Shown here in pieces: positions 1 to 64,000 of a stretch of DNA of 64,000 bases (position 1 is the stretch's first letter; every line of letters begins with the position of its first letter). The position numbers and the translations under genes were made by a program. The notes under the pieces were generated by a model. It had not been told where the DNA came from. It saw only the letters and a list, made by a program, of their open reading frames with translations, and did no database searches. This DNA is from Rikenellaceae bacterium (GTDB taxonomy: Bacteria > Bacteroidota > Bacteroidia > Bacteroidales > Rikenellaceae). The DNA is taken from positions 1 to 64,000 of the forward strand of contig SUZD01000001.1 in assembly GCA_015060105.1 (NCBI GenBank), given 5' to 3'.

Positions 1-350
1 GACACCGACAAGCCCAACGACGGAGAGGGCGGCGGAAACGAAGGTGACGACACCGACAAGCCCAACGACGGAGAGGGCGGCGGAAACGAAGGTGGCGACA
101 CCGACAAACCCAATGACGGAGAGGGCGGCGGAAACGAAGGTGGCGACACCGACAAGCCCAACGACGGAGAGGGCGGCGGAAACGAAGGTGACGACACCGA
201 CAAGCCCAACGACGGAGAGGGTGGCGGAAGCGAAGGTGGCGACACCGACAAGCCCAACGACGGAGAGGGCGGCGGAAACGAAGGTGGCGACGCCGACAAA
301 CCCAACGACGGAGAGGGTGATGGAAACGAAGGTGGCGACACCGACAAGCC
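1..350 (+). repeat. 48-bp tandem coding repeat, about 7.3 copies visible
   Basis: Units begin at 1, 49, 97, 145, 193, 241, 289 and 337, with a strict 48-base period (16 codons). Most differences between units are single substitutions, for example GGTGAC versus GGTGGC at the unit end. The array starts outside the window, so copy number is unknown. Because 48 is divisible by 3, gain or loss of units would change stalk length without shifting frame. Confidence 0.95.
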
Positions 351-450
351 GACTGATGATAACAAAAAACCGCAACTTAACCCATACGAGAAATGGGAAG
401 GTTGGATTCCGCTAACTAAGACAACTAAAACAACTAAAACAACCAAATAA
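1..450 (+). CDS. 3' end of an acidic Gly/Asp-rich repeat protein (partial)
   Basis: This reading frame is open from base 1 and stops at 448-450. It is missing from the ORF track because its start lies upstream of the window; the track instead shows a frame +2 shadow at 44..415. The visible 149 residues are seven full copies and part of an eighth of a 16-residue unit, DTDKPNDGEGGGNEGG with small variations. A unique tail follows (KWEGWIPL) and ends in repeated K-T-T triplets. Such acidic, Gly/Asn-rich repeats are typical of stalks or linkers in exported proteins, so a surface protein is inferred. No catalytic domain is visible and I do not recognise the family. The stop lies only 25 bases before the next lipoprotein gene, so the two are probably co-transcribed. 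Confidence 0.8.
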   Translation, partial: DTDKPNDGEGGGNEGDDTDKPNDGEGGGNEGGDTDKPNDGEGGGNEGGDTDKPNDGEGGGNEGDDTDKPNDGEGGGSEGGDTDKPNDGEGGGNEGGDADKPNDGEGDGNEGGDTDKPTDDNKKPQLNPYEKWEGWIPLTKTTKTTKTTK

Positions 451-475
451 ACTTTTTAAAAAACTTTCTAATTTT

Positions 476-3400
476 ATGAAAAAATCACTATTCTTGATGG
501 CAGCTGCCGCATTGGTTATGTCGGCCTGTACACAAGATGTTGCCGAGCAAGACGGTTTTGGTGCTGACTACACCGGAGCTGTTAAGATTAGCGCAACATC
601 GCAAGTGACTCGTACTGCAATCACCGCAGGTGAGGACGCACTTGAAGTTTCTTGGATAGCCGGAGAGGACCAAATCGGTATCTTCGCTTACGACGAGAGC
701 GAACTTGCAACTACAAATGCTGCTTACACCGCAGCAGAGTCGGGTTCGTACTCGACCTTCACCACTACCGGTGATGCTATTCAATGGGGCGAGGGTTCGC
801 ATGATTTCTATGCTTACTACCCCTACACCGGCGACGCTATGCACCAAACTGCTGTTTACGCTAACGTACCCGCAGTTCAAGAGCAAAGCGAGGCAGGTAA
901 CCTTGCACACATCGCACCTCTTGCATTTATGTACGCATCGCAAACCGATGTTGTAAAGAGTGCAGCCGGTGTTGATTTCTCGTTCCAAAATGCATTCTCG
1001 GTTGTAGCTGTTAACCTCTGCTCGGAGGCTGGCACTATCAACTGTGGCGGTGTTATCTTCCGCGCAGCTGAGGAGACTGAGGTTGTTACCGGTACCAACG
1101 TATGCGTTAATTTGACTGACGGTAGCCTCAGCTACGACAGCTCGGAGACTTCGAACCAAGTTCAAGTTAACTTGACAACTCCTGCTACTCTTGATGCAGA
1201 GAACGCACAAACCATTTACGCTTTGATTACTCCCGGTCACGCCGGTAAGACTTTCGAGGCTATCGCATTGGTTGATGGCGTAGAGGTTAGCCTTGGTACA
1301 TTTGCAATTCCCGCAAGCGGTATTCCCGCAAGCGCACTTGCAGTGTTGAATGTTAATGTTCCCGAGCCCCAACCGGTTGATTTGAGCGCAAACGGAACAG
1401 CTAACACCTACATCGTACCTGCACTTGGTAAATACTCGTTCAAAGCTACCGTTAAAGGTAACGGTCGTACAGGCGAGGTTGGTTGCGGTCGTTGGAATGA
1501 GAGTGGCGTTCACACCTTCGTTAATGGCGCTGCTGCTAACAACACTCAAACCAGTGTAGATTTGGCTCCCGCATCGGCTGAGCTTTTGTGGTACCAATCT
1601 TGGAACTCCGGTTACAAACAATATGTAGTTGATTGCCCCATCGATCCCGCATCGGTTGCTTTGGTTGATGGCAACATCGAGTTCAAAACCGCTGCAACTT
1701 TCATCCCCGGTAACGCCGTTATCGCTGCGAAAGATGCTGAGGGTAAGATTATTTGGAGCTGGCACATCTGGGTATCGGAGGGTTATAATCCCGAGGCTAC
1801 CGCTGTAAATACCGGTACTTATGGCCTTATCGCTATGGACCGTAACATCGGTGCTAACATCGCTGACTTCACCAAAACTGATGACGGCTGGGTTGCTGCT
1901 CAAGCAGTAGGTATGTTGTACCAATGGGGTCGTAAAGATCCGTTCCCCGGTCCGCTCGAGATTTCGGACGATACCGCTGATGGTAACCGTGGTGGTGTAG
2001 GTTATGGTGCTATGGCTGCTGACGGTACTTTGATGTACGGTTCGAATGGTCCCGAGGGTTCTGGCGAGGATAGAGGTTACATCGCTATTAAGAATACCGA
2101 ATACTTGCACGGTTTGGTACAAGACGCTGGTCTTTCGGGCGATTGGACTTACACCGAGGCTGTTGCTTATGCTAACGCTAACCCCCATCGTTTGATTCAC
2201 AACCGCGATCGTTCGGGTAACAACTACAACTACGACTGGTGGGGAACTCGTAACGATGCTGCAAAAGCACAAATTCTCTACGTTTGGGGTGCTCCCGGTT
2301 GGAAACAATACACCAAGAACGCACTCAAAACTATCTACGACCCCTGTCCTGCCGGTTGGATCGTTCCTTCGAGCGACTTCGGTAATGTGGCATCGGGTCT
2401 TGAAGGTGAGGCTATGGTACAACGCGAGAACTACGGTTGGTCGATTGTTACCAGCTCGGGTAACAAATTGTACTTCCCCCGTACCGGTGTTCGTTGGGGT
2501 GATGCTACCAACTTCCAAAACTGCAACACCTTGGGTGCTTACTGGACAAGCTTGATGAGTGACTTGCACTGTGCTGCTTACAACTTCGTTGATAAAGATG
2601 GCGCATTTGCCGGTGTATCGCACATCAACGGTAACGATGAGAAGAAAGTTGCTGAGAGCGTAGAGGGTAACTCGGCTCACTCGATGGGTATCTCGACTCG
2701 CGCAATCCGTTGCGTGAAAGAGAGCAACGCATTCGTTCCTTCGGAGCCCGTTGAGCCCGAACCCGAGCCCGAGGTAGTTGATTTGAGCGCAACTGCAACT
2801 TCGAACTGCTACATCGTAAACGCTCCTGCTACCGAGTACAAATTCAAAGCTACTGTAAAAGGTAACGGTTATGCTCCTATGGCTGGTGAGACCGCAGAGA
2901 TCGCTCCTACCAAAGCTCGTATGTTGTGGGCTCAATCGGGTATGACTATGACTGCTGGTGATGGTGACGATGCGTGGCCTTCTGGCTTGGGTGACGCAGG
3001 TGCACTCGATATGATCGACTACACCACCGTTGAGTTGAAAGATGGTTATGTTCACTTCACTACCGGCGAGGAGATGGTTAACGGTAACGCTGTTATCGCT
3101 GTAACCAATGACGAGGGTACTATCCTTTGGAGCTGGCACTTGTGGATGTTGAACGACTACGATCCCGCTGTTGAGGACTACTACGTAACTACCAACAACA
3201 CCAATGTATATATGATGGACCGTAACTTGGGTGCAACTGCTACTCCCAAAAACGGTGTAGACACTAACAACGAGTGGTTGGGCGCACGTGGTTACTACTA
3301 TCAATGGGGCCGTAAAGACCCGTTCGCTTCTCACAACGCTAAATGGAACGGTTACGAGACTAGAATTTACGTTTACGATGAAAATGGTGAGCCTCAAAAG

Positions 3401-4225
3401 TACGATGCAGAGGGTAATCCTTCGGCAGAAGGCGAGGTTGACTGGATTTATGTCAAATATTCGGGCTACACTGCATTCCCCCGCGTTTCTGCAAGCAATA
3501 TTCCCAATGCAGGTGATGTTTATGCAAGCGTAGCATACGCTGTGGCTAACCCGATGACCTACCTCACTGGTGGCGCAAGCTATATGTGGACTGCTGGTAC
3601 CGACGAGCATATCGTAAGTGGTGCTACTAACGAGTGGGGTAAACTCTGGGGTAACCAAAAAGAGGGTTACTCGCGTTGGGACAAAGAGGGTGTTAAGACT
3701 ATGTATGACCCCTGCCCCGCAGGTTACCGCGTTCCCGGTCCCGGTCACTTCGCATTCGTTACTGCACACAACGATGATGCAGGTGCTGGTTACAACTCGA
3801 TGGCTGCTTGGAAATACAACTGCGTAGAGAAACTCTTCGACGAGGCTGGTAACAAGAACTATCCTGACGGTATGTGTCAAGGTAATGCTCCCTACGGTCT
3901 CCACTTCTATGTTAAGGGCTCGAAAACTGCTGATCCTAACGTAGCAGAAGGTGCTCAAAACTATGGTGTAGCTCCTGAGGATGCAACTACCGCATACTTC
4001 CCCGCACAAGGCTTCTTCAACTGGTCGGCTAGCGAGAGAACTGCTAACGGCGAGAGCCCCAACATTTACGCACACACCAACGCAGTTAAGAATGCTAGTT
4101 GGTATGGTTACTCGACCTACTTCTTGCAAGCAGAGGCTCAAGGTGAGTTCTTCACTTGCTCTGGTTCGGTCAGCTATGGTGAGCAACAAGCTAAGGCAAT
4201 GCCTGTTCGTTGCTTCCGTGAGTAA
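476..4225 (+). CDS. Fimbrillin-like lipoprotein with two tandem FISUMP modules
   Basis: This is a 1249-aa exported lipoprotein. The N-terminus is a lipoprotein signal peptide with lipobox VMSAC, Cys at residue 18. Residues about 35-295 resemble the fimbrillin-like N-terminal domain of Bacteroidales surface lipoproteins (TRTAI near the start, then a beta-rich domain). Two homologous modules follow, about 300-755 and 770-1249, separated by Pro/Glu linkers. Each opens with VDLSA, then KATVKGNG, a WSWH-W motif, MDRN-GA, YQWGRKDPF and YDPCPAG. That set is the Fibrobacter succinogenes major paralogous (FISUMP) domain signature. The function of FISUMP is unknown; surface anchoring or adhesion is inferred. 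The gene follows the repeat protein after 25 bases and ends at a strong terminator. Codon use is extreme: TTA, CTA and TCA appear to be absent, as in fusA, suggesting high expression. Confidence 0.85.
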   Translation: MKKSLFLMAAAALVMSACTQDVAEQDGFGADYTGAVKISATSQVTRTAITAGEDALEVSWIAGEDQIGIFAYDESELATTNAAYTAAESGSYSTFTTTGDAIQWGEGSHDFYAYYPYTGDAMHQTAVYANVPAVQEQSEAGNLAHIAPLAFMYASQTDVVKSAAGVDFSFQNAFSVVAVNLCSEAGTINCGGVIFRAAEETEVVTGTNVCVNLTDGSLSYDSSETSNQVQVNLTTPATLDAENAQTIYALITPGHAGKTFEAIALVDGVEVSLGTFAIPASGIPASALAVLNVNVPEPQPVDLSANGTANTYIVPALGKYSFKATVKGNGRTGEVGCGRWNESGVHTFVNGAAANNTQTSVDLAPASAELLWYQSWNSGYKQYVVDCPIDPASVALVDGNIEFKTAATFIPGNAVIAAKDAEGKIIWSWHIWVSEGYNPEATAVNTGTYGLIAMDRNIGANIADFTKTDDGWVAAQAVGMLYQWGRKDPFPGPLEISDDTADGNRGGVGYGAMAADGTLMYGSNGPEGSGEDRGYIAIKNTEYLHGLVQDAGLSGDWTYTEAVAYANANPHRLIHNRDRSGNNYNYDWWGTRNDAAKAQILYVWGAPGWKQYTKNALKTIYDPCPAGWIVPSSDFGNVASGLEGEAMVQRENYGWSIVTSSGNKLYFPRTGVRWGDATNFQNCNTLGAYWTSLMSDLHCAAYNFVDKDGAFAGVSHINGNDEKKVAESVEGNSAHSMGISTRAIRCVKESNAFVPSEPVEPEPEPEVVDLSATATSNCYIVNAPATEYKFKATVKGNGYAPMAGETAEIAPTKARMLWAQSGMTMTAGDGDDAWPSGLGDAGALDMIDYTTVELKDGYVHFTTGEEMVNGNAVIAVTNDEGTILWSWHLWMLNDYDPAVEDYYVTTNNTNVYMMDRNLGATATPKNGVDTNNEWLGARGYYYQWGRKDPFASHNAKWNGYETRIYVYDENGEPQKYDAEGNPSAEGEVDWIYVKYSGYTAFPRVSASNIPNAGDVYASVAYAVANPMTYLTGGASYMWTAGTDEHIVSGATNEWGKLWGNQKEGYSRWDKEGVKTMYDPCPAGYRVPGPGHFAFVTAHNDDAGAGYNSMAAWKYNCVEKLFDEAGNKNYPDGMCQGNAPYGLHFYVKGSKTADPNVAEGAQNYGVAPEDATTAYFPAQGFFNWSASERTANGESPNIYAHTNAVKNASWYGYSTYFLQAEAQGEFFTCSGSVSYGEQQAKAMPVRCFRE

Positions 4226-4268
4226 GACCGCGCTGCCGTGGGCAGCATAGAGATACTCAAACAAGAGA

Positions 4269-4299
4269 GGGCGTGTCCAACAAGGGACACGCCCTTTTT
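4269..4299 (+). terminator. Rho-independent terminator after the FISUMP lipoprotein
   Basis: A perfect 10-bp stem GGGCGTGTCC/GGACACGCCC with a 6-base loop is followed by TTTTT. It ends the repeat-protein/lipoprotein transcript. The stem core TGTCC/GGACA recurs in four other terminators of this window. Confidence 0.9.
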
Positions 4300-4378
4300 A
4301 TATATATTTATAATAGGTATAAAGCACACTTAATTATTTGTAGGTAGTAACACAGCGAAAAATAACTACAATGGGGCA

Positions 4379-4409
4379 TTGGCGATTAGGTCAAAACGCC
4401 ATACCTTTG
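4379..4409 (+). promoter_or_regulatory. Bacteroidota promoter for the TonB receptor
   Basis: TTG at 4379-4381 and TACCTTTG at 4402-4409 are separated by 20 bases, matching the -33/-7 consensus of the phylum's primary sigma factor. The expected start of transcription is near 4416, 20 bases before ATG 4436. This argues against the longer ORF-track start at 4379. Confidence 0.75.
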
Positions 4410-4435
4410 CCAACGGAAAAATCAAACAGAACTAT

Positions 4436-6757
4436 ATGAATAAACTTAAACTTATTGTGGGATTGGTTTGTATGTTGGCCGTTGGTAGCGTTGCTGCACA
4501 GGAGCACAACCATCACGGACACAATCACAGCCATTCGCACGGCACTCAAAAAGATGCCCACATCACAGGACACGTTGTCGATGCCACAAGTGGAGAGCAC
4601 CTACCCTACATCACTATCACTATCGAGGGTACACAACTCGGCTCACTGACCGATGGCTCGGGACACTTCTCACTCTACAATGTCCCCGTAGGCACACAAA
4701 AAGTAACAGCTTCGTCGGTAGGTTTTCAAAGTCAAAGTATGACCGTCGAGGTGGTAGCACACAAAACCATCGAAATCAAATTCGAGTTGCGACCCTCGAT
4801 GTTGGAGATTGACGAGGTGGTAGTCTCGGGCTCGCGCAACGAGTCGAGTCGCAAGGAGTCAAGCAGTATCGTAAATGTCGTTTCGACCAAGTTGTTCGAG
4901 AAGGTATCGGCGGTAAACACAGCCGAGGTATTGAACTATCAACCCGGTTTGCGCGTGGAGTACAACTGTTCGAACTGTGGCGTTCCGCAGTTGCGTATCA
5001 ACGGTTTGGAGGGACAATACTCACAAATATTGCTGGATAGTCGTCCTATATTCTCGTCGTTGGCGGGTGTCTATGGTTTGGAGCAGTTGCCCGCAGGTAT
5101 GATTGAGCGCGTCGAGGTTATTCGCGGTGGCGGCTCGGCGTTGTTCGGGTCGAGCGCAATCGGTGGTGTGGTAAACATCATAACCAAAGAGCCTTTGCGC
5201 AGCAGCGCGATGTTGTCAAATCAGACCGCTTTCAACGAAGACGGAGGTGCCGATGTCAATACCACATTCAACGCATCGGTAGTGTCGAACGATTTTCGTA
5301 GCGGTGCATACATCTATGGTACGGTCAAAAACCGCGATTGGTACGACCGCAACGACGATGGTTTCAGCGAAGTACCACAACTCAAAGGTGCAACCATCGG
5401 TATGCGTGCCTATCATCGTTTCGGCAAATACTCCAAAATCACAGCCGACTATCACTACATCAACGAGTTTCGTCGTGGCGGTAGTCATTTCGACCGTCAG
5501 CCACACGAGGCCGATGTGACCGAGCAACTCAAACACGATATTCACGGCGGAGGTTTGACCTACGATTTCCTCAGCCGCAACGAGAAACATCACGCCAGCG
5601 TCTATGCCTCGGCACAGCACATCGGTCGTGAAAGTTATTTCGGAGCAGGACAAGACCCCAACGCCTTTGGCCGAACACGAGGTCTGACTGCAACCGCAGG
5701 AGGTCAATACACTTGGAGTTATCTGCAAGATTGGTATCTGCCCTCGCAACTGACCGCAGGCGTGGAGTACACCTATGATTATCTGAACGATGCAATGCTC
5801 GGATACAACCGAATAATCGACCAAACAAGCAGTTGCATTGGCGGTTATGTGCAGAACGAGATGAAAAACGACAAACTCGGAATCCTGCTCGGTGTGAGAG
5901 TCGATAAGCACAACAAAATACGCAAAGTCATCGCCAGCCCACGAGCAAATGTGCGTTATGCTCCTATCGAAAACCTTGCATTCCGTGTTAGTTACGCCAG
6001 CGGTTATCGCGCGCCACAAGCCTACGACGAGGACCTGCATGTAACGGCCGTAGGTGGCGATGTAACCCTCATTTCGCTCGACCCAAATCTGCGACCTGAG
6101 TATTCGCACAGCGTAAGCGGCTCGGCGGACTTCTATCAACGCTGGGGGCGTTTCGAGATGAATCTGCTGGTCGAGGGTTTCTACACCGAGTTGCAAGATG
6201 TGTTCGCACTGCGCGAAATGGGACACGATGCCGATGGAAATATCCTGATGCAGAGGGTAAACGCCTCGGGCGCAACCATCGCAGGACTTAATGTCGAACT
6301 CAAAGCAGGTCTGCAAAACAAATTGGTGCTCGACGCAGGTTTCACATTCCAAAAGAGCCGTTACAAAGAGGCGTTCCAATGGTCCGAAGATGCAAGCATC
6401 ACTCCGCAACGCCGTATGTTCCGTACGCCCGACACCTATGGTTTTGCAATCTTGACCTACAACCCGCTCAAAGCAATGACCATCGCTGCCGACCTCAAAT
6501 ACACAGGTTGTATGCTCGTGCAGCACGTCGAGCCCGATTGGGAGAAAGAGAGCCAGGCTTTCTGGGAGCTCGGTGCAAAGGTGGCGTACAACTTCCGTCT
6601 GACACAACATTTCGGTATGGAGCTGTGTGTAGGTGTCAAAAACGTTCTCGACCAATTCCAAACCGACCTCGATGTTGGTATGAATCGTGACGCAGGTTAC
6701 ATCTACGGCCCCGTATTCCCCCGCACATACTATTTCGGTGTGAAGTTCACACTATAA
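4436..6757 (+). CDS. TonB-dependent outer-membrane receptor with His-rich N-terminus
   Basis: This is a 773-aa receptor. The ATG at 4436 gives a clean signal peptide ending at VAAQ. The ORF-track start at 4379 is an ATT codon lying inside the promoter. After cleavage comes a histidine-rich stretch (seven His between residues 24 and 35, HNHHGHNHSHSH), then a carboxypeptidase-regulatory-like beta-sandwich (about 42-120), the plug domain (about 135-245, with LRINGLEGQYSQILLD and VEVIRGGGSALFGSSAIGGVVNIITK), and the beta-barrel to the C-terminus, which ends in YYFGVKFTL with a terminal hydrophobic residue. TonB receptors import scarce ligands across the outer membrane. The His cluster suggests a transition metal or metal complex; that is inference. 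A Cys pair (NCSNC) sits in the plug. No SusD-like partner or metal ABC transporter lies adjacent. The gene is monocistronic, with its own promoter and terminator. Confidence 0.9.
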   Translation: MNKLKLIVGLVCMLAVGSVAAQEHNHHGHNHSHSHGTQKDAHITGHVVDATSGEHLPYITITIEGTQLGSLTDGSGHFSLYNVPVGTQKVTASSVGFQSQSMTVEVVAHKTIEIKFELRPSMLEIDEVVVSGSRNESSRKESSSIVNVVSTKLFEKVSAVNTAEVLNYQPGLRVEYNCSNCGVPQLRINGLEGQYSQILLDSRPIFSSLAGVYGLEQLPAGMIERVEVIRGGGSALFGSSAIGGVVNIITKEPLRSSAMLSNQTAFNEDGGADVNTTFNASVVSNDFRSGAYIYGTVKNRDWYDRNDDGFSEVPQLKGATIGMRAYHRFGKYSKITADYHYINEFRRGGSHFDRQPHEADVTEQLKHDIHGGGLTYDFLSRNEKHHASVYASAQHIGRESYFGAGQDPNAFGRTRGLTATAGGQYTWSYLQDWYLPSQLTAGVEYTYDYLNDAMLGYNRIIDQTSSCIGGYVQNEMKNDKLGILLGVRVDKHNKIRKVIASPRANVRYAPIENLAFRVSYASGYRAPQAYDEDLHVTAVGGDVTLISLDPNLRPEYSHSVSGSADFYQRWGRFEMNLLVEGFYTELQDVFALREMGHDADGNILMQRVNASGATIAGLNVELKAGLQNKLVLDAGFTFQKSRYKEAFQWSEDASITPQRRMFRTPDTYGFAILTYNPLKAMTIAADLKYTGCMLVQHVEPDWEKESQAFWELGAKVAYNFRLTQHFGMELCVGVKNVLDQFQTDLDVGMNRDAGYIYGPVFPRTYYFGVKFTL

Positions 6758-6779
6758 GCCAAACATAAGTCATAGTCCG

Positions 6780-6812
6780 GCCCCACAAGAAAAAAAACTT
6801 GTGGGGCTTTTT
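6780..6812 (+). terminator. Terminator after the TonB receptor
   Basis: A perfect 10-bp stem GCCCCACAAG/CTTGTGGGGC with an 8-base A-rich loop is followed by TTTTT. Confidence 0.9.
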
Positions 6813-6825
6813 GTGTGCTAAATGG

Positions 6826-6856
6826 TTGCAGAACATACAAATAATAAGTATTTTTG
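6826..6856 (+). promoter_or_regulatory. Promoter of the small-protein/fimbrillin operon
   Basis: TTG at 6826-6828, a 20-base spacer and TATTTTTG at 6849-6856 fit the Bacteroidota consensus. Transcription should begin near 6862, giving a leader of about 80 bases before ATG 6945. That leader holds two perfect palindromes. Confidence 0.75.
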
Positions 6857-6871
6857 TGGCTTATGAGAACA

Positions 6872-6907
6872 AAAAGCAGATATATCTGCTTTTCACTTAT
6901 ATAAGTG
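6872..6907 (+). promoter_or_regulatory. Two adjacent perfect palindromes in the operon leader
   Basis: A 22-bp perfect palindrome, AAAAGCAGATATATCTGCTTTT (6872-6893), is directly followed by a 14-bp perfect palindrome, CACTTATATAAGTG (6894-6907). Both lie just downstream of the predicted transcription start. They could be an operator for a dimeric regulator, an attenuator hairpin (the first ends in TTTT) or a stability element. The sequence alone does not decide. Confidence 0.6.
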
Positions 6908-6944
6908 AGGAAAAATGCAACAAAAACTATAAAAAAAACACACA

Positions 6945-7103
6945 ATGAAAACGACACACAACTCACTCTACACTGCACCCGAGGTGCAAGTTGTAGAACT
7001 CTGCGTAGAGCAAGGCTTTGCCCTGTCGCCCTATGTGGACGAGGAGCCCGGAAAAACAGGCAACCTCATTTATGACCAATCAACCAATGACTTTGACCTT
7101 TAA
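6945..7103 (+). CDS. 52-aa small protein of the PEV...VEQGFA type, upstream of fimbrillin
   Basis: This ORF is too short for the ORF track. It reads ATG at 6945 to TAA at 7101-7103. It has no signal peptide, membrane segment or known domain. Its core is APEVQVVELCVEQGFALSP, followed by an acidic tail. From memory, unannotated Bacteroidales ORFs of about 50 aa with a P-E-V/L...VE-GFA core often sit next to fimbrillin-like or other surface-lipoprotein genes; I know of no assigned function. It follows a consensus promoter and ends 13 bases before the lipoprotein ATG at 7117, so it is the first gene of that operon. A role in regulating, coupling or partnering with the downstream product is only a guess. 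Reality of the gene is supported by the promoter, spacing and the recognisable core. Confidence 0.7.
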   Translation: MKTTHNSLYTAPEVQVVELCVEQGFALSPYVDEEPGKTGNLIYDQSTNDFDL

Positions 7104-7116
7104 TCGACACAGCGCT

Positions 7117-9531
7117 ATGAGAACAAAATTTGGATTGGCAGCCCTGTTTGCTGCTGTTTTGGGTTTCGTTGGTTGCTCGAATGTTGATGAGCAAGGCGGA
7201 ACAAACAACGACACTCCCGCACCTGCGGAGTATCAACTCACAATTAACGCTACCGCTCACGAGCCCGCAACTCGCGTGGTTATCAGTGGCGACAAAACCA
7301 ATGGTTTCGAAACCTCGTGGGAGGTGGGCGACCAAATCGGAGTATTTACCTATACCGAAGCTGCTTCGCAGAGATCAGAATGTAGTTGTAACTTTCCTTT
7401 GGAAAATACAATAGTCAATAGCGATGGTACCACTGTTTTTAGCGGTACTCTTCCTAGTGGACTTTATGCAGGCGTACACGATTTGTATGTTTACTACCCC
7501 TACAAATCGAGCCTCGCAGATAAAAACCACTACGAAAATTCGACCACAACTTTCGAAGATGTAAAGTGTCAAATCCCCGCCGAGCAGGCAATGACCGAGA
7601 GTGGCTCGTACGACCCTACGGCTGCATATATGGTTGCTCGCCCCTCGACTATCGACCTGTCGGAGAGCAAGGCCGTTGAGACCACAATGACCTTCCGTCA
7701 CTTGAACTGCTTTGTAAACCTCTCAACCAAGAGCGTTACTGCCGATGGCGTAAGTGGCGACGAGGTGGTTAATAGTATTGCTATGACCGTTGCGGGCAAG
7801 ACCCTCGCAGGCGATTTCGAGTTGAACTTGGCTGATGGCTCGACCAACTTCACATCGACCAGCGAGACTATTACTGTTGCTGTTCCCGATGGTACTACCT
7901 TGGCCGACCTTTCGGCGTGGTTGGTTGTAAACCCCTTCTCGTTGGCGAGCGGCGACGAATTGGAGCTCGTTATCACCACCGACAAGAACATTATCACCAA
8001 AACCATTACAGGCAAAACCATCAATTTTGCTATCAAGAATGTAATCACTCTCAACCTCGCAATCGACAACACTTGCACCGTTGAGCCCTTTACCGCATCG
8101 AACCTCTTCGCTGATGGTACATATGTAATTGCTGATGATACCAACAAAAAATTGATGATTCCTGGCCCTGAAAGTGACGACTTCCGTGGTTATGCAAACT
8201 ACACAACCATTCCCGCTACCGTTTCGGCAGAGCAAGCTTGGATTCTCACTTCGGTTGGTAATCCGGGTGAAAACCTCTATACTATTCAATCGGCCGAGAG
8301 CAACAAATACCTATCATACAATAATAGTAGTACAGGTACAAAGAATAACTATGCTCAACTTAATGATGAATACGACTCTGATAAATCAGACATGCTGATT
8401 ACTGCTACAGAAGATGGAAAAGGTTACCAAATTAAATGGAATACGAATCAACAGCGTATACTTGGATACAACAGCAACAGTCCTCGTTTTGCGTTCTATC
8501 TTGGAACTCAACAAAACGTTTTGACACTTGTTCCCGTAGAGGTTGCAACAACCATTTCGGTAACTTCGGCTAATGAGATTACCACTAATCCTGCTGCAAC
8601 TGATGGCACTATCAGTTATTCGTTAATTTATGGCGAGGACGGAGCAAAAGTTTCGGCTACTTCGAGCGCATCGTGGCTGACCGTTGGAGAGATTACATCG
8701 ACAAGCGTTGCATACTCGATTGCTGCAAACACCGATGCAGCGCGCACAGCTACTATCACACTCTCGTACGAGGGTGCTGAAGATGTTACAATTAGCGTAA
8801 CTCAAAAAGCACAAAGTTTGACCATTACCTCAGCTACTGACGTCAATGTTGCAGCCGAAGCAAACTCTACTCTATCGGTTGCCTACACACTTGTAGCCGC
8901 AGATGATGACGCTGCTATTACCGCGGAGTCGAGTGCCACTTGGCTGACTATTGGCAACATTACATCGACAAGTGTTGCTTATAGCGTGAGCGAGAACACA
9001 TCGACCGAGGAGCGTACTGCAACCATTACCCTTGCATACGGAACTCTTACCCAAGAGGTAACCGTAAATCAAAGTGGTGTTGGTAGCGCAACTGAATATA
9101 CCGTTGTCTATACACCTTCTTCAAAAACAGCAATATCTGTTACTAGCGGAACCGCTCCTGACGGTTCTTCCGTTACATACAACAATACCTATGCTACAAA
9201 TCAAATAACAGGAGGCAAATCGGCTACTTTGACTTTGAGTGGTTATGATGGTGCAAAGATTACAGGAGTAACGCTACATATGAGATCCTCTAACAGAGGT
9301 AATGGAGCAGGTCTTTTGGATATGACTGTTGGTACTACGAATATTGCACATATTGCCGATAGCACTTTTAAGGATTGGACTAATAATGACAGTATTGGTA
9401 CTGCTGAAACAGATGTAACACTCGCAGTAGATCCGACCGTAGTCGGAACTGATCAAGATGTGAAAATCATCATCAATGCAAGCGTTTCTTCGCTTTACAT
9501 CTTCTCGTACACTATCACTTACGAGATGTAA
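7117..9531 (+). CDS. Fimbrillin-like lipoprotein with two BACON domains
   Basis: This is an 804-aa exported lipoprotein. The ATG at 7117 was chosen because it gives a lipoprotein signal peptide with lipobox GFVGC (Cys 20) and lies just after the small ORF; the track start at 7018 lies inside that small ORF. Residues about 35-330 form a fimbrillin-like region (TRVVISG, WEVGDQIGVF, YVYYPY). A middle domain of about 330-475 follows. Two tandem BACON-type Ig-like domains sit at about 479-565 and 569-655, recognisable by paired SSASWLTVGEITST and SSATWLTIGNITST blocks. The last 145 residues are a separate beta-rich module. BACON domains are usually linked to carbohydrate or mucin binding in gut Bacteroidales, so adhesion is inferred. 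There is no enzymatic domain. Confidence 0.85.
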   Translation: MRTKFGLAALFAAVLGFVGCSNVDEQGGTNNDTPAPAEYQLTINATAHEPATRVVISGDKTNGFETSWEVGDQIGVFTYTEAASQRSECSCNFPLENTIVNSDGTTVFSGTLPSGLYAGVHDLYVYYPYKSSLADKNHYENSTTTFEDVKCQIPAEQAMTESGSYDPTAAYMVARPSTIDLSESKAVETTMTFRHLNCFVNLSTKSVTADGVSGDEVVNSIAMTVAGKTLAGDFELNLADGSTNFTSTSETITVAVPDGTTLADLSAWLVVNPFSLASGDELELVITTDKNIITKTITGKTINFAIKNVITLNLAIDNTCTVEPFTASNLFADGTYVIADDTNKKLMIPGPESDDFRGYANYTTIPATVSAEQAWILTSVGNPGENLYTIQSAESNKYLSYNNSSTGTKNNYAQLNDEYDSDKSDMLITATEDGKGYQIKWNTNQQRILGYNSNSPRFAFYLGTQQNVLTLVPVEVATTISVTSANEITTNPAATDGTISYSLIYGEDGAKVSATSSASWLTVGEITSTSVAYSIAANTDAARTATITLSYEGAEDVTISVTQKAQSLTITSATDVNVAAEANSTLSVAYTLVAADDDAAITAESSATWLTIGNITSTSVAYSVSENTSTEERTATITLAYGTLTQEVTVNQSGVGSATEYTVVYTPSSKTAISVTSGTAPDGSSVTYNNTYATNQITGGKSATLTLSGYDGAKITGVTLHMRSSNRGNGAGLLDMTVGTTNIAHIADSTFKDWTNNDSIGTAETDVTLAVDPTVVGTDQDVKIIINASVSSLYIFSYTITYEM

Positions 9532-9554
9532 TAGCGAATATTCTAACAAGAAAA

Positions 9555-9581
9555 GGCTGTCCCTCGGGACAGCCTTTTTTT
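9555..9581 (+). terminator. Terminator between convergent fimbrillin and barrel genes
   Basis: A perfect 9-bp stem GGCTGTCCC/GGGACAGCC with a 2-base TC centre is followed by seven T. AAAA on the 5' side means it may also work for the minus-strand gene that ends at 9599. Confidence 0.9.
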
Positions 9582-9598
9582 ATTAGAACATATAGCAA

Positions 9599-10291
9599 TC
9601 AGAAATTATAGCCAACGGTCAAGCGGAAGTTACTATGATTGACCAAGCGGGTATCGGACAACTTCGAAAGATTCAAAAAACCGTCCTCCCAGCTAACGCC
9701 CACATAGTAGCGTTCCAAGTAGGTAGCGCCAAAGCCAACAACAATACCAAAATCGGAGCGGCGAAGGCTCTTTTGCTCGAACAGGTGAGCAACCGTCTTC
9801 TCGTCGGTATTAAGCGTCGGATTCTTATCGCTACGGACACGCAGCGAGGTCACATTCCTACCCCACAGGCCTACATCGTAGTGGATACCCGCATAGGGTT
9901 GCAGAGTGAAATCGCCAAAATAGAGGTGGTAGCTAACAGCTACGGGGATTTGCAGGTAGCCAACACCCGTTTGCACTACCGTACGGGTACGCGCATCGAC
10001 CGAGCCCGCAACAACGCCTCGCTCGGCATAGCGCACACCTTTATTGGTTAGCATTACGCCAAAATCGAGGTACAGCGGGAGGTCGTGTTTCAGCAGCACC
10101 TCATCGACAACGCCAACGTGCCAGCCTACCTTCGGGTTGCGATTATCCGTCATACGGGCATCGCCTATCTTCTGCGACATCGACGACAAGTTTAAGCCTC
10201 CTCGAACACTGACAATATTACGAGGATAGAGTTGCGCCGATGCAGACAGCGACATCGCCACAAACAGCATACTCAAAAATAGTCTCTTCAT
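9599..10291 (-). CDS. Small outer-membrane beta-barrel protein (PorT/OmpW-like fold)
   Basis: The protein is 230 aa with a cleavable signal peptide ending SLSASAQ. The rest alternates polar and aromatic residues in beta-hairpins (VSVRGGLNLSS, LYLDFGVMLTNKGVRY, NFRLTVGYNF) and ends in an aromatic residue, as expected of an 8-stranded outer-membrane barrel of the OMP_b-brl_2/PorT-like group. No enzymatic residues are recognisable. Its start is 12 bases after the gamma-carbonic-anhydrase stop, so the two probably form one operon, although a functional tie is not evident. The specific role is unknown. Confidence 0.75.
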   Translation of the reverse strand: MKRLFLSMLFVAMSLSASAQLYPRNIVSVRGGLNLSSMSQKIGDARMTDNRNPKVGWHVGVVDEVLLKHDLPLYLDFGVMLTNKGVRYAERGVVAGSVDARTRTVVQTGVGYLQIPVAVSYHLYFGDFTLQPYAGIHYDVGLWGRNVTSLRVRSDKNPTLNTDEKTVAHLFEQKSLRRSDFGIVVGFGATYLERYYVGVSWEDGFLNLSKLSDTRLVNHSNFRLTVGYNF

Positions 10292-10303
10292 ATCTGCTCC
10301 TTT

Positions 10304-10828
10304 CTATTTATACCACGAAGCATAAAGCATATAGTCACGAGCCGTACGCTCCACTATCTCGCGGCTTTGCTCTGCCGAAATCTCCTTTACCTTCTTGGCT
10401 GGGACACCGGCATAGATACTATTAGGCTCCAACTTGGCCCCAGACAGCACCAACGCACCCGCAGCAACGATACAGCCCGACGACACAACCGCATTATCCA
10501 GCACAACGGCTCCCATACCTATCAGGCATCTATCCTCGATAATAGCGCCGTGGATAACCGCATTATGGCCAACCGAAACGTCATTACCGATATGTGTTTG
10601 CGACGGATTTTTCGAGCCATCAAACAGCGTATGGATAACGGCACCGTCCTGGATATTTGTTCTATCGCCAATAGTTATGGTATTGACATCGCCACGAAGA
10701 ACTGCTCCATACCAGATACTACAATCTCGGCCTATTGTAACATCGCCTATAATAGTTGAATTCTCGGCAAGAAAGGTACCCTCGCCTATCACGGGGTCTT
10801 TGCCCCGAACGGATTTGATAATTGCCAT
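10304..10828 (-). CDS. Gamma-carbonic anhydrase family protein (left-handed beta-helix)
   Basis: The 174-aa protein is built of hexapeptide repeats (IIGDVTIG, GNDVSVGHNAVIHG, LIGMGAVVLDNAVV), the left-handed beta-helix of the gamma-carbonic anhydrase/YrdA family. The three zinc ligands expected for the family are visible at His66 (VIHT), His88 and His93 (GHNAVIHG). Length is normal for bacterial homologues. The likely activity is hydration of CO2, but many members have only weak or untested activity. It is the first gene of a two-gene minus-strand unit and has its own -7 element just upstream. Confidence 0.85.
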   Translation of the reverse strand: MAIIKSVRGKDPVIGEGTFLAENSTIIGDVTIGRDCSIWYGAVLRGDVNTITIGDRTNIQDGAVIHTLFDGSKNPSQTHIGNDVSVGHNAVIHGAIIEDRCLIGMGAVVLDNAVVSSGCIVAAGALVLSGAKLEPNSIYAGVPAKKVKEISAEQSREIVERTARDYMLYASWYK

Positions 10829-10850
10829 ACAAAAAACGTTTTGCTATTTA

Positions 10851-10858
10851 CAAAGGTA
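10851..10858 (-). promoter_or_regulatory. -7 element for the gamma-carbonic anhydrase gene
   Basis: TACCTTTG lies on the minus strand 22 bases before the start codon. No TTG is found at the usual distance, so only the -7 half is supported. Confidence 0.45.
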
Positions 10859-10912
10859 GCAAAAATGTTACAAAATTCATACTCCTCGGCCATCGCGCCA
10901 TCGTCACGGCAC

Positions 10913-10946
10913 AAAAAAAGAGCGTTTCCACACGAGGAAACGCTCT
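10913..10946 (-). terminator. Terminator of the ribosomal-protein cluster
   Basis: Read on the minus strand, an 11-bp perfect stem AGAGCGTTTCC/GGAAACGCTCT with a 6-base loop is followed by a run of seven T. It lies about 36 bases past the rplQ stop and ends the 33-gene cluster. Confidence 0.9.
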
Positions 10947-10982
10947 ATCTAAAACCCCACAAGGGGTCATTAGGCTGGTTGA

Positions 10983-11549
10983 TTAACCACGTTTTGCACC
11001 GGCAGTGCGTTGAGCAGCTGCTTTCGAGCCCGATACCTTAGGAGCAGCGGTCTTCTTTGCAGTAGGTTTCTTCTCAACTACAACAGCCTCGCTCTCGCCA
11101 TCGGTAGCAGCTTTCTTGCTACGGCTACGACGAGTTTTGGGTTTCTCAGCAGCGGCAGGAGCAGCAACAGTTGCACCCTCCTTGTAAGTTGCGTTGAAGT
11201 CAACCAACTCGATAATACACATATCGGCTGCGTCACCCAAACGGAAACCGGTTTTCAAAATACGGGTATAACCACCGGGACGACCTGCAATAGCAGGAGC
11301 AACGGTGCGGAACAACTCGGCAGTAGCCGCTTTGTCACGAAGGTAACCGAATGCAATACGACGCGAGTGAGTAGTATCCTCTTTCGACTTGGTAATGATC
11401 GGCTCAACATAAATTTTCAGGGCTTTCGCTTTCGCAACAGTGGTCTCAATTCGTTTGTGAAGAATCAACGAAGTAGCCATGTTTGCAAGCATCGCCTTAC
11501 GGTGACCACGTTGGCGGCCAAGGTGATTGAATTTCTTATTGTGTCTCAT
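10983..11549 (-). CDS. rplQ: 50S ribosomal protein L17 with long C-terminal extension
   Basis: This is a large-subunit protein near the exit tunnel. The conserved part is the first 120 or so residues ([33 protein letters not shown]). At 188 aa it exceeds the roughly 120-130 aa common in other phyla. The extra C-terminus is a Lys/Ala/Pro/Ser-rich low-complexity tail ([14 protein letters not shown]) that is probably disordered and RNA-binding. Such extensions are, as far as I recall, common in Bacteroidota. It is the last gene of the cluster, 2 bases after rpoA, and is followed by the cluster terminator. Confidence 0.97.
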
Positions 11550-11551
11550 AA

Positions 11552-12547
11552 TTAATCTTTGTCAAGTTTGTAGATGGAAACATCCATTCCGAAATGGAGA
11601 TTTAATGATGCAAGCAACTCATCAAGCTCGGTCAGCGATTTCTTTCCGAAGTTTCTGAATTTCAACAAATCACTGCGATTGAACTTAACAAGGTCACCAA
11701 TGGTATCAACCTCGGCAGCCTTCAAACAGTTCAATGCACGTACCGACAAGTCTTGATCCGACAACTTGGTTTTCAGAAGCTGACGCATGTGCAATACGTC
11801 CTCGTCAAACTCCTCTACTGCGCTCGCGTCGTCCATATTGACGGTAATCTTCTCGTCCGAGCACAACATGAAGTGGTGAATCAAAATCTTTGCGGCCTCT
11901 TTCAATGCCTCGCGGGGGTGAATCGAACCATTAGTGGTAATCTCAAAGTTGAGTTTCTCGTAGTCGGTACGTTGCTCAACACGATAGTTCTCAACATTGT
12001 ACATCACATTAACAATCGGGGTGAAAATCGAGTCGATAGGCAACACACCCAACTCGCCGTTGGCGATAGGACGGTTCTCCTCGGCAGGAACATAACCACG
12101 ACCCTTATCAATGGTAAGGGTGATTGTCAATTTGGTGTCAGGTGCCATGTGGCAGATTACCAAATCAGGGTTCAATACCTTGAAATTCGAAAGGAAATTC
12201 GAAATGTAACCAGCTGTAAGCTCAGTAACTCCGGCAACATTAATAGTCACCTTCTCCGAATCCTCGCTATCAACAGTCTTGATGAAATTAACCTTTTTGA
12301 GGTTGAGAACGATATCAATCATTCCCTCCATCACTCCGGGGATAGCAGCAAACTCGTGATCTACGCCAGCAATCTTTACAGTCGTAATCGCATATCCCTC
12401 CAACGAAGAGAGCAAAATACGACGCAAAGCATTACCGATGGTCTGACCGAAACCAGGCTCCAACGGACGGAACTCAAACTTTCCAAACGTCGAAGACGAC
12501 TCCAGCATGTTAACATGTTCTGGTTTTTGGAATGCTAATATTGCCAT
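11552..12547 (-). CDS. rpoA: DNA-directed RNA polymerase alpha subunit
   Basis: The 331-aa alpha subunit dimerises to nucleate RNA polymerase assembly. The N-terminal assembly domain is clear ([35 protein letters not shown]), followed by the linker and the C-terminal DNA/activator-binding domain ([32 protein letters not shown]). Length is typical. It sits between rpsD and rplQ, the usual alpha-operon position, with 25 bases separating it from rpsD. Confidence 0.98.
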
Positions 12548-12572
12548 AATTTCTGTTAATGTTGTTTAGTTA

Positions 12573-13178
12573 CTATTTCGAGTACAATTCGACGATAAGT
12601 TGCTCTTTGATGTTCTCGGGAATGTCAGCACGATCGGGTTTCGACAAGAATTTACCCGACATAGTAGCCGAATTCCACTCCAACCAAGCGTAACGAGAGT
12701 GAGCTCCCGATACACACTCGGTGATAACTTCAAGGCTCTTCGATTTCTCGCGAACCGAAACTACATCTCCCTCACGCAAGCTATACGAAGGAATGTTTAC
12801 TACTTGACCGTTTACGGTGATGTGACGGTGAGATACCAACTGACGAGCAGCAGCACGTGTGGGAGCAATACCCAAACGATATACTACGTTGTCCAAACGG
12901 CACTCGAGAAGTTTAAGCAAATTCTCACCAGTGATACCGCCCAAACGAGCAGCTTTTTGATATGTCAAGCTAAATTGTTTCTCCAAAAGACCATAAATCA
13001 TTTTAGCCTTTTGTTTCTCATTCAACTGAACACCGTACTCCGATACTTTTTTGCGTTTACGTGCGGCACCGTGTTGTCCGGGAGGGAAGTTCTTTTTCTC
13101 AAGAGCTTTGTCCGCACCGTAAATAGCCTCGCCAAATTTTCTGGCGATTTTACTTTTAGGTCCTATATATTTTGCCAT
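12573..13178 (-). CDS. rpsD: 30S ribosomal protein S4
   Basis: The 201-aa primary 16S rRNA-binding protein organises the 5' domain of the small subunit. The S4 RNA-binding domain ([34 protein letters not shown]) is intact. The N-terminus ([19 protein letters not shown]) lacks the four zinc-binding cysteines found in some phyla, so this is the zinc-free form. S4 autoregulates the alpha operon in Enterobacteria; no comparable leader structure was identified here. A 60-base gap separates it from rpsK. Confidence 0.98.
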
Positions 13179-13238
13179 TGTTAGTTCTTCTTTAACTTGT
13201 TAAACTTTTAATTCCGTAACCTCTTATCGCAAGTAAAA

Positions 13239-13628
13239 TTACACGCGACGACGGTTGGGGGGACGGCAACCATTGTGAGGCAGCGGAGTTACATCGATAA
13301 TCTCCATAACCTCCAAGCCTGCTCCGTGGATAGTACGGATAGCCGACTCACGGCCCGAACCCGGTCCTTTTACATAAACTTTAACACGACGAAGACCCAA
13401 ATCGTAAGCAACTTTTGCGCAATCGGCAGCTGCGGTTTGAGCAGCATAAGGAGTGTTCTTCTTCGAACCGCGGAAACCCATCTTTCCGGCCGAGCTCCAG
13501 CTGATAACCTCACCAACCTCGTTAGTGATGGTAATGATTACATTGTTGAAAGTCGAAGCTACGTGTGCAGCACCTACGGTACCTACCTTTACGACTTTCT
13601 TCTTAACTGTTCCTGTTTTCTTTGCCAT
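13239..13628 (-). CDS. rpsK: 30S ribosomal protein S11
   Basis: The 129-aa protein lies on the platform of the 30S subunit and contacts the mRNA exit region. Diagnostic segments are [26 protein letters not shown], and the C-terminal [16 protein letters not shown]. The N-terminal extension is rich in Lys and Val. It sits 12 bases after rpsM in the alpha segment. Nothing is unusual. Confidence 0.98.
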
Positions 13629-13640
13629 AACTAATTACGA

Positions 13641-14021
13641 TTACTTGGTTGCTTTCTTCTTGTTTGCTACGGTCTTCTTCTTACCCTTACGAGTACGTGC
13701 GTTGTTCTTGGTGCTTTGACCGCGAACGGGAAGACCGATACGGTGACGGATGCCACGGTAGCAACCGATATCCATCAAACGTTTGATGTTGAGTTGTACG
13801 AGCGAACGGCACTCGCCCTCTACTTTGATTCCGAGCTCAGCAATAGCTGCACGGATCGCGCCGACTTGTGCGTCGCTCCAATCTTGTACTTTAAGAGTCG
13901 AATCTACTCCGGCGGTTGCCAAAATCTTCTCGGCGGTACTACGACCAATTCCGTAGATATAAGTCAGGCCGATATCGCCTCTTTTATTCTTGGGTAAATC
14001 TACACCTACTATACGTGCCAT
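13641..14021 (-). CDS. rpsM: 30S ribosomal protein S13
   Basis: The 126-aa head protein of the 30S subunit forms the B1 intersubunit bridges and contacts P-site t[29 protein letters not shown] and [15 protein letters not shown] are diagnostic, and the basic C-terminal tail is present. The gene follows rpmJ after 30 bases and starts the S13-S11-S4-alpha-L17 segment. Confidence 0.98.
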
Positions 14022-14051
14022 AAATTACTTTTCTTCTTTTAAAATTATAAA

Positions 14052-14168
14052 TTAACCTTGGCGCATTTTGAATTTAGGATTCTTCTTGCAAATCACATAA
14101 AGTTTACCTTTACGACGTACGATTTTGCAATCCTCGCTTCTTTTTTTGATTGATGCTTTAACTTTCAT
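14052..14168 (-). CDS. rpmJ: 50S ribosomal protein L36, zinc ligands partly lost
   Basis: This 38-aa gene is too short for the ORF track. It reads ATG at 14168 to TAA at 14054, giving [20 protein letters not shown] then [15 protein letters not shown]. It sits exactly where rpmJ is expected, between infA and rpsM. Canonical zinc-binding L36 has Cys-x2-Cys...Cys...His. Here the first Cys is Ser and the His is Phe, leaving only Cys14 and Cys27, so the four-ligand zinc ribbon cannot form in the usual way. This looks like the zinc-free form of L36. Confidence 0.95.
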
Positions 14169-14184
14169 TTCTCAGCAATCTTAA

Positions 14185-14403
14185 TTATTTGTACCTGAAT
14201 GATATACGTCCCTTGGTCAAATCATAAGGGGACATCTCCACTTTTACCTTATCTCCGGGAAGAATCTTAATGTAGTGCATACGCATCTTTCCGGAAATGT
14301 GAGCAGTGATAACGTGGCCATTATCCAATTCTACTCGAAACATAGCGTTCGACAAGGCCTCGATTATCGTTCCATCTTTTTCGATAGCAGTCTGTTTTGC
14401 CAT
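14185..14403 (-). CDS. infA: Translation initiation factor IF-1
   Basis: The 72-aa single OB-fold factor binds the 30S A site during initiation. [30 protein letters not shown] and the C-terminal [12 protein letters not shown] are diagnostic, and the length matches the family. It sits 4 bases after map and 16 before rpmJ, the common map-infA-rpmJ order of the spc/alpha junction. Confidence 0.98.
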
Positions 14404-14407
14404 AGAG

Positions 14408-15181
14408 TTAAGCTTTTAATGCGTTTTCGATAATTCCGAAATCGGTTAACACATCCGCTCCTTGTTTGCCGATTGCCACAGCAAACTCGAAGTGAGCCGA
14501 AGGTTTGCGGTCGCGAGTGCGAACTGTCCAACCATCGCGCTCGAATACTACGTATTTCGTTCCAAGGTTAATCATCGGTTCGATGCAAATCACCATTCCC
14601 TCTTTCAACAGAGGGCCTCTACCTCTTGCACCGTAATTGGGAACTTCGGGATCTTCGTGCATATTGCGACCAAGACCGTGACCGACCAATTCCCTTACTA
14701 CCGAACATCCATTTGTCTCGGCATGCTCTTGCACAGCCGCAGATATATCACCTACTCGGTTACCTGCCTTTGCCTGTGCGACACCTTTATAAAGAGCTTC
14801 TTTGGTTACGTCCAGCAACTTCTGAACTTCTGGAGCTATACGACCCACCGCAAATGTATATGCCGAGTCGCCATAAAACCCCTTCATAATAGTGCCACAA
14901 TCTACCGAAACAATATCACCTTCACGAAGTGCGTAATCGGAGGGTATTCCGTGTACGACTTGTTCGTTTACCGAGACACACAAAGTGTTTGGAAAACCGC
15001 CGTACCCCAAGAAGCCCGGAACTGCGCCGTGTGAGCGAATAAACTGTTCAGCTATCGCATCAAGTTGCAACGTTGTGATACCCGGCTTTATGTGTTTTGC
15101 AACCTCGGCCAAGGTAGCGCTCACGAGCAAATTGTTTTCACGGAGCAGTTCGACCTCTTCTTGTGTTTTCAGATATATCAT
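14408..15181 (-). CDS. map: Methionine aminopeptidase type I
   Basis: The 257-aa enzyme removes the initiator methionine from new proteins. The pita-bread fold is complete, with metal ligands in VSVDCGTI and GDSAYTF (two Asp), [18 protein letters not shown] (His), GMVICIEPM (Glu) and HFEFAVAI (Glu). There is no N-terminal zinc-finger extension. It is encoded 9 bases after secY. Placement of map directly after secY, with no adk between them, is a common arrangement in this phylum. Confidence 0.97.
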
Positions 15182-15190
15182 AGAGAAATA

Positions 15191-16510
15191 TTAGATTACT
15201 CCTCTACCTCTAATTCTTCCTGTTTTCATCAAACCGTCGTAGTGACGATTCAGAAGATGACTTTCTATCTGCGAGAGAGTGTCAAGAATAACTCCTACCA
15301 AGATCAACAAAGAGGTACCTCCGAAGAAATACGAGAACTCTTGGTTGATGCCCAATGTCGATGCAAATGCAGGCAAAATTGCGATGATTGCAAGGAAAAT
15401 CGAGCCGGGAAGAGTAATTCTTGTCATGATGTTGTCGATGTACTCAACGGTTTGTTTACCAGGTTTAACTCCAGGGATAAAGCCGCCGTTGCGTTTCATA
15501 TCGTCAGCCATCATGTTAGGATTAACAGTAATTGCGGTATAGAAGTAGGTGAACGCAACTACCAAAATAAAGTAAACAACATTGTACCAAGCAGTGTTGT
15601 ATTGGAATGCTGCTGCAAAACCTTGACCCCACTCCCAACGAGCGAAAATCATAGGTACGAACATCAACGCTTGTGCGAAGATGATAGGCATTACGCCCGC
15701 AGCATTGATTTTCAAAGGAATGTACTGACGTACACCACCATACTGCTTGTTACCAACAATGCGTTTTGCATATTGTACGGGAATCTTGCGAACTGCTTGT
15801 ACCAAAGCAATCGATGCCATATACACAAGATAGAGAATTACTATCTCGGCAATGAACATAATCAAACCACCGCCTTGACCGGTCAAACGAGTGTTCAACT
15901 CAGCGATGAAGGCGTGAGGCAAGCGTGCTACGATACCAATCATAATGATCAACGATACACCATTACCGATACCTTTATCTGTAATCTTCTCGCCAAGCCA
16001 CATCATAAACATAGTTCCAGCCAACAGCGACAAAACAGCTGTAAGGTTGAACAAGAAGCCGGGGGCAATGATTGCAGAGGTAGGCATAGTAGATTCGCTG
16101 GCCAAATAAGCAGGTGCTTGAACCAACAATACCAAAATGGTCAAGTAGCGAGTCCATTGGTTGATTTTACGACGACCGCTCTCACCCTCTTTTTGCAACT
16201 TTTGGAAGTAAGGTATTACGATACCCAACAACTGAATTACAATCGAAGCCGAGATATAGGGCATAATTCCGAGTGCAAAAATCGAAGCGTTCGAGAATGC
16301 ACCACCAGAGAAGATGTCCAACAAGCCCAAAAGACCTTGACCTCCCGCAGAGGCGCTCTCTTGAGCAGCAACTAATGCTTGTGGGTCGACACCGGGAATC
16401 ACTACATAACAGCCAAATCTATAGATAAGAATGAGACCCAGCGTATAGAGAATTCTCTTACGCAGGTCCTCAATCTTAAATATATTTTTTACGGTTTCGA
16501 CAAACTTCAT
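15191..16510 (-). CDS. secY: Sec translocase channel subunit SecY
   Basis: The 439-aa inner-membrane channel forms the protein-conducting pore with SecE and SecG. Ten transmembrane segments can be traced, beginning with RKRILYTLGLILIYRFGCYV. Conserved signatures include FNASIFALGIMPYISASI-like plug and TM2 sequences (visible as FSNASIFALGIMPYISAS), GGVRQYIPLKINAAGVMPII and the C-terminal DTLSQIESHLLNRHYDG. It follows rplO after 13 bases, the classical spc-operon position. Confidence 0.98.
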   Translation of the reverse strand: MKFVETVKNIFKIEDLRKRILYTLGLILIYRFGCYVVIPGVDPQALVAAQESASAGGQGLLGLLDIFSGGAFSNASIFALGIMPYISASIVIQLLGIVIPYFQKLQKEGESGRRKINQWTRYLTILVLLVQAPAYLASESTMPTSAIIAPGFLFNLTAVLSLLAGTMFMMWLGEKITDKGIGNGVSLIIMIGIVARLPHAFIAELNTRLTGQGGGLIMFIAEIVILYLVYMASIALVQAVRKIPVQYAKRIVGNKQYGGVRQYIPLKINAAGVMPIIFAQALMFVPMIFARWEWGQGFAAAFQYNTAWYNVVYFILVVAFTYFYTAITVNPNMMADDMKRNGGFIPGVKPGKQTVEYIDNIMTRITLPGSIFLAIIAILPAFASTLGINQEFSYFFGGTSLLILVGVILDTLSQIESHLLNRHYDGLMKTGRIRGRGVI

Positions 16511-16523
16511 TATTGAAAAAAGT

Positions 16524-16970
16524 TTAGAGTTTGACGATTGTACCTTGAACGCCCTCGATAGCAGCAGCTGCGCTCTTCGAGAATGCGTGAGCAGTTACGT
16601 TAAGTGCTTTGGTTACAGTACCGTTACCGAGGATTTTAACACGGTCGTTTTTCGAAACAAGACCAGCCTCGACAAGAACCTCGGGAGTAATGTCCACGAT
16701 GTTCAATTTAGCAGCAACTGACTCCAAAACCGAAAGGTTGATAGGTTTGTACTCAACGCGCTCGATGTTGGTGAAACCGAACTTCGGAAGACGACGTTGC
16801 AAGGGCATTTGACCTCCCTCGAAACCAATCTTACGAGAGTAACCCGAACGAGATTGAGCACCTTTGGCACCACGAGTAGAATAACCACCGTGTCCCGAAC
16901 CTTGACCGCGACCGATACGTTTATCGTGGTGGGTCGCTCCCTTGGCAGGTTTTAAACTATTCAAATTCAT
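16524..16970 (-). CDS. rplO: 50S ribosomal protein L15
   Basis: The 148-aa large-subunit protein threads a long basic loop into 23S rRNA. The N-terminus MNLNSLKPAKGATHHDKRIGRGQ and the Gly/Arg-rich GSGHGGYSTRGAKGAQSRSG are typical, as is FEGGQMPLQRRLPKFGF. Length is normal. It lies between rpmD and secY. Confidence 0.98.
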   Translation of the reverse strand: MNLNSLKPAKGATHHDKRIGRGQGSGHGGYSTRGAKGAQSRSGYSRKIGFEGGQMPLQRRLPKFGFTNIERVEYKPINLSVLESVAAKLNIVDITPEVLVEAGLVSKNDRVKILGNGTVTKALNVTAHAFSKSAAAAIEGVQGTIVKL

Positions 16971-16995
16971 TTCTTTACTTTCTTTTAAGGGTTAC

Positions 16996-17178
16996 TTATT
17001 TAACGGGCTCTACCTTTACAAGGTGTTTAACTACCTCGAGCATACCGAGAATCATTTTCGAATCCTCGTGCTCTACTGTTTGGTTGATCTTACGAAGACC
17101 CAAAGCAGCGAGGTTTTTACGTTGTTGAGCCGTAGTTCCGATACGGCTGATAGTTTGTGTAATCTTCAACTTTGCCAT
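16996..17178 (-). CDS. rpmD: 50S ribosomal protein L30
   Basis: The 60-aa protein is the short bacterial form of L30. MAKLKITQTISRIGTTAQQRKNLAALGLRKINQTVEHED is diagnostic. It sits between rpsE and rplO with short gaps of 13 and 25 bases, as in most bacteria. Nothing is odd. Confidence 0.97.
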   Translation of the reverse strand: MAKLKITQTISRIGTTAQQRKNLAALGLRKINQTVEHEDSKMILGMLEVVKHLVKVEPVK

Positions 17179-17191
17179 AGTCTTTCAAAAA

Positions 17192-17710
17192 TTAACCGTT
17201 AAACACTTTGTTAAGAGAAATACCACGAACCTGTGCTACGGTGTAAGCATCGCGAAGCTCCATAAGAGCACCTACGGTTGCTTTTACCAAGTTGTGAGGG
17301 TTCGACGAACCTTTGCTCTTTGCAAGCACGTTCTTAACACCAACACTCTCCAATACTGCACGCATTGCACCACCTGCCAAGACTCCGGTACCAGGAGCTG
17401 CGGGGCGAATCATTACCTCCGAGCCTCCGAAACGGAACTCTTGTTTGTGGGGAATTGTACCGTTGATTACAGGGATTTTAACGAGGTTTTTCTTTGCATC
17501 CTCTACGCCTTTGGCAATAGCGGCGGTAACCTCACTGGCTTTACCGAGACCATAGCCTACTACGCCGTTCTCGTTACCTACTACTACGATTGCCGAAAAA
17601 GTGAAAGTACGGCCACCCTTGGTTACTTTGGTAACACGTTGGATGCTAACCAATCTGTCTTTAAGTTCGAGGTCTGTTGTACGGACCTTTTTCATATTGA
17701 TATTCGCCAT
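17192..17710 (-). CDS. rpsE: 30S ribosomal protein S5
   Basis: The 172-aa protein helps shape the decoding site and mRNA entry. The N-terminal double-stranded RNA-binding domain ([42 protein letters not shown]) and the C-terminal domain ([22 protein letters not shown]) are intact. It follows rplR after 6 bases. Confidence 0.98.
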
Positions 17711-17716
17711 ATTTCA

Positions 17717-18079
17717 CTAGAATTTAAGGCCACCCTCACGAGCAGCGTCAGCCAATACTTTTACTCTACCGTGGTACAGGTAACCGTTACGGTCGAAGGC
17801 AACCTCGGCGATACCCTTAGCGATTGCACGCTCGGCAGCCAATTTACCTACCAACTCCGATACCTGACATTTGGTCAGACCTGCGGTTTTCTCAGCAACC
17901 TCTTTGTCTTTCGACGAAGCTGCAGCCAAAGTAACACCGTTAAGGTCATCAATAAACTGTACATAGATTTGCTTGTTGCTTCTGAATACAGTCATACGAG
18001 GGCGCTCTGCGGTTCCGCTAACAATCTTGCGGATACGCATCTTGATCCTCGCTCTTCTTTCAATCTTATTCAATGCCAT
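17717..18079 (-). CDS. rplR: 50S ribosomal protein L18
   Basis: The 120-aa 5S rRNA-binding protein sits in the central protuberance. [20 protein letters not shown] and the C-terminal [24 protein letters not shown] are diagnostic. It lies between rplF and rpsE with gaps of 16 and 6 bases. Length is normal. Confidence 0.98.
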
Positions 18080-18095
18080 AACTTATACGATTTTA

Positions 18096-18650
18096 CTATT
18101 TACCCGCAGCTTTACCTGCTTTACGACGAATTTGTTCGCCTACGAACTTAATACCTTTACCCTTATAAGGCTCCGGTTTACGCAACGAACGGATCTTTGC
18201 AGCTACTTGACCAACGAGTTGTTTGTCGCAGCTGTTCAAAGTTACGATAGGATTGCTTTTCTTGTCGGTGACAGCAGACACTTTCACCTCAGCGGGGATC
18301 ATCAAATAGATGTCGTGCGAGTAACCAAGGTTCAACTCAAGGATTTGACCTTTAGCCTCGGCTTTGAAACCTACACCTACGAGCTCCAGTTTAATCTCGT
18401 AGCCTTTCGAAACACCTACTACCATGTTGTTAATCAACGCACGATAAAGACCGTGCAAAGAACGGTGGCGCGGTTGGTTCGTAGGACGAGTTACTGTCAA
18501 TACGCTTCCCTCTACGGTTACAGTGATGTCTTTGTCAACAGCTTGTGTCAACTCTCCGAGAGGTCCTTTAACGCTAACCACATTGTCAGACGATACATTT
18601 ACAGTTACGCCTGCGGGCAAGTTTACAGGTAATTTACCAATTCTTGACAT
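18096..18650 (-). CDS. rplF: 50S ribosomal protein L6
   Basis: The 184-aa protein lies at the base of the L7/L12 stalk near the factor-binding site. It has two alpha/beta domains; MSRIGKLPVNLPAGV and the C-terminal RKPEPYKGKGIKFVGEQIRRKAGK are diagnostic. It follows rpsH after 20 bases, so it should be served by both the main transcript and the candidate internal promoter at 19149-19178. Confidence 0.98.
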   Translation of the reverse strand: MSRIGKLPVNLPAGVTVNVSSDNVVSVKGPLGELTQAVDKDITVTVEGSVLTVTRPTNQPRHRSLHGLYRALINNMVVGVSKGYEIKLELVGVGFKAEAKGQILELNLGYSHDIYLMIPAEVKVSAVTDKKSNPIVTLNSCDKQLVGQVAAKIRSLRKPEPYKGKGIKFVGEQIRRKAGKAAGK

Positions 18651-18670
18651 TTGTTAAACTTTTTAGAACA

Positions 18671-19069
18671 TTAATAAATGTAGCACAATACTTCGCCACC
18701 TACACGCTCTGCGCGAGCCTTCTTGTCGGTCATAATACCTTTCGAAGTCGATAGAATGGCAATACCAAGACCGTTGATAACCGAAGGCATTTGATCAACG
18801 TTGGTGTAGCAACGAAGACCGGGACGGCTTACGCGTTTCAACTCCTTGATGGCATTGACTTTTGTTTGGGGATGATACTTCAAGGCAATCTTGATTACAG
18901 GATGGCCCTTAGCATCGTTCTCGAATTTGTAAGCAAGGATATAGCCCTGCTCGTACAGGATTTTGGTTATCTCCTGTTTAATTTTGGAACCGGGAGCTTC
19001 AACCACTTTGTGGTTGGCTTTCACCGCGTTTCTAATCCTTGTGAGGAAATCCGCAATAGGATCTGTCAT
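18671..19069 (-). CDS. rpsH: 30S ribosomal protein S8
   Basis: The 132-aa protein binds the central domain of 16S r[34 protein letters not shown] and the C-terminal [27 protein letters not shown] are diagnostic. It is preceded by an exceptional 112-base gap that contains a consensus promoter and a large inverted repeat. S8 represses the spc operon by binding mRNA in Escherichia coli; whether it does so here is unknown. Confidence 0.98.
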
Positions 19070-19124
19070 AGTGATTAAAAGTTAAAATTAAACAAAAATT
19101 TGGTTATTAATATATATCACAAAG

Positions 19125-19164
19125 AGATTGATTATCTCTGTGAGGGCACAAAGATAATCAATCT
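19125..19164 (-). promoter_or_regulatory. Large inverted repeat overlapping the rpsN-rpsH internal promoter
   Basis: A perfect 13-bp inverted repeat, AGATTGATTATCT (19125-19137) and AGATAATCAATCT (19152-19164), flanks a loop that itself pairs as TGTG/CACA. Flanking A/T bases extend the stem by about four more pairs with one G-U. One arm overlaps the -7 element of the internal promoter. It could act as an operator, as an RNA hairpin on read-through transcripts, or as a processing site. Confidence 0.65.
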
Positions 19165-19178
19165 TTTTGGAAAAACAA
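19149..19178 (-). promoter_or_regulatory. Candidate internal promoter for rpsH and downstream genes
   Basis: On the minus strand TTG (19176-19178), a 19-base spacer and TATCTTTG (19149-19156) match the phylum consensus. The predicted start near 19142 gives a leader of about 70 bases before rpsH. It lies in the largest gap of the cluster. Confidence 0.6.
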
Positions 19179-19181
19179 TGC

Positions 19182-19451
19182 TTACCAGCTTGCTTTTTTA
19201 ACTCCGGGGATCAAACCGTTAGAGGCCATCTCGCGGAATTGGATACGGCTGATACCGAATTGACGCATATAACCTTTGGGACGTCCGGTCAACTTACAAC
19301 GGTTGTGCAGACGAATCGGGTTAGAGTTGCGAGGCAATTTGCTCAGACCGATATAGTCACCCTCTGCTTTGAGGGCAGCACGTTTTGCGGCATATCTCTG
19401 AACGAGTTTGAGGCGTTTAGCCTCACGAGCCTTCATTGATTCTTTTGCCAT
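19182..19451 (-). CDS. rpsN: 30S ribosomal protein S14 (zinc-independent long form)
   Basis: The 89-aa protein sits in the 30S head near the A site. [28 protein letters not shown] and [27 protein letters not shown] are diagnostic. Only one Cys is present, so this is the C-minus long type that does not bind zinc. It is encoded 2 bases after rplE. Downstream comes the gap with the inverted repeat and internal promoter. Confidence 0.98.
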
Positions 19452-19453
19452 AA

Positions 19454-20011
19454 TTAGTTCTTTTTAGCGTTTTTAAAAGGAAGACCGAATTTGCTCAACA
19501 GAGCGTAAGCCTCTTCGTCGGTTTGTGCCGAGGTAACGAAGGTAATCTCCATACCGAAAATCTTAACGATTTTGTCGATGTCAATCTCCGGGAAGATGAT
19601 TTGCTCGGTTACACCAAGAGTGTAGTTACCTTGACCGTCGAACTTCTCGTTGATACCTTTGAAGTCACGAATACGAGGAAGCGCTACTGCAATAAGACGC
19701 TCCATGAACTCGTACATTCTGTCGGCACGGAGGGTTACACGCAAACCGATAGGCATACCTTTACGAAGTTTGAAGTTCGAGATATCCTTCTTCGATTTGG
19801 TAGTAACGGCTTTTTGACCAGCGATTGCTGTAAGCTCGTTCATGGCAACCTCAAGAAGTTTCTTGTCGGCGATAGCCTGACCCAAACCTTGGTTGATAAC
19901 GATTTTTTGGAGTTTAGGAACCTGCATAACGGTTGTGTAGTTAAACTCCTTCATAAGGGCAGGAATGATTTGCTCCTTATAAGCTGTTTTGAGTGTAGGT
20001 ACGTAAGCCAT
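19454..20011 (-). CDS. rplE: 50S ribosomal protein L5
   Basis: The 185-aa protein binds 5S rRNA and bridges to the 30S head. Diagnostic segments are [43 protein letters not shown] and [23 protein letters not shown]. Its ATG overlaps the rplX stop by one base (TAATG), indicating translational coupling. Confidence 0.98.
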
Positions 20012-20331
20012 TATTTAATCTCCTCTCCTGATTTTTTAGCGTAACGAACAATTTTACCTTCAGCAGTTACCTTGCGACCAACCTTAGTACCTTTACCGGT
20101 CTTGGGGTCTACAAGCTGCAAGTTAGAGATGTGGATCGGAGCCTCTTGCTTCACGATGCCACCTTGGGTGTTCTTTGCGTTCGGTTTGGTAGCCTTCGAA
20201 ACCATATTCAATCCTTCTACGATTGCACGGTTCTCCGAAACCAATACTTGAAGCACCTTACCGCTTTGGCCTTTGCTCTCGCCGGCAATAACGGTAACCA
20301 TATCACCTTTTTTAATATGCAATTTCGACAT
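20011..20331 (-). CDS. rplX: 50S ribosomal protein L24
   Basis: The 106-aa assembly-initiating protein binds the 5' domain of 23S rRNA. The KOW motif is visible in [20 protein letters not shown], followed by [18 protein letters not shown]. Its stop overlaps the rplE start by one base. Length is normal. Confidence 0.98.
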
Positions 20332-20345
20332 AACTTATCAATTTA

Positions 20346-20711
20346 TTAAAGTACTTCAGGAGCGAGTGAAATAATCTTCATATATTGATCGCGAAGCTCG
20401 CGCGCAACAGGACCGAAGATACGAGTACCTCTCATCTCACCTTGGTTATTCAGAAGTACTACGGCGTTGTCGTCGAAACGAATATACGAACCGTTTGCAC
20501 GTCTGATCTCCTTTTTGGTTCTTACTACGACTGCCTTCGATACCATACCCTTCTTGACGTCGCCAGCAGGGGATGCGCTCTTAACAGTCACAACGATTTT
20601 GTCGCCGATCGACGCATAGCGTCTTTTGGTGCCGCCAAGCACACGGATGCAAAGTACCTCCTTTGCGCCGCTGTTGTCGGCTACGACGAGTCTGCTTTCT
20701 TGTTGTATCAT
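20346..20711 (-). CDS. rplN: 50S ribosomal protein L14
   Basis: The 121-aa protein lies at the intersubunit face near L19 and the sarcin-ricin loop. [27 protein letters not shown] and [29 protein letters not shown] are diagnostic. The gap to rpsQ is only 2 bases. Confidence 0.98.
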
Positions 20712-20713
20712 AA

Positions 20714-20968
20714 CTATTTAGCCCTTTCAATTATTTCTACTAATCTCCAACGCTTGGTTTTGCTGAGAGGACGGGTCTCCATCAGCTTTACTACATCACC
20801 GGGGTTGCATGTGTTCTCAGCGTCCTCGGCTACAAACTTGGTGGTTTTGTTGACGAACTTACCGTAGATAGGGTGTTTAACTTTACGTTTAACGGCTACT
20901 ACGATCGATTTGTCCATCTTGTTGCTAACCACAATCCCGATTCTTTCCTTTCTAAGATTTCTTTCCAT
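20714..20968 (-). CDS. rpsQ: 30S ribosomal protein S17
   Basis: The 84-aa OB-fold protein binds the 5' domain of 16S r[42 protein letters not shown] is diagnostic, with the [18 protein letters not shown]-terminus. It sits between rpmC and rplN in canonical order. Confidence 0.98.
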
Positions 20969-20976
20969 AGCGGTAA

Positions 20977-21171
20977 TTAAATATTAGAGTTCTTTTGACG
21001 CAGGATTGTGAGCATACGTGCTATATCTCTGCGAGATTTTTTAATTTCACTCGAATTCTCGATAGGAGATACGGTGTGGTTGAGTTTAATGCGGGTAAGG
21101 TTCTCCTTCGCTGCATCGATTCTCTCCTGAAGTTCAGCCACCGAGAGTTCTTTTATTTCGGAAGTTTTCAT
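20977..21171 (-). CDS. rpmC: 50S ribosomal protein L29
   Basis: The 64-aa two-helix protein lies near the polypeptide exit and contributes to the docking site for trigger factor and [27 protein letters not shown] and the C-terminal [18 protein letters not shown] are diagnostic. The gene lies 14 bases after rplP. Confidence 0.97.
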
Positions 21172-21185
21172 GTCTTTACTGTGTG

Positions 21186-21614
21186 TTAGATTGCGTTTTC
21201 AGTGTAATCTCTGCGTACAATAAATTTAGTGGCAACAGGCAGTTTTTGAGCACCAAGACGAAGTGCCTCTTTGGCTACCTCGATGGGCACACCCTCTGCC
21301 TCGAAGAGAATACGACCCGGAGTAATGGGGGCAACGAATCCCTCGGGATTACCTTTACCTTTACCCATACGAACCTCAGCGGGTTTCGATGTAATAGGTT
21401 TGTCCGGGAAGATGCGGATCCAGATTTGACCCTCACGTTTCATATAACGTGTGATGGCTTGACGAGCTGCCTCGATTTGGCGGCCGGTGATCCAGCACGA
21501 CTCCAATGTCTTAATACCGAACGAACCGAATGCAAGTTGATTACCTCTTTGGGCAAGACCTTTCATCCTGCCTTTTTGCATTCTTCTGAACTTGGTCTTT
21601 TTAGGCTGTAACAT
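21186..21614 (-). CDS. rplP: 50S ribosomal protein L16
   Basis: The 142-aa protein organises the A-site region of 23S r[22 protein letters not shown] and the central [31 protein letters not shown] are diagnostic. Length is normal. It follows rpsC after 24 bases. Confidence 0.98.
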
Positions 21615-21638
21615 TTTCTATTTTCGCTTTAGTCCGTT

Positions 21639-22373
21639 TTACTTATTGTTTCTTCTCTTGCGGCCGTTGCCTTTGGGACCACGACCTTGTTGGTTTTGAC
21701 CGTTGTACGAGCCGGTATTTGCGCCTTGATACTCGAACAAGTCGCGTTTACCGTAAACGATTCCGGTGCAAATCCAAACCTTTACACCAAGCAGACCTAC
21801 TTTGGTCAGAGCCTCTGCCAAGCAGTAGTCTACATCGGCGCGGAAGGTGTGCAGAGGAATACGTCCCTCTTTGTAGGTTTCGCTACGTGCCATCTCGGCG
21901 CCACCAATACGGCCCGAAATTTGAACTTTGATACCCTCGGCGCCCATACGCATTGCCGACGAAATCGCGGTCTTTACTGCACGACGATACGATACACGAC
22001 CTTCCAACTGACGAGCGATGTTATTTGCTACAAGCACTGCATCAATGTCGGGGCGTTTAACCTCGAAGATGTTGATTTGAACATCTTTGCCGGTCAACTT
22101 TTTGAGTTCCTCGCGAAGTTTGTCAACCTCTTGACCATTCTTACCGATTACGAAACCGGGTTTCGAAGTCGAGATGGTTACTGTTACAAGCTTCAAAGTA
22201 CGCTCGATGATAATCTTCGAAATACTTGCTTTGGCCAAACGGGCGCTCAAATATTTCCTGATAGTAGCATCTTCCACCAAACGCGATGAAAAATCCTTAC
22301 CACCGTACCAGTTGGAGTCCCAACCGCGAATATAGCCAACACGGTTTGCTATTGGATTAACTTTTTGTCCCAT
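21639..22373 (-). CDS. rpsC: 30S ribosomal protein S3
   Basis: The 244-aa head protein forms part of the mRNA entry channel. The KH domain [18 protein letters not shown] and C-terminal domain [13 protein letters not shown]-like segment (visible as [20 protein letters not shown]) are intact. The last 30 residues form a Gly/Gln/Arg/Lys-rich tail ([18 protein letters not shown]). It is encoded 7 bases after rplV. Confidence 0.98.
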
Positions 22374-22380
22374 TGCCTAA

Positions 22381-22788
22381 CTATTTTTCTTCGGTTACCA
22401 TTTTATCTACTACGATTGTCACGTGGTTCGAACGTTTGCGGATACGGTGTGCGCGACCTTGAGGAGCCGGTTGTACACGTTTCAACATTCTGCCACCATC
22501 GACAAAAATCTCTTTTACACAGAGTTGAACATCCTCCAAACGAACACCCTCGTTTTTGGCTTGCCAGTTGGCGATTGCCGAACCAAGGAGTTTCTCGAGT
22601 TTGATCGAAGCCTCTTTCTTAGAGTAGCGCAAAATACCCAACGCTTTGTTCACCTCCACACCACGAATGATATCTGCTACCAAACGCATCTTGCGGGGCG
22701 AGGTAGGGCAATCACGCAGAATCGCAATTGCTTTTTGTTTTTTCTCAGCCTTTCTTACCTCGGCTGCTTTATTTTTTCTTGCACCCAT
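22381..22788 (-). CDS. rplV: 50S ribosomal protein L22
   Basis: The 135-aa protein extends a hairpin into the exit tunnel. [43 protein letters not shown] contains the conserved [10 protein letters not shown]-type segment, and [16 protein letters not shown] is the tunnel-lining hairpin region. It lies between rpsS and rpsC with gaps of 7 bases each. Confidence 0.98.
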
Positions 22789-22795
22789 AACTTAA

Positions 22796-23062
22796 CTATT
22801 TTCTATTACCGGAGTGACCACGGAAAGTACGAGTAGGAGCGAACTCGCCGAGTTTGTGACCTACCATATTTTCAGTTACATATACCGGAATAAATTTATT
22901 TCCGTTGTGTACAGCGATCGTCTGACCTACGAAGTCAGGCGAAATCATACTTGCTCGTGACCAAGTCTTGATGACTGCTTTATTGCCCGACTCGTTTTGT
23001 GCGATAACGCGTGCCTCGAGTTTCGGCTCAATAAAAGGTCCTTTCTTCAATGAACGGCTCAT
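22796..23062 (-). CDS. rpsS: 30S ribosomal protein S19
   Basis: The 88-aa head protein forms a complex with S13. [19 protein letters not shown], the central [20 protein letters not shown] and [18 protein letters not shown] are diagnostic. It is positioned 15 bases after rplB. Confidence 0.98.
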
Positions 23063-23077
23063 ATTATGCTATTTTAA

Positions 23078-23902
23078 TTATTTTTTCCTTTTAGAAATGA
23101 TAAACTTGCTGGTAGTTTTCTTGGGGTTGCGAGTCTTGTAACCCTTAGCCAAGATACCAGTGCGCGAACGGGGGTGACCTCCTGATTGACGGCCCTCACC
23201 ACCACCCATCGGGTGATCAACGGGGTTCATTACAACACCACGGTTGTGGGGACGGCGGCCAAGCCAGCGGTTACGACCTGCTTTACCGCTGCTCTCGAGG
23301 TTGTGATCAACATTCGATACAACGCCGACAGTAGCGCGGCAGGTTACCAAAACCATACGAGTCTCGCCCGAAGGAAGTTTAATAATAGCAAATTTGCCTT
23401 CACGAGCCAAAAGTTGAGCATAGGTGCCGGCGCTACGAGCCATTGCAGCTCCTTGGCCGGGGTAGAGTTCAATTGCGTGTACTACGGTACCCAGAGGAAT
23501 CTCCGACAAAGGAAGTGCATTGCCGACCTCGGGGGCTACGCCTGTACCACTTACGATGGTTTGACCTACTTGCAAACCGTTGGGAGCCAAAATGTAGCTC
23601 TTCTCACCATCTGCGTAGCATACCAACGCGATACGAGCTGTACGGTTGGGATCGTACTCGATAGTTTTTACGATTGCAGGTACTCCATCTTTTGCACGCT
23701 TGAAGTCAATCAAACGATAACGTTGTTTGTGACCACCGCCGATGTAGCGCATAGTCATCTTACCTGTGTTATTGCGACCACCCGAGCTCTTCTTTGCTTG
23801 GAGCAACGATTTTTCGGGAGTCGACGTTGTAATCTCGTCGTAAGCCGCAATGATCTTATGTCTTGTACCCGGAGTAATGGGTTTAAATTTTCTTACTGCC
23901 AT
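23078..23902 (-). CDS. rplB: 50S ribosomal protein L2
   Basis: The 274-aa protein supports the peptidyl-transferase centre and subunit association. [17 protein letters not shown] at the N-terminus and [22 protein letters not shown] at the C-terminus include the conserved His near the catalytic centre. Length is normal. It is encoded 5 bases after rplW. Confidence 0.98.
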
Positions 23903-23907
23903 CTTCG

Positions 23908-24198
23908 TTAGATATTACTGTAAAAATCAATCTTATCGCCATCTTTCAAGGTAACGACCGCTTTCTTGTAGTGGTTGGTACGACCTGCCAGCAAACCGGC
24001 TTTGGTGTAACGACGTTTGTTCTTACCCATATAAACCATTGTGTTTACGCTAGTAACAACAACACCATAAGTTTTCTCAACGGCCTCCTTGATTTGCAGT
24101 TTGTTAGCGTCAATGTTTACGATGAATCCGTATTGATTCAACTTCTCGCCCAACTCCGTCATTTGCTCGGTCAGGACCGGTTTAATAATAATCTCCAT
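23908..24198 (-). CDS. rplW: 50S ribosomal protein L23
   Basis: The 96-aa protein sits at the tunnel exit, where trigger factor and SRP dock. [27 protein letters not shown] and [25 protein letters not shown] are diagnostic. It is located 9 bases after rplD in the S10 segment. Confidence 0.97.
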
Positions 24199-24207
24199 AG
24201 TAAATTC

Positions 24208-24834
24208 TTAAGCTAACATTTCATTTAATACGTTTACTGCACCCTCTGCCAATACGAGTTGGTTTGCGTTCATAACATCGTAAGTGTTTACGTTCGATGC
24301 CAAAACAACCTTTACGTTTTGGAGGTTGCGAGCCGAAAGAAGAAGGTTGTTATCAACCTCAGGTACTACTACCAAAATCTTCTTACCTGCAACTTTGAGG
24401 TTCTCTTCGATAGCAATAAAGCTTTTGGTTTTCGGTGCCTCGACAGTAAGATTCTCGACAACGGTGATTGCCTCTGCTTTTGCTTTGTAAGTGAGTGCGC
24501 TACGACGAGCAAGTTGTTTAAGTTTCTTATTCAACTTGAAGCTGTAGTCGCGGGGAACGGGACCGAAGATACGGCCACCACCGGGGAACAAAGGCGACAA
24601 GATGCTACCGCAACGTGCGCCACCAGTACCTTTTTGACGTTTCAGTTTACGAGTCGAACCTGCAACCTCGTTACGTTGTTTCGACTTGTGTGTACCTTGA
24701 CGACGATTAGCAAGATGTTGTTTAACATCGAGATAAATTGCGTGGTCGTTAGTCTCCACGCCGAAGACTGCGTCTGCAAGAACTACTTTCTTGCCAGTCT
24801 CTTTACCGAGTGTGTTGAATACTGTTAATTCCAT
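24208..24834 (-). CDS. rplD: 50S ribosomal protein L4
   Basis: The 208-aa protein lines the exit tunnel. The start is taken at ATG 24834 ([19 protein letters not shown]); the track start at 24846 is a TTG inside the end of rplC. The conserved [26 protein letters not shown] is the extended loop reaching into the tunnel. L4 regulates the S10 operon in Enterobacteria; the leader for such control is not evident here. One base separates it from rplC. Confidence 0.97.
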
Positions 24835-24835
24835 C

Positions 24836-25450
24836 TTACTTCTCAATTTTTAAGTACGAACCTTTTGCTCCCGGAATCGAACCTTTTACAAGGATCAGAT
24901 TGTTCTCAGGAATTACTTTAATAACTTTAAGGTTAAGAACCTTAACTTGTACGCCTCCGGTTTGTCCGGGCAAACGTTTGCCCTTGAACACACGCGAGGG
25001 ATAAGAGCACGCTCCGAGCGAACCCGGTTTACGTTGGCGGTTGTGTTGACCGTGAGTCTGACCGCCCACACCCGCGAAGCCGTGGCGTTTCACAACGCCT
25101 TGGAAACCCTTACCTTTCGAAATGCCGGTAACGTCAACCCAGTCGCCCTCAGTGAACAACTCAACGTTAATAACATCTCCAAGGTTGTACTCCTCGTCAA
25201 AGCCGAACTCTGCGAGTTTACGTTTCGGGGTTACACCTGCCTTCTTGAAGTGTCCCATAAGACTGTTGCTGGCGTGTTTTTCAGTTGTCTCGTCATAGGC
25301 AATTTGAACTGCCGAGTAGCCATCCTTCTCGACATTTTTCAACTGCGTAACTACACACGGACCAGCCTCAATAACAGTGCATGGCATATTTTTGCCCTCA
25401 ACACTGAAAACGGAAGTCATTCCGATTTTTTTTCCAATTAGTCCTGACAT
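24836..25450 (-). CDS. rplC: 50S ribosomal protein L3
   Basis: The 204-aa protein's central extension reaches the peptidyl-transferase centre. The start is set at ATG 25450, giving [15 protein letters not shown], the usual L3 N-terminus. The 35 extra residues in the ORF track fall in the AT-rich gap and do not resemble L3. The conserved [23 protein letters not shown] contains the Gln that is methylated in many species. A 76-base AT-rich gap without a consensus promoter separates it from rpsJ. Confidence 0.97.
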
Positions 25451-25526
25451 GTTTGTCTGTTTACTTAAAATATAAAAAAAATGTGTGTTTCTTTTTGTAA
25501 GTCCTCTATATATATTATAAGGTATA

Positions 25527-25835
25527 TTAGAGAACGTTGATTTGTACCTCAACACCGGTAGGCAATTCGAGTTTCATCAAAGCGTCGATTGTTTTCGAAG
25601 TCGAGCTGTAGATGTCAAGAATGCGTTTGAAGGTGCTCAATTCGAACTGCTCGCGAGCCTTCTTGTTAACGAAGGTCGAACGGTTCACGGTAAAAATCTT
25701 CTTGCGAGTAGGAAGGGGCACGGGACCGCTTACAACTGCACCAGTAGCTTTTACTGTTTTGATAATCTTATCGGCCGACTTGTCTACCAAAGTGTGGTCG
25801 AAAGATTTCATACTGATTCTAATTTTTTGGCTCAT
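25527..25835 (-). CDS. rpsJ: 30S ribosomal protein S10
   Basis: The 102-aa head protein also serves in NusG/NusE antitermination. [29 protein letters not shown] and [29 protein letters not shown] are diagnostic. It lies just 2 bases after fusA with no tuf gene between, the usual Bacteroidota order. Confidence 0.98.
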
Positions 25836-25837
25836 TG

Positions 25838-27949
25838 TTATTCAATATTTTTACGTTTTCCAGCTGCTTTTTCGATGACCTCCTGTGCTACGTTGTTAGG
25901 AACGACATCGTATTTGTTGAACTCCATCGACGAAGTCGCACGACCCGACGACAAGGTACGAAGAACGGTTACATAACCGAACATCTCCGACAGGGGCACT
26001 TTGGCTTTAACCACACGTGCGTTACCTTTTTGCTCCATACCAGAGATTTGGCCACGACGTTTGTTAAGGTCACCGATGATGTCACCCATATTCTCCTCGG
26101 GAGTTACAACCTCTACTGCCATGATAGGCTCTTGGAGTACTGCTCCGGCTTTGGCTGCTACGGCACGGAAACCGTTGCGAGCGCAAATCTCGAACGAAAG
26201 TGCATCAGAGTCAACGGGGTGGAACGAACCATCTTTCAATACAACGCGCATGCTATCAACAGGGTAACCTGCCAAAGCACCGTTTGCCATTGCTGCCTCA
26301 AAACCTTTTTGAACGGCAGGAATGTACTCACGAGGTACGTTACCGCCCTTAACCTCGTCAACAAACTCCAATCCGGGTTTGTCGCCCAAAGCAGGACCAA
26401 TCTCGAAAATAATATCTGCAAACTTACCACGACCACCGGTTTGTTTCTTGAATACCTCGCGGTGTTGAACCGGTTGAGTAAGAGCCTCTTTGTACGATAC
26501 TTGAGGTGCACCTTGGTTAATCTCTACGCCGAACTCGCGTTTCAGACGGTCAACGATGATATCCAAGTGAAGCTCACCCATACCGCTAATAACGGTTTGA
26601 CCGCTATCCTCATCGGTTTTAACGGTGAAGGTGGGGTCCTCCTCTGCAAGTTTCGCAAGACCCATACCGAGTTTATCGAGGTCTTTTTGAGTCTTGGGCT
26701 CAACTGCCAAACCAATCACAGGCTCGGGGAAGGTCATCGACTCGAGTACGATAGGTGCTTTCTCGTCGCACAAGGTATCACCGGTACGAACCTCTTTGAA
26801 ACCTACTGCTGCGCAGATATCACCAGCCTCAACGAACTCGATGGGGTTTTGTTTGTTCGAGTGCATTTGGTACAAACGGCTGATACGCTCTTTCTTGCCC
26901 GAACGGCTGTTAAGAACATACGAACCAGCGTCCAAACGGCCCGAGTAAGCACGGATAAATGCCAAACGACCTACGAAGGGGTCGGTTGCAATCTTAAATG
27001 CCAATGCGCAGAAGGGATCCGATGCGTCAGAATGACGAACCTCCTCGTCGCCAGTCGAAGGATGAGTACCAACGATTGCAGGCACATCCACGGGCGAAGG
27101 CAAGTAAGCGATAATGCTATCGAGCAACAATTGCACACCTTTATTTTTAAAAGAAGAGCCGCAGAGCATAGGGATCAACTTCATCGAGCAAGTCGCTTTA
27201 CGGATAGCTGCCATCAACTCGTTGCGAGTGATAGTATCGGGGTCGGTGAAGAATTTCTCCATCAAAGCCTCATCCTCGGCAGCAACCTCCTCGATAAGTT
27301 TGTTACGCCACTCCTCAGCCTCAGCTTGCATCTCAGCGGGAATCTCTTTCAACTCGTAGTTGTCACGAACGGTTTTATCGTCGTTGTAGTAGATTGCCTT
27401 CATATCGATAAGGTCAATCAAACCTACGAATTTATCCTCCGAACCGATAGGCAATACCAAAGGAAGGGGGTTAGCACCCAAACGCTCCTTAACCTGTGCA
27501 CAAACATTCATAAAGTCTGCACCGGTACGGTCCATTTTGTTAACGTAACCGATACGGGGTACGTTGTATTTGTCAGCTTGACGCCATACAGTCTCACTTT
27601 GGGGCTCAACACCACCAACAGCACAGAAAGTAGCAACAGCACCGTCCAACACACGCAACGAACGCTCTACCTCAACGGTAAAGTCAACGTGTCCCGGGGT
27701 GTCAATCAAGTTGATTTGATAAGTTTTAGAATTGTAGTTCCAGAAGGCGGTAGTAGCAGCCGAGGTGATGGTAATACCACGCTCTTGCTCTTGTGCCATC
27801 CAGTCCATAGTGGCAGTACCCTCGTGAGTCTCACCAATCTTGTGAGTCTTTCCGGTGTAGAAAAGGATTCGCTCAGATGTAGTGGTCTTACCGGCATCGA
27901 TGTGCGCCATGATACCGATATTTCTTGTATATCTTAAATCTCTTGCCAT
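25838..27949 (-). CDS. fusA: Translation elongation factor G
   Basis: The 703-aa GTPase translocates tRNA and mRNA after peptide bond formation. It shows the G1 motif [15 protein letters not shown]2/G3 region ([24 protein letters not shown]), G4 [10 protein letters not shown], then domains II-V with [12 protein letters not shown] and the C-terminal [13 protein letters not shown]. Length is typical of canonical EF-G. It lies between rpsG and rpsJ in the str segment. Like the large FISUMP lipoprotein it avoids TTA, CTA and TCA codons, so the opposite strand is open for 700 codons. Confidence 0.99.
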
Positions 27950-27965
27950 ATTACAATACCTCTAA

Positions 27966-28442
27966 CTAAAATCTGAAATGTGCGAATGCTTTGTTAGCCT
28001 CTGCCATACGGTGCATCTCCTCTTTACGCTTGAACGCAGCACCCTCGTTGTTGTATGCAGCCATAATCTCTGCTGCAAGTTTCTCTGCCATCGAGTGACC
28101 GGCGCGTTTACGCGAATAAAGGACCATATTTTTCATAGAGAGTGAAATCTTACGCTCCGGTCTAACCTCTGTGGGAACTTGGAAGGTTGCACCACCAACA
28201 CGGCGCGATTTAACTTCGACTTGCGGCGTGATGTTCTCCAATGCTTGTTTCCAAATCTCCAGAGGAGCCTTATCTGCATCGTTCATCTTCTCGCCAACCA
28301 TATCCATTGCATCATAGAATATGGAATACGCAATACTCTTCTTGCCATCCAGCATCAAGTTGTTTACAAAGCGAGTAACCATTACATCGCCGAACTTGGG
28401 ATCCGGAAGTAGAATTCGCTTTTTAGGCTTTGCTTTTCTCAT
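27966..28442 (-). CDS. rpsG: 30S ribosomal protein S7
   Basis: The 158-aa protein initiates assembly of the 30S head and contacts E-site t[38 protein letters not shown] and [24 protein letters not shown] are diagnostic. It is placed between rpsL and fusA in normal str order, with gaps of 32 and 16 bases. Confidence 0.98.
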
Positions 28443-28474
28443 TGTTGTTAATCTTTTTACTTAGTTACGTTCAA

Positions 28475-28852
28475 TTACTTTTGTTTGGGACGTTTTGCAC
28501 CGTATTTCGAACGGCGTTGACGGCGACCATCTACACCCGCAGAATCCAATGCTCCACGTACAAGGTGATAACGTACACCGGGGAGGTCTTTCACACGACC
28601 GCCACGAACCAAAACGATTGAGTGCTCTTGCAGGTTGTGACCCTCTCCGGGAATGTAGGCGTTCACCTCTTTACCGTTGGTCAAACGAACCCTCGCAACT
28701 TTACGCATAGCCGAGTTAGGCTTCTTGGGGGTGGTGGTGTAAACACGCACGCACACACCGCGTCGTTGCGGACAAGCGTCAAGCGAAGGCGACTTACTCT
28801 TGAACTCGAGTTGCTCGCGACCGCTTCTAACTAACTGTTGAATAGTTGGCAT
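28475..28852 (-). CDS. rpsL: 30S ribosomal protein S12
   Basis: The 125-aa protein is at the decoding centre. [15 protein letters not shown], the conserved [21 protein letters not shown] (Lys of the KPNS loop is the classical streptomycin site) and [17 protein letters not shown] are visible. It is the first gene of the 33-gene str-S10-spc-alpha cluster and has a consensus promoter 65 bases upstream with a small leader hairpin. Confidence 0.99.
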
Positions 28853-28894
28853 CTTTAATGTCCTTTAATTTTGTTTGTTAATGAATTTCACTGC

Positions 28895-28912
28895 CTCGTT
28901 CCTTAAAACGAG
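28895..28912 (-). promoter_or_regulatory. Leader hairpin at the 5' end of the ribosomal cluster transcript
   Basis: CTCGTT and AACGAG form a 6-bp stem around a 6-base loop. It begins almost at the predicted transcription start and could protect or regulate the 5' end of the long transcript. Confidence 0.4.
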
Positions 28913-28916
28913 CGTG

Positions 28917-28945
28917 CAAAGATAGGCATTTTTTTCGACATACAA
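28917..28945 (-). promoter_or_regulatory. Promoter of the str-S10-spc-alpha cluster
   Basis: On the minus strand TTG (28943-28945), an 18-base spacer and TATCTTTG (28917-28924) match the Bacteroidota consensus. The predicted leader is about 58 bases to rpsL. Confidence 0.7.
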
Positions 28946-29180
28946 AACTTTTCGCAACTCTTTTGCCCCATTTTTACAGTATTTTAGCCCTCTCAGGTCG
29001 GAATTTCAATAAAAAATATCTATCGAAAAATCAAAACAATAAGCCCAAACTATCATTTTCAATACATACAACACAAAACGCACTATCAATCAACAGTTTA
29101 CAAAAATCAATAAAATAGCTTATTTCGTACCCGAGGAGGTGTGTGGCAAAAAAATCAAACACGTGAATAAAAAACAGTTT
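28946..29180. other. AT-rich divergent intergenic region
   Basis: About 235 bases lie between the rpsL promoter and the lemA promoter. The stretch is AT-rich with no ORF of coding character, no tRNA-like fold and no clear palindrome. It probably serves as an upstream activating or spacer region for the two divergent promoters. Confidence 0.5.
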
Positions 29181-29209
29181 TTGTCATTTCGAAAAATTGG
29201 ATAACTTTG
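29181..29209 (+). promoter_or_regulatory. Promoter of the LemA-SDR unit
   Basis: TTG (29181-29183), an 18-base spacer and TAACTTTG (29202-29209) match the consensus. The leader to ATG 29290 is about 75 bases. Confidence 0.6.
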
Positions 29210-29289
29210 TAAAAACGAGCGAGTAAACGAATGGCATTTTTGATGCGACTCCACTCGCCATTAACACAACAAAAAAAATTGGGACGATA

Positions 29290-29844
29290 ATGAAAAAAGC
29301 GATTATAATACTTATTGTAATTCTCACAGGCATCGGTGTTTGGGGCGTTGGTGCATACAATAGTTTTCTAAAAAAAGAGAATAAAGCGATTGAGGCTTGG
29401 CAACAGGTAGAGGAGCAGTACAAACGTCGCAGCGACGCACTGCCCGAAATTGTAAACACTGTAAAAATTTACGCCACCAACGAGTGTGATATTTACAATC
29501 GCGTAAGTTCGGCCCGTTCGGTATGTTCCGAGATTAAAGTCGATCTCAACAACATTACTTCGGAGTCCATTGCCTTGTATCGAGCTGCGCAATACGAATT
29601 GACCGAGAGTGTTCGTGAGTTAATCGCCCTTCAAGAGAAGTATGATGCACTGAAAACCAACCAAAATTTCATCGACATCAAGGCTCGCTTACTTGACATC
29701 AAACCGCACATTGCCGAGGCTATACAAAACTTCGAAAACGAGGTGCAAAACTACAACTCCGCGCTCCAAAAGTTGCCCAATAAATACATCGCGGACCTAT
29801 TCAATGTTCGCCCCATTGACTACGGCAACACCGCTCATCAATAG
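29290..29844 (+). CDS. LemA family membrane-anchored protein
   Basis: The 184-aa protein has an N-terminal transmembrane anchor (IIILIVILTGIGVWGVGAYNSF) followed by the long alpha-helical coiled domain of LemA proteins (KKENKAIEAWQQVEEQYKRR, LPEIVNTVKIYA). LemA proteins are widespread, but their molecular role is unclear. The helical body probably faces the periplasm. It lacks the usual neighbouring TPM-domain gene; the next gene is an SDR enzyme 21 bases downstream. Confidence 0.8.
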   Translation: MKKAIIILIVILTGIGVWGVGAYNSFLKKENKAIEAWQQVEEQYKRRSDALPEIVNTVKIYATNECDIYNRVSSARSVCSEIKVDLNNITSESIALYRAAQYELTESVRELIALQEKYDALKTNQNFIDIKARLLDIKPHIAEAIQNFENEVQNYNSALQKLPNKYIADLFNVRPIDYGNTAHQ

Positions 29845-29865
29845 GATATTTTCATTCGTCTGATT

Positions 29866-30663
29866 GTGAAGAAATCAAGCACTTTTGCACTCATCACGGG
29901 AGGCAGTTCGGGCATTGGCAAATGCTATGCCGAGCAGCTTGCCGAAAAGGGTTATAATATCCTGACTATCAGCAATCAAAAGGAGCAAAACGAAGAGGTT
30001 GCCGAGCATATTTCACAGACCTACAACGTACGCGCGATAGCCCTTTACAAAGACCTTTCGGACAAAAATTCGGCAAGCGAAATTTACGCTTTTTGCAAGG
30101 CGGAAAAACTCGAAATCGAGATACTGATTAACAACGCAGGAATACTCTTATTTGACCCGCTAAACAAGACTTCGGATACCAAGATTGATGTGGCGTTGGG
30201 GCTGCACGTTCACACCCCGACAATGCTTTGCAAATTGTTCGGAGCCGACATGTGTCAGCGCGGACACGGACATATTCTGATAATGTCATCGGCAACCGTG
30301 CGCCTGGCCTACCCCACCATCTCGGTTTACAATGCAACCAAAAGTTATCTTCGCAACTTTGCGGCCTCGTTATGGTACGAATTGCGCCCTCACGGAGTAA
30401 GCATAACCACCGTCTATCCAGGCGCAATCGACACTCCATTATACTCGCTCGAAGAGCGTTATCGCAAACCATTGCGAGCTTTGGGTGTAATGATGCCTGC
30501 CGAAAGACTTGCACGCAAGGCGTTACGCCGAATGTTCCGCCGCCGTAAGAACTACACCCCCGGCTGGTTTACCAAATTTGTGGTGTGCGTTGCGCCACTC
30601 ATTCCCGATTGCGTCATTCTATGGGCAATGCGACACCCGAAACTCCGACACATTTTCCAATAA
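29866..30663 (+). CDS. Short-chain dehydrogenase/reductase (SDR)
   Basis: The 265-aa NAD(P)-dependent oxidoreductase starts at GTG 29866, which places the cofactor motif TGGSSGIG at residues 11-18. NNAG, the Ser of MSSAT and the YNATK active-site motif follow in classical SDR order, then VYPGAIDTPL. The C-terminal part (RRRKNYTPGWFTKF, then a hydrophobic helix ending HPKLRHIFQ) resembles the SDR7/DltE-like branch that often acts on lipids. The substrate cannot be named. It probably shares a transcript with lemA. Confidence 0.85.
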   Translation: MKKSSTFALITGGSSGIGKCYAEQLAEKGYNILTISNQKEQNEEVAEHISQTYNVRAIALYKDLSDKNSASEIYAFCKAEKLEIEILINNAGILLFDPLNKTSDTKIDVALGLHVHTPTMLCKLFGADMCQRGHGHILIMSSATVRLAYPTISVYNATKSYLRNFAASLWYELRPHGVSITTVYPGAIDTPLYSLEERYRKPLRALGVMMPAERLARKALRRMFRRRKNYTPGWFTKFVVCVAPLIPDCVILWAMRHPKLRHIFQ

Positions 30664-30671
30664 CAACAAAA

Positions 30672-30699
30672 GGCGTATCCCTGCGGGACACGCCTTTTT
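30672..30699 (+). terminator. Terminator between SDR and polyprenyl synthetase genes
   Basis: Stem GGCGTATCCC/GGGACACGCC (one A-C mismatch) with a 3-base loop is followed by TTTTT. AAAA on the 5' side makes it potentially bidirectional. It shares its stem with the terminators at 4269 and 61482. Confidence 0.85.
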
Positions 30700-30720
30700 A
30701 TTAAGAAGTTATCAGACCTA

Positions 30721-31692
30721 TTAGTTATTACGGGCTGCCACAAAGTCGCACATCGCCTCCATTGCGCTACGCACCTCGGAGTCGGGGTAAGATGCAACAA
30801 TACTGCGAGCCTCAACAATAAATTCGTCCATCACGTCGGCCGCAGCACGCAAACCGCCATTCTCGGCAACCAATCGGCACACCTCGGCCAACGACTCATC
30901 GGAGCCCTCATTAACCAACCGCATACAGCGTTCACGCAAAGCCTCGCTCTGCTCCATAACGCACAACAACGGAAGGGTTATCTTACCTTCGTGCAAATCG
31001 TTAAACGACGGCTTGCCCGTTGCGGCATCGGCATCGTAGTCCAACAAATCGTCTTTGATTTGAAATGCCATACCAAGCGCACGGCCCCAACGGAACATCT
31101 TATCTATCGCCTCGTCGTCGGCACCAACCGCCAACGCACCAACCGCAGCGCTTGTAGCCAAAAGTACGGCCGTCTTTTTGTAGATTATATCAAAATAGAG
31201 TTCTCGCGTCATATTGCGACGGCGATTGCACTCATTCTGCACAATCTCGCCCGTACACAGCTCCTTCATCGCACCGATAATGTAGCGGGGGATATCATAG
31301 TGGCCACTTGTAAGACCTCGTTCAAAGGCGGCAGCGAGAATAAAATCGCCACACAGCACTGCACTATTTGCGCCCCAACGGCTATTAACCGAAGGGTTAC
31401 CGCGACGCATATCCGACTCATCAATCACATCATCGTGAACAAGCGAAGCGGTATGCACCATCTCGACCAACATAGCAGCCAGATAGCTACGTTCACCAAG
31501 AGATTGGGTGGCGTGCAGACGCGACGCAAGCAAAACCAACGATGGTCGAACTGCCTTACCCGTATTCTCGATTATGTAGTCCAACATCGATTGCACAAAG
31601 GGGTCATCGGCAACCATATTGCTACGCATATAGTCGCGACACTCGTGCAGCTCTTTTTCGATAGGCTTGCGTATCTGCTCCAAAAGGGTCAT
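30721..31692 (-). CDS. Polyprenyl diphosphate synthase (trans-prenyltransferase)
   Basis: The 323-aa enzyme extends allylic diphosphates with isopentenyl diphosphate, to make a long-chain prenyl tail (such as the menaquinone side chain) or farnesyl/geranylgeranyl diphosphate. The first Asp-rich motif is in LVHDDVIDESDMRRG and the second in AFQIKDDLLDYD. GKAVRPSLVLL holds the usual basic IPP-binding residues. The start is placed at ATG 31692 (MTLLEQIRKPIEKEL); the longer track start is upstream of the -7 element. Product length cannot be read from the sequence. Long-chain octaprenyl-type synthase is most likely from overall similarity. Confidence 0.88.
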   Translation of the reverse strand: MTLLEQIRKPIEKELHECRDYMRSNMVADDPFVQSMLDYIIENTGKAVRPSLVLLASRLHATQSLGERSYLAAMLVEMVHTASLVHDDVIDESDMRRGNPSVNSRWGANSAVLCGDFILAAAFERGLTSGHYDIPRYIIGAMKELCTGEIVQNECNRRRNMTRELYFDIIYKKTAVLLATSAAVGALAVGADDEAIDKMFRWGRALGMAFQIKDDLLDYDADAATGKPSFNDLHEGKITLPLLCVMEQSEALRERCMRLVNEGSDESLAEVCRLVAENGGLRAAADVMDEFIVEARSIVASYPDSEVRSAMEAMCDFVAARNN

Positions 31693-31712
31693 AATGATTA
31701 TTATTTCGGGTG

Positions 31713-31720
31713 CAAATGTA
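31713..31720 (-). promoter_or_regulatory. -7 element for the polyprenyl synthase gene
   Basis: TACATTTG lies on the minus strand 20 bases before ATG 31692. No TTG is found at the expected distance. Confidence 0.45.
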
Positions 31721-31816
31721 CTATTTTTTTCGTGAACATTCACCTTTTACTACGACAAAAGCCAAAATCTCAACTTTTTTTAGTTACTTTGCACCTTTAT
31801 TTATAAAGCACCAAAT

Positions 31817-34261
31817 ATGAATCGTAAAAATATTCTGCTGAAAATAGCCACTTATGTCGGTATTCCGTTGCTTTTTGCGCTGGTCTGCGCCGTATATTTC
31901 TACCCGCAATTAGATGGTGAAGTTATTCCGTCCAACGACGTCACCCAATACGAGGGTATGAGCCGCGACATCAAAGATATGCGCGACCTCGAAGGTGTCG
32001 ATACCGGCTGGACAGGTCGTATGTTTGGTGGTATGCCCGCCTATCTGATTACGGTCAAATACCCCGCCACAATCATTCGCAACTCGGCAAATGCAGTGCA
32101 AAAGGCCATCGGACAACCCATCGGATTCATCGTTATTGCGATGTTGAGCTTCTGGCTGATGCTCGTCATGTTCGGTGTAAACCCGTGGGTAGGACTTATA
32201 TCGTCGCTTGCCTACGGACTTTCGACCTACTTTTTCATAATCATCGGAGCTGGACACGTTACCAAGATGTGGGCATTGGCCTATGCTCCATTGCTGATTG
32301 GCGGCGTAGCCTACACCTATCGCAAAAACATCTGGTTGGGCGGTGCGCTTACAGCCCTTTTCGCTGCCATTGAGATTGGCGCAGGACACCCGCAGATTAC
32401 CTACTACTTCGGACTTATCATTGCAGCATACGCAATCAACGAGTTTGTAATGGCTGTGCGCAACAAAACTCTCGGCCACTTTGCAAAAGCAACCGCTATT
32501 CTGCTCGTCGCTGCTGCTCTTTCGGTGGGCGCCAACTACTCGTCGTTGCACTACACCATGAGCCACTCATCAGAGACCACTCGTGGAGGCTCGGATTTGG
32601 CAAAAGAGAGCTCCGACAAAGGTGGAGGCCTTGACCTTGAATATGCAACACAATGGAGTTACGGCAAAGCCGAGACACTAAATACATTCATTCCCGACCT
32701 TATGGGTGGCGCTTCGGGCGACGGTTTCAGCACCGATGGCCCCGTTGCCAAATCATTGGCGAAATATGGCGCGCGCGACATCGCAGTTCAACTCCCAGCA
32801 TATTGGGGTGACCAACCCTACACCGCAGGCCCGACATACATCGGAGCCGTTGCAATATTCTTTGCGTTGCTCGGAGCATTATTGCTCGAAGGTCGCAAGA
32901 AGTGGTGGATTATCGGCGTCAGCATACTCGCCATTATGCTCGCTTGGGGTAGTAATATGATGTGGTTTACGGAGCTTGCATTCAAAGTGCTGCCCGGCTA
33001 CAATAAGTTCCGTACTGTGTCGATGACTCTCGCTATTGTTGAGTTCACCGTACCCCTGCTCGGTGCTCTTGCATTGGCAAAGATGTGGGAGGGGGTTGAT
33101 AGAAGAAAGCTACTCCGAAGCACCTATATTGCTGCGGGCGTCACAGGAGGAATTGCCCTTATCTGCGCGCTGTTTGGTAGTTCGCTTTTCGACATGACCT
33201 CGCCCATTGATGCGCATCTGGGTCTGCCCGGCGATGTATTGGACGCCATGCAACAAGAGCGCGCATCGATACTCAGTGCAGATGCAGTTCGTTCGTTGCT
33301 TTTCGTTGCGTTGAGTGCAGGCGTTGTTCTGCTTTGGGGCGTTGGCAAACTTCGCAAATGGGCACTCATAGCGTGCTGTGCTGCGTTGGTATTGGCAGAT
33401 ATGTTGCCTGTAAATCATCGTTATCTGCCCACGATGAACGAGGAGTCGAGATTCGAGGCTCCCAAAGAGCTTGACGTTGAGCCGACACCTGCCGACCTCT
33501 ACATTCTTCAAGACGAGGAGCCCGGTTTCCGTGTACAAAACCTTGCGGTGAGCACCTTCAATGATGCAACAACCTCGTACTTCCACCGCTCGGTCGGAGG
33601 TTATCACGGAGCCAAATTAAGCCGTTACCAAGACCTCATAGAGCACTATCTGGGCGACCCCACGAGCGAGGTTTACAGAATGCTCAACACCAAATACACC
33701 ATCTCGATTGACAAAGAGAACGGACAATATGCAATTAAGACTCACCCCGAGCGTTTGGGTGCAGCTTGGTTTGTCGATAGAGTGCTGACCGTAAGTTCGC
33801 CACAAGATGAGATTGCTGCTGTTGGACAAATAGACCTCGCTTGCGAAGCGGTTGTCGATGAGCATTTTGCAGAGCAGTACAACAAAGCCGTACTCGACAG
33901 CGTTGATCAACAGGCCTCTATCAAACTCATCTCATATCGTCCCCACCGCTTGGGTTACCGAAGCAGTTCGCAAACCGACGAGATTGCCGTTTTCTCGGAG
34001 ATATACTATCCCAATGGTTGGAGCGTTACCATTGATGGCGAGCCTGCCGAATATTTCCGAGCAAACTATGTACTGCGTGCAATGGTAATCCCCGCAGGAG
34101 AGCACTATATTGAGTGGACTTTCAACATTCCCGATTTCGACAAGGTCGAGAGCGTAACACTCACCTGCTCGATTATCATACTTGTCGCCATTGTGGCCGC
34201 AGCAGTTGCAACATTTATCCAACGCAAAAAGAGAAAAACAAGCGATGAAACAGGAAGATAA
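31817..34261 (+). CDS. YfhO-family polytopic membrane protein
   Basis: The 814-aa protein begins with a transmembrane segment (IPLLFALVCAVYFYPQL) and has a dozen or so predicted membrane helices over the first 530 residues. A large extracytoplasmic domain and a final helix (SIIILVAIVAAAVATFI) follow. The charged loop after TM1 (PSNDVTQYEGMSRDIKDM) and the GAGHVTKMWALAYAP region resemble the YfhO/GT-C-type membrane glycosyltransferase superfamily. In Bacilli YfhO is linked to glycosylation of lipoteichoic acid; the substrate here is unknown. A poor -7 match (TTACTTTG, 31784-31791) lies upstream. The end overlaps ftsX by 17 bases. Confidence 0.75.
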   Translation: MNRKNILLKIATYVGIPLLFALVCAVYFYPQLDGEVIPSNDVTQYEGMSRDIKDMRDLEGVDTGWTGRMFGGMPAYLITVKYPATIIRNSANAVQKAIGQPIGFIVIAMLSFWLMLVMFGVNPWVGLISSLAYGLSTYFFIIIGAGHVTKMWALAYAPLLIGGVAYTYRKNIWLGGALTALFAAIEIGAGHPQITYYFGLIIAAYAINEFVMAVRNKTLGHFAKATAILLVAAALSVGANYSSLHYTMSHSSETTRGGSDLAKESSDKGGGLDLEYATQWSYGKAETLNTFIPDLMGGASGDGFSTDGPVAKSLAKYGARDIAVQLPAYWGDQPYTAGPTYIGAVAIFFALLGALLLEGRKKWWIIGVSILAIMLAWGSNMMWFTELAFKVLPGYNKFRTVSMTLAIVEFTVPLLGALALAKMWEGVDRRKLLRSTYIAAGVTGGIALICALFGSSLFDMTSPIDAHLGLPGDVLDAMQQERASILSADAVRSLLFVALSAGVVLLWGVGKLRKWALIACCAALVLADMLPVNHRYLPTMNEESRFEAPKELDVEPTPADLYILQDEEPGFRVQNLAVSTFNDATTSYFHRSVGGYHGAKLSRYQDLIEHYLGDPTSEVYRMLNTKYTISIDKENGQYAIKTHPERLGAAWFVDRVLTVSSPQDEIAAVGQIDLACEAVVDEHFAEQYNKAVLDSVDQQASIKLISYRPHRLGYRSSSQTDEIAVFSEIYYPNGWSVTIDGEPAEYFRANYVLRAMVIPAGEHYIEWTFNIPDFDKVESVTLTCSIIILVAIVAAAVATFIQRKKRKTSDETGR

Positions 34262-35120
34262 AAAGATTAAACGACTCATTCGTCGTTCATACCTGATTTC
34301 GACAATCAGTATCGCAATGGTGCTGTTCCTACTTGGTACAGCCACCTACATCATGAACGGATTGTTGCAAGCGACCAACACCATTCGCGAGAATGTGGCT
34401 ATGAATATTATGCTCAACAACAATTCGGAGCAGGTTTACGATTCGCTCAAAACCGTTCTCAAAGCGAGTGACGAGGTCAAAAAAGTACGCCTAATCAGCA
34501 AAGCGCAAGCTGCCGAGGATTTCAAAGAGTATGTGGGCGAGGATTTCGAGGCGTTCCTCGGAAGCAACCCACTGCCCGATTCGTTCGAGATTATGCTCAA
34601 TGCCGACTGCTCAACTCCCGCAATCGTTGACTCGCTGGCACAATGTTGGCAGGCTTGGCCCGAAGTGATGGAGGTAGTATATCCCAAAAGCACAATTCAG
34701 ACCGTCGAGGAGAACCTCAAACGCTTCAATGTTGTACTCGCAATGATGGCCATCTCGCTTCTGGTCATCACTCTGATTCTGCTACGCAACACAATCCGCA
34801 TGACAATCAACGCCCGTCGCCGACTTATCGACACTATGCGTTTGGTGGGTGCAACACGTTGGTTTATCATGCGTCCGTTCCTTGCAAAAAGTATCGGAAA
34901 CGGACTATTGGCAGGAGTTATCGCCTCGTTGATGTTGGCAGGTATGGTGATTGCGACAGGAAAGGGTTTGCCCGAGTTGGCGTTCGTGGTTGATGACTCT
35001 GCATTACTGATGGTTTGCGGAGGCATGGTCGTTTTGGGCATTTTGCTCTCGCTTGTATTCACAGCTGCGGCTGTCAATCGCGCTATCCGTATGCGCGGAG
35101 GAGAAGTTTATATATATTAA
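34245..35120 (+). CDS. ftsX: Cell-division ABC-transporter-like permease FtsX
   Basis: The 291-aa inner-membrane protein works with the ATPase FtsE to control peptidoglycan hydrolases at the septum. The start at ATG 34245 (MKQEDKKIKRLIRRSYL) is chosen over the track's upstream codon. The first helix (SIAMVLFLLGTATYIM) is followed by a periplasmic loop of about 130 residues and three C-terminal helices with TMRLVGATRWFIMRPFLAKS, the FtsX/MacB-type permease signature. ftsE is not in the window. It starts inside the yfhO gene and is followed after 10 bases by DUF3098. Confidence 0.9.
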   Translation: MKQEDKKIKRLIRRSYLISTISIAMVLFLLGTATYIMNGLLQATNTIRENVAMNIMLNNNSEQVYDSLKTVLKASDEVKKVRLISKAQAAEDFKEYVGEDFEAFLGSNPLPDSFEIMLNADCSTPAIVDSLAQCWQAWPEVMEVVYPKSTIQTVEENLKRFNVVLAMMAISLLVITLILLRNTIRMTINARRRLIDTMRLVGATRWFIMRPFLAKSIGNGLLAGVIASLMLAGMVIATGKGLPELAFVVDDSALLMVCGGMVVLGILLSLVFTAAAVNRAIRMRGGEVYIY

Positions 35121-35130
35121 AAACATAAAT

Positions 35131-35385
35131 ATGGCACAACAACCAATCAAACAGACCGAGCAGGCCGATTCGGAAAACAAAATGGCACTCGGCAAAAAAA
35201 ATCTGATAATGATGGCTATCGGCGTCATTGTAATCGTTATTGGCTTTGTACTTATGGCCGGTGGTGGTAGCGACGACCCTACCGCCTTCAACTACGAGAT
35301 GTTTAGTTTCCGTAGAATTACACTTGCGCCTATTTTGGTTATTGGCGGATTTGTTTTCGAGGTATTTGCCATAATGAAAAAATAG
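35131..35385 (+). CDS. DUF3098 small membrane protein
   Basis: The 84-aa protein has two hydrophobic helices (LIMMAIGVIVIVIGFVLMAG and ITLAPILVIGGFVFEVFAIM) joined by SDDPTAFNYEMFSFRRI. That layout and sequence match DUF3098, a Bacteroidota protein regularly encoded between ftsX and uppP. Start is at ATG 35131; the track ORF begins inside ftsX. The function is unknown. Its constant neighbourhood suggests a role connected with envelope synthesis or division. Confidence 0.8.
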   Translation: MAQQPIKQTEQADSENKMALGKKNLIMMAIGVIVIVIGFVLMAGGGSDDPTAFNYEMFSFRRITLAPILVIGGFVFEVFAIMKK

Positions 35386-35391
35386 ACGATA

Positions 35392-36201
35392 ATGGGATTT
35401 TTCGAATCGATAATACTCGGCCTCGTACAAGGCCTGACAGAGTTTCTCCCCGTAAGTAGTAGCGGACACCTGCAAATTGCCAAAGCACTACTCGGTGTGG
35501 AGATTCCCGACAACCTCACATTTGACGTCACACTGCACGTTGCAACAGTATTGAGCACAATCTGCATCTTGCACAAAGAGGTATTCTCGTTGGTTAAGGG
35601 CGTTTGCAAATTCCAATACAATGCCGAAACACAATACGCGCTCAAAATATTGTTGTCGATGATTCCTGTCGGCATCGTGGGCTTTGTGTTCGACGACGAG
35701 TTGAATCAAATGCTCGCCTCGCCCGCTATTTTGGTAATCGTGGGAGCTATGTTGCTGTTCACTGCGGCACTGCTCACATTTGCAACATACGCCAAACCGC
35801 GCCCCAAAGAGACGATCTCGTATGGTAACGCCTTTATCATCGGTTTGAGCCAAGCGGTTGCTTCGCTTCCGGGTTTAAGCCGTTCGGGTACTACCATCGC
35901 AACAGGCCTTCTGCTTGGCAACAAGAAGGAGAGTGTGGCGCAATTCTCGTTCCTGATGGTAATAATCCCCATCTTGGGCAAAGCTTTCCTCGATATTATC
36001 AGTGGCGATATGGCAGGCAGTATCAGTGGCCCCGACGGCATTGGCGTTGGCTCATTGATTGCCGGCTTTGTAGCTGCATTTGTTTCGGGAGCTTTCGCTT
36101 GCCGATTTATGATTGAGATTGTTAAACGAAGCAAACTCGTTTGGTTTGCAGTATATTGTGCGGTGGTTGGCTCGATTTCAATCATCTCTTATTTCATCTA
36201 A
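35392..36201 (+). CDS. uppP: Undecaprenyl-diphosphatase (BacA/UppP)
   Basis: The 269-aa polytopic inner-membrane enzyme dephosphorylates undecaprenyl diphosphate, recycling the lipid carrier for peptidoglycan and O-antigen. The catalytic (E/Q)GxTEFLPVSSSGHL motif is present as QGLTEFLPVSSSGHL, and the second motif as PGLSRSGTTIATGLLLG. The first position of the motif is Gln, as in many family members; catalytic Glu and Arg are retained. It lies 6 bases after DUF3098 and 4 bases before truB. Confidence 0.96.
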   Translation: MGFFESIILGLVQGLTEFLPVSSSGHLQIAKALLGVEIPDNLTFDVTLHVATVLSTICILHKEVFSLVKGVCKFQYNAETQYALKILLSMIPVGIVGFVFDDELNQMLASPAILVIVGAMLLFTAALLTFATYAKPRPKETISYGNAFIIGLSQAVASLPGLSRSGTTIATGLLLGNKKESVAQFSFLMVIIPILGKAFLDIISGDMAGSISGPDGIGVGSLIAGFVAAFVSGAFACRFMIEIVKRSKLVWFAVYCAVVGSISIISYFI

Positions 36202-36205
36202 CAGA

Positions 36206-36949
36206 ATGGAGTACAACAACATAACCCCCGAAACCGATTTCACCGAGGGTGTCGTAATAAGCATCGACAAGCCTTATGGTTGGACCTCGGCCGACGTGGT
36301 GCGAAAACTCAAATTCCTGCTGACCAAAATCAGCGGACATCGCAAACTCAAAGTCGGACACGCAGGAACACTTGACCCGCTTGCGACGGGAGTACTTTTG
36401 GTGTGCGTTGGCAAGGCGACCAAACAGGCAGATGCGCTGCAAGCCGAGCGCAAGGAGTATATCGCCGAGGTTACTCTCGGAGCAACAACACCGAGTTTCG
36501 ATTTGGAGCACCCTATCGACCGAACCTACCCGACCGAGCACATCACGCCAGAGTTGGTCGAGAAAGCATTGCTGGATTTGACCGGCGAGCGTTACCAAAC
36601 ACCACCTATCTACTCGGCAAAGAAAATTGAGGGTCGAAGAGCCTATGATTTTGCTCGCGAGGGCGAAGAGTTGGAGATGGAGATTCGTCGAACACTTATA
36701 AATATATATAATATTGAGGTGTTGGAAATGGCACTGCCGCGCATCACTATTCGCGTGGAGTGCAGCAAAGGAACCTACATTCGTTCACTTGCGCAGGAGA
36801 TTGGCGAAAAGCTCGATAGTGGAGCACACCTGACAATGTTGCGCCGCACAAAAAGCGGAGAGCACACGGTCGAAAAAGCCTATAATCTCGATGAACTGCT
36901 AAAAATGTTGCAGGAAATGAAACAAAATCGCGCAAACAACGTAATATAA
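36206..36949 (+). CDS. truB: tRNA pseudouridine-55 synthase
   Basis: The 247-aa enzyme converts U55 of the tRNA T-loop to pseudouridine. ATG 36206 follows the uppP stop by 4 bases; the track start lies inside uppP. The catalytic Asp is in [18 protein letters not shown], and [18 protein letters not shown] and [15 protein letters not shown] are further TruB motifs. It has the shorter form without a C-terminal PUA domain. It is in line with queA, another tRNA-modifying enzyme. Confidence 0.96.
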
Positions 36950-36980
36950 ATGTTATACGTCGTCTAAAAAACAAGTTGTT

Positions 36981-38030
36981 ATGAAACTTTCTCAATACAA
37001 TTACCCGTTCAACGCCGATCTTATCGCACAATACCCCGCCCCCTGCCGTGACGAGGCTAAACTTATGGTGGTAAATCGTGCCAAAGGCAAAATCCAACAC
37101 CGCACGTTCAAAGATATTTTGGAGTATTTCGGTGCAGGCGATATGATGATTTTCAACAACACCAAAGTCTTTCCTGCACGCCTCTATGGTAACAAAGAGA
37201 AGACAGGTGCCGAGATTGAAATCTTCTTGCTGCGCGAACTTAATGCCGAGCTCAAATTGTGGGACGTATTGGTTGATCCTGCACGCAAAATCCGTATCGG
37301 CAATAAACTCTATTTCGGAGCCGATTCGTCGTTGGTAGCCGAGGTTATCGACAACACAACTTCGCGAGGTCGCACACTTCGATTCTTGTACGACGGCCCC
37401 CACGAGGAGTTCAAAGAGTTGCTGTTCCGTATGGGCGAGACACCTCTGCCCAAGTGGATTCGCCACAAAGTAGAGCCGTTTGATGCAGACCGCTATCAAA
37501 CCATCTTCGCCAAGGAGGAGGGTGCTGTTGTCGCACCTATGTCGGGTTTGCATTTCAGCAAACACCTACTCAAACGTATGGAGATTAAAGGTGTAAATAC
37601 AGCCGACGTCACCCTACACATAGGTCTTGGCAGCTTCCGTTCGGTGGATGTCGAGGATCTCACCAAGCACAAAGTTGATTCGGAGCGCATCAACATCACC
37701 GCCGAGGCTGCACAGAAAGTAAATGAGGCCAAAGCGGCTCGCAAAAAGGTTTGTGCTGTCGGCACAAGTGTAATGCGTACTATCGAGAGCTCTGTTTCGA
37801 CCGATGGACAACTCAAACCTTACTCGGGTTGGACCAACAAGTTCATCTTTGAGCCTTACACATTCAGTGTGGCAGATTGCATGATTACCAACTTCCACGT
37901 CCCCTACTCTACACAGTTGATGATGGTATCGGCTTTCTGCGGTTACGACCTCACTATGCAGGCCTACAAAGAGGCTATCGAGAACGGCTACAAAATCGGC
38001 TCGTATGGCGATGCAATGCTGATTCTCTAA
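36981..38030 (+). CDS. queA: S-adenosylmethionine:tRNA ribosyltransferase-isomerase
   Basis: The 349-aa enzyme transfers and isomerises the ribosyl group of SAM onto preQ1-modified tRNA, making epoxyqueuosine at the wobble position. The N-terminus [28 protein letters not shown], the segment [15 protein letters not shown], and [22 protein letters not shown] and [16 protein letters not shown] are diagnostic. Length is normal. It lies 31 bases after truB. No queuosine-synthesis genes for preQ1 are in the window. Confidence 0.97.
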
Positions 38031-38041
38031 TAAAAACCGGT

Positions 38042-38071
38042 TTGTATAAACTCAAAAAATCACTATATTTG
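38042..38071 (+). promoter_or_regulatory. Promoter of the glycogen synthase-DUF4270 pair
   Basis: TTG (38042-38044), a 19-base spacer and TATATTTG (38064-38071) match the consensus. The leader to ATG 38093 is only about 15 bases. Confidence 0.75.
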
Positions 38072-38092
38072 CACAGATTTAGCGCCTAAATT

Positions 38093-38908
38093 ATGAGCGA
38101 GAGAATATTATATATCTGTCAGGAAATTTCGCCCTATATCGCAGGTGAAACGCCTATGGGAGTCTCGACCAAAACGCTGACAACAGCGATGCAGGAAAGA
38201 GGTTTCGAAATCCGTACATTTATGCCGAGATATGGCTGTGTCAATGAAAGACGTCACCAGCTACACGAGGTTATTCGTCTGTCGGGTATGAATGTCATTA
38301 TCTGCGACAACGACCACCAACTTATCATCAAAGTAGCATCGCTGCAACCATCTCGTTTGCAGGTCTATTTCATCGATAACGAGGACTTCTTTGCACGAAA
38401 AGCGACCGTTGTAGATGCCGAAGGTAACGAGTTCGAGGACAATAGCGACCGCTCTATCTTCTTTGCTCGTGGTGTCATCGAGACCGTCAAAAAGTTGCGT
38501 TGGCAACCCGGAATCGTGCATTGTCACGGTTGGTTCTCGGCTATCGCGCCGCTATACATCCGTCACACCTTCTCGGACGACCCGCTTTTCGCCAACACCA
38601 AAATCGTAGTTTCGCTCTACGACGACGCCTTCACAAGCACCTATTCGCAAGAGTTCGGCGAAAAGATTATGCAGGAAAACTCCGGCATTGACAACATCAA
38701 CCTTCAAAATATAAGCTCTGATTCATACCAAAACCTGATGAAACTCGTTATGGATTATGCAGATGGCATTGTCATTGAAAACGAGAATGTCGCTTCGGAG
38801 TTGAAAGAGTATGCGAAAGCCTCGGGTAAACCCATTTTGGAGCGCGCAGGATTTGCCGAAGAGAATGACTATTTGGACGCTTATCAGAAATTCTACAATG
38901 AGCTTTAA
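38093..38908 (+). CDS. Single-domain glycogen/starch synthase-like protein (GT5 N-terminal domain)
   Basis: The 271-aa protein matches only the N-terminal Rossmann half of GT5 glycogen synthases. Visible matches are ILYICQEISPYIAGETPMGV, the start of the ADP-glucose fold, then VHCHGWFSAIAPLYI. A full GT5 enzyme needs a second, nucleotide-binding C-terminal domain of similar size, which is absent. The usual KxGG-type N-terminal motif is replaced by GETPMG. A short protein of this type paired with a DUF4270 lipoprotein is, from memory, normal for Bacteroidales, so it is not a fresh truncation. Whether it has synthase activity is doubtful. It overlaps the next gene by 11 bases. Confidence 0.75.
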   Translation: MSERILYICQEISPYIAGETPMGVSTKTLTTAMQERGFEIRTFMPRYGCVNERRHQLHEVIRLSGMNVIICDNDHQLIIKVASLQPSRLQVYFIDNEDFFARKATVVDAEGNEFEDNSDRSIFFARGVIETVKKLRWQPGIVHCHGWFSAIAPLYIRHTFSDDPLFANTKIVVSLYDDAFTSTYSQEFGEKIMQENSGIDNINLQNISSDSYQNLMKLVMDYADGIVIENENVASELKEYAKASGKPILERAGFAEENDYLDAYQKFYNEL

Positions 38909-40361
38909 GAGTAGATTCAAAGGTTTATTTAAGACAGTTTCAACTATCGCGGTTGTAATTGGAGCGGCTGTTGGTTGTTCCGAGGTAAACTACGATATGG
39001 GATATGATTTCATTCCCGAATCTCAACGAATGACCCTCTGTTTTGACACCCTTTCGGGCGTTAAAACATATCTATATCGTTACGACTCCGTATTGTCGAG
39101 CAATACGGGTTTCATGTTTTTGGGACGTCAAAAAGATGATACATTCGGTCAAAGAACAAACAGCTGTATTGTCCAATATCTGCCCGTAGCTATGCCTTAT
39201 AAGGGTGGTTTCGGTATTGAGCCTATTATAGACTCGATGTTCTTGCGTGTCGAGATTTCGTCGTATGATGGTGACACCACCGTTGAGCAGAAGTTCAATG
39301 TATATGCGCTTAATAGTGATGCCGACCTCTGCTACGACTCGCTTTACTATGCGAACATCGATGTCGAAGAGTATTACAACGCCGATAGTCTGCTCTTTAC
39401 GTTCAACTACTCGGGACGCGGTAACATTGCAACCCGAATGGAGCCTACAGCTCTCGGACGCGAGTTGATGAACAAACTTGTGAGAGTCGATACTTCGGTT
39501 TACAACAACGACGACAAGTTTCGCAGCAACTTTAAGGGATTTTATATTACCCCCGACCAAAGTTCGCCTGCGAAGGCTGCGACATATCAGTTCAATCTCG
39601 AAAATGCATATATGCAGCTGTGGTTGCGCGACCATGACTCGATTGACCAAGCCAAAATCAAAGATACACTTACATCGTGGTACTATTTCTACGATGGCAA
39701 GGAGTACAAAAGTCTTTCGGTAAATGCTGCCGAGTATGACTACGCGGGCTCGACCCTGGGAGCGTTGGAGGCTTCGACAAACAACTTTACCGACACCATT
39801 ACCATTCAGCCTACAATCTATGTCCAAACCTGGGGCGGTGTTGTGTCGCGTCTGCGTCTCCCCAACTCGCTTGTTGAGCAACTCAATCAACTCAAATACA
39901 CCAAAGATGCGAATGGCAACAGCATCGAAAATTCAATCCTCATCAATCAGGCTATGCTCTACGTCAATATGAGTGACTATGTCGAAGGCAATATGGCAAC
40001 TGTTGATAAGATGGACAATGCTCCTCAGCGTTTGGGTTCGTATCTGAATATGCGTACTTCGGGAACAGCTGGTTATACACCGGCGCCTATACCCGACTAC
40101 ATGTACGACCTCGAAAAATCGCAACAAATGTCTGACGAGGACTATGTATTACCATACAACGGCTATCTAAATCGTAGCAACGGATACTACGAGCTGAACA
40201 TCTCGTCATACATTCAACAAGTGATGAAAGGTACTATGAAACAAGATATTATACTTGCTCCGTCGGCCTACGACTTTATGGGATACGGGCAAGTCGCTCT
40301 CGACGGCCTCACTCAAAGACCGATGAAGCTATCTATCACATACACCTTGATAAAGAAATAG
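38898..40361 (+). CDS. DUF4270 lipoprotein
   Basis: The 487-aa exported lipoprotein has lipobox AAVGC (Cys27); the ATG at 38898 lies inside the end of the glycogen synthase gene. The mature part is beta-rich with repeated DTL/DSLYY and FMFLGRQKDDTFGQ segments and a C-terminal SITYTLIKK, fitting the DUF4270 family of Bacteroidota. The family's role is unknown; it is presumably a surface or periplasmic lipoprotein. The overlap with the GT5-like gene suggests coupled production and a shared function, perhaps in extracellular glycan handling, but nothing in the sequence proves it. Confidence 0.8.
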   Translation: MSFKSRFKGLFKTVSTIAVVIGAAVGCSEVNYDMGYDFIPESQRMTLCFDTLSGVKTYLYRYDSVLSSNTGFMFLGRQKDDTFGQRTNSCIVQYLPVAMPYKGGFGIEPIIDSMFLRVEISSYDGDTTVEQKFNVYALNSDADLCYDSLYYANIDVEEYYNADSLLFTFNYSGRGNIATRMEPTALGRELMNKLVRVDTSVYNNDDKFRSNFKGFYITPDQSSPAKAATYQFNLENAYMQLWLRDHDSIDQAKIKDTLTSWYYFYDGKEYKSLSVNAAEYDYAGSTLGALEASTNNFTDTITIQPTIYVQTWGGVVSRLRLPNSLVEQLNQLKYTKDANGNSIENSILINQAMLYVNMSDYVEGNMATVDKMDNAPQRLGSYLNMRTSGTAGYTPAPIPDYMYDLEKSQQMSDEDYVLPYNGYLNRSNGYYELNISSYIQQVMKGTMKQDIILAPSAYDFMGYGQVALDGLTQRPMKLSITYTLIKK

Positions 40362-40380
40362 AGAAAGAATAATTTGGCAG

Positions 40381-40405
40381 AAACCTAAATACAGTTTAGG
40401 TTTTT
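40381..40405 (+). terminator. Hairpin with T-tract between DUF4270 and topA
   Basis: A perfect 9-bp stem AAACCTAAA/TTTAGGTTT with a 5-base loop, whose T-run is five long. It ends 22 bases before the topA ATG, so it is either a weak terminator or a leader hairpin of topA. Confidence 0.65.
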
Positions 40406-40427
40406 CGCTTTTATACGAAGATATATT

Positions 40428-42719
40428 ATGCAGGAGAATCTAGTTATAGTGGAGTCACCCTCCAAAGCCAAAACAATCGAGAAGTTCTTGGGCAAAGAGT
40501 ATGTGGTGCGTTCGAGCTTCGGACACATTCGCGACTTGGTCAAGAAGGGTTTGGGTATCGACATCGAACAAGGGTTCGAGCCTAAATATGAAATATCGGC
40601 CGACAAGAAAAAACTTGTAGCCGAGTTGAGCGATATGGCTAAAAAGGCGCAGAAAGTGTGGCTCGCATCCGATGAAGACCGCGAGGGAGAGGCTATTGCT
40701 TGGCACTTGACACAGGTTCTCGACTTGCCTGCGGAGAAGACCAATCGTATCGTATTCCACGAGATTACAAAAAATGCTATCCTCAAAGCTATCGAGGAGC
40801 CGCGCAGCGTCAATATGGATATTGTGAATGCCCAACAAGCACGACGTATCCTCGACCGCTTGGTTGGTTTTGAGCTGTCGCCGCTGCTCTGGAAAAAGGT
40901 CAAACCGCAACTCTCGGCAGGTCGTGTACAGAGTGTAACGGTTCGTTTGATTGTTGAGCGTGAGCGCGAGATTATGAATTTCGAAAGCACCGAGTACTAT
41001 CGTATAACTGCCAAATTCCACGCACAAGACGACCCTGCCAAAACTTTGGTTAGCGCAGAGTTGAATCATAAATTTGCAACCCGCGAGGAGGCCGAAGAGT
41101 TCCTTTTGAGTTGCAGCGACGCCTCGTTCGAGGTTAGCAAGAGCGAGACAAAACCTATCACTCGTTATCCTGCACCTCCGTTTACCACTTCGACTTTGCA
41201 ACAAGAGGCCGGACGTAAACTCAATATGTCGGTTTCGCAAACGATGTCTATTGCGCAAAAACTTTACGAGTCGGGATTGATTACCTACATGCGTACCGAC
41301 TCGGTCAATCTGTCGTCGTTGGCTATCAATGCTGCCAAGAAGGAGATTTCGGAGTTGTTTGGCGAGAACTACGCCTCATCGCGTAACTTCAAGACCAAAT
41401 CAAAAGGCGCACAAGAGGCACACGAGGCTATTCGTCCCACATATTTCGACCGTCGAGAGATTGACGGAACACCTGCCGAGAAACGTCTTTACGAGCTTAT
41501 CTGGAAGCGTGCAGTTGCCTCGCAAATGGCCGCTGCACAACTCGATAAAACCACTATCACAATCACTTCGGACAAGAGCGACAAGTTGTTCACAGCAACG
41601 GGCGAAACAATCATCTTTGACGGTTTCATCAAGCTCTATACCGAATCGACCGACGACGATAACGAAACATCGGCCATCGGTTTGCCGGCAGTGTATGCTG
41701 GTCAAAAGATGGTTGCCGAGTCGATTGCTGCAACCCAACGTTTCACACCAGCGCCCTCGCGTTACAACGAGGCGTTGTTGGTTAAGAAGTTGGAAGAGTT
41801 GGGTATCGGCCGTCCTTCGACCTATGCACCGACCATTTCGACCGTCATCACTCGTGGTTATGTCATTAAACAAAACCGCGAAGGTGTCAAACGTGAGTTC
41901 GTTCAACTTACACTCAAAAAAGGCAAGATTAGCGAAAAGATGATGAGCGAGAAGGTTGGAAAAGAGTCTAATCGTCTATTGCCTACCGATATAGGTATGC
42001 TTGTAAACGACTATTTGGAGGCTCAATTTGCAAATATTCTCGATTATAACTTTACGGCTAATGTCGAGAAAGAGTTTGACAAGATTGCCGAGGGTAGTAT
42101 CAAGTGGGATAAGATGATTGAGGGCTTCTACGAGGATTTCCACGCTTCGGTTGAGAATGCACTCGAATCGCAAGCAACATCGACCAACCAGACCCGAATC
42201 CTCGGTACAGACCCACAAACAGGTCTTACCATTTCGGCTCGCATTGGCAAGTTCGGCCCTATGGTACAAATAGACGGTAAAGAGGGCGACAAACCTCGAT
42301 ATGCAAGTCTTAAAAAGGGACAGCTTGTGGCAAGCATTACGCTTGAAGAGGCTTTGGAGTTGTTGTCGTTGCCCCGTACGTTGGGCGAACACAATGGCAA
42401 AGAGGTCGTAATCAATGTTGGCAAGTATGGCCCTTATGTTCGTTACGACGGCAAGTTTATGTCGCTCGGCAAGAAAGACGACCCCTATACAATCACAATG
42501 GAGCGTGCTGTGGAGATTATCGACGAGAATATGAACGCTATGTCGAAAGCCAATACTCCTATTCAAAGTTTCGAGGACGGCAATATCGTTATCAAAAATG
42601 GTCGATACGGAGCGTACATCGCTTATGGTGGCAAAAACTACAAAATACCTCGTGGCAAAAAGGCCGAAACACTGACTTTGGAAGAGTGCCGCCAAATCAT
42701 CGAAACAGCAAAAAAGTAG
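40428..42719 (+). CDS. topA: DNA topoisomerase I (type IA)
   Basis: The 763-aa enzyme relaxes negative supercoils by single-strand passage. The Toprim domain is seen in NLVIVESPSKAKTIEKFLG and SDEDREGEAIAWHL, the catalytic Tyr in GLITYMRTDSVNLS, and the HEAIRPT segment follows. The C-terminus has glycine-rich topoisomerase C-terminal repeats (RIGKFGPMVQ, NVGKYGPYVRY, KNGRYGAYIAY) instead of Cys4 zinc fingers, giving a length shorter than the E. coli enzyme. It is the first of three closely packed genes (topA-yqaA-aroE). Confidence 0.97.
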   Translation: MQENLVIVESPSKAKTIEKFLGKEYVVRSSFGHIRDLVKKGLGIDIEQGFEPKYEISADKKKLVAELSDMAKKAQKVWLASDEDREGEAIAWHLTQVLDLPAEKTNRIVFHEITKNAILKAIEEPRSVNMDIVNAQQARRILDRLVGFELSPLLWKKVKPQLSAGRVQSVTVRLIVEREREIMNFESTEYYRITAKFHAQDDPAKTLVSAELNHKFATREEAEEFLLSCSDASFEVSKSETKPITRYPAPPFTTSTLQQEAGRKLNMSVSQTMSIAQKLYESGLITYMRTDSVNLSSLAINAAKKEISELFGENYASSRNFKTKSKGAQEAHEAIRPTYFDRREIDGTPAEKRLYELIWKRAVASQMAAAQLDKTTITITSDKSDKLFTATGETIIFDGFIKLYTESTDDDNETSAIGLPAVYAGQKMVAESIAATQRFTPAPSRYNEALLVKKLEELGIGRPSTYAPTISTVITRGYVIKQNREGVKREFVQLTLKKGKISEKMMSEKVGKESNRLLPTDIGMLVNDYLEAQFANILDYNFTANVEKEFDKIAEGSIKWDKMIEGFYEDFHASVENALESQATSTNQTRILGTDPQTGLTISARIGKFGPMVQIDGKEGDKPRYASLKKGQLVASITLEEALELLSLPRTLGEHNGKEVVINVGKYGPYVRYDGKFMSLGKKDDPYTITMERAVEIIDENMNAMSKANTPIQSFEDGNIVIKNGRYGAYIAYGGKNYKIPRGKKAETLTLEECRQIIETAKK

Positions 42720-42723
42720 CCCT

Positions 42724-43332
42724 ATGAACATCATTAAGCGTCTATATAATTGGGTTTTGAGTTGGAGCGAGACCAAGTGGGGTCCATTGGCCCTGTTCTT
42801 GTTGGCTTTGAGCGAGGCCTCGTTCTTTCCACTTCCGCCTGATGTTCTTCTGATTGCCCTCTGCTTGGGTACGCCCAAGAAGTCGTTTCGCTATTCGGGT
42901 ATCTGCCTGGCGGGAACAATGGTGGGTGCAGGATTGGCGTATCTACTTGGCTACTTTTTGTGGCAAACGCCCGACGGCTCCTATACAGGCTTGGCAGAGT
43001 GGTTCTACGCCCACATCTTCTCGTTGGAGACGTTCGACGAGATTCGTGTAATGTTCGAAGAGTATGATTTCTGGATTATATTCACAGCCGGATTTACCCC
43101 TGTACCTTATAAGATATTCACCATTGCTGCGGGTGTTTTCAACCTCGATTTCACAATGTTTATGATTGCATCTGCCATATCGCGCGGAGCACGTTTCTTC
43201 CTTGTGGGAGGTCTGATTTGGAAGTATGGTGCACCTATCAAAGGTTTTATCGACAAGTACTTCAATCTATTGGTAACCGTGCTTACCGTTCTGCTCATAG
43301 GCGGTTTCTTTGCTATCAAATATCTGTTTTAG
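42724..43332 (+). CDS. YqaA/DedA-family (SNARE-associated) membrane protein
   Basis: The 202-aa inner-membrane protein has four or five hydrophobic helices. ALSEASFFPLPPDVLLIALCLG and FTPVPYKIFTIAAGVFNLDF are the conserved VTT/DedA-type loops with Pro and acidic residues inside the membrane region. DedA relatives are linked to lipid carrier flipping and membrane homeostasis; the YqaA subgroup is not characterised. It starts 4 bases after topA and ends 3 bases before aroE. Confidence 0.85.
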   Translation: MNIIKRLYNWVLSWSETKWGPLALFLLALSEASFFPLPPDVLLIALCLGTPKKSFRYSGICLAGTMVGAGLAYLLGYFLWQTPDGSYTGLAEWFYAHIFSLETFDEIRVMFEEYDFWIIFTAGFTPVPYKIFTIAAGVFNLDFTMFMIASAISRGARFFLVGGLIWKYGAPIKGFIDKYFNLLVTVLTVLLIGGFFAIKYLF

Positions 43333-43335
43333 AGT

Positions 43336-44070
43336 ATGCGTCTATTCGGACTTATCGGCCACCCGCTGGGACACTCCTTTTCTCGACAATATTTTGCCGA
43401 CAAGTTTAGTGCTATGGGCATTGCCGATGAGTGTCGTTACGACAACTACGATTTGGAGCAAATAGACCTTATCAAAGAGGTATTGGAGCAGAATCCCGAA
43501 CTTGTGGGTTTCAATGTAACAATTCCGTACAAGGAGCAAATCATACCCTATCTCGACACAATGACACAGGAGGCCGCTCGCATTGGTGCTGTGAACTGTG
43601 TGCGACGCGAGAATGGACGCTTGGTGGGATACAACACCGATGTCTATGGTGCTGGCGTGACGATTGACCATTTGTGTAATGGAGTGGCGTGCAAGGCTTT
43701 GGTTTTGGGTAGCGGTGGTGCATCAAAGGCTGTTCGTGAGGCTTTGCGACAACGCAATATCCCCTATCTGTTGGTTTCTCGTCAAAAAGCGCCCGACACC
43801 ATTACTTACGAGGAGTTGAATCACGAGATAATGCAATCGCACACTCTTATTATAAATACAACGCCACTTGGAATGTACCCCAAGACAGAGGCTGCACCAG
43901 CTATTCCGTACGAGGAGCTGACCGACAAGCATCGTCTGTTCGATTTGGTGTACAACCCCGCCGAAACACTCTTTATGCGTTTGGGACGACAACAAGGCGC
44001 TACGGCTATGTGTGGCGGCGAAATGCTCAAAGAGCAGGCCGAAAAGTCGTGGGAAATTTGGAACATATAG
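43336..44070 (+). CDS. aroE: Shikimate dehydrogenase
   Basis: The 244-aa enzyme reduces 3-dehydroshikimate to shikimate with NADPH in aromatic amino acid synthesis. Substrate motifs are LIGHPLGHSFSRQYF (Ser-x-Ser region) and FNVTIPYKEQIIPYLD (catalytic Lys). GAVNCV and GYNTDVYGA are followed by the dinucleotide-binding GSGGASKAVREAL and the C-terminal QQGATAMCGGEML. It is somewhat shorter than the 270-aa E. coli enzyme, as in other Bacteroidales. It is the last gene of the topA group. Confidence 0.96.
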   Translation: MRLFGLIGHPLGHSFSRQYFADKFSAMGIADECRYDNYDLEQIDLIKEVLEQNPELVGFNVTIPYKEQIIPYLDTMTQEAARIGAVNCVRRENGRLVGYNTDVYGAGVTIDHLCNGVACKALVLGSGGASKAVREALRQRNIPYLLVSRQKAPDTITYEELNHEIMQSHTLIINTTPLGMYPKTEAAPAIPYEELTDKHRLFDLVYNPAETLFMRLGRQQGATAMCGGEMLKEQAEKSWEIWNI

Positions 44071-44088
44071 TCCAAATGGCTAACTTTG
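44058..44088 (+). promoter_or_regulatory. Promoter of the DUF1080 lipoprotein gene
   Basis: TTG (44058-44060) overlaps the aroE end; a 20-base spacer and TAACTTTG (44081-44088) complete a consensus promoter. The leader is about 40 bases. Confidence 0.75.
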
Positions 44089-44134
44089 TAAAGATGACCG
44101 ACATTACAATTTCAAAACTATAAAACAAAACATT

Positions 44135-45427
44135 ATGAAAACTACTGCAAAACTTTTGATGGGTGTTTTGGTTGCTGCTATCGCTTGCGGTTGCTGCGAG
44201 AAACACAACACCTTGACCGAGCAAGAGATTGCTGACGGTTGGCAATTGTTGTTCGACGGCGAGTCGTTGGACTGCTGGAAAGACTACAACGGAACCGAAC
44301 TGAACAACTGGACTGTTGTTGATGGTTGCATTCAAGCTGCCGGTTCGGGTAGCGACGAGAGCGGTTACATGGTAACTCGTCAACAATTCGAGAACTTTAT
44401 CCTCTCGTGGGATTGGAAACTCTCGAAAGGCGGTAACAGCGGTATGCTCTATCACGTTGTTGAGCGTCCTACATTCGCTGTTCCCTACGTTACAGGTCCC
44501 GAGTACCAACTTATCGACGACAAAGGTTGGGAAGAGGCTAACGACCCTGTTAAACTCGAAAATTGGCAACGTTGCGGTGTAGATTACGCTATGTATCTGC
44601 CCGATTTCGACGTTCGCGACTCGATTATGAACCCCCAAGGCGAGTGGAACAACTCGGTTATCGAGTTCAACAATGGTCACGTTACATATTGGATGAACGA
44701 CGTGAAAATGGTTGAGTTCGATGCATGGACCGACGATTGGTTCGAGCGCAAAAACAGCGGTAAATGGACTATGGCTCCCGAGTATGGATTGGCTCACAAA
44801 GGCGTAATCTGCTTGCAAGACCACGGTTATCCCGCTTCGTTCCGTAACATCAAAATCAAAGAGTTGCCCCGCACTACTGCCGGCACCGAGGTTTCGTTGT
44901 TCAACGGCACCGACACTCACGGCTGGGAGGCTTATGGCGAGATTAAAGCATCGGTTACCAAAGACGGCGAACTCCTTATCGAGAGCGGCAAGGAGAACAA
45001 ATATGGTTACCTTGCAACTCGTGAGTACTACGATGATTTCGATTTGACCGCAGAGTTCAAACAACTTGCAAACGGCAACTCGGGTCTTTTCTTCCGCTCG
45101 ATTATCGAGGGCGAGGCAAAGGTTAATGGCTGGCAAGTAGAGGTTGCTCCCAAAGGTCAAGATACTGCCGGTATCTTCGAGTCTTACGGTCGTGGCTGGT
45201 TGGCTCAAATCGACGAAGAGAAAGAGAGCGTTCTCAAACCTCGCGATTGGAACACTATCCGTGTTCGTGTAGAGGGTGGCAAGGTACAAACTTGGCTCAA
45301 CGGCGTTGAGATGGTTAATCTCGAAGACGAGCTTATCGGTAAAGGTTGCGGTCGTATCGCACTCCAAGTACACGATGGCGGTGGCATCAAAGTTTTGTGG
45401 CGTAATATGAAACTTACCACTTTGTAA
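44135..45427 (+). CDS. Lipoprotein with two tandem DUF1080 (3-keto-disaccharide hydrolase-like) domains
   Basis: The 430-aa lipoprotein has signal and lipobox around AIACGCC (Cys18-21). Two homologous halves, about 30-240 and 250-430, each carry the DUF1080 concanavalin-like jelly roll: LLFDGESLDCWKDY, then SGMLYHVVE in the first, and SLFNGTDTHGWEAYG, then SGLFFRSIIEG in the second. Members of this family have been shown to hydrolyse 3-keto-glycosides, so carbohydrate processing is a reasonable inference. The partner oxidoreductase that makes 3-keto sugars is not nearby. It is monocistronic with its own promoter and terminator. Confidence 0.85.
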   Translation: MKTTAKLLMGVLVAAIACGCCEKHNTLTEQEIADGWQLLFDGESLDCWKDYNGTELNNWTVVDGCIQAAGSGSDESGYMVTRQQFENFILSWDWKLSKGGNSGMLYHVVERPTFAVPYVTGPEYQLIDDKGWEEANDPVKLENWQRCGVDYAMYLPDFDVRDSIMNPQGEWNNSVIEFNNGHVTYWMNDVKMVEFDAWTDDWFERKNSGKWTMAPEYGLAHKGVICLQDHGYPASFRNIKIKELPRTTAGTEVSLFNGTDTHGWEAYGEIKASVTKDGELLIESGKENKYGYLATREYYDDFDLTAEFKQLANGNSGLFFRSIIEGEAKVNGWQVEVAPKGQDTAGIFESYGRGWLAQIDEEKESVLKPRDWNTIRVRVEGGKVQTWLNGVEMVNLEDELIGKGCGRIALQVHDGGGIKVLWRNMKLTTL

Positions 45428-45451
45428 GCCATTACAACCAATAAAACGAAA

Positions 45452-45481
45452 AGGGGTGTTCGCATATGCAACACCCCTTTT
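45452..45481 (+). terminator. Terminator between DUF1080 and the small Cys-rich gene
   Basis: Stem AGGGGTGTT/AACACCCCT with a 9-base loop is followed by TTTT. A-rich 5' flank allows bidirectional use for the convergent genes. Confidence 0.85.
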
Positions 45482-45499
45482 ATTTAGTTCATCATACGG

Positions 45500-45775
45500 T
45501 TACTCCGGCTTTGCGCCATTTGCAACACGGCTACTCGACTCATTCTTCTCGCAAGTGAAGCAAGTGTTATCGCCACACAGCTTATCGCAACTTGCACTAT
45601 CGGTCGATGCGTGCTCCTGAATGGCACACGTAATGCCTCGCTCCTGCATATGTTTGTTGGTCGAAATCTCGGAATCGATGTTATGACCCTTGAAAATCAG
45701 AGTCAAAGACATCGCTACGACAAAAAAAGCGACAAAAAATAGCGCTAATAATATGACGGTAAGTGTAGATGACAT
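45500..45775 (-). CDS. Small membrane protein with cysteine-rich tail
   Basis: The 91-aa protein starts at ATG 45775 (MSSTLTVILLALFFVAFFV); a possible upstream -7-like element overlaps the longer track starts. One transmembrane helix is followed by a short hydrophilic tail with five cysteines spaced C-x15-C-x3-C-x4-C-x2-C (GITCAIQ, SASCDKLCGDNTCFTCEK). The pattern could bind a metal or Fe-S cluster. It recalls the small membrane proteins with Cys tails near ApbE/NQR genes, but I cannot identify the family and no such neighbours are here. It is probably a real gene because of its helix-then-Cys layout and flanking terminator. Confidence 0.6.
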   Translation of the reverse strand: MSSTLTVILLALFFVAFFVVAMSLTLIFKGHNIDSEISTNKHMQERGITCAIQEHASTDSASCDKLCGDNTCFTCEKNESSSRVANGAKPE

Positions 45776-45782
45776 ATCTTTG
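45775..45782 (+). promoter_or_regulatory. -7 element for the META-domain lipoprotein
   Basis: TATCTTTG lies about 60 bases before ATG 45845; no TTG is found at the usual distance. It overlaps the start codon of the divergent Cys-rich gene. Confidence 0.4.
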
Positions 45783-45844
45783 TAACGTTTTTTGAACATT
45801 GCAAAATAACACAATTAAAATCACATTACAAAACATAAACCAAT

Positions 45845-46273
45845 ATGAATTTCAAAACAGCAACTATCCTGGCTGCCACAGCGATTATGACCGCCTCGTG
45901 CTGCCCCTGCCGCAAAGGCAAATCAAACAATGCCGACCTTACAGGCACAACTTGGAAAGCCGTTCTTTTTGATTTCAACGGCACCAACAAGGTCGTTGCA
46001 GAGCAAAACACCGGAGAGTACACATTGAATATCAATGATGGCAAAATCAACGGTGTGGGTGACTGCAACAGCTACTTCGGAACATTCACCGAGAAGAGTG
46101 GCAAAATTACTATCTCGAATATGGGTTCGACCAAAGCAATGTGCCCCAATCAAGAGTGGGAGGATTGTTTCCTCGAAATCATCGGCTCTGCCAACGGTTA
46201 CTCAATCGAGGGTGACAAGTTGATGCTTTTGAAAGATGGACGTGTTCGCGCAATCTTCAAAGCACAAAAATAG
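45845..46273 (+). CDS. META-domain (HslJ-like) lipoprotein
   Basis: The 142-aa lipoprotein has a lipobox around MTASCC (Cys19/20). The mature part is a single META domain: TGTTWKAVLFDFNG, VGDCNSYFGTFTEKSGKITI and the GSTKAMCPNQ motif, in which the Cys of CNSYFG and CP are typical of the family. META/HslJ proteins are envelope proteins sometimes tied to heat or novobiocin stress. The function here is unknown. It is followed by a very strong terminator. Confidence 0.85.
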   Translation: MNFKTATILAATAIMTASCCPCRKGKSNNADLTGTTWKAVLFDFNGTNKVVAEQNTGEYTLNINDGKINGVGDCNSYFGTFTEKSGKITISNMGSTKAMCPNQEWEDCFLEIIGSANGYSIEGDKLMLLKDGRVRAIFKAQK

Positions 46274-46286
46274 TTTTACTATTAAC

Positions 46287-46319
46287 AAAAAAAGGGTGTC
46301 CCGCGGGACACCCTTTTTT
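46287..46319 (+). terminator. Perfect bidirectional terminator between META and PpiD genes
   Basis: AAAAAAA GGGTGTCCC GC GGGACACCC TTTTTT is a near-perfect palindrome, so it can terminate transcription from both sides. Confidence 0.93.
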
Positions 46320-46338
46320 GTTATGTGATATTGTTCTA

Positions 46339-48384
46339 TTAGAAGAACTTAACACGATTGTCGGTAATCTCGCACTCCTCGTCAAGAGCTTGCGACAAAC
46401 GCTCCGAAATGAACGAACTTGCCAACGACTCCAAACGAACTTGCTCATCAACCTCGTTGAGCTCTTTAAGCTCTTTGTTGGTTACTTGGTAAACATATAC
46501 GCCACCGGTAGCTACAACAGGTTTCGAAACAATCATAGGTGCGCTCGAAGCGATTGCGCCTACCAAAGCGGGCTCAACGCCAACACCGGGAACAAATACC
46601 GAACTGAACGAAACAGCCTCAGCAACACCCTCTTTTGCACCCTCAACAGCCTTCATCTCGGCAAGAGTAGCTTTACCAGCGAACTCAGCCTCAATCATCT
46701 CTGCTTTCTTCTCGTTGCGCAAAAGACCTGCGATACGCTCCGAAACGGTCTCGATAGGAGCAATACCCTCCTCACGAGCCTCTTTTACAACAGCGATAAT
46801 GTAGTCGCCCTCAACTTCGAGGATAGCCGAAACATCATCTTTCTCGCCATTGAACGCCCAACGGCTAATCTCCGACGAGTTCTCCAAGCCATTCACACCA
46901 CGATCGGTCGAGTTGATGGTTGCCATACGGCGAAGAAGTGCCAACTCAGCTACTGCATTGCTGAACTCGTTGTAGCTCTTACCTGCTTTCTCCAAGAAGG
47001 TACGAGCCTCGGTATAAACCGCTTGTTGAGTAGTCTCGCTAGGCTCTACGTTATAAACAATCGAAGCGATAAGTGCTTTCTTAACGGGTTTGGTTTTGAA
47101 GGTAAGGTTTACGATGTGAGTGCCATATTGAGTGTCAACGGTGAAGATTTCGCCAACTTTTGCATTCTCGCAAGCTGCCGAGAACTCCTCTACCATTTGC
47201 TCAGGTGCGAAGTGACCGAGGTCAACGGTGGGATCCATCGAGTATTGCGAAGCCAAAGCCTCGAACGATGCACCACTCTTCAATGCTTTAACGATGCTAT
47301 CTGCGCTCGATTTTTGAGCAGCGGTCAAAAGAATATGTTTTGCACCAAGCGAGTCGGGAGCCATCTTGGTGTCTACCAAACGAGCGATAGTATATACATC
47401 GTTCTCCAAAACGGGACCATACATAGGAGTTTGCTCCTTGCCGAATGCCAACGAATAGAACTCTGCAGGAACATTCTTCTCGGTTACATAAACAAACGCT
47501 TGGTTAGCTAGTTGAGTGTTATATTTTGCGAACTGAACGGGATCCTCAGAAGCAGCGAACTCGGCAGCCAAAGTCTCAACATAGTCGCTTGCCTCGCTAT
47601 AATCCTCGGGCGAAGGCAGCATATCGAATACTACGTACTCAATATCACGAGCAGCTTTTTGTTTGAACATCGACTCGTGCTCTTTGTAGTAGTTTTTAAC
47701 CTCTTTCTCGGTTACGGTAACCAACGAATCAGCGATAGCCGAGTAGGGTTTGAAAACATACTCAACATCGTAGGTTGCACCATTTTGGTTCATCGCAGCA
47801 GCAACCTCCAACGAGTTTACATTAACACCAGCCTCAACCAAAGCGATGTATTTTGCCATAGCGCGCTCAACCGACATTTGCTCGGTCAAGTAGTTCCAAA
47901 CCGATTGATAAGCGGGATAGTGCTCCAAGCTTGCTACGAAGTTGCGAATAACGGCGGGATCATAAACGCCTGTTTGGGGATTAGCAAAAAGTTGCGAGAT
48001 AACGGGCGAGATGTATTGACCTGTACACATATCAACGCTCTCGTCATCACCTACGGTCAGACCGAGTTTCTCGAAACCGGGTGCATAAGCGTTTTTGATG
48101 ATAAGATTACGCCACAAATCCTCGCGAACATAATTTACTTGCTCTTGCGAAAGCGAAGGAAGGTTGTAAAGGTTTTGAAGTACCTCTGCGTTGTTCTCGG
48201 CCTCAACAAGGAACTCTTGGTAGTTGATGTGAGTGCCATTGATGGTACCGATACGCATTCTCTTCGAGTCAAAACCACTGCCCAACGACGAAAGGTCGCC
48301 CAAAAGGAAGGCTACCAATGCGATGGCAATTACAGTGATAAGGAGGACGCCTCCTTTGGTTCTCAATGTGTTTAATGTTGCCAT
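46339..48384 (-). CDS. PpiD-like periplasmic foldase (SurA N-like plus parvulin domain)
   Basis: The 681-aa protein has an N-terminal anchor (GGVLLITVIAIALVAFLLG), then a SurA/PpiD N-terminal chaperone region (IGTINGTHINYQEFLVEAE). A parvulin-type rotamase domain sits at about 345-450 (GAKHILLTAAQKSSADSIVKAL, DLGHFAPEQMVEEFSAA, THIVNLTFKT), followed by a large C-terminal helical chaperone part. It should help fold newly exported proteins at the inner membrane. Length and architecture match PpiD of Bacteroidota. It is monocistronic, with a -7 element about 70 bases upstream. Confidence 0.9.
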   Translation of the reverse strand: MATLNTLRTKGGVLLITVIAIALVAFLLGDLSSLGSGFDSKRMRIGTINGTHINYQEFLVEAENNAEVLQNLYNLPSLSQEQVNYVREDLWRNLIIKNAYAPGFEKLGLTVGDDESVDMCTGQYISPVISQLFANPQTGVYDPAVIRNFVASLEHYPAYQSVWNYLTEQMSVERAMAKYIALVEAGVNVNSLEVAAAMNQNGATYDVEYVFKPYSAIADSLVTVTEKEVKNYYKEHESMFKQKAARDIEYVVFDMLPSPEDYSEASDYVETLAAEFAASEDPVQFAKYNTQLANQAFVYVTEKNVPAEFYSLAFGKEQTPMYGPVLENDVYTIARLVDTKMAPDSLGAKHILLTAAQKSSADSIVKALKSGASFEALASQYSMDPTVDLGHFAPEQMVEEFSAACENAKVGEIFTVDTQYGTHIVNLTFKTKPVKKALIASIVYNVEPSETTQQAVYTEARTFLEKAGKSYNEFSNAVAELALLRRMATINSTDRGVNGLENSSEISRWAFNGEKDDVSAILEVEGDYIIAVVKEAREEGIAPIETVSERIAGLLRNEKKAEMIEAEFAGKATLAEMKAVEGAKEGVAEAVSFSSVFVPGVGVEPALVGAIASSAPMIVSKPVVATGGVYVYQVTNKELKELNEVDEQVRLESLASSFISERLSQALDEECEITDNRVKFF

Positions 48385-48452
48385 TTTTCTATAATTTTAT
48401 TGTTTTTGTTTCTTCATTTTTGCGAAGTCTTTGCCCCGCGCAAAATAGACGA

Positions 48453-48460
48453 CAAATATA
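48453..48460 (-). promoter_or_regulatory. -7 element of the PpiD-like gene
   Basis: TATATTTG on the minus strand gives a leader of about 60 bases; no matching TTG at the usual distance. Confidence 0.5.
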
Positions 48461-48500
48461 GTAAATTTCCGCGACTTTAATGCGTTACGGACAAATATTT

Positions 48501-49733
48501 TCAACTAACCTTACGAACTCGGGCCAATAAAACCCTCGATGAGGTACTTTTTACGATATTTATGCTCAAAACAGGGCTCTCAATCTTCTGTCCCGTGCGG
48601 GGTATTCCGCCATTCAGGAAAATGGCATAACCCGCCAAAGTGTCATACTCATCACTCTCGGGAATACCAAATCCATATTTCTCGTTCAAGTAATCTACTT
48701 CGAGGCGACACGACAGCAGATACTCGCCTTCGGGCAACTCCTTCTCGATTAGGTCTTGCGAATCGTGCTCGTCCTCAATCTCGCCAAAAATCTCCTCCAA
48801 CAAGTCCTCCAACGAGATTATGCCGGCCGTTGCTCCAAACTCATCGAGCACGACAGCAACCGAACTACGACGTTTGGTAAATTGCGCCATAAGGCCCTGT
48901 GCCGGCATCGACTCCGGAACATAGTCCACCGGAATCATAACCTCGCGTATCGTTTCGCGCTTCACAAACAGGCTCTTAATATGCACATAGCCGACGATAT
49001 TATCAATCGAGCCACTCCACACGAAGATACGCGAAAATTTGCTCTGTTCGAATTTACCACGCAGCACCGAGATACTTTCGGCTATTGACACAGCCTCGAT
49101 ATCGACCCTCGGCACCATACAGTCGCGCACACTCAAATCGGGGAAATCGAGCACATTTTGGAACAGTTTTATCTCGTTCTCCTCCTCGACATCCTCGGCG
49201 GCAGCATTATCTTCGACAATGTCTTCGAGGTCTTGGCGAGCAAACATCTTTATCGGGCTCTTCTCGACCTTGCCTCCGAACAGGCGCATAAAACCTATTG
49301 ATATCCATGTAGTAATCTTGGCGATGGGATACAAAAGCACATAAAATACAAATGCCAACCAAGCAAGATTACGCAGATAGAAATTGGGGCTACGAAGTAC
49401 CAATGCCTTCGGGATAAACTCCGCTACAAAGATTACAACCAGCGTTGCAAGCAGTGTTTCAACCAACATCGAAGAGGATTGTGCCAAATGGAAATACAAC
49501 TTCGACACAAACAGTGAATAGACAACAAGTGTAATATTGTTGCCCACCAACATTGTTGTTATATATTGGCTGCTATTGCGGATAAAGACGCCTGCACAAA
49601 AGTTCAGTACGGGCGATTGTTTGCGGTCCAATTCCAAACGCAAACGGTTGGAACTGATAAACGCACTTTCCATACCCGAAAAGAACGCTGACAACATCAA
49701 CATCGACACTATGACTGCAATATACACTACCAT
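48501..49733 (-). CDS. CNNM/CorC-type transporter-associated protein with CBS domains (hemolysin family)
   Basis: The 410-aa protein has an N-terminal CNNM/DUF21 membrane domain of four helices (MLMLSAFFSGMESAFISSNRLRLE). It is followed by a pair of CBS domains starting with RDCMVPRVDIEAV and containing RRSSVAVVLDEFGATAGIISLEDLLEEIFGEIEDEHD. A C-terminal CorC_HlyC domain (YLNEKYGFGIPESDEYDTLAGYAIF) completes it. Such proteins take part in Mg2+ or other cation efflux and are called hemolysin-like for historical reasons. In Flavobacteriia the related GldE supports gliding. It is encoded 4 bases after lptC. Confidence 0.88.
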   Translation of the reverse strand: MVVYIAVIVSMLMLSAFFSGMESAFISSNRLRLELDRKQSPVLNFCAGVFIRNSSQYITTMLVGNNITLVVYSLFVSKLYFHLAQSSSMLVETLLATLVVIFVAEFIPKALVLRSPNFYLRNLAWLAFVFYVLLYPIAKITTWISIGFMRLFGGKVEKSPIKMFARQDLEDIVEDNAAAEDVEEENEIKLFQNVLDFPDLSVRDCMVPRVDIEAVSIAESISVLRGKFEQSKFSRIFVWSGSIDNIVGYVHIKSLFVKRETIREVMIPVDYVPESMPAQGLMAQFTKRRSSVAVVLDEFGATAGIISLEDLLEEIFGEIEDEHDSQDLIEKELPEGEYLLSCRLEVDYLNEKYGFGIPESDEYDTLAGYAIFLNGGIPRTGQKIESPVLSINIVKSTSSRVLLARVRKVS

Positions 49734-49737
49734 AATA

Positions 49738-50343
49738 TTACTTTTTGCCCTCCTCTGTTGCGGTTGAATCGGGTTCTTCGGTGACTTCGGTATCGACTGT
49801 CAATTTACCCGTAAACTTACGGAACGACCACTTTTCGAATCGGTCATCAGACTCAAAGCCCTCGCCGATAAAGACATCTTGACCCTGAATTACCTTGGAG
49901 TCCACATTCGAATAGATGCGGTGTGTCTTCTGATTCCAAAACAGTTGTTGTGTATAGAGAGTCTGTCCCTCGACATTGCGTGCAACGACATTACCCTTGG
50001 CCTCCCACAATTCGCGTTTCTCGTAAAAGATGGCATAATCGGCTATAAGGTACGAAGCCTCCAAACCCGTAGAGTCATCGTAGGTGGTAATTTCCACGCC
50101 TTTACGAAACTCCATATATGGCTCTTTGGCAAACTCGTAACGCTCCATAAGCGGTGTGGTAAACACATAATCGCATTTACCCTCGGCCGTTTGGACGATT
50201 GTCAGCGAGTCGCTCTGTTGTGTAAGTAGGGTCTCTTTATTGACCTCTTTGGTATTCTCCGCCGAACACGAATATAGCAAGATAGCACTCCCCATTACGA
50301 GAAGTGCTACCAGATGCTTAAAATATTTCTGAGTACTATTCAA
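49738..50343 (-). CDS. lptC: LPS-export periplasmic protein LptC
   Basis: The 201-aa protein has an N-terminal hydrophobic segment ending in a lipobox-like LLYSC (Cys26). The single OstA-like beta-jellyroll that follows matches LptC of Bacteroidota: EASYLIADYAIFYEKRELWEAKGNVVARN and LYTQQLFWNQKTHRIYSN. It would receive lipopolysaccharide from the LptBFG transporter and pass it to the LptA bridge. It sits between the TPR and CNNM genes; lptA/D/B are not in the window. The C-terminus has a Glu/Thr-rich tail. Confidence 0.85.
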   Translation of the reverse strand: MNSTQKYFKHLVALLVMGSAILLYSCSAENTKEVNKETLLTQQSDSLTIVQTAEGKCDYVFTTPLMERYEFAKEPYMEFRKGVEITTYDDSTGLEASYLIADYAIFYEKRELWEAKGNVVARNVEGQTLYTQQLFWNQKTHRIYSNVDSKVIQGQDVFIGEGFESDDRFEKWSFRKFTGKLTVDTEVTEEPDSTATEEGKK

Positions 50344-50358
50344 AATTGCCTACGCAAA

Positions 50359-51699
50359 TTACTTACGGGGACGAACAATGGTGCCGGCGTTAATCCAACC
50401 GCATTTAACGGTGTAAGATTGACCCTCGCTCAAACCATTGAAGAAGCACTCCTCGTTCGAGGGGAAGTGTGCACGATAGGTTGCAATTTGCGAATCAATC
50501 GACGATACTTGTGCTTGGTCGTCAGCGAACAATGCGCGAGCCTTGCCCAAAACGTCGGTTACAACCCAATAAACTGCTTGGCCCGAGATACCGCTGCAAT
50601 TTGACGCACTCGACACATAAGCCTGAGCCAGCATCAAGTATGCATAACCGTTCTCGGCATTCAATGCGATAGCCTCACGAGCAGCAGCACCGGCTGCCGA
50701 AGCGCGGTTTGCGCCAAGCTCCGAAGCAGCAACACGAACATAGAGGTTTGCTTTGGCATTGGGGTCGGTCTCGGTTGCCAACGACTCATTGAGGTATTTC
50801 AATGCGCGGTCATACTCCTTGCGGTTCTCGAAAATCGAAGCCAAACGGATTGCGATATCAGCCGAAGGTGCAAGAGCGTAGTTCTTCTCGGCAATCGAGA
50901 TAAACAAGTCGCCGGTACAACCTGCACGCGACATCAATGCGTATGCTTTGCCAATCATCTCGGCGTCATCGGGATTAGCTGCAAATTTATCTTTGTACAT
51001 AGCTTCGAGGTTATCGCAGTTAGCAGCACCACTGCTTGCGAACAAAGCCTCAAACGAATCTTTCTCCTCTTGGGGAGCAGCGGCTACGATATTCTCAATT
51101 TTGCCATACTCGCTCAACAACAAGTCTGCCTCAATTTCGTCATTCTTGTAGTCCTCAACCAACTCATTGAAGAAGTTGAGTGCAAATGCCGAAGGCACCT
51201 CGTAGTTATTCTCGGCCATCGCTTTGAGGTAGTAGTTACGGATACCCTCGCTATCGGCAGCACGGAATTTAGCATACTCGGTAGCCATAATTTGAGTAGT
51301 GTAACCTGCGCCCATATCGCGACCTTTGTTTTGGTAGTCAGCGAAATTCTCGCAACGCAACTCGTAGAGGTGCATCAACGAATCCACATAAGCGTTCTTA
51401 ACATCAAGCGAAGTAGCGCGTTGGATTTTGTTCTTGTAAATCATCGCACCACGAATGTAGAGGTTTACGGTAGCTTTGGGAGCCTTCTCCAACAAAACAT
51501 TCAATTGTTTGAGCGCGTTGTCATAATCCTTGGTAGTTACATAGTCGTTGAAACTGTTCAAGGTCATAACATTCTCTTTACGCTCTTCGGGAGAGTTACC
51601 ATAACGGGGGTCCTCCAAATAAGCCTGAGCCGATGCAGAAGAAACGGCTACAACAGCGGCTACAACCGCTACAATGTTTTTAATTGAGTTGATTTTCAT
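50359..51699 (-). CDS. Tetratricopeptide-repeat periplasmic protein
   Basis: The 446-aa protein has a cleavable signal (VVAVVAAVVAVSSASAQAY) and multiple TPR-like helix pairs, for example YDNALKQLNVLLEKAPKATVN and YDRALKYLNESLATETDPNAK, with AREAIALNAENGYAYLMLAQAYVS near the end. Cys residues at about 375 and 425 could form a disulfide. TPRs mediate protein-protein interaction. Its place between an outer-membrane barrel and lptC suggests envelope assembly, but no exact role is known. It has its own consensus promoter. Confidence 0.8.
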   Translation of the reverse strand: MKINSIKNIVAVVAAVVAVSSASAQAYLEDPRYGNSPEERKENVMTLNSFNDYVTTKDYDNALKQLNVLLEKAPKATVNLYIRGAMIYKNKIQRATSLDVKNAYVDSLMHLYELRCENFADYQNKGRDMGAGYTTQIMATEYAKFRAADSEGIRNYYLKAMAENNYEVPSAFALNFFNELVEDYKNDEIEADLLLSEYGKIENIVAAAPQEEKDSFEALFASSGAANCDNLEAMYKDKFAANPDDAEMIGKAYALMSRAGCTGDLFISIAEKNYALAPSADIAIRLASIFENRKEYDRALKYLNESLATETDPNAKANLYVRVAASELGANRASAAGAAAREAIALNAENGYAYLMLAQAYVSSASNCSGISGQAVYWVVTDVLGKARALFADDQAQVSSIDSQIATYRAHFPSNEECFFNGLSEGQSYTVKCGWINAGTIVRPRK

Positions 51700-51746
51700 A
51701 TCTTTTTTACTTGTTATTTTTCTTGTCTTACAATCGTTTGACCCTG

Positions 51747-51777
51747 CAAATTTATTATTTAAATTTCTTTTTCACAA
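51747..51777 (-). promoter_or_regulatory. Promoter of the TPR-lptC-CNNM unit
   Basis: On the minus strand TTG (51775-51777), a 20-base spacer and TAAATTTG (51747-51754) match the consensus. The -33 sits inside the end of the upstream barrel gene and the -7 directly after its stop. Confidence 0.7.
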
Positions 51778-53068
51778 ACCAATAGTCAAAATCACCACCA
51801 AAGAACATCACTCCGATTGATAGTTTAACGTAATTTTCTTTGATTAAATTGTGTTGGAGTGTTCCTCGCCAGCAATATTCCAATGCCAAATTGAGGTTCG
51901 AAATCTTCATTGTCTTGAATGGCACCTCGACACCAATCGACACCGCCTTCTCGGTCATATTAAATCCATTCTTAACCAGATAGGTATCGCCATAACGGAA
52001 ACCGGCCTTATAGGTCAAGCGTTTCAACGGGTTACGGACATCAAAACGTGCAGGAGTATAAAGAGCTCCGATGCGGATTGTATGGGTATCGCGGTATGAC
52101 ACATTGTTTGCAACATCAACGCCATTCACACCCCAATTTGCCCACTCATAATCGACACCGACGCTCCACGTTTGGCGATGGAAGAACAAACCTGCACTAA
52201 CACTTTGAGGCAGGCGGAAGTTCGACGAAGGGCTCTCGAAGCGCACCGAGTCACCAAAGACATTACCCGAAGGGATATAGTCGATTGTTTGAGCTTTGAG
52301 TCTGCAACCCATATTGTAGGTAGCACCCAAAGTCAGCATATTATCCTCGTTCGAGATGATATTCCATTGAAAACCAAAGTTTCCGCTAAATCGGTTAATA
52401 CGCTCGCTGGCCGTAGCCGACAGGTTGCTATACTCGCCATTACCCGTAAACGAAGTGATGGTTGCGCTATATCTGCGGTCGATGGTTCCGTGATAGAAAA
52501 TTGCCTCGGCACCAATCGAGAAGTTTTTGAAAGGCTCCCAGCCGACGCCCAACTTCATTTGGGTAATGTTACCCTCGCCTGTATATTCATACAGCACCGA
52601 GCCCAAATCGGCCATCACATCGTCCGAAGTATCATAACGACGAGTTTTATATCCAACCGAGCTATACGGTTTGGCACTAAATCCCAAGCCCAACTTCTTG
52701 GTCAGGGGCAACAGCAACGACACATTACTGAAATTGAACGAGTTATCCGAGCTCTTCATCTTCTGTCCTGCGTCATTGTATTGGCGGCTATACACATTCG
52801 AGCCCGTAATACCCACCTCGAACAGCATCGAGTTGCGACCAATAGCACTGAACGCTGCGGGGTTTACAAGGTTGGTTTTCATATAGCTACGAAAACCGAC
52901 GCTCGCACCTGCCATACCGTCAAACGAAGTTCCGTTCGACATCGACAGATTACCAACGCCATAAAAGGTATAGGGAGAGAAAGCATTAAGACTTCCCTCC
53001 TGCGCCCAAACGCCGACGCTCGAAAGCAGTATCGCCAACAGCGAGAGCGTGTATCTAATTTTTCGCAT
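51755..53068 (-). CDS. Outer-membrane beta-barrel protein (FadL/OMPP1-like)
   Basis: The 437-aa protein has a cleavable signal (LLAILLSSVGVWAQ) and an N-terminal hatch-like segment (SPYTFYGVGNLSMSNGTSFDGMAGASVGF), a feature of FadL-like channels. A long beta-barrel follows, ending with aromatic residues (FFGGDFDYWFVKKKF). FadL relatives import hydrophobic molecules; the ligand is unknown. Its start overlaps the coaX stop by 14 bases, a conserved pairing in Bacteroidales as far as I recall, with no obvious metabolic reason. Confidence 0.75.
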   Translation of the reverse strand: MRKIRYTLSLLAILLSSVGVWAQEGSLNAFSPYTFYGVGNLSMSNGTSFDGMAGASVGFRSYMKTNLVNPAAFSAIGRNSMLFEVGITGSNVYSRQYNDAGQKMKSSDNSFNFSNVSLLLPLTKKLGLGFSAKPYSSVGYKTRRYDTSDDVMADLGSVLYEYTGEGNITQMKLGVGWEPFKNFSIGAEAIFYHGTIDRRYSATITSFTGNGEYSNLSATASERINRFSGNFGFQWNIISNEDNMLTLGATYNMGCRLKAQTIDYIPSGNVFGDSVRFESPSSNFRLPQSVSAGLFFHRQTWSVGVDYEWANWGVNGVDVANNVSYRDTHTIRIGALYTPARFDVRNPLKRLTYKAGFRYGDTYLVKNGFNMTEKAVSIGVEVPFKTMKISNLNLALEYCWRGTLQHNLIKENYVKLSIGVMFFGGDFDYWFVKKKFK

Positions 53069-53789
53069 TATACTCCAAAATCGTGTTTAGTCCGAAGACC
53101 ACCAAATCTCCGGTTGCAAATATCGCATTTTTCATACGTTTGGCAAAATAATTGGCATCGCCTCCCGTAAAAATTATCTTCAAATCGTCGTAACGCGCAG
53201 CAGCGTTGGCGATATAACTCTCCAACTCATAGACAATACCCGTAACTACACCGCTTTGGATTGCAGTTGTGGTGTCATTACCAAACGAAGCAACCTCATC
53301 GGGTTTGGCAAGCAAAGGCAGTTTGGCTGTATATTCGTGCAACGCACGAAAACGGCCCGCTGCACCCAATGTGATATTACCGCCAAGAAACTCGCCCGAC
53401 GCATTGACGATGTCAATCGTAATGGCCGTTCCCAAATCGACAACCAAAATATTACAACCCGGATAGATTGTTGTTGCTGCCACAGCAGCAGCCAAGCGGT
53501 CGATACCGAGTGTTTTGGGTGTCGCATAGAGGTTTTTGATAGGCACCTTGGTACGATAGGTTACTCGCAGATACTCCTTGGTATGCTCTTCGAGGTAACG
53601 TTCCACCTCTTCGGGCACATCTGCCACCGAAGCCAACACAGCCTTGGTCGGTTTAACTCCGTTGCGATGGAAAATATCCTCCAAAAAATCGATGGTGAGT
53701 TGTTCGGTGCGAACTGTCTCGACAATCTGGCCGCCATCAAAGAGCGCCACTTTGGTCAGACTATTGCCTATGTCTATTGCAAGATTCAT
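53055..53789 (-). CDS. coaX: Type III pantothenate kinase
   Basis: The 244-aa enzyme phosphorylates pantothenate, the first step of coenzyme A synthesis. ASKHA-type phosphate motifs are visible: AIDIGNSLTKVALFDGG at the N-terminus, KTLGIDRLAAAVAA, VVDLGTAITIDIV and GGNITLGAAGRFRAL. Length is typical of CoaX. It starts 6 bases from mfd and overlaps the following barrel gene. Confidence 0.95.
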   Translation of the reverse strand: MNLAIDIGNSLTKVALFDGGQIVETVRTEQLTIDFLEDIFHRNGVKPTKAVLASVADVPEEVERYLEEHTKEYLRVTYRTKVPIKNLYATPKTLGIDRLAAAVAATTIYPGCNILVVDLGTAITIDIVNASGEFLGGNITLGAAGRFRALHEYTAKLPLLAKPDEVASFGNDTTTAIQSGVVTGIVYELESYIANAAARYDDLKIIFTGGDANYFAKRMKNAIFATGDLVVFGLNTILEYNAKN

Positions 53790-53795
53790 AGTATT

Positions 53796-56700
53796 TTATT
53801 GAGCTGTGACACCGCTCATCGTTCGCTCTACCCCATCGGCAAATTCGCGGATAGTGGTCAGCAAGCGGAACGCCTCGCCAATGTCTTTAACATTTCTAAC
53901 TAACAAATTTAAGCGATTATTGTTTTGTCGCAATGCAAATTTATCACTTTTTGTCATAATAAACTGCAAAATCGCATTAAAAACAGCACTTTTAAAGTAC
54001 GGAGACTCCTTTTCGCCCACAAAGTAGAGTATCATCAAGCCATTTTTAATCTTGGCACGCTCGACTCCGAGCGCGATACAAGCCTTGCGGACACGTACCA
54101 CATCAAGCAATTCGCATACCTCGTCGGGCATACGACCAAAGCGGTCTTCGAGTTCCATAGCAAACTCTTGGAGTTGCTGCTCGGTCGAAAGGCTGTCGAG
54201 TTGGCGATAGAGGCGCAATTTCTCGGCACTTTGACCGATATAACTATCGGGCAAACCTGCGGGGCGATCGGTTTCGATGGTACAATCATCGACCCAACGA
54301 GCCTCATCACTACCCGGAGCGACAAGCCTTTCGGCACCCTCATATCCCTCGCTGCGAAGTTCTGCAACCGCCTCTGCCAAAATCTTTTGGTAGGTTTCAA
54401 AACCGATATTCGCAATAAATCCGCTCTGCTCGGCACCAAACAGGTTACCTGCACCACGAATATCCAAATCCTGCATGGCAATATTAAATCCCGAGCCCAA
54501 ATCCGAGAACTCCTCGATTGCGCGCAGACGGCGACGACTATCCCCTTTGAGCAGCTCATCGGGGGGCGAGAGCAGATAGCAATAAGCCTTACGATTGGAA
54601 CGGCCAACACGACCTCGAAGTTGGTGAAGGTCGCTCAATCCGAAGTTTTGTGCGCCATCGATGATTATGGTATTGGCATTGGGTATATCAATTCCGTTCT
54701 CGACAATACTTGTTGCCACCAGCACGTCGTACTCGCCATAGATAAAGTCCATAATGACGCTCTCGACCTTATCGGCGGGCATTTGTCCGTGCGCCACGCA
54801 CACTCTCACACCGCCACACAACTCCCTAATCTTGCCGGCCACAACCTCGATATCCTCAACCCGATTGTGTATAAAATAGACCTGACCGCCACGAGCCATC
54901 TCGTTTGCAACGGCCTCCTCGACAATCTCATCACTCCAAACGTGCGACTCGGTAACAATCGGTTGGCGGTTAGGTGGCGGGGTGCTTATGATAGACAAGT
55001 CACGCGAGCCCATAAGCGAGAATTGCAGTGTACGAGGTATGGGGGTCGCCGTAAGAGTCAGTGTATCGACATTGCTTTTGAGTTGGCGCAGTTTCTCCTT
55101 GCTCGACACACCAAACTTCTGCTCCTCGTCGATAATGAGAAGGCCGAGGTCGTGGAATTTCACGCTCTTACCCAATATCTTATGCGTTCCGATAAGAATA
55201 TCTATTTTGCCCGCTTCGACATCAGCCAACACTTGACGCGTTTCGGCTGCGCTCTTTGTTCGGCTCAAATGTTCGATACGCACAGGCATACCCTTCAATC
55301 GTTCGCAGAAAGTGCGGTAGTGTTGCAGTGACAGAATGGTTGTCGGCACCAGCACCGCCACCTGTTTGGAGTCACACACCGCCTTAAAAGCAGCACGAAC
55401 AGCCACCTCGGTTTTACCAAAGCCGACATCGCCACAAACCAAGCGATCCATCGGCTCATCGGACTCCATATCTCGTTTGACCGCCTCCATTGCTTTGTAT
55501 TGGTCGGGAGTCTCTTCGTATCGGAACGATGCTTCGAGTTCGTGCATCAAATAGTTATCCGGTGCAAAGGCATATCCCCCTTCGGCCTTTCGTTTGGCAT
55601 ATAGTGCAATCAACTCGCGGGCAATATCCTTAACCGCTTTTTTGGTTGCTGTTTTGAGTTTTTGCCAAGCACCCGAGCCAAGTTTATAAATCTTGGGAGG
55701 CGTTGCATCGGCACTCTTATATTTCGAAATTCGGTGCAGATTGTGAACGCCCACAAACAGCACATCGCCATCCTTGTAAACCAACTTAACGTAGTCAGTC
55801 GGGCGACCCGAATCGTTGCTTTGTACCATACCGCCAAACACACCCACTCCGTGATCGACATGCACAACATAGTCTCCCAATTTGAGTTCATTGAGTTCGG
55901 CGACCGTCATCGATTGGTCGTGTTTAATCTCGCCACGAAGTTTATAGCGGTGGTAGCGTTCGAATATCTGGTGGTCGGTAAAGTAACGTATGCGTCCTGC
56001 CACATCAATAAAACCCTCGTGCAGAGTGACATACAGCGGCTCGAAGTGTACTTCGCGACGTTGTTGCCACAGCACATTTTGCAGGCGTTCGATTTGCGCC
56101 TTATTCTCCGACATTATGTAGGTTTGATAGCCCTCGCCCTCAGCCCCTTCGATATCCGACGCCAGCATCTCGAACTGCTTATTGAATTGAGGTTGCGGTG
56201 CGGTAAACATATCTATTCGCACCTCGGCTGGGCGGCGGACAGACTCGCCACGAATAATCATTCTACACTCTGCGCTCTCCTCCAAAAAGGCTTTGGCGCT
56301 CGTCACAAGCGTATCAATCTCGGACGGCTCGTCCATTTCGGCAAGCATCTTCACACGAATATCGTCCAACTCGGCAAGCACTCTATCGAGGCCGTCAATC
56401 CACCACGTAGCCTCGCCTACAAACGACGCTAACGAAACACGACCCTCATCTGCCGATGTATTTGCCACGACCATTGCGCTATCGGTACGCTCGACGGTAA
56501 GTTGCGACGAAATATCGAAAAAACGAATCGAATCAACCTCATCATCGAAAAAGTCCAAACGATAGGGTCGGTTTTCGGAGTACGAGAATATATCGACAAT
56601 ACCGCCTCGAATCGAATACTGGCCTGGCTCATACACAAAAGGCATACGCTCGAAGCCCAACTCCATAAGACTCTCTTCGAGTCGTCCCATAGGCACTCTC

Positions 56701-57152
56701 TCGCCCTTGCGTATGGTCATTGTGCGGGCCGACAGTCCCTCGCGGGCAGGCACCTTCTCACACAACGCCTCGGGATAGGTACACAACACCACCCGACCCT
56801 TACGCGTCATCTTTGTCAGAGCGTTCATCGCCGCAGTTCGTTGCACGATACCCGAATCGTCGGGTTTACCAAATCGTATCGAGCGTTTATATCCCGTCGG
56901 GAAAAACAGCACCTCTTCCGCAGGAAGCAGAGCCGATAGGTCGTTATAGAGGTATGCCGCAGAGTCCCTATCGGGCAAGACAAACAGGTGTGCACCCGTC
57001 GCTCCACGCACTATTGATGCGGCATATACAGCAAAAGCAGAGCCTGCCAATCGAGTAATTTCGATTGTGGTTCTGCTTTTATACGCCTTTCGCAGTGCGG
57101 CATAGGGTTTACCGCCCTCTATATTGGCAAATATTTTCTCTTGTGGACTCAC
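53796..57152 (-). CDS. mfd: Transcription-repair coupling factor
   Basis: The 1118-aa DNA translocase removes stalled RNA polymerase and recruits the excision repair machinery. A UvrB-homology region sits at the N-terminus (RSIRFGKPDDSGIVQRTAA, YEPGQYSIRGGIVDIFSY). The RNA-polymerase interaction domain follows (GDYVVHVDHGVGVFGGM), then helicase motifs: Walker A VCGDVGFGKTEVAVRAAF, DEEQ box IIDEEQKFGV, TATPIPRTLQ, and GRVGRSNRKAYCY. The TRCF C-terminal domain ends it. The start codon is GTG (57152), with no better ATG nearby. It is encoded 24 bases after rng. Confidence 0.97.
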   Translation of the reverse strand: MSPQEKIFANIEGGKPYAALRKAYKSRTTIEITRLAGSAFAVYAASIVRGATGAHLFVLPDRDSAAYLYNDLSALLPAEEVLFFPTGYKRSIRFGKPDDSGIVQRTAAMNALTKMTRKGRVVLCTYPEALCEKVPAREGLSARTMTIRKGERVPMGRLEESLMELGFERMPFVYEPGQYSIRGGIVDIFSYSENRPYRLDFFDDEVDSIRFFDISSQLTVERTDSAMVVANTSADEGRVSLASFVGEATWWIDGLDRVLAELDDIRVKMLAEMDEPSEIDTLVTSAKAFLEESAECRMIIRGESVRRPAEVRIDMFTAPQPQFNKQFEMLASDIEGAEGEGYQTYIMSENKAQIERLQNVLWQQRREVHFEPLYVTLHEGFIDVAGRIRYFTDHQIFERYHRYKLRGEIKHDQSMTVAELNELKLGDYVVHVDHGVGVFGGMVQSNDSGRPTDYVKLVYKDGDVLFVGVHNLHRISKYKSADATPPKIYKLGSGAWQKLKTATKKAVKDIARELIALYAKRKAEGGYAFAPDNYLMHELEASFRYEETPDQYKAMEAVKRDMESDEPMDRLVCGDVGFGKTEVAVRAAFKAVCDSKQVAVLVPTTILSLQHYRTFCERLKGMPVRIEHLSRTKSAAETRQVLADVEAGKIDILIGTHKILGKSVKFHDLGLLIIDEEQKFGVSSKEKLRQLKSNVDTLTLTATPIPRTLQFSLMGSRDLSIISTPPPNRQPIVTESHVWSDEIVEEAVANEMARGGQVYFIHNRVEDIEVVAGKIRELCGGVRVCVAHGQMPADKVESVIMDFIYGEYDVLVATSIVENGIDIPNANTIIIDGAQNFGLSDLHQLRGRVGRSNRKAYCYLLSPPDELLKGDSRRRLRAIEEFSDLGSGFNIAMQDLDIRGAGNLFGAEQSGFIANIGFETYQKILAEAVAELRSEGYEGAERLVAPGSDEARWVDDCTIETDRPAGLPDSYIGQSAEKLRLYRQLDSLSTEQQLQEFAMELEDRFGRMPDEVCELLDVVRVRKACIALGVERAKIKNGLMILYFVGEKESPYFKSAVFNAILQFIMTKSDKFALRQNNNRLNLLVRNVKDIGEAFRLLTTIREFADGVERTMSGVTAQ

Positions 57153-57176
57153 CCTCTACGCCTTGCTCTCTATTTA

Positions 57177-58721
57177 TCAGCCTATCTCGCGGCCTTTCTT
57201 ATCGTAAAATTTGGTCTCGGCGATACCTATACTCTGGTCTATAAACAGTTTGATACGACATTTGTAACGCCACTGCCAGCGACGGCGAATAGACCAAAAG
57301 CCCTGCGACAAGTAGCTCGAAATGTAGGGGCTGACATGCAACTCCAAATATTTCAAGCCTTTATCTTGTGCATAGTACGACACCTTATTCTCCAACTGTT
57401 CGTCCATCATAATTGTCGGAGTAACCGTACCCGTACCATTGCAATAGGGGCATACCTCGGCAGCCTCGGCGATTGCTTCGGGGCGTACTCGTTGGCGGGT
57501 AATCTGCATCAGACCAAACTTGGTAAGAGGCAGAATGGTATGTTTGGCGCGGTCACGAGCCATCAGTTGGGTCATCGTATCCAACAACTTCTGGCGATTC
57601 TCGGCCTTATGCAAATCTATAAAGTCGATTATCACGATACCGCCCATATCACGCAGACGGAGTTGGCGTGCTACCTCCGCAGCCGCAGCCATATTGACCT
57701 CCATTGCTGTATGCTCCTGGTCATTCTCGGCCTTGGTGCGGTTACCGCTATTGACATCTATCACGTGCATCGCCTCGGTATGCTCGATGATAAGGTAGGC
57801 ACCTTTTTTGAGCGACACATACTTGGCAAACAGACTCTTAATCTGGCGCGAGATGTCGAAATTATCGAAAATGGGTACAGTACCCTTATATTGTTTTACG
57901 ATACGGCTCTTCTCGGGAGCGATTATCTTGATATACTCCTTAATCTGGTCGTAAGTAGCCTTATCATCGACGTGAATTGCACTAAATTCTCCGTTAAGTT
58001 GGTCACGAATCATGGTGCTGGCACGATTCATCTCCTCGCGCAACAGCTTGGGAGGCTCATCAGAGCGCACCTTTTGAAGCGCCGACTCCCACTTCTTTAC
58101 CAACTCAATTATATCTTGTTCAATCTCCTCCTCGCCTTTACCGACTGCCGCCGTACGAATAATAACTCCATAGTTGGGAGGGAGCACCTCATCGACAATT
58201 CGTTTGAGTCGTTTGCGCTCACTATTCTGGCGGATTTTTTGCGAAATGGATACCTTGGTGCTCAATGGAATCAACACTACGTTGCGTCCTGCCAATGAGA
58301 TATCCGAAGTCAGGCGGGGGCCCTTGGTCGAGATAGCCTCTTTGGCAACCTGCACCATAATAGGATCTCCTACGTTGATGTGGTCTGCCAACTTGCCCAC
58401 CTTATCAATCGAGGGCAACATTTTGAGGTTCTCGAAGCGTGACACACGTTTGCCCGAAGACAACGCGCCCACGTATTTGTGCAATGTGTCGAACTGGGGA
58501 CCGAGGTCGAGAAAGTGAATAAAAGCGTCTTTCTCGTGGCCGACATTGACGAAGGCCGCATTAAGTCCCGGCATAATCTTACGAACCCGACCAAGATAGA
58601 TGTCGCCCACAGCGAATCCTCCCTGACTCTTCTCTTTGCTTAACTCGACGAGTACTTTATCCTCGGCAAGCGCTATGGTCACTTCGGTCGGAGATACGTT
58701 AATTATCAGTTCCTTACTCAT
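57177..58721 (-). CDS. rng: Ribonuclease G/E family endoribonuclease
   Basis: The 514-aa endoribonuclease processes rRNA precursors and degrades mRNA. It has an S1-like N-terminal domain (GDIYLGRVRKIMPGLNAAFVNVG, INVGDPIMVQVAKEAISTKGPRL). The RNase H-like catalytic part carries the metal-binding Asp residues in VIDVNSGN and GIVIIDFIDL. A zinc-link motif CPYCNGTG and a short C-terminal small domain follow. It has the RNase G length, without the long disordered scaffold tail of E. coli RNase E. A strong hairpin precedes the start codon. Confidence 0.93.
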   Translation of the reverse strand: MSKELIINVSPTEVTIALAEDKVLVELSKEKSQGGFAVGDIYLGRVRKIMPGLNAAFVNVGHEKDAFIHFLDLGPQFDTLHKYVGALSSGKRVSRFENLKMLPSIDKVGKLADHINVGDPIMVQVAKEAISTKGPRLTSDISLAGRNVVLIPLSTKVSISQKIRQNSERKRLKRIVDEVLPPNYGVIIRTAAVGKGEEEIEQDIIELVKKWESALQKVRSDEPPKLLREEMNRASTMIRDQLNGEFSAIHVDDKATYDQIKEYIKIIAPEKSRIVKQYKGTVPIFDNFDISRQIKSLFAKYVSLKKGAYLIIEHTEAMHVIDVNSGNRTKAENDQEHTAMEVNMAAAAEVARQLRLRDMGGIVIIDFIDLHKAENRQKLLDTMTQLMARDRAKHTILPLTKFGLMQITRQRVRPEAIAEAAEVCPYCNGTGTVTPTIMMDEQLENKVSYYAQDKGLKYLELHVSPYISSYLSQGFWSIRRRWQWRYKCRIKLFIDQSIGIAETKFYDKKGREIG

Positions 58722-58740
58722 TTGATGAAATGTTATAAAA

Positions 58741-58785
58741 TAGATAAAGCCAAAGTGTCACTTTATCACACCTCGGCTTTATCTA
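58741..58785 (-). terminator. Hairpin between the 30-aa gene and rng
   Basis: An 11-bp perfect stem TAGATAAAGCC/GGCTTTATCTA continues through a 3x3 internal region into GTGT/ACAC, then a 9-base loop. On the minus strand it is followed by TTTTATAA. It lies about 20 bases before rng, too close for a separate promoter, so it is either a leaky terminator or an rng leader structure. Confidence 0.6.
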
Positions 58786-58809
58786 TGCATCACGACATAA
58801 CGGACACCA

Positions 58810-58902
58810 CTACTTGTTCTTTTTGTGACGATTCTTACGAAGACGTTTTTTACGTTTGTGGGTAGCCATTTTATGACCTTTTCTTTTCTTTCCGTTTGGC
58901 AT
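58810..58902 (-). CDS. 30-aa extremely basic protein, candidate ribosome-associated protein
   Basis: This gene is too short for the ORF track. It reads ATG 58902 to TAG 58810 and encodes MPNGKKRKGHKMATHKRKK then RLRKNRHKKNK. About 60 percent of residues are Lys, Arg or His and there is no acidic residue, which fits insertion into rRNA. From memory, near-identical 30-aa ORFs recur in Bacteroidota beside HU genes and are usually left unannotated; a small ribosomal protein of the Thx or bL38 kind is possible but I cannot confirm it. It lies 25 bases after the HU gene and is presumably co-transcribed. Confidence 0.75.
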   Translation of the reverse strand: MPNGKKRKGHKMATHKRKKRLRKNRHKKNK

Positions 58903-58927
58903 AGTTGTATAATTTTAAGAGGTTAAA

Positions 58928-59200
58928 CTATTTTACCTTTGCAACGAAGCTCTTTGCGGGCTTGAATGCAGGGATATTGTGCTCGGGAATGGTAATGGTA
59001 GTGTTTTTGAGAATGTCACGAGCAACTTTCTCGGCACGTTTTTTCACGATGAAGCTACCAAAGCCACGCAAATACACGTTCTCGTGTTGGATAAGCGAAC
59101 CTTTAACGCTCTCCATAAACGCCTCGATGATGTCTTGTACGAGGACCTTCTCAACGCCTGTATTTTTGGCGATTTCGTTTACGATATCAGCTTTTGTCAT
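58928..59200 (-). CDS. HU family nucleoid DNA-binding protein
   Basis: The 90-aa protein bends and wraps DNA as a dimer. MTKADIVNEIAKNTGVEKVLVQDIIEAFMESV forms the helical body and NVYLRGFGSFIVKKRAEKVARDI the HU signature, with the beta-arm NTTITIPEHNIPAF containing a Pro near its tip for DNA intercalation. Length is typical. It has a consensus promoter and shares its transcript with the 30-aa basic protein. Confidence 0.95.
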   Translation of the reverse strand: MTKADIVNEIAKNTGVEKVLVQDIIEAFMESVKGSLIQHENVYLRGFGSFIVKKRAEKVARDILKNTTITIPEHNIPAFKPAKSFVAKVK

Positions 59201-59247
59201 ATCTGTATAATTGTTTAAGTTTTCTAAAATTTTCGCAAAATGCTCGG

Positions 59248-59278
59248 CAAATATACGCTTTTATTCAACATTTTACAA
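59248..59278 (-). promoter_or_regulatory. Promoter of HU and the 30-aa protein
   Basis: On the minus strand TTG (59276-59278), a 20-base spacer and TATATTTG (59248-59255) match the consensus. The leader is about 40 bases. Confidence 0.75.
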
Positions 59279-59420
59279 CTTGCGCCCCGTTTTTTTTGAC
59301 TTTTTTGCATTTTTAGATTTTAACCACTCACAAAAACGCCACATAAGCGTTTGCAAAAATCGACCCAAAATCAGTTCAACCTTTTTTTTTGCAGGGCTGT
59401 CGAAACATTTTTCACTATTT

Positions 59421-59450
59421 TTGCGTTTACCCCATAAAACATTATCTTTG
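59421..59450 (+). promoter_or_regulatory. Promoter of porX
   Basis: TTG (59421-59423), a 19-base spacer and TATCTTTG (59443-59450) match the consensus. The leader to ATG 59470 is about 13 bases, so the longer track start (59389) is not transcribed from this promoter. Confidence 0.75.
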
Positions 59451-59469
59451 TAGAACAAAACACGGGATT

Positions 59470-61032
59470 ATGAGCAACGGAAAAATTCTATGGGTGGACG
59501 ACGAAATCGAACTACTCAAACCACACATATTATTTTTAAAGAACAAAGAGTACGAAGTTACCACCTGCAACAACGGTTACGACGCTGTGGAGATGGTAGC
59601 AAGCACCCCTTTTGACCTTGTTATATTAGACGAGATGATGCCCGGTATGACAGGACTCGAAACACTCCCACGCATCAAAGACGCCAAGCCCAATCTTCCG
59701 GTGGTGATGGTCACCAAGAGCGAGGAGGAGAGCATTATGGACAAGGCCATCGGCTCCAAGATTGCCGACTACATAATAAAGCCCGTCAATCCCAATCAGG
59801 TACTGCTGTCGGTCAAAAAGAATATACATCGCCGCCAACTCGTCAGCCAACAAAGCACGGCAGACTATCGTGCCGAGTTTGGTAAAATTGCTGTTTCACT
59901 TGGCGACGCACGCTCGTTTGATGAGTGGTGCAACATCTATCGCAAACTCATAAATTGGGAGATTGAGCTGACCGACTCCGACGATTCGAGCATTAAGGAG
60001 ATTTTGGAGTATCAGAAGAACGAGGCCAATGTCGAGTTCGGCAAGTTCATAAAGCGCAACTATGCAACTTGGATTAACTCGCGCGACAAATCGGCTCCCA
60101 CGATGTCGCATACGCTGATGCGCGACAAGATTTTTCCTGTGGTAGATAACTCCTCGAAAACCACTCTTATACTGATTGACAACTTCCGTTACGACCAATG
60201 GCGTTGTATCGGAGGTATGCTATCGGATTGGTACGACACCGCCAACGAGGAGTTGTATTGCTCCATTCTGCCCACCGCAACACAATATGCCCGAAACGCA
60301 ATCTTCGCAGGTCTTACTCCCCTATCCATCGACAAACTGATGCCAAACAGGTGGCTCAACGACAACGAGGAGGGTGGTAAAAATCTCTACGAGGAGGAGT
60401 TTTTCCGCCGACTGCTGCAAAGTTCGGGACACGGCACCTTAAACGCCACCTTCGACAAATTGGTGCGCCCCGAAGCAGGCCGCAAACTCATCGACAACAT
60501 TCAGCACATCTATGATGCGGACTTTTCGATTATCGTATATAACTTCCTCGACATCTTGTCGCACGCGCGTACCGAGACCGAAATCATACGGGAATTAACC
60601 GACTCCGAGGCTTCGTTCCGCTCTCTGACAGCTTCGTGGTTCGAGCATAGCGAGTTGTTCACCCTGCTCAAAATGTTGGCGCAAAAGGGTCACACCGTAA
60701 TCATCACATCGGATCACGGAACAATCCGCGTCGATAATCCCATTAAGATTGTCGGCGACCGCGACACCTCGTCGAATCTGCGTTACAAGACAGGCCGCAG
60801 TTTGAATGGCTACAACCCCAAAGCCGTCTATGAGGTTACCAAACCCGAGGAGGTGCAACTGCCACGAGGCAACATCTCTTCGACCTATGTATTTGCCACC
60901 TCGCGCGACTTCTTTGTCTATTCCAACAACGCAAATCAATTCACGCGCTACTATCGTGAGACATTCCAACACGGAGGTATCTCGATGGAGGAGATGATGG
61001 TGCCATACATAGTGCTCAAACCCAAGAAATAA
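59470..61032 (+). CDS. porX: PorX-type response regulator with PglZ phosphatase domain
   Basis: The 520-aa two-component protein has an N-terminal receiver domain (ILWVDDEIELLKPHILFL) with phospho-acceptor Asp54 in LVILDEMMPG and the switch residues in MVTKSEEES and IIKPVNP. A helical linker leads to a PglZ/alkaline-phosphatase-like domain from about 205 (TLILIDNFRYDQWRCIGG, TITSDHG-like motif read as VIITSDHGTIRV). In Porphyromonas PorX regulates the type IX secretion system and has nucleotide phosphodiesterase activity. No T9SS structural gene or PorY kinase is in this window. It is followed by tsaE after 22 bases. Confidence 0.92.
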   Translation: MSNGKILWVDDEIELLKPHILFLKNKEYEVTTCNNGYDAVEMVASTPFDLVILDEMMPGMTGLETLPRIKDAKPNLPVVMVTKSEEESIMDKAIGSKIADYIIKPVNPNQVLLSVKKNIHRRQLVSQQSTADYRAEFGKIAVSLGDARSFDEWCNIYRKLINWEIELTDSDDSSIKEILEYQKNEANVEFGKFIKRNYATWINSRDKSAPTMSHTLMRDKIFPVVDNSSKTTLILIDNFRYDQWRCIGGMLSDWYDTANEELYCSILPTATQYARNAIFAGLTPLSIDKLMPNRWLNDNEEGGKNLYEEEFFRRLLQSSGHGTLNATFDKLVRPEAGRKLIDNIQHIYDADFSIIVYNFLDILSHARTETEIIRELTDSEASFRSLTASWFEHSELFTLLKMLAQKGHTVIITSDHGTIRVDNPIKIVGDRDTSSNLRYKTGRSLNGYNPKAVYEVTKPEEVQLPRGNISSTYVFATSRDFFVYSNNANQFTRYYRETFQHGGISMEEMMVPYIVLKPKK

Positions 61033-61054
61033 CAAAACCCACACATACGACACA

Positions 61055-61477
61055 ATGAAATCATTTGAGATACACTCGCTTGGCGAGTTGGACAAAGCGG
61101 CGGAGTTTTTCTGCGACAACCTCGGCGACCATCGCATCGTCGCACTATATGGTCCTATGGGTGCCGGCAAAACGACACTTGTAACTGCCATTGCTCGCCA
61201 CTTGGGATCGAGCGACAATGTCACAAGCCCCACCTTTGCCATTGTTAATAGTTACGACACCGATTCGGGAGGGATTATCTATCACTTCGATTTCTACCGA
61301 CTTAATCGTCCCGAAGAGGCTTTCGACATTGGCTACGAGGAGTATTTTTTCAGCGGAGAATTATGCCTTATCGAGTGGCCCGAGAAGATTGAGCCCCTGC
61401 TACCCGAAGAGACCCTCAAAGTACACATAAGTGTCACGGGCGATAATTCAAGGCTATTATCAATCGACACAGAATAA
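61055..61477 (+). CDS. tsaE: tRNA threonylcarbamoyladenosine biosynthesis ATPase TsaE
   Basis: The 140-aa P-loop protein joins TsaB and TsaD to make the t6A37 modification of ANN-decoding tRNAs. Walker A is ALYGPMGAGKTTLVTAI, with the conserved NVTSPTFAIVNSY and the acidic ICLIEWPEKI-type motif (LCLIEWPEKIEPLLP). Length is normal. It is probably co-transcribed with porX, an association that seems to be positional only. Confidence 0.95.
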   Translation: MKSFEIHSLGELDKAAEFFCDNLGDHRIVALYGPMGAGKTTLVTAIARHLGSSDNVTSPTFAIVNSYDTDSGGIIYHFDFYRLNRPEEAFDIGYEEYFFSGELCLIEWPEKIEPLLPEETLKVHISVTGDNSRLLSIDTE

Positions 61478-61481
61478 AAAA

Positions 61482-61518
61482 ATGGCGTGTCCCAAAACTT
61501 GTTGGACACGCCATTTTT
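61482..61518 (+). terminator. Bidirectional terminator after tsaE
   Basis: An 11-bp perfect stem ATGGCGTGTCC/GGACACGCCAT with an 11-base loop, with A7 before and T5 after. It serves the convergent tsaE and SPOR genes. Confidence 0.9.
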
Positions 61519-62337
61519 CTACTTTTCGAGATTATATATATGATAGGGATAAACCCACACATCCGGGACAATCTCGTCAATCTCTCGTTTCAAACGGATT
61601 GCATCACTCTCGTCGGTGAAGCGACCAACGGTTACCCAGAAACGCGCGCGGCCAGGGATAAACTTATAGGTCGAAGTATAGCCCTCCTCGGCCATACGAG
61701 CAATCATTCTATCGGCATTAGCCTCGACATCAAACACACCCACGATAACGTGATAGCCACTTTGGTCACCCTCGGCAGATTGAGCTCCCAAAGGATTATC
61801 AACAACAGGGTCGTGCGACACCTCGGTCGAATCAGCCTTTTGCACCATCTCGGTTTCACAACCCCAGATGCGAACTTTCACAACGTCCCAATAGGCGTAC
61901 GTCCACCAAGCACCGATACCGACTGCAACCAGCAGCAATATCCACAACCATTTGACAGGTGCTTTATGACGACGCTCGGGGGCTGTCGGATTGAGTTTCG
62001 CTTCAAACGTTGCATCGACGCTCAACACGCCTGCCAAAACAACACCCACACCCTCAATTACTACACCTTCGGGCTTCGACGCCGATGCCTTCCACTCCTC
62101 GAAAAGGATTGCGGCTTGCTCTTTGCCGACACCTCCAACTTCGGCAATCAAATCAACAACCGATACAGCTGTTGCATCTTGTGCCACACACACCAATTCG
62201 CTTGACGGGGGCAACATATTACCTTTTTCGTCCTTACGGGCGGGGGTTGATACTACTTTAAGCACTCCGACCTCGGGGATTTCTACAACCTTACGAGCGG
62301 ACAATGCATTATAAATAATCTTATCTACGGTAGCCAT
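61519..62337 (-). CDS. HU-CCDC81 and SPOR domain membrane protein
   Basis: The 272-aa protein has an N-terminal HU-like CCDC81 domain of about 110 residues (VDKIIYNALSARKVVEIPEVGVLKV), a transmembrane helix at about 128-148 (WLWILLLVAVGIGAWW), an acidic linker and a C-terminal SPOR domain (YHVIVGVFDVEANADRMIARM, RFWVTVGRFTDESDAIRL). SPOR binds denuded peptidoglycan at the division site, facing the periplasm, so the HU-like part is cytoplasmic. A link between septum and nucleoid is an attractive but unproven inference. It lies 2 bases after lgt. Confidence 0.88.
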   Translation of the reverse strand: MATVDKIIYNALSARKVVEIPEVGVLKVVSTPARKDEKGNMLPPSSELVCVAQDATAVSVVDLIAEVGGVGKEQAAILFEEWKASASKPEGVVIEGVGVVLAGVLSVDATFEAKLNPTAPERRHKAPVKWLWILLLVAVGIGAWWTYAYWDVVKVRIWGCETEMVQKADSTEVSHDPVVDNPLGAQSAEGDQSGYHVIVGVFDVEANADRMIARMAEEGYTSTYKFIPGRARFWVTVGRFTDESDAIRLKREIDEIVPDVWVYPYHIYNLEK

Positions 62338-62339
62338 AA

Positions 62340-63191
62340 CTATCTCTTTTTGGCGTTAGACACTTTCGGTTTTTCGGTTGGAACGGGTACATATTTTTTG
62401 AATCGTTCGGTATAGGACAAGGCGATACAAGCTGCACCCAACAATATAAACGGGATACTCAACCATTGGCCCATCAACAAATCCATTCCCTCTTCCCACG
62501 ACTCTTGCACCTGCTTGATATACTCAATAATGAAGCGCGAAAGAAATATTCCGATAAGACCTACGCCAAACAACATTCCCGGGTGGCGACGGCCTTGGTC
62601 GAACTTATAGTACATTACGGCCAACACTACAAATGTCAGGATATAGCACAACGCCTCGTAAATCTGAGTTGGGTGCATCGGCACGGTTTCGCCCGTACGC
62701 ACAAAGATAAAGCCCCAAGGAAGGTCGGTCGGAGTGCCATATATCTCGGAGTTCATAAGGTTTCCGAAGCGCACAAACGAGCCGCCTATCGAGGCTGCAA
62801 TAACAATACGGTCAAGACCCCATACATAGGGCATCTTATTCTTACGGGCAAAGAGCCACAAGCCTACCAACATACCGAGTGCTGCACCGTGACTTGCCAT
62901 ACCGCCCTCGTGAATGTAGAGTATTTTGAGCGGATTGGCCATAGTAGCCGCAAAGTCATAGAAAAGGCAGTGACCCAGGCGAGAACCGATAATGGTTCCG
63001 AGCGACACATACCAAAAAGCCGAATCGGCTATCTTCTCGGACAGACCCTCACGACGGCAGAACTGTGTAAACAACCAGGCACCAAGTCCGATTGCCAATG
63101 CCCAACTCAAACCATAATAGCGTACGCCCCTACCAAAAATTGTAAACATTACAGGATCAACGTCCCATGTTATTGCAAGTGTATCAAACAT
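62340..63191 (-). CDS. lgt: Prolipoprotein diacylglyceryl transferase
   Basis: The 283-aa inner-membrane enzyme transfers diacylglycerol to the lipobox Cys of prolipoproteins. Seven hydrophobic helices can be seen. The Lgt signature is in GTIIGSRLGHCLFYDF, with the active-site region HEGGMASHGAALGM and GLSW-type segment at the N-terminus, and RFGNLMNSEIYG. The window's many lipoproteins (both fimbrillins, DUF1080, DUF4270, META) are its likely substrates. It follows ribE after 11 bases. Confidence 0.95.
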   Translation of the reverse strand: MFDTLAITWDVDPVMFTIFGRGVRYYGLSWALAIGLGAWLFTQFCRREGLSEKIADSAFWYVSLGTIIGSRLGHCLFYDFAATMANPLKILYIHEGGMASHGAALGMLVGLWLFARKNKMPYVWGLDRIVIAASIGGSFVRFGNLMNSEIYGTPTDLPWGFIFVRTGETVPMHPTQIYEALCYILTFVVLAVMYYKFDQGRRHPGMLFGVGLIGIFLSRFIIEYIKQVQESWEEGMDLLMGQWLSIPFILLGAACIALSYTERFKKYVPVPTEKPKVSNAKKR

Positions 63192-63202
63192 ATCTCCTCC
63201 GC

Positions 63203-63796
63203 CTATTTATTGTAATGTTTCATCAGTCGGGCGATATACTTGCCGACGATATCGAACTCCAAATTAACACGAGTACCCACTTTGATATTATGGAAATTGG
63301 TATGCTCGTAGGTATAAGGGATTATTGCAACTCGGAACGAGCCTTCGCACGAGTCGCACACCGTAAGGCTGACGCCATTGACCGTTATAGAGCCTTTCTC
63401 GACGGTTACATTGTCACCCGTCTGCTCGTACTCGAATTTGAAATACCAACTGCCATCGGCGTCCTCGACATCGACACACACTGCGGTTTGGTCAACGTGT
63501 CCTTGTACAATGTGTCCGTCCAGCAACGCATCGGGGCGCATACTACGCTCCAAATTGACCTCGTCACCCACTTGCAACTCGCCAAGATTGCTCTTGATGA
63601 GTGTTTCGTGCATTGCGGTTACAGTATAGCGATTACCCTCCAAAGCCACAACCGTAAGGCATACGCCATTGTGAGCAACGCTTTGGTCTATTTTAAGTTG
63701 GTCGGCAAAGGGAGCCTCCAACGTAAAGTGCTTATTTTGTCTATCGGTACGAATCTCAACCACGCGAGCCGTACACTCTACTATTCCCGAAAACAT
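63203..63796 (-). CDS. ribE: Riboflavin synthase alpha chain
   Basis: The 197-aa enzyme dismutates two molecules of 6,7-dimethyl-8-ribityllumazine into riboflavin. Two lumazine-binding repeats are visible, each with MFSGIVE or equivalent start and the NGVCLTVVAL / NGVSLTVCDS motif, plus VNLERSMRPDALLDGHIVQGHVD. Length is typical. It is the first full gene of the ribE-lgt-SPOR unit, 18 bases from the end of the partial regulator gene. Confidence 0.95.
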   Translation of the reverse strand: MFSGIVECTARVVEIRTDRQNKHFTLEAPFADQLKIDQSVAHNGVCLTVVALEGNRYTVTAMHETLIKSNLGELQVGDEVNLERSMRPDALLDGHIVQGHVDQTAVCVDVEDADGSWYFKFEYEQTGDNVTVEKGSITVNGVSLTVCDSCEGSFRVAIIPYTYEHTNFHNIKVGTRVNLEFDIVGKYIARLMKHYNK

Positions 63797-63814
63797 AAAA
63801 TCTCAACTACTTAA

Positions 63815-64000
63815 TTAAAATTTACGCGAGCCCACAACGCCCACAAGTCGATATATCGAGCCTACGCTCTCACGCGGAATCTCGAAACTCTCGCGTCCTT
63901 GGCTTGCCGACGCCTCCAAACGCAACATCTCGTCATTGGAGCCTTGACGTACACGACGCAAAACTACAAATCTTTCGCTTACCACCAAATATATCTCGCC
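63815..64000 (-). CDS. 3' end of an S24-like (XRE/LexA-type) regulator (partial)
   Basis: The reading frame enters from beyond base 64000 and stops at 63815-63817. It is not in the ORF track. The visible 61 residues run GEIYLVVSERFVVLRRV through FEIPRESVGSIYRLVGVVGSRKF. This is like the C-terminal half of S24-type peptidase domains in Bacteroidota XRE regulators, where a catalytic Lys normally lies just before the first Val-Arg region; here that position reads VVLRRV, so a Lys is not obvious. The rest of the gene is outside the window. Confidence 0.55.
   Translation of the reverse strand, partial: GEIYLVVSERFVVLRRVRQGSNDEMLRLEASASQGRESFEIPRESVGSIYRLVGVVGSRKF

Follow-up and report, generated by a model that had tools for sequence, protein, structure and literature searches.

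The 52-aa open reading frame at positions 6945–7103 on the forward strand of the window, i.e. the whole 64,000-nt stretch of Rikenellaceae DNA analysed here, is very probably a precursor gene for a linear, LPP-like RiPP; the precursor would be served by an RRE, a kinase, a protease and an exporter encoded elsewhere. The LPP system (lppA K B S D N; Popov et al. 2026, PMC13381572) is defined by a YxxP precursor together with an SpI-like protease, a discrete RRE, an HprK-like kinase, an NTP transferase and an MsbA-like transporter. The gene and its surroundings are arranged in the window as follows.

About 6780–6813, + strand: terminator-like hairpin and T run of the preceding TonB-dependent receptor gene, GCCCCACAAG-A8-CTTGTGGGGC-TTTTT (direct reading).
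6826–6856, + strand: Bacteroidota-type promoter, TTG (6826)-N20-TATTTTTG (6849–6856) (pattern scan).
6873–6908, + strand: two back-to-back hairpins in the presumed 5′ UTR (fold z-score −4.2).
6945–7103, + strand: precursor peptide gene, 52 aa (translation plus family comparison).
7117–9531, + strand: partner lipoprotein, 804 aa, with lipobox, Mfa_like_1 N-terminal region, lectin-like region and BACON domain (domain matches).
About 9552–9583, + strand: terminator-like hairpin and T run closing the two-gene unit, AAAAGGCTGTCCCTCGGGACAGCCTTTTTTT.

The ORF, whose translation is MKTTHNSLYTAPEVQVVELCVEQGFALSPYVDEEPGKTGNLIYDQSTNDFDL*, is a genuine gene, found exactly where an earlier note on this DNA had placed an unannotated 52-aa protein, and its frame is conserved as protein. 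The consensus promoter claimed upstream was recovered; Markov shuffles put the probability of finding one by chance within the 187-nt intergenic region at ~1%. As read from the letters, the hairpin at about 6780–6813 separates the TonB-dependent receptor gene from the small ORF/lipoprotein operon. The lipoprotein ATG lies at 7117, so the 13-nt spacing also holds, and the apparent transcript terminates at the hairpin around 9552–9583. As the lipoprotein matches both BACON and Mfa_like_1 (the latter at 46 bits as a translated genome match), the description of the small ORF as the first gene of a fimbrillin operon is fair in the sense of 'fimbrillin-like', with an apparent operon of two genes only, 6945–7103 and 7117–9531.

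The two hairpins at 6873–6908 are both perfect and have unlike sequences; such a pair is also found upstream of the precursor at the loci L004, L005 and L020, and it is confined to this genome and a genus relative. The two-hairpin 5′ UTR was rejected as a family feature, being absent from most of the family though present here and before some relatives of the genus. At L041, L060 and L025 (both copies), the 180 nt upstream of the precursor contain a common 5′ segment of loose similarity, with GTGTGGGG..CCACAC complementarity, that matched no Rfam family. The Rfam search of the window returned no element, the sole match being a tRNA in L025.

We searched 150 genomes of the same GTDB family (Rikenellaceae) with a 28-sequence profile and detected the small ORF in 81 of them, at up to 13 copies each. 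Five further copies are present in the same 1.68-Mb genome (six in total); they share MK..Y..P.vEvvel.vE.Gf..S, and the six tails are acidic and often aromatic. The family loci in a named collection belong to Alistipes, other Rikenellaceae or unclassified Bacteroidales. Neither Pfam nor NCBIfam gave a match to the 52-aa protein or a model matching the family above cut-off, and a PDB search gave no convincing relative of the protein. The idea of a conserved family near surface-protein genes was nevertheless correct: 124 distinct relatives keep the reading frame, and the family is physically tied to surface lipoprotein genes. Its members consist of a conserved leader, YxxPxvEvvEvxVExGF followed by AxS, and a hypervariable acidic tail. 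The 'core' PEVQVVELCVEQGFALSP named in the earlier note is really this conserved leader, and the stretch past AxS is hypervariable.

The Y and P of the YxxP motif are invariant, and the block, counted from Y through the closing S/T, spans 20 residues in 119 of the 124 members. The core opens with A in 101 members. Because the pattern used to collect members fixed G and limited the choices at F and E, the conservation of these residues is partly by construction; positions +1 and +2 were free, and A was allowed at +3 and never occurred there. The suggested comparison of synonymous and non-synonymous change gave a leader pN/pS of ~0.3–0.4, and codons vary synonymously at the invariant residues. 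These results indicate selection on the peptide, of the purifying kind in the leader. Alignment with LppA divides the precursor as follows.

6945–7019, + strand: predicted leader M1–F25 (conserved block up to GF, alignment with LppA).
6969–6980, + strand: YTAP, the YxxP motif and predicted RRE-binding site of the leader (invariant Y and P; discrete-RRE motif in PMC13381572).
7020–7100, + strand: predicted core peptide A26–L52 (ALSPYVDEEPGKTGNLIYDQSTNDFDL) (alignment with LppA).

LppA has T-1 as its last leader residue and a core that starts with A-Q-S and is polyphosphorylated at S3 (PMC13381572). S28 is the predicted phosphosite by homology to LppA S3, with S or T there in 124/124 members. 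The 10 members that carry T, as against 114 with S, speak against an LPP-like reading, as LppA S3T is not phosphorylated (PMC13381572). The structure predicted for the precursor alone is an extended segment, confident around residues 11–20 and low elsewhere, as expected for a strand that would fold on its partner.

Candidate partners are encoded in the same genome. The RRE, ABC transporter, kinase and protease genes form one run located 123 kb from 6945–7103 on the same contig.

Contig 12, 130177–130446: discrete PqqD-like RRE, 89 aa (PF05402 above cut-off).
130452–132110: MsbA-like ABC transporter, 552 aa, adjoining the RRE (best model MsbA).
132117–132992: HprK-like kinase (motifs, weak model matches, gene order).
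About 132982–133401: archaeal-type signal-peptidase-like Ser-His-Asp protease (TIGR02228, E 5e-8, below cut-off).
Contig 20, unlinked: NTP transferase (PF14907, E 1.8e-44).

The NTP transferase gene lies beside the RRE gene in other genomes and is present in 71 of the 81 genomes with an RRE. The AlphaFold2 model of the RRE (pLDDT 92) has a small fold of three strands and three helices, and its best Foldseek matches are lasso RRE-leader complexes. In PDB, the RRE profile matched TfuB1 (6JX3, a lasso RRE; E 3.4e-9) and 9X8Z (E 0.005), the latter of which is the LppB-LppA complex (PMC13381572). Residues N35 and D73, invariant in ten sequences, align with LppB N33 and D70 if the numbering of the PDB chain is taken to be offset by 18 residues. 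LppB N33 and D70 fix the leader proline and tyrosine (PMC13381572). The protease has invariant S34, H73 and D88, and the catalytic residues of LppS are S29/H68/D93 (PMC13381572). A premature stop in the protease of this genome was considered and rejected, as the stop is natural and the gene intact. The kinase is designated HprK-like on the basis of an invariant P-loop GxSGTGKST and LLNDD motif, gene order and weak model matches (TIGR04352 HprK-related, E 0.0017, far below the curated cut-off).

Given an RRE closest to lasso B1 proteins, a YxxP leader and weak matches to the paeninodin precursor model from 6 of 67 members, the small ORF might instead encode a lasso peptide precursor with a macrolactam ring. 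This is exceedingly unlikely: the lasso leader protease B2 (PF13471) was found in 0/150 genomes with a positive control, the loci read or scanned around the RRE held no gene recognised as a macrolactam synthetase or lasso cyclase, and the conserved penultimate Thr is missing from the leader.

By homology with LPP, the linear precursor would be processed in the following manner. The YxxP leader strand would be bound by the discrete PqqD-like RRE, the HprK-like kinase would phosphorylate the conserved Ser/Thr at core position 3 (S28), and the signal-peptidase-like protease would remove the leader before A26. The NTP transferase may attach a further group, and the MsbA-like transporter would export the acidic 27-residue peptide. 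A single machine would serve at least six precursors scattered over the genome; most of these appear to share a transcript with a surface lipoprotein of their own.

The distribution of the small ORF follows that of the machinery. Each of the small ORF and the RRE is found in 81 of the 150 genomes, with 77 in common (p=2.5e-32, a value that ignores relatedness in a sample dominated by two genera, as do all co-occurrence p-values here). The RRE and kinase share 79 genomes (RRE-only 2, kinase-only 0), and the kinase and protease co-occur almost perfectly with the small ORF across the 150 genomes, the NTP transferase less strictly. Several of the genomes that break the match between small ORF and RRE are only 54–69% complete: three of the four on the RRE side, namely G024, G074 and G096, and, on the ORF side, G055 and G126. 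At the order level, co-occurrence of the small ORF with the kinase holds but is weaker (7/10, or 4/7 without its own family). Physical linkage was observed in three genomes. In G168, which belongs to another Bacteroidales family, the precursor (MKKLYTSPEIEVVEVIEYGFAASEPLGRSKVSQSFEEEEF), kinase, protease, RRE and NTP transferase genes follow one another on one strand, with 38 nt between precursor and kinase. In G140, the precursor and its lipoprotein diverge from the RRE-ABC-kinase-protease run at a distance of 188 nt, and in G012 a precursor-lipoprotein pair converges on the machinery.

Eight other-family Bacteroidales genomes (G204, G227, G326, G330, G377, G392, G405 and G424) have a strong kinase match, and at their loci L196, L198 and L200–L203 the protease, RRE and/or NTP transferase lie beside the kinase. 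The family profile detected no precursor in these eight genomes, which probably hold diverged precursors and further variants.

These data bear on two other readings. If the family were real but its YxxP motif coincidental, the co-occurrence with the RRE system could merely mirror the genome tree, and the dominance of two genera together with p-values that assume independence would allow this. We regard it as highly improbable, however, since presence and absence coincide within the genus of the window, where all parts occur in the same 4 of 11 genomes, and across several genera, the genes are directly adjacent in three genomes, and the RRE residues assigned to Y and P do not vary. The second reading is a cis-acting leader peptide, in which translation or stalling on the small ORF tunes how the lipoprotein 13 nt downstream is translated, by attenuation or coupling, and the peptide has no further fate. 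The ORF is short, the gap is short, one gene nearly always follows, and two 5′ UTR hairpins are present here; but the hairpins are no family feature, and such a mechanism does not explain why RRE, kinase and protease are inherited along with the ORF, why the leader has a YxxP motif of the RRE type, why a precursor stands ahead of the kinase in G168 or why tails are alike between orthologous loci. It is quite improbable.

As a predicted precursor of an LPP-like peptide, the small ORF is unusual in its neighbor. Sufficient downstream sequence was available for 118 members, and 106 of these lie just ahead of a lipoprotein gene (104 identified with an automatic rule requiring a same-strand lipobox protein downstream and two by eye), at a median gap of 27 nt. 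The same lipobox rule was satisfied by 17% of ordinary genes and 12.5% of random small ORFs from the nearby loci and the window. The partners are diverse surface proteins, with Mfa_like_1 in 13, BspA-type LRR in 10, CBM26 in 4 and BACON in 2 of 65. In this genome, several further fimbrillin-like genes lack such a small ORF in front, and one member (L002) has no lipoprotein after it. At L082:2429-2695, two unlike precursors with the tails LPDAGDFEGTTPETGN and GNSTEDWNEDDDPIEIG stand in tandem before a single lipoprotein. A further candidate pair enters the window from the contig start.

1–450, + strand: probable second precursor, leader lost at the contig start; core = (DTDKPNDGEGGGNEGG)n ..EKWEGW.. 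(frame read).
476–4225, + strand: fimbrillin-like lipoprotein (Mfa_like_1) after the truncated precursor (domain matches).

The open frame 1–450 contains at least seven repeats of DTDKPNDGEGGGNEGG, has the end ..EKWEGW.. and stops 25 nt before the lipoprotein. It is probably a precursor whose core has been expanded into a repeat; as its leader is cut off, family membership is assigned from the position and the acidic tail.

Tail similarity tracks the similarity of the cognate lipoproteins (0.44 vs 0.06), and where leaders are nearly equal but the lipoproteins differ, the tails are dissimilar (mean 0.21). A partial rank correlation of 0.15 lies above all 500 permutations, and joint descent may account for part of this tracking. 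Three recent duplicates in G117 are near-identical in DNA from ~100 nt upstream to the GFAAS codons, after which the tails differ, and near-identity resumes over the lipoprotein signal peptide. In G009, two contigs have a common last 127 nt starting at the G codon of GF, with different leaders preceding it. Since 127 is a common assembler word length, this stretch marks a repeat boundary. Two different leaders continue into the same core and the same beginning of the downstream gene, a pattern that suggests recombination or duplication at the leader-core junction. Assembly breaks at or near this junction were seen at the ends of G009 contigs 18 and 17 (L099 and L100) and of G000 contig 3 (L087).

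One-to-one pairing, tails that track the lipoprotein and the lack of a signal peptide on the small protein would also suit a cytosolic chaperone or targeting factor, whose leader binds a common export factor and whose tail binds the nascent chain. The co-inherited RRE better explains the partner of the leader, and some precursors lie beside the machinery with no lipoprotein after them, which makes such a factor very unlikely. The role in expression or assembly of the downstream surface protein proposed in the earlier note was not borne out; the evidence favors a RiPP-type precursor with its machinery elsewhere, and the small ORF is probably not an expression or assembly factor. A signalling role for the mature peptide is possible. 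The pairing with surface adhesin-like genes hints at the purpose of the peptides. Because the precursors are, for the most part, apparently co-transcribed with their own lipoprotein, we hypothesize that the mature peptide acts with that lipoprotein in the envelope, perhaps as a ligand, cap or surface tag. More specifically, and only tentatively, one RiPP machine might make a private phosphorylated acidic peptide for each of several surface adhesin-like lipoproteins, and the peptide would stay with its lipoprotein in one of these capacities. If so, RiPP products would decorate or gate adhesins and would be diversified module by module at the leader-core junction.

The LPP-like reading explains a large anonymous family of small ORFs. 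Its precursors can lie far from their machinery, and cluster-based RiPP mining would overlook them. A 2023 survey of Bacteroidales RiPP clusters, and thus of the same order, gives 10 clusters in Rikenellaceae (PMC10352776), and the passages of that survey consulted here make no mention of a kinase/SpI class, Alistipes or fimbrillin. Our literature search, in which subscription papers and preprints were sparsely covered, found no paper on a Bacteroidota LPP system or on the small-ORF family.

Paeninodin-like lasso peptides resemble the Rikenellaceae system in their [Y/W]xxP leader, discrete RRE, NTP transferase and, at the level of motifs, HprK-like kinase, but here the motif has Tyr and not Trp, the B2 protease is missing from all 150 genomes, and no ring is expected. 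LPP and paeninodins were stated to be restricted to Bacillota, and LPP to have no known biological role (PMC13381572). With LPP, the Rikenellaceae system shares the archaeal-type SpI-like protease, the discrete PqqD-type RRE, the MsbA-like exporter and the NTP transferase. The LPP kinase is HprK-like; the one here is a candidate counterpart, with invariant motifs and a weak match to TIGR04352. The precursor has the YxxP N-terminal leader, highly variable C-terminus and A-x-S core start of LPP. In contrast, the full LPP leader consensus YxxPxVLxHQxIxFETxxS agrees only at YxxPx[V] and the final AxS; EVxVExGF replaces HQxIxFET, and the block is 20 rather than 19 residues long. LPP precursors lie within the biosynthetic cluster, an arrangement seen in G168 and approached by the adjacent genes of G140 and G012, whereas those of Rikenellaceae are mostly dispersed, number up to 13 per genome and are paired with surface lipoproteins in a Bacteroidota host. 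No capsule locus was noticed around the machinery of this genome, which is a further difference from LPP. A second phylum for an LPP-like system, with nearly all precursors paired with a lipoprotein, offers a concrete and testable clue to function. As the parts are the same as in LPP but the leader consensus, phylum and layout are different, the Rikenellaceae system, likened to LPP by gene set and motifs, is an LPP-like variant and not a plain LPP member.
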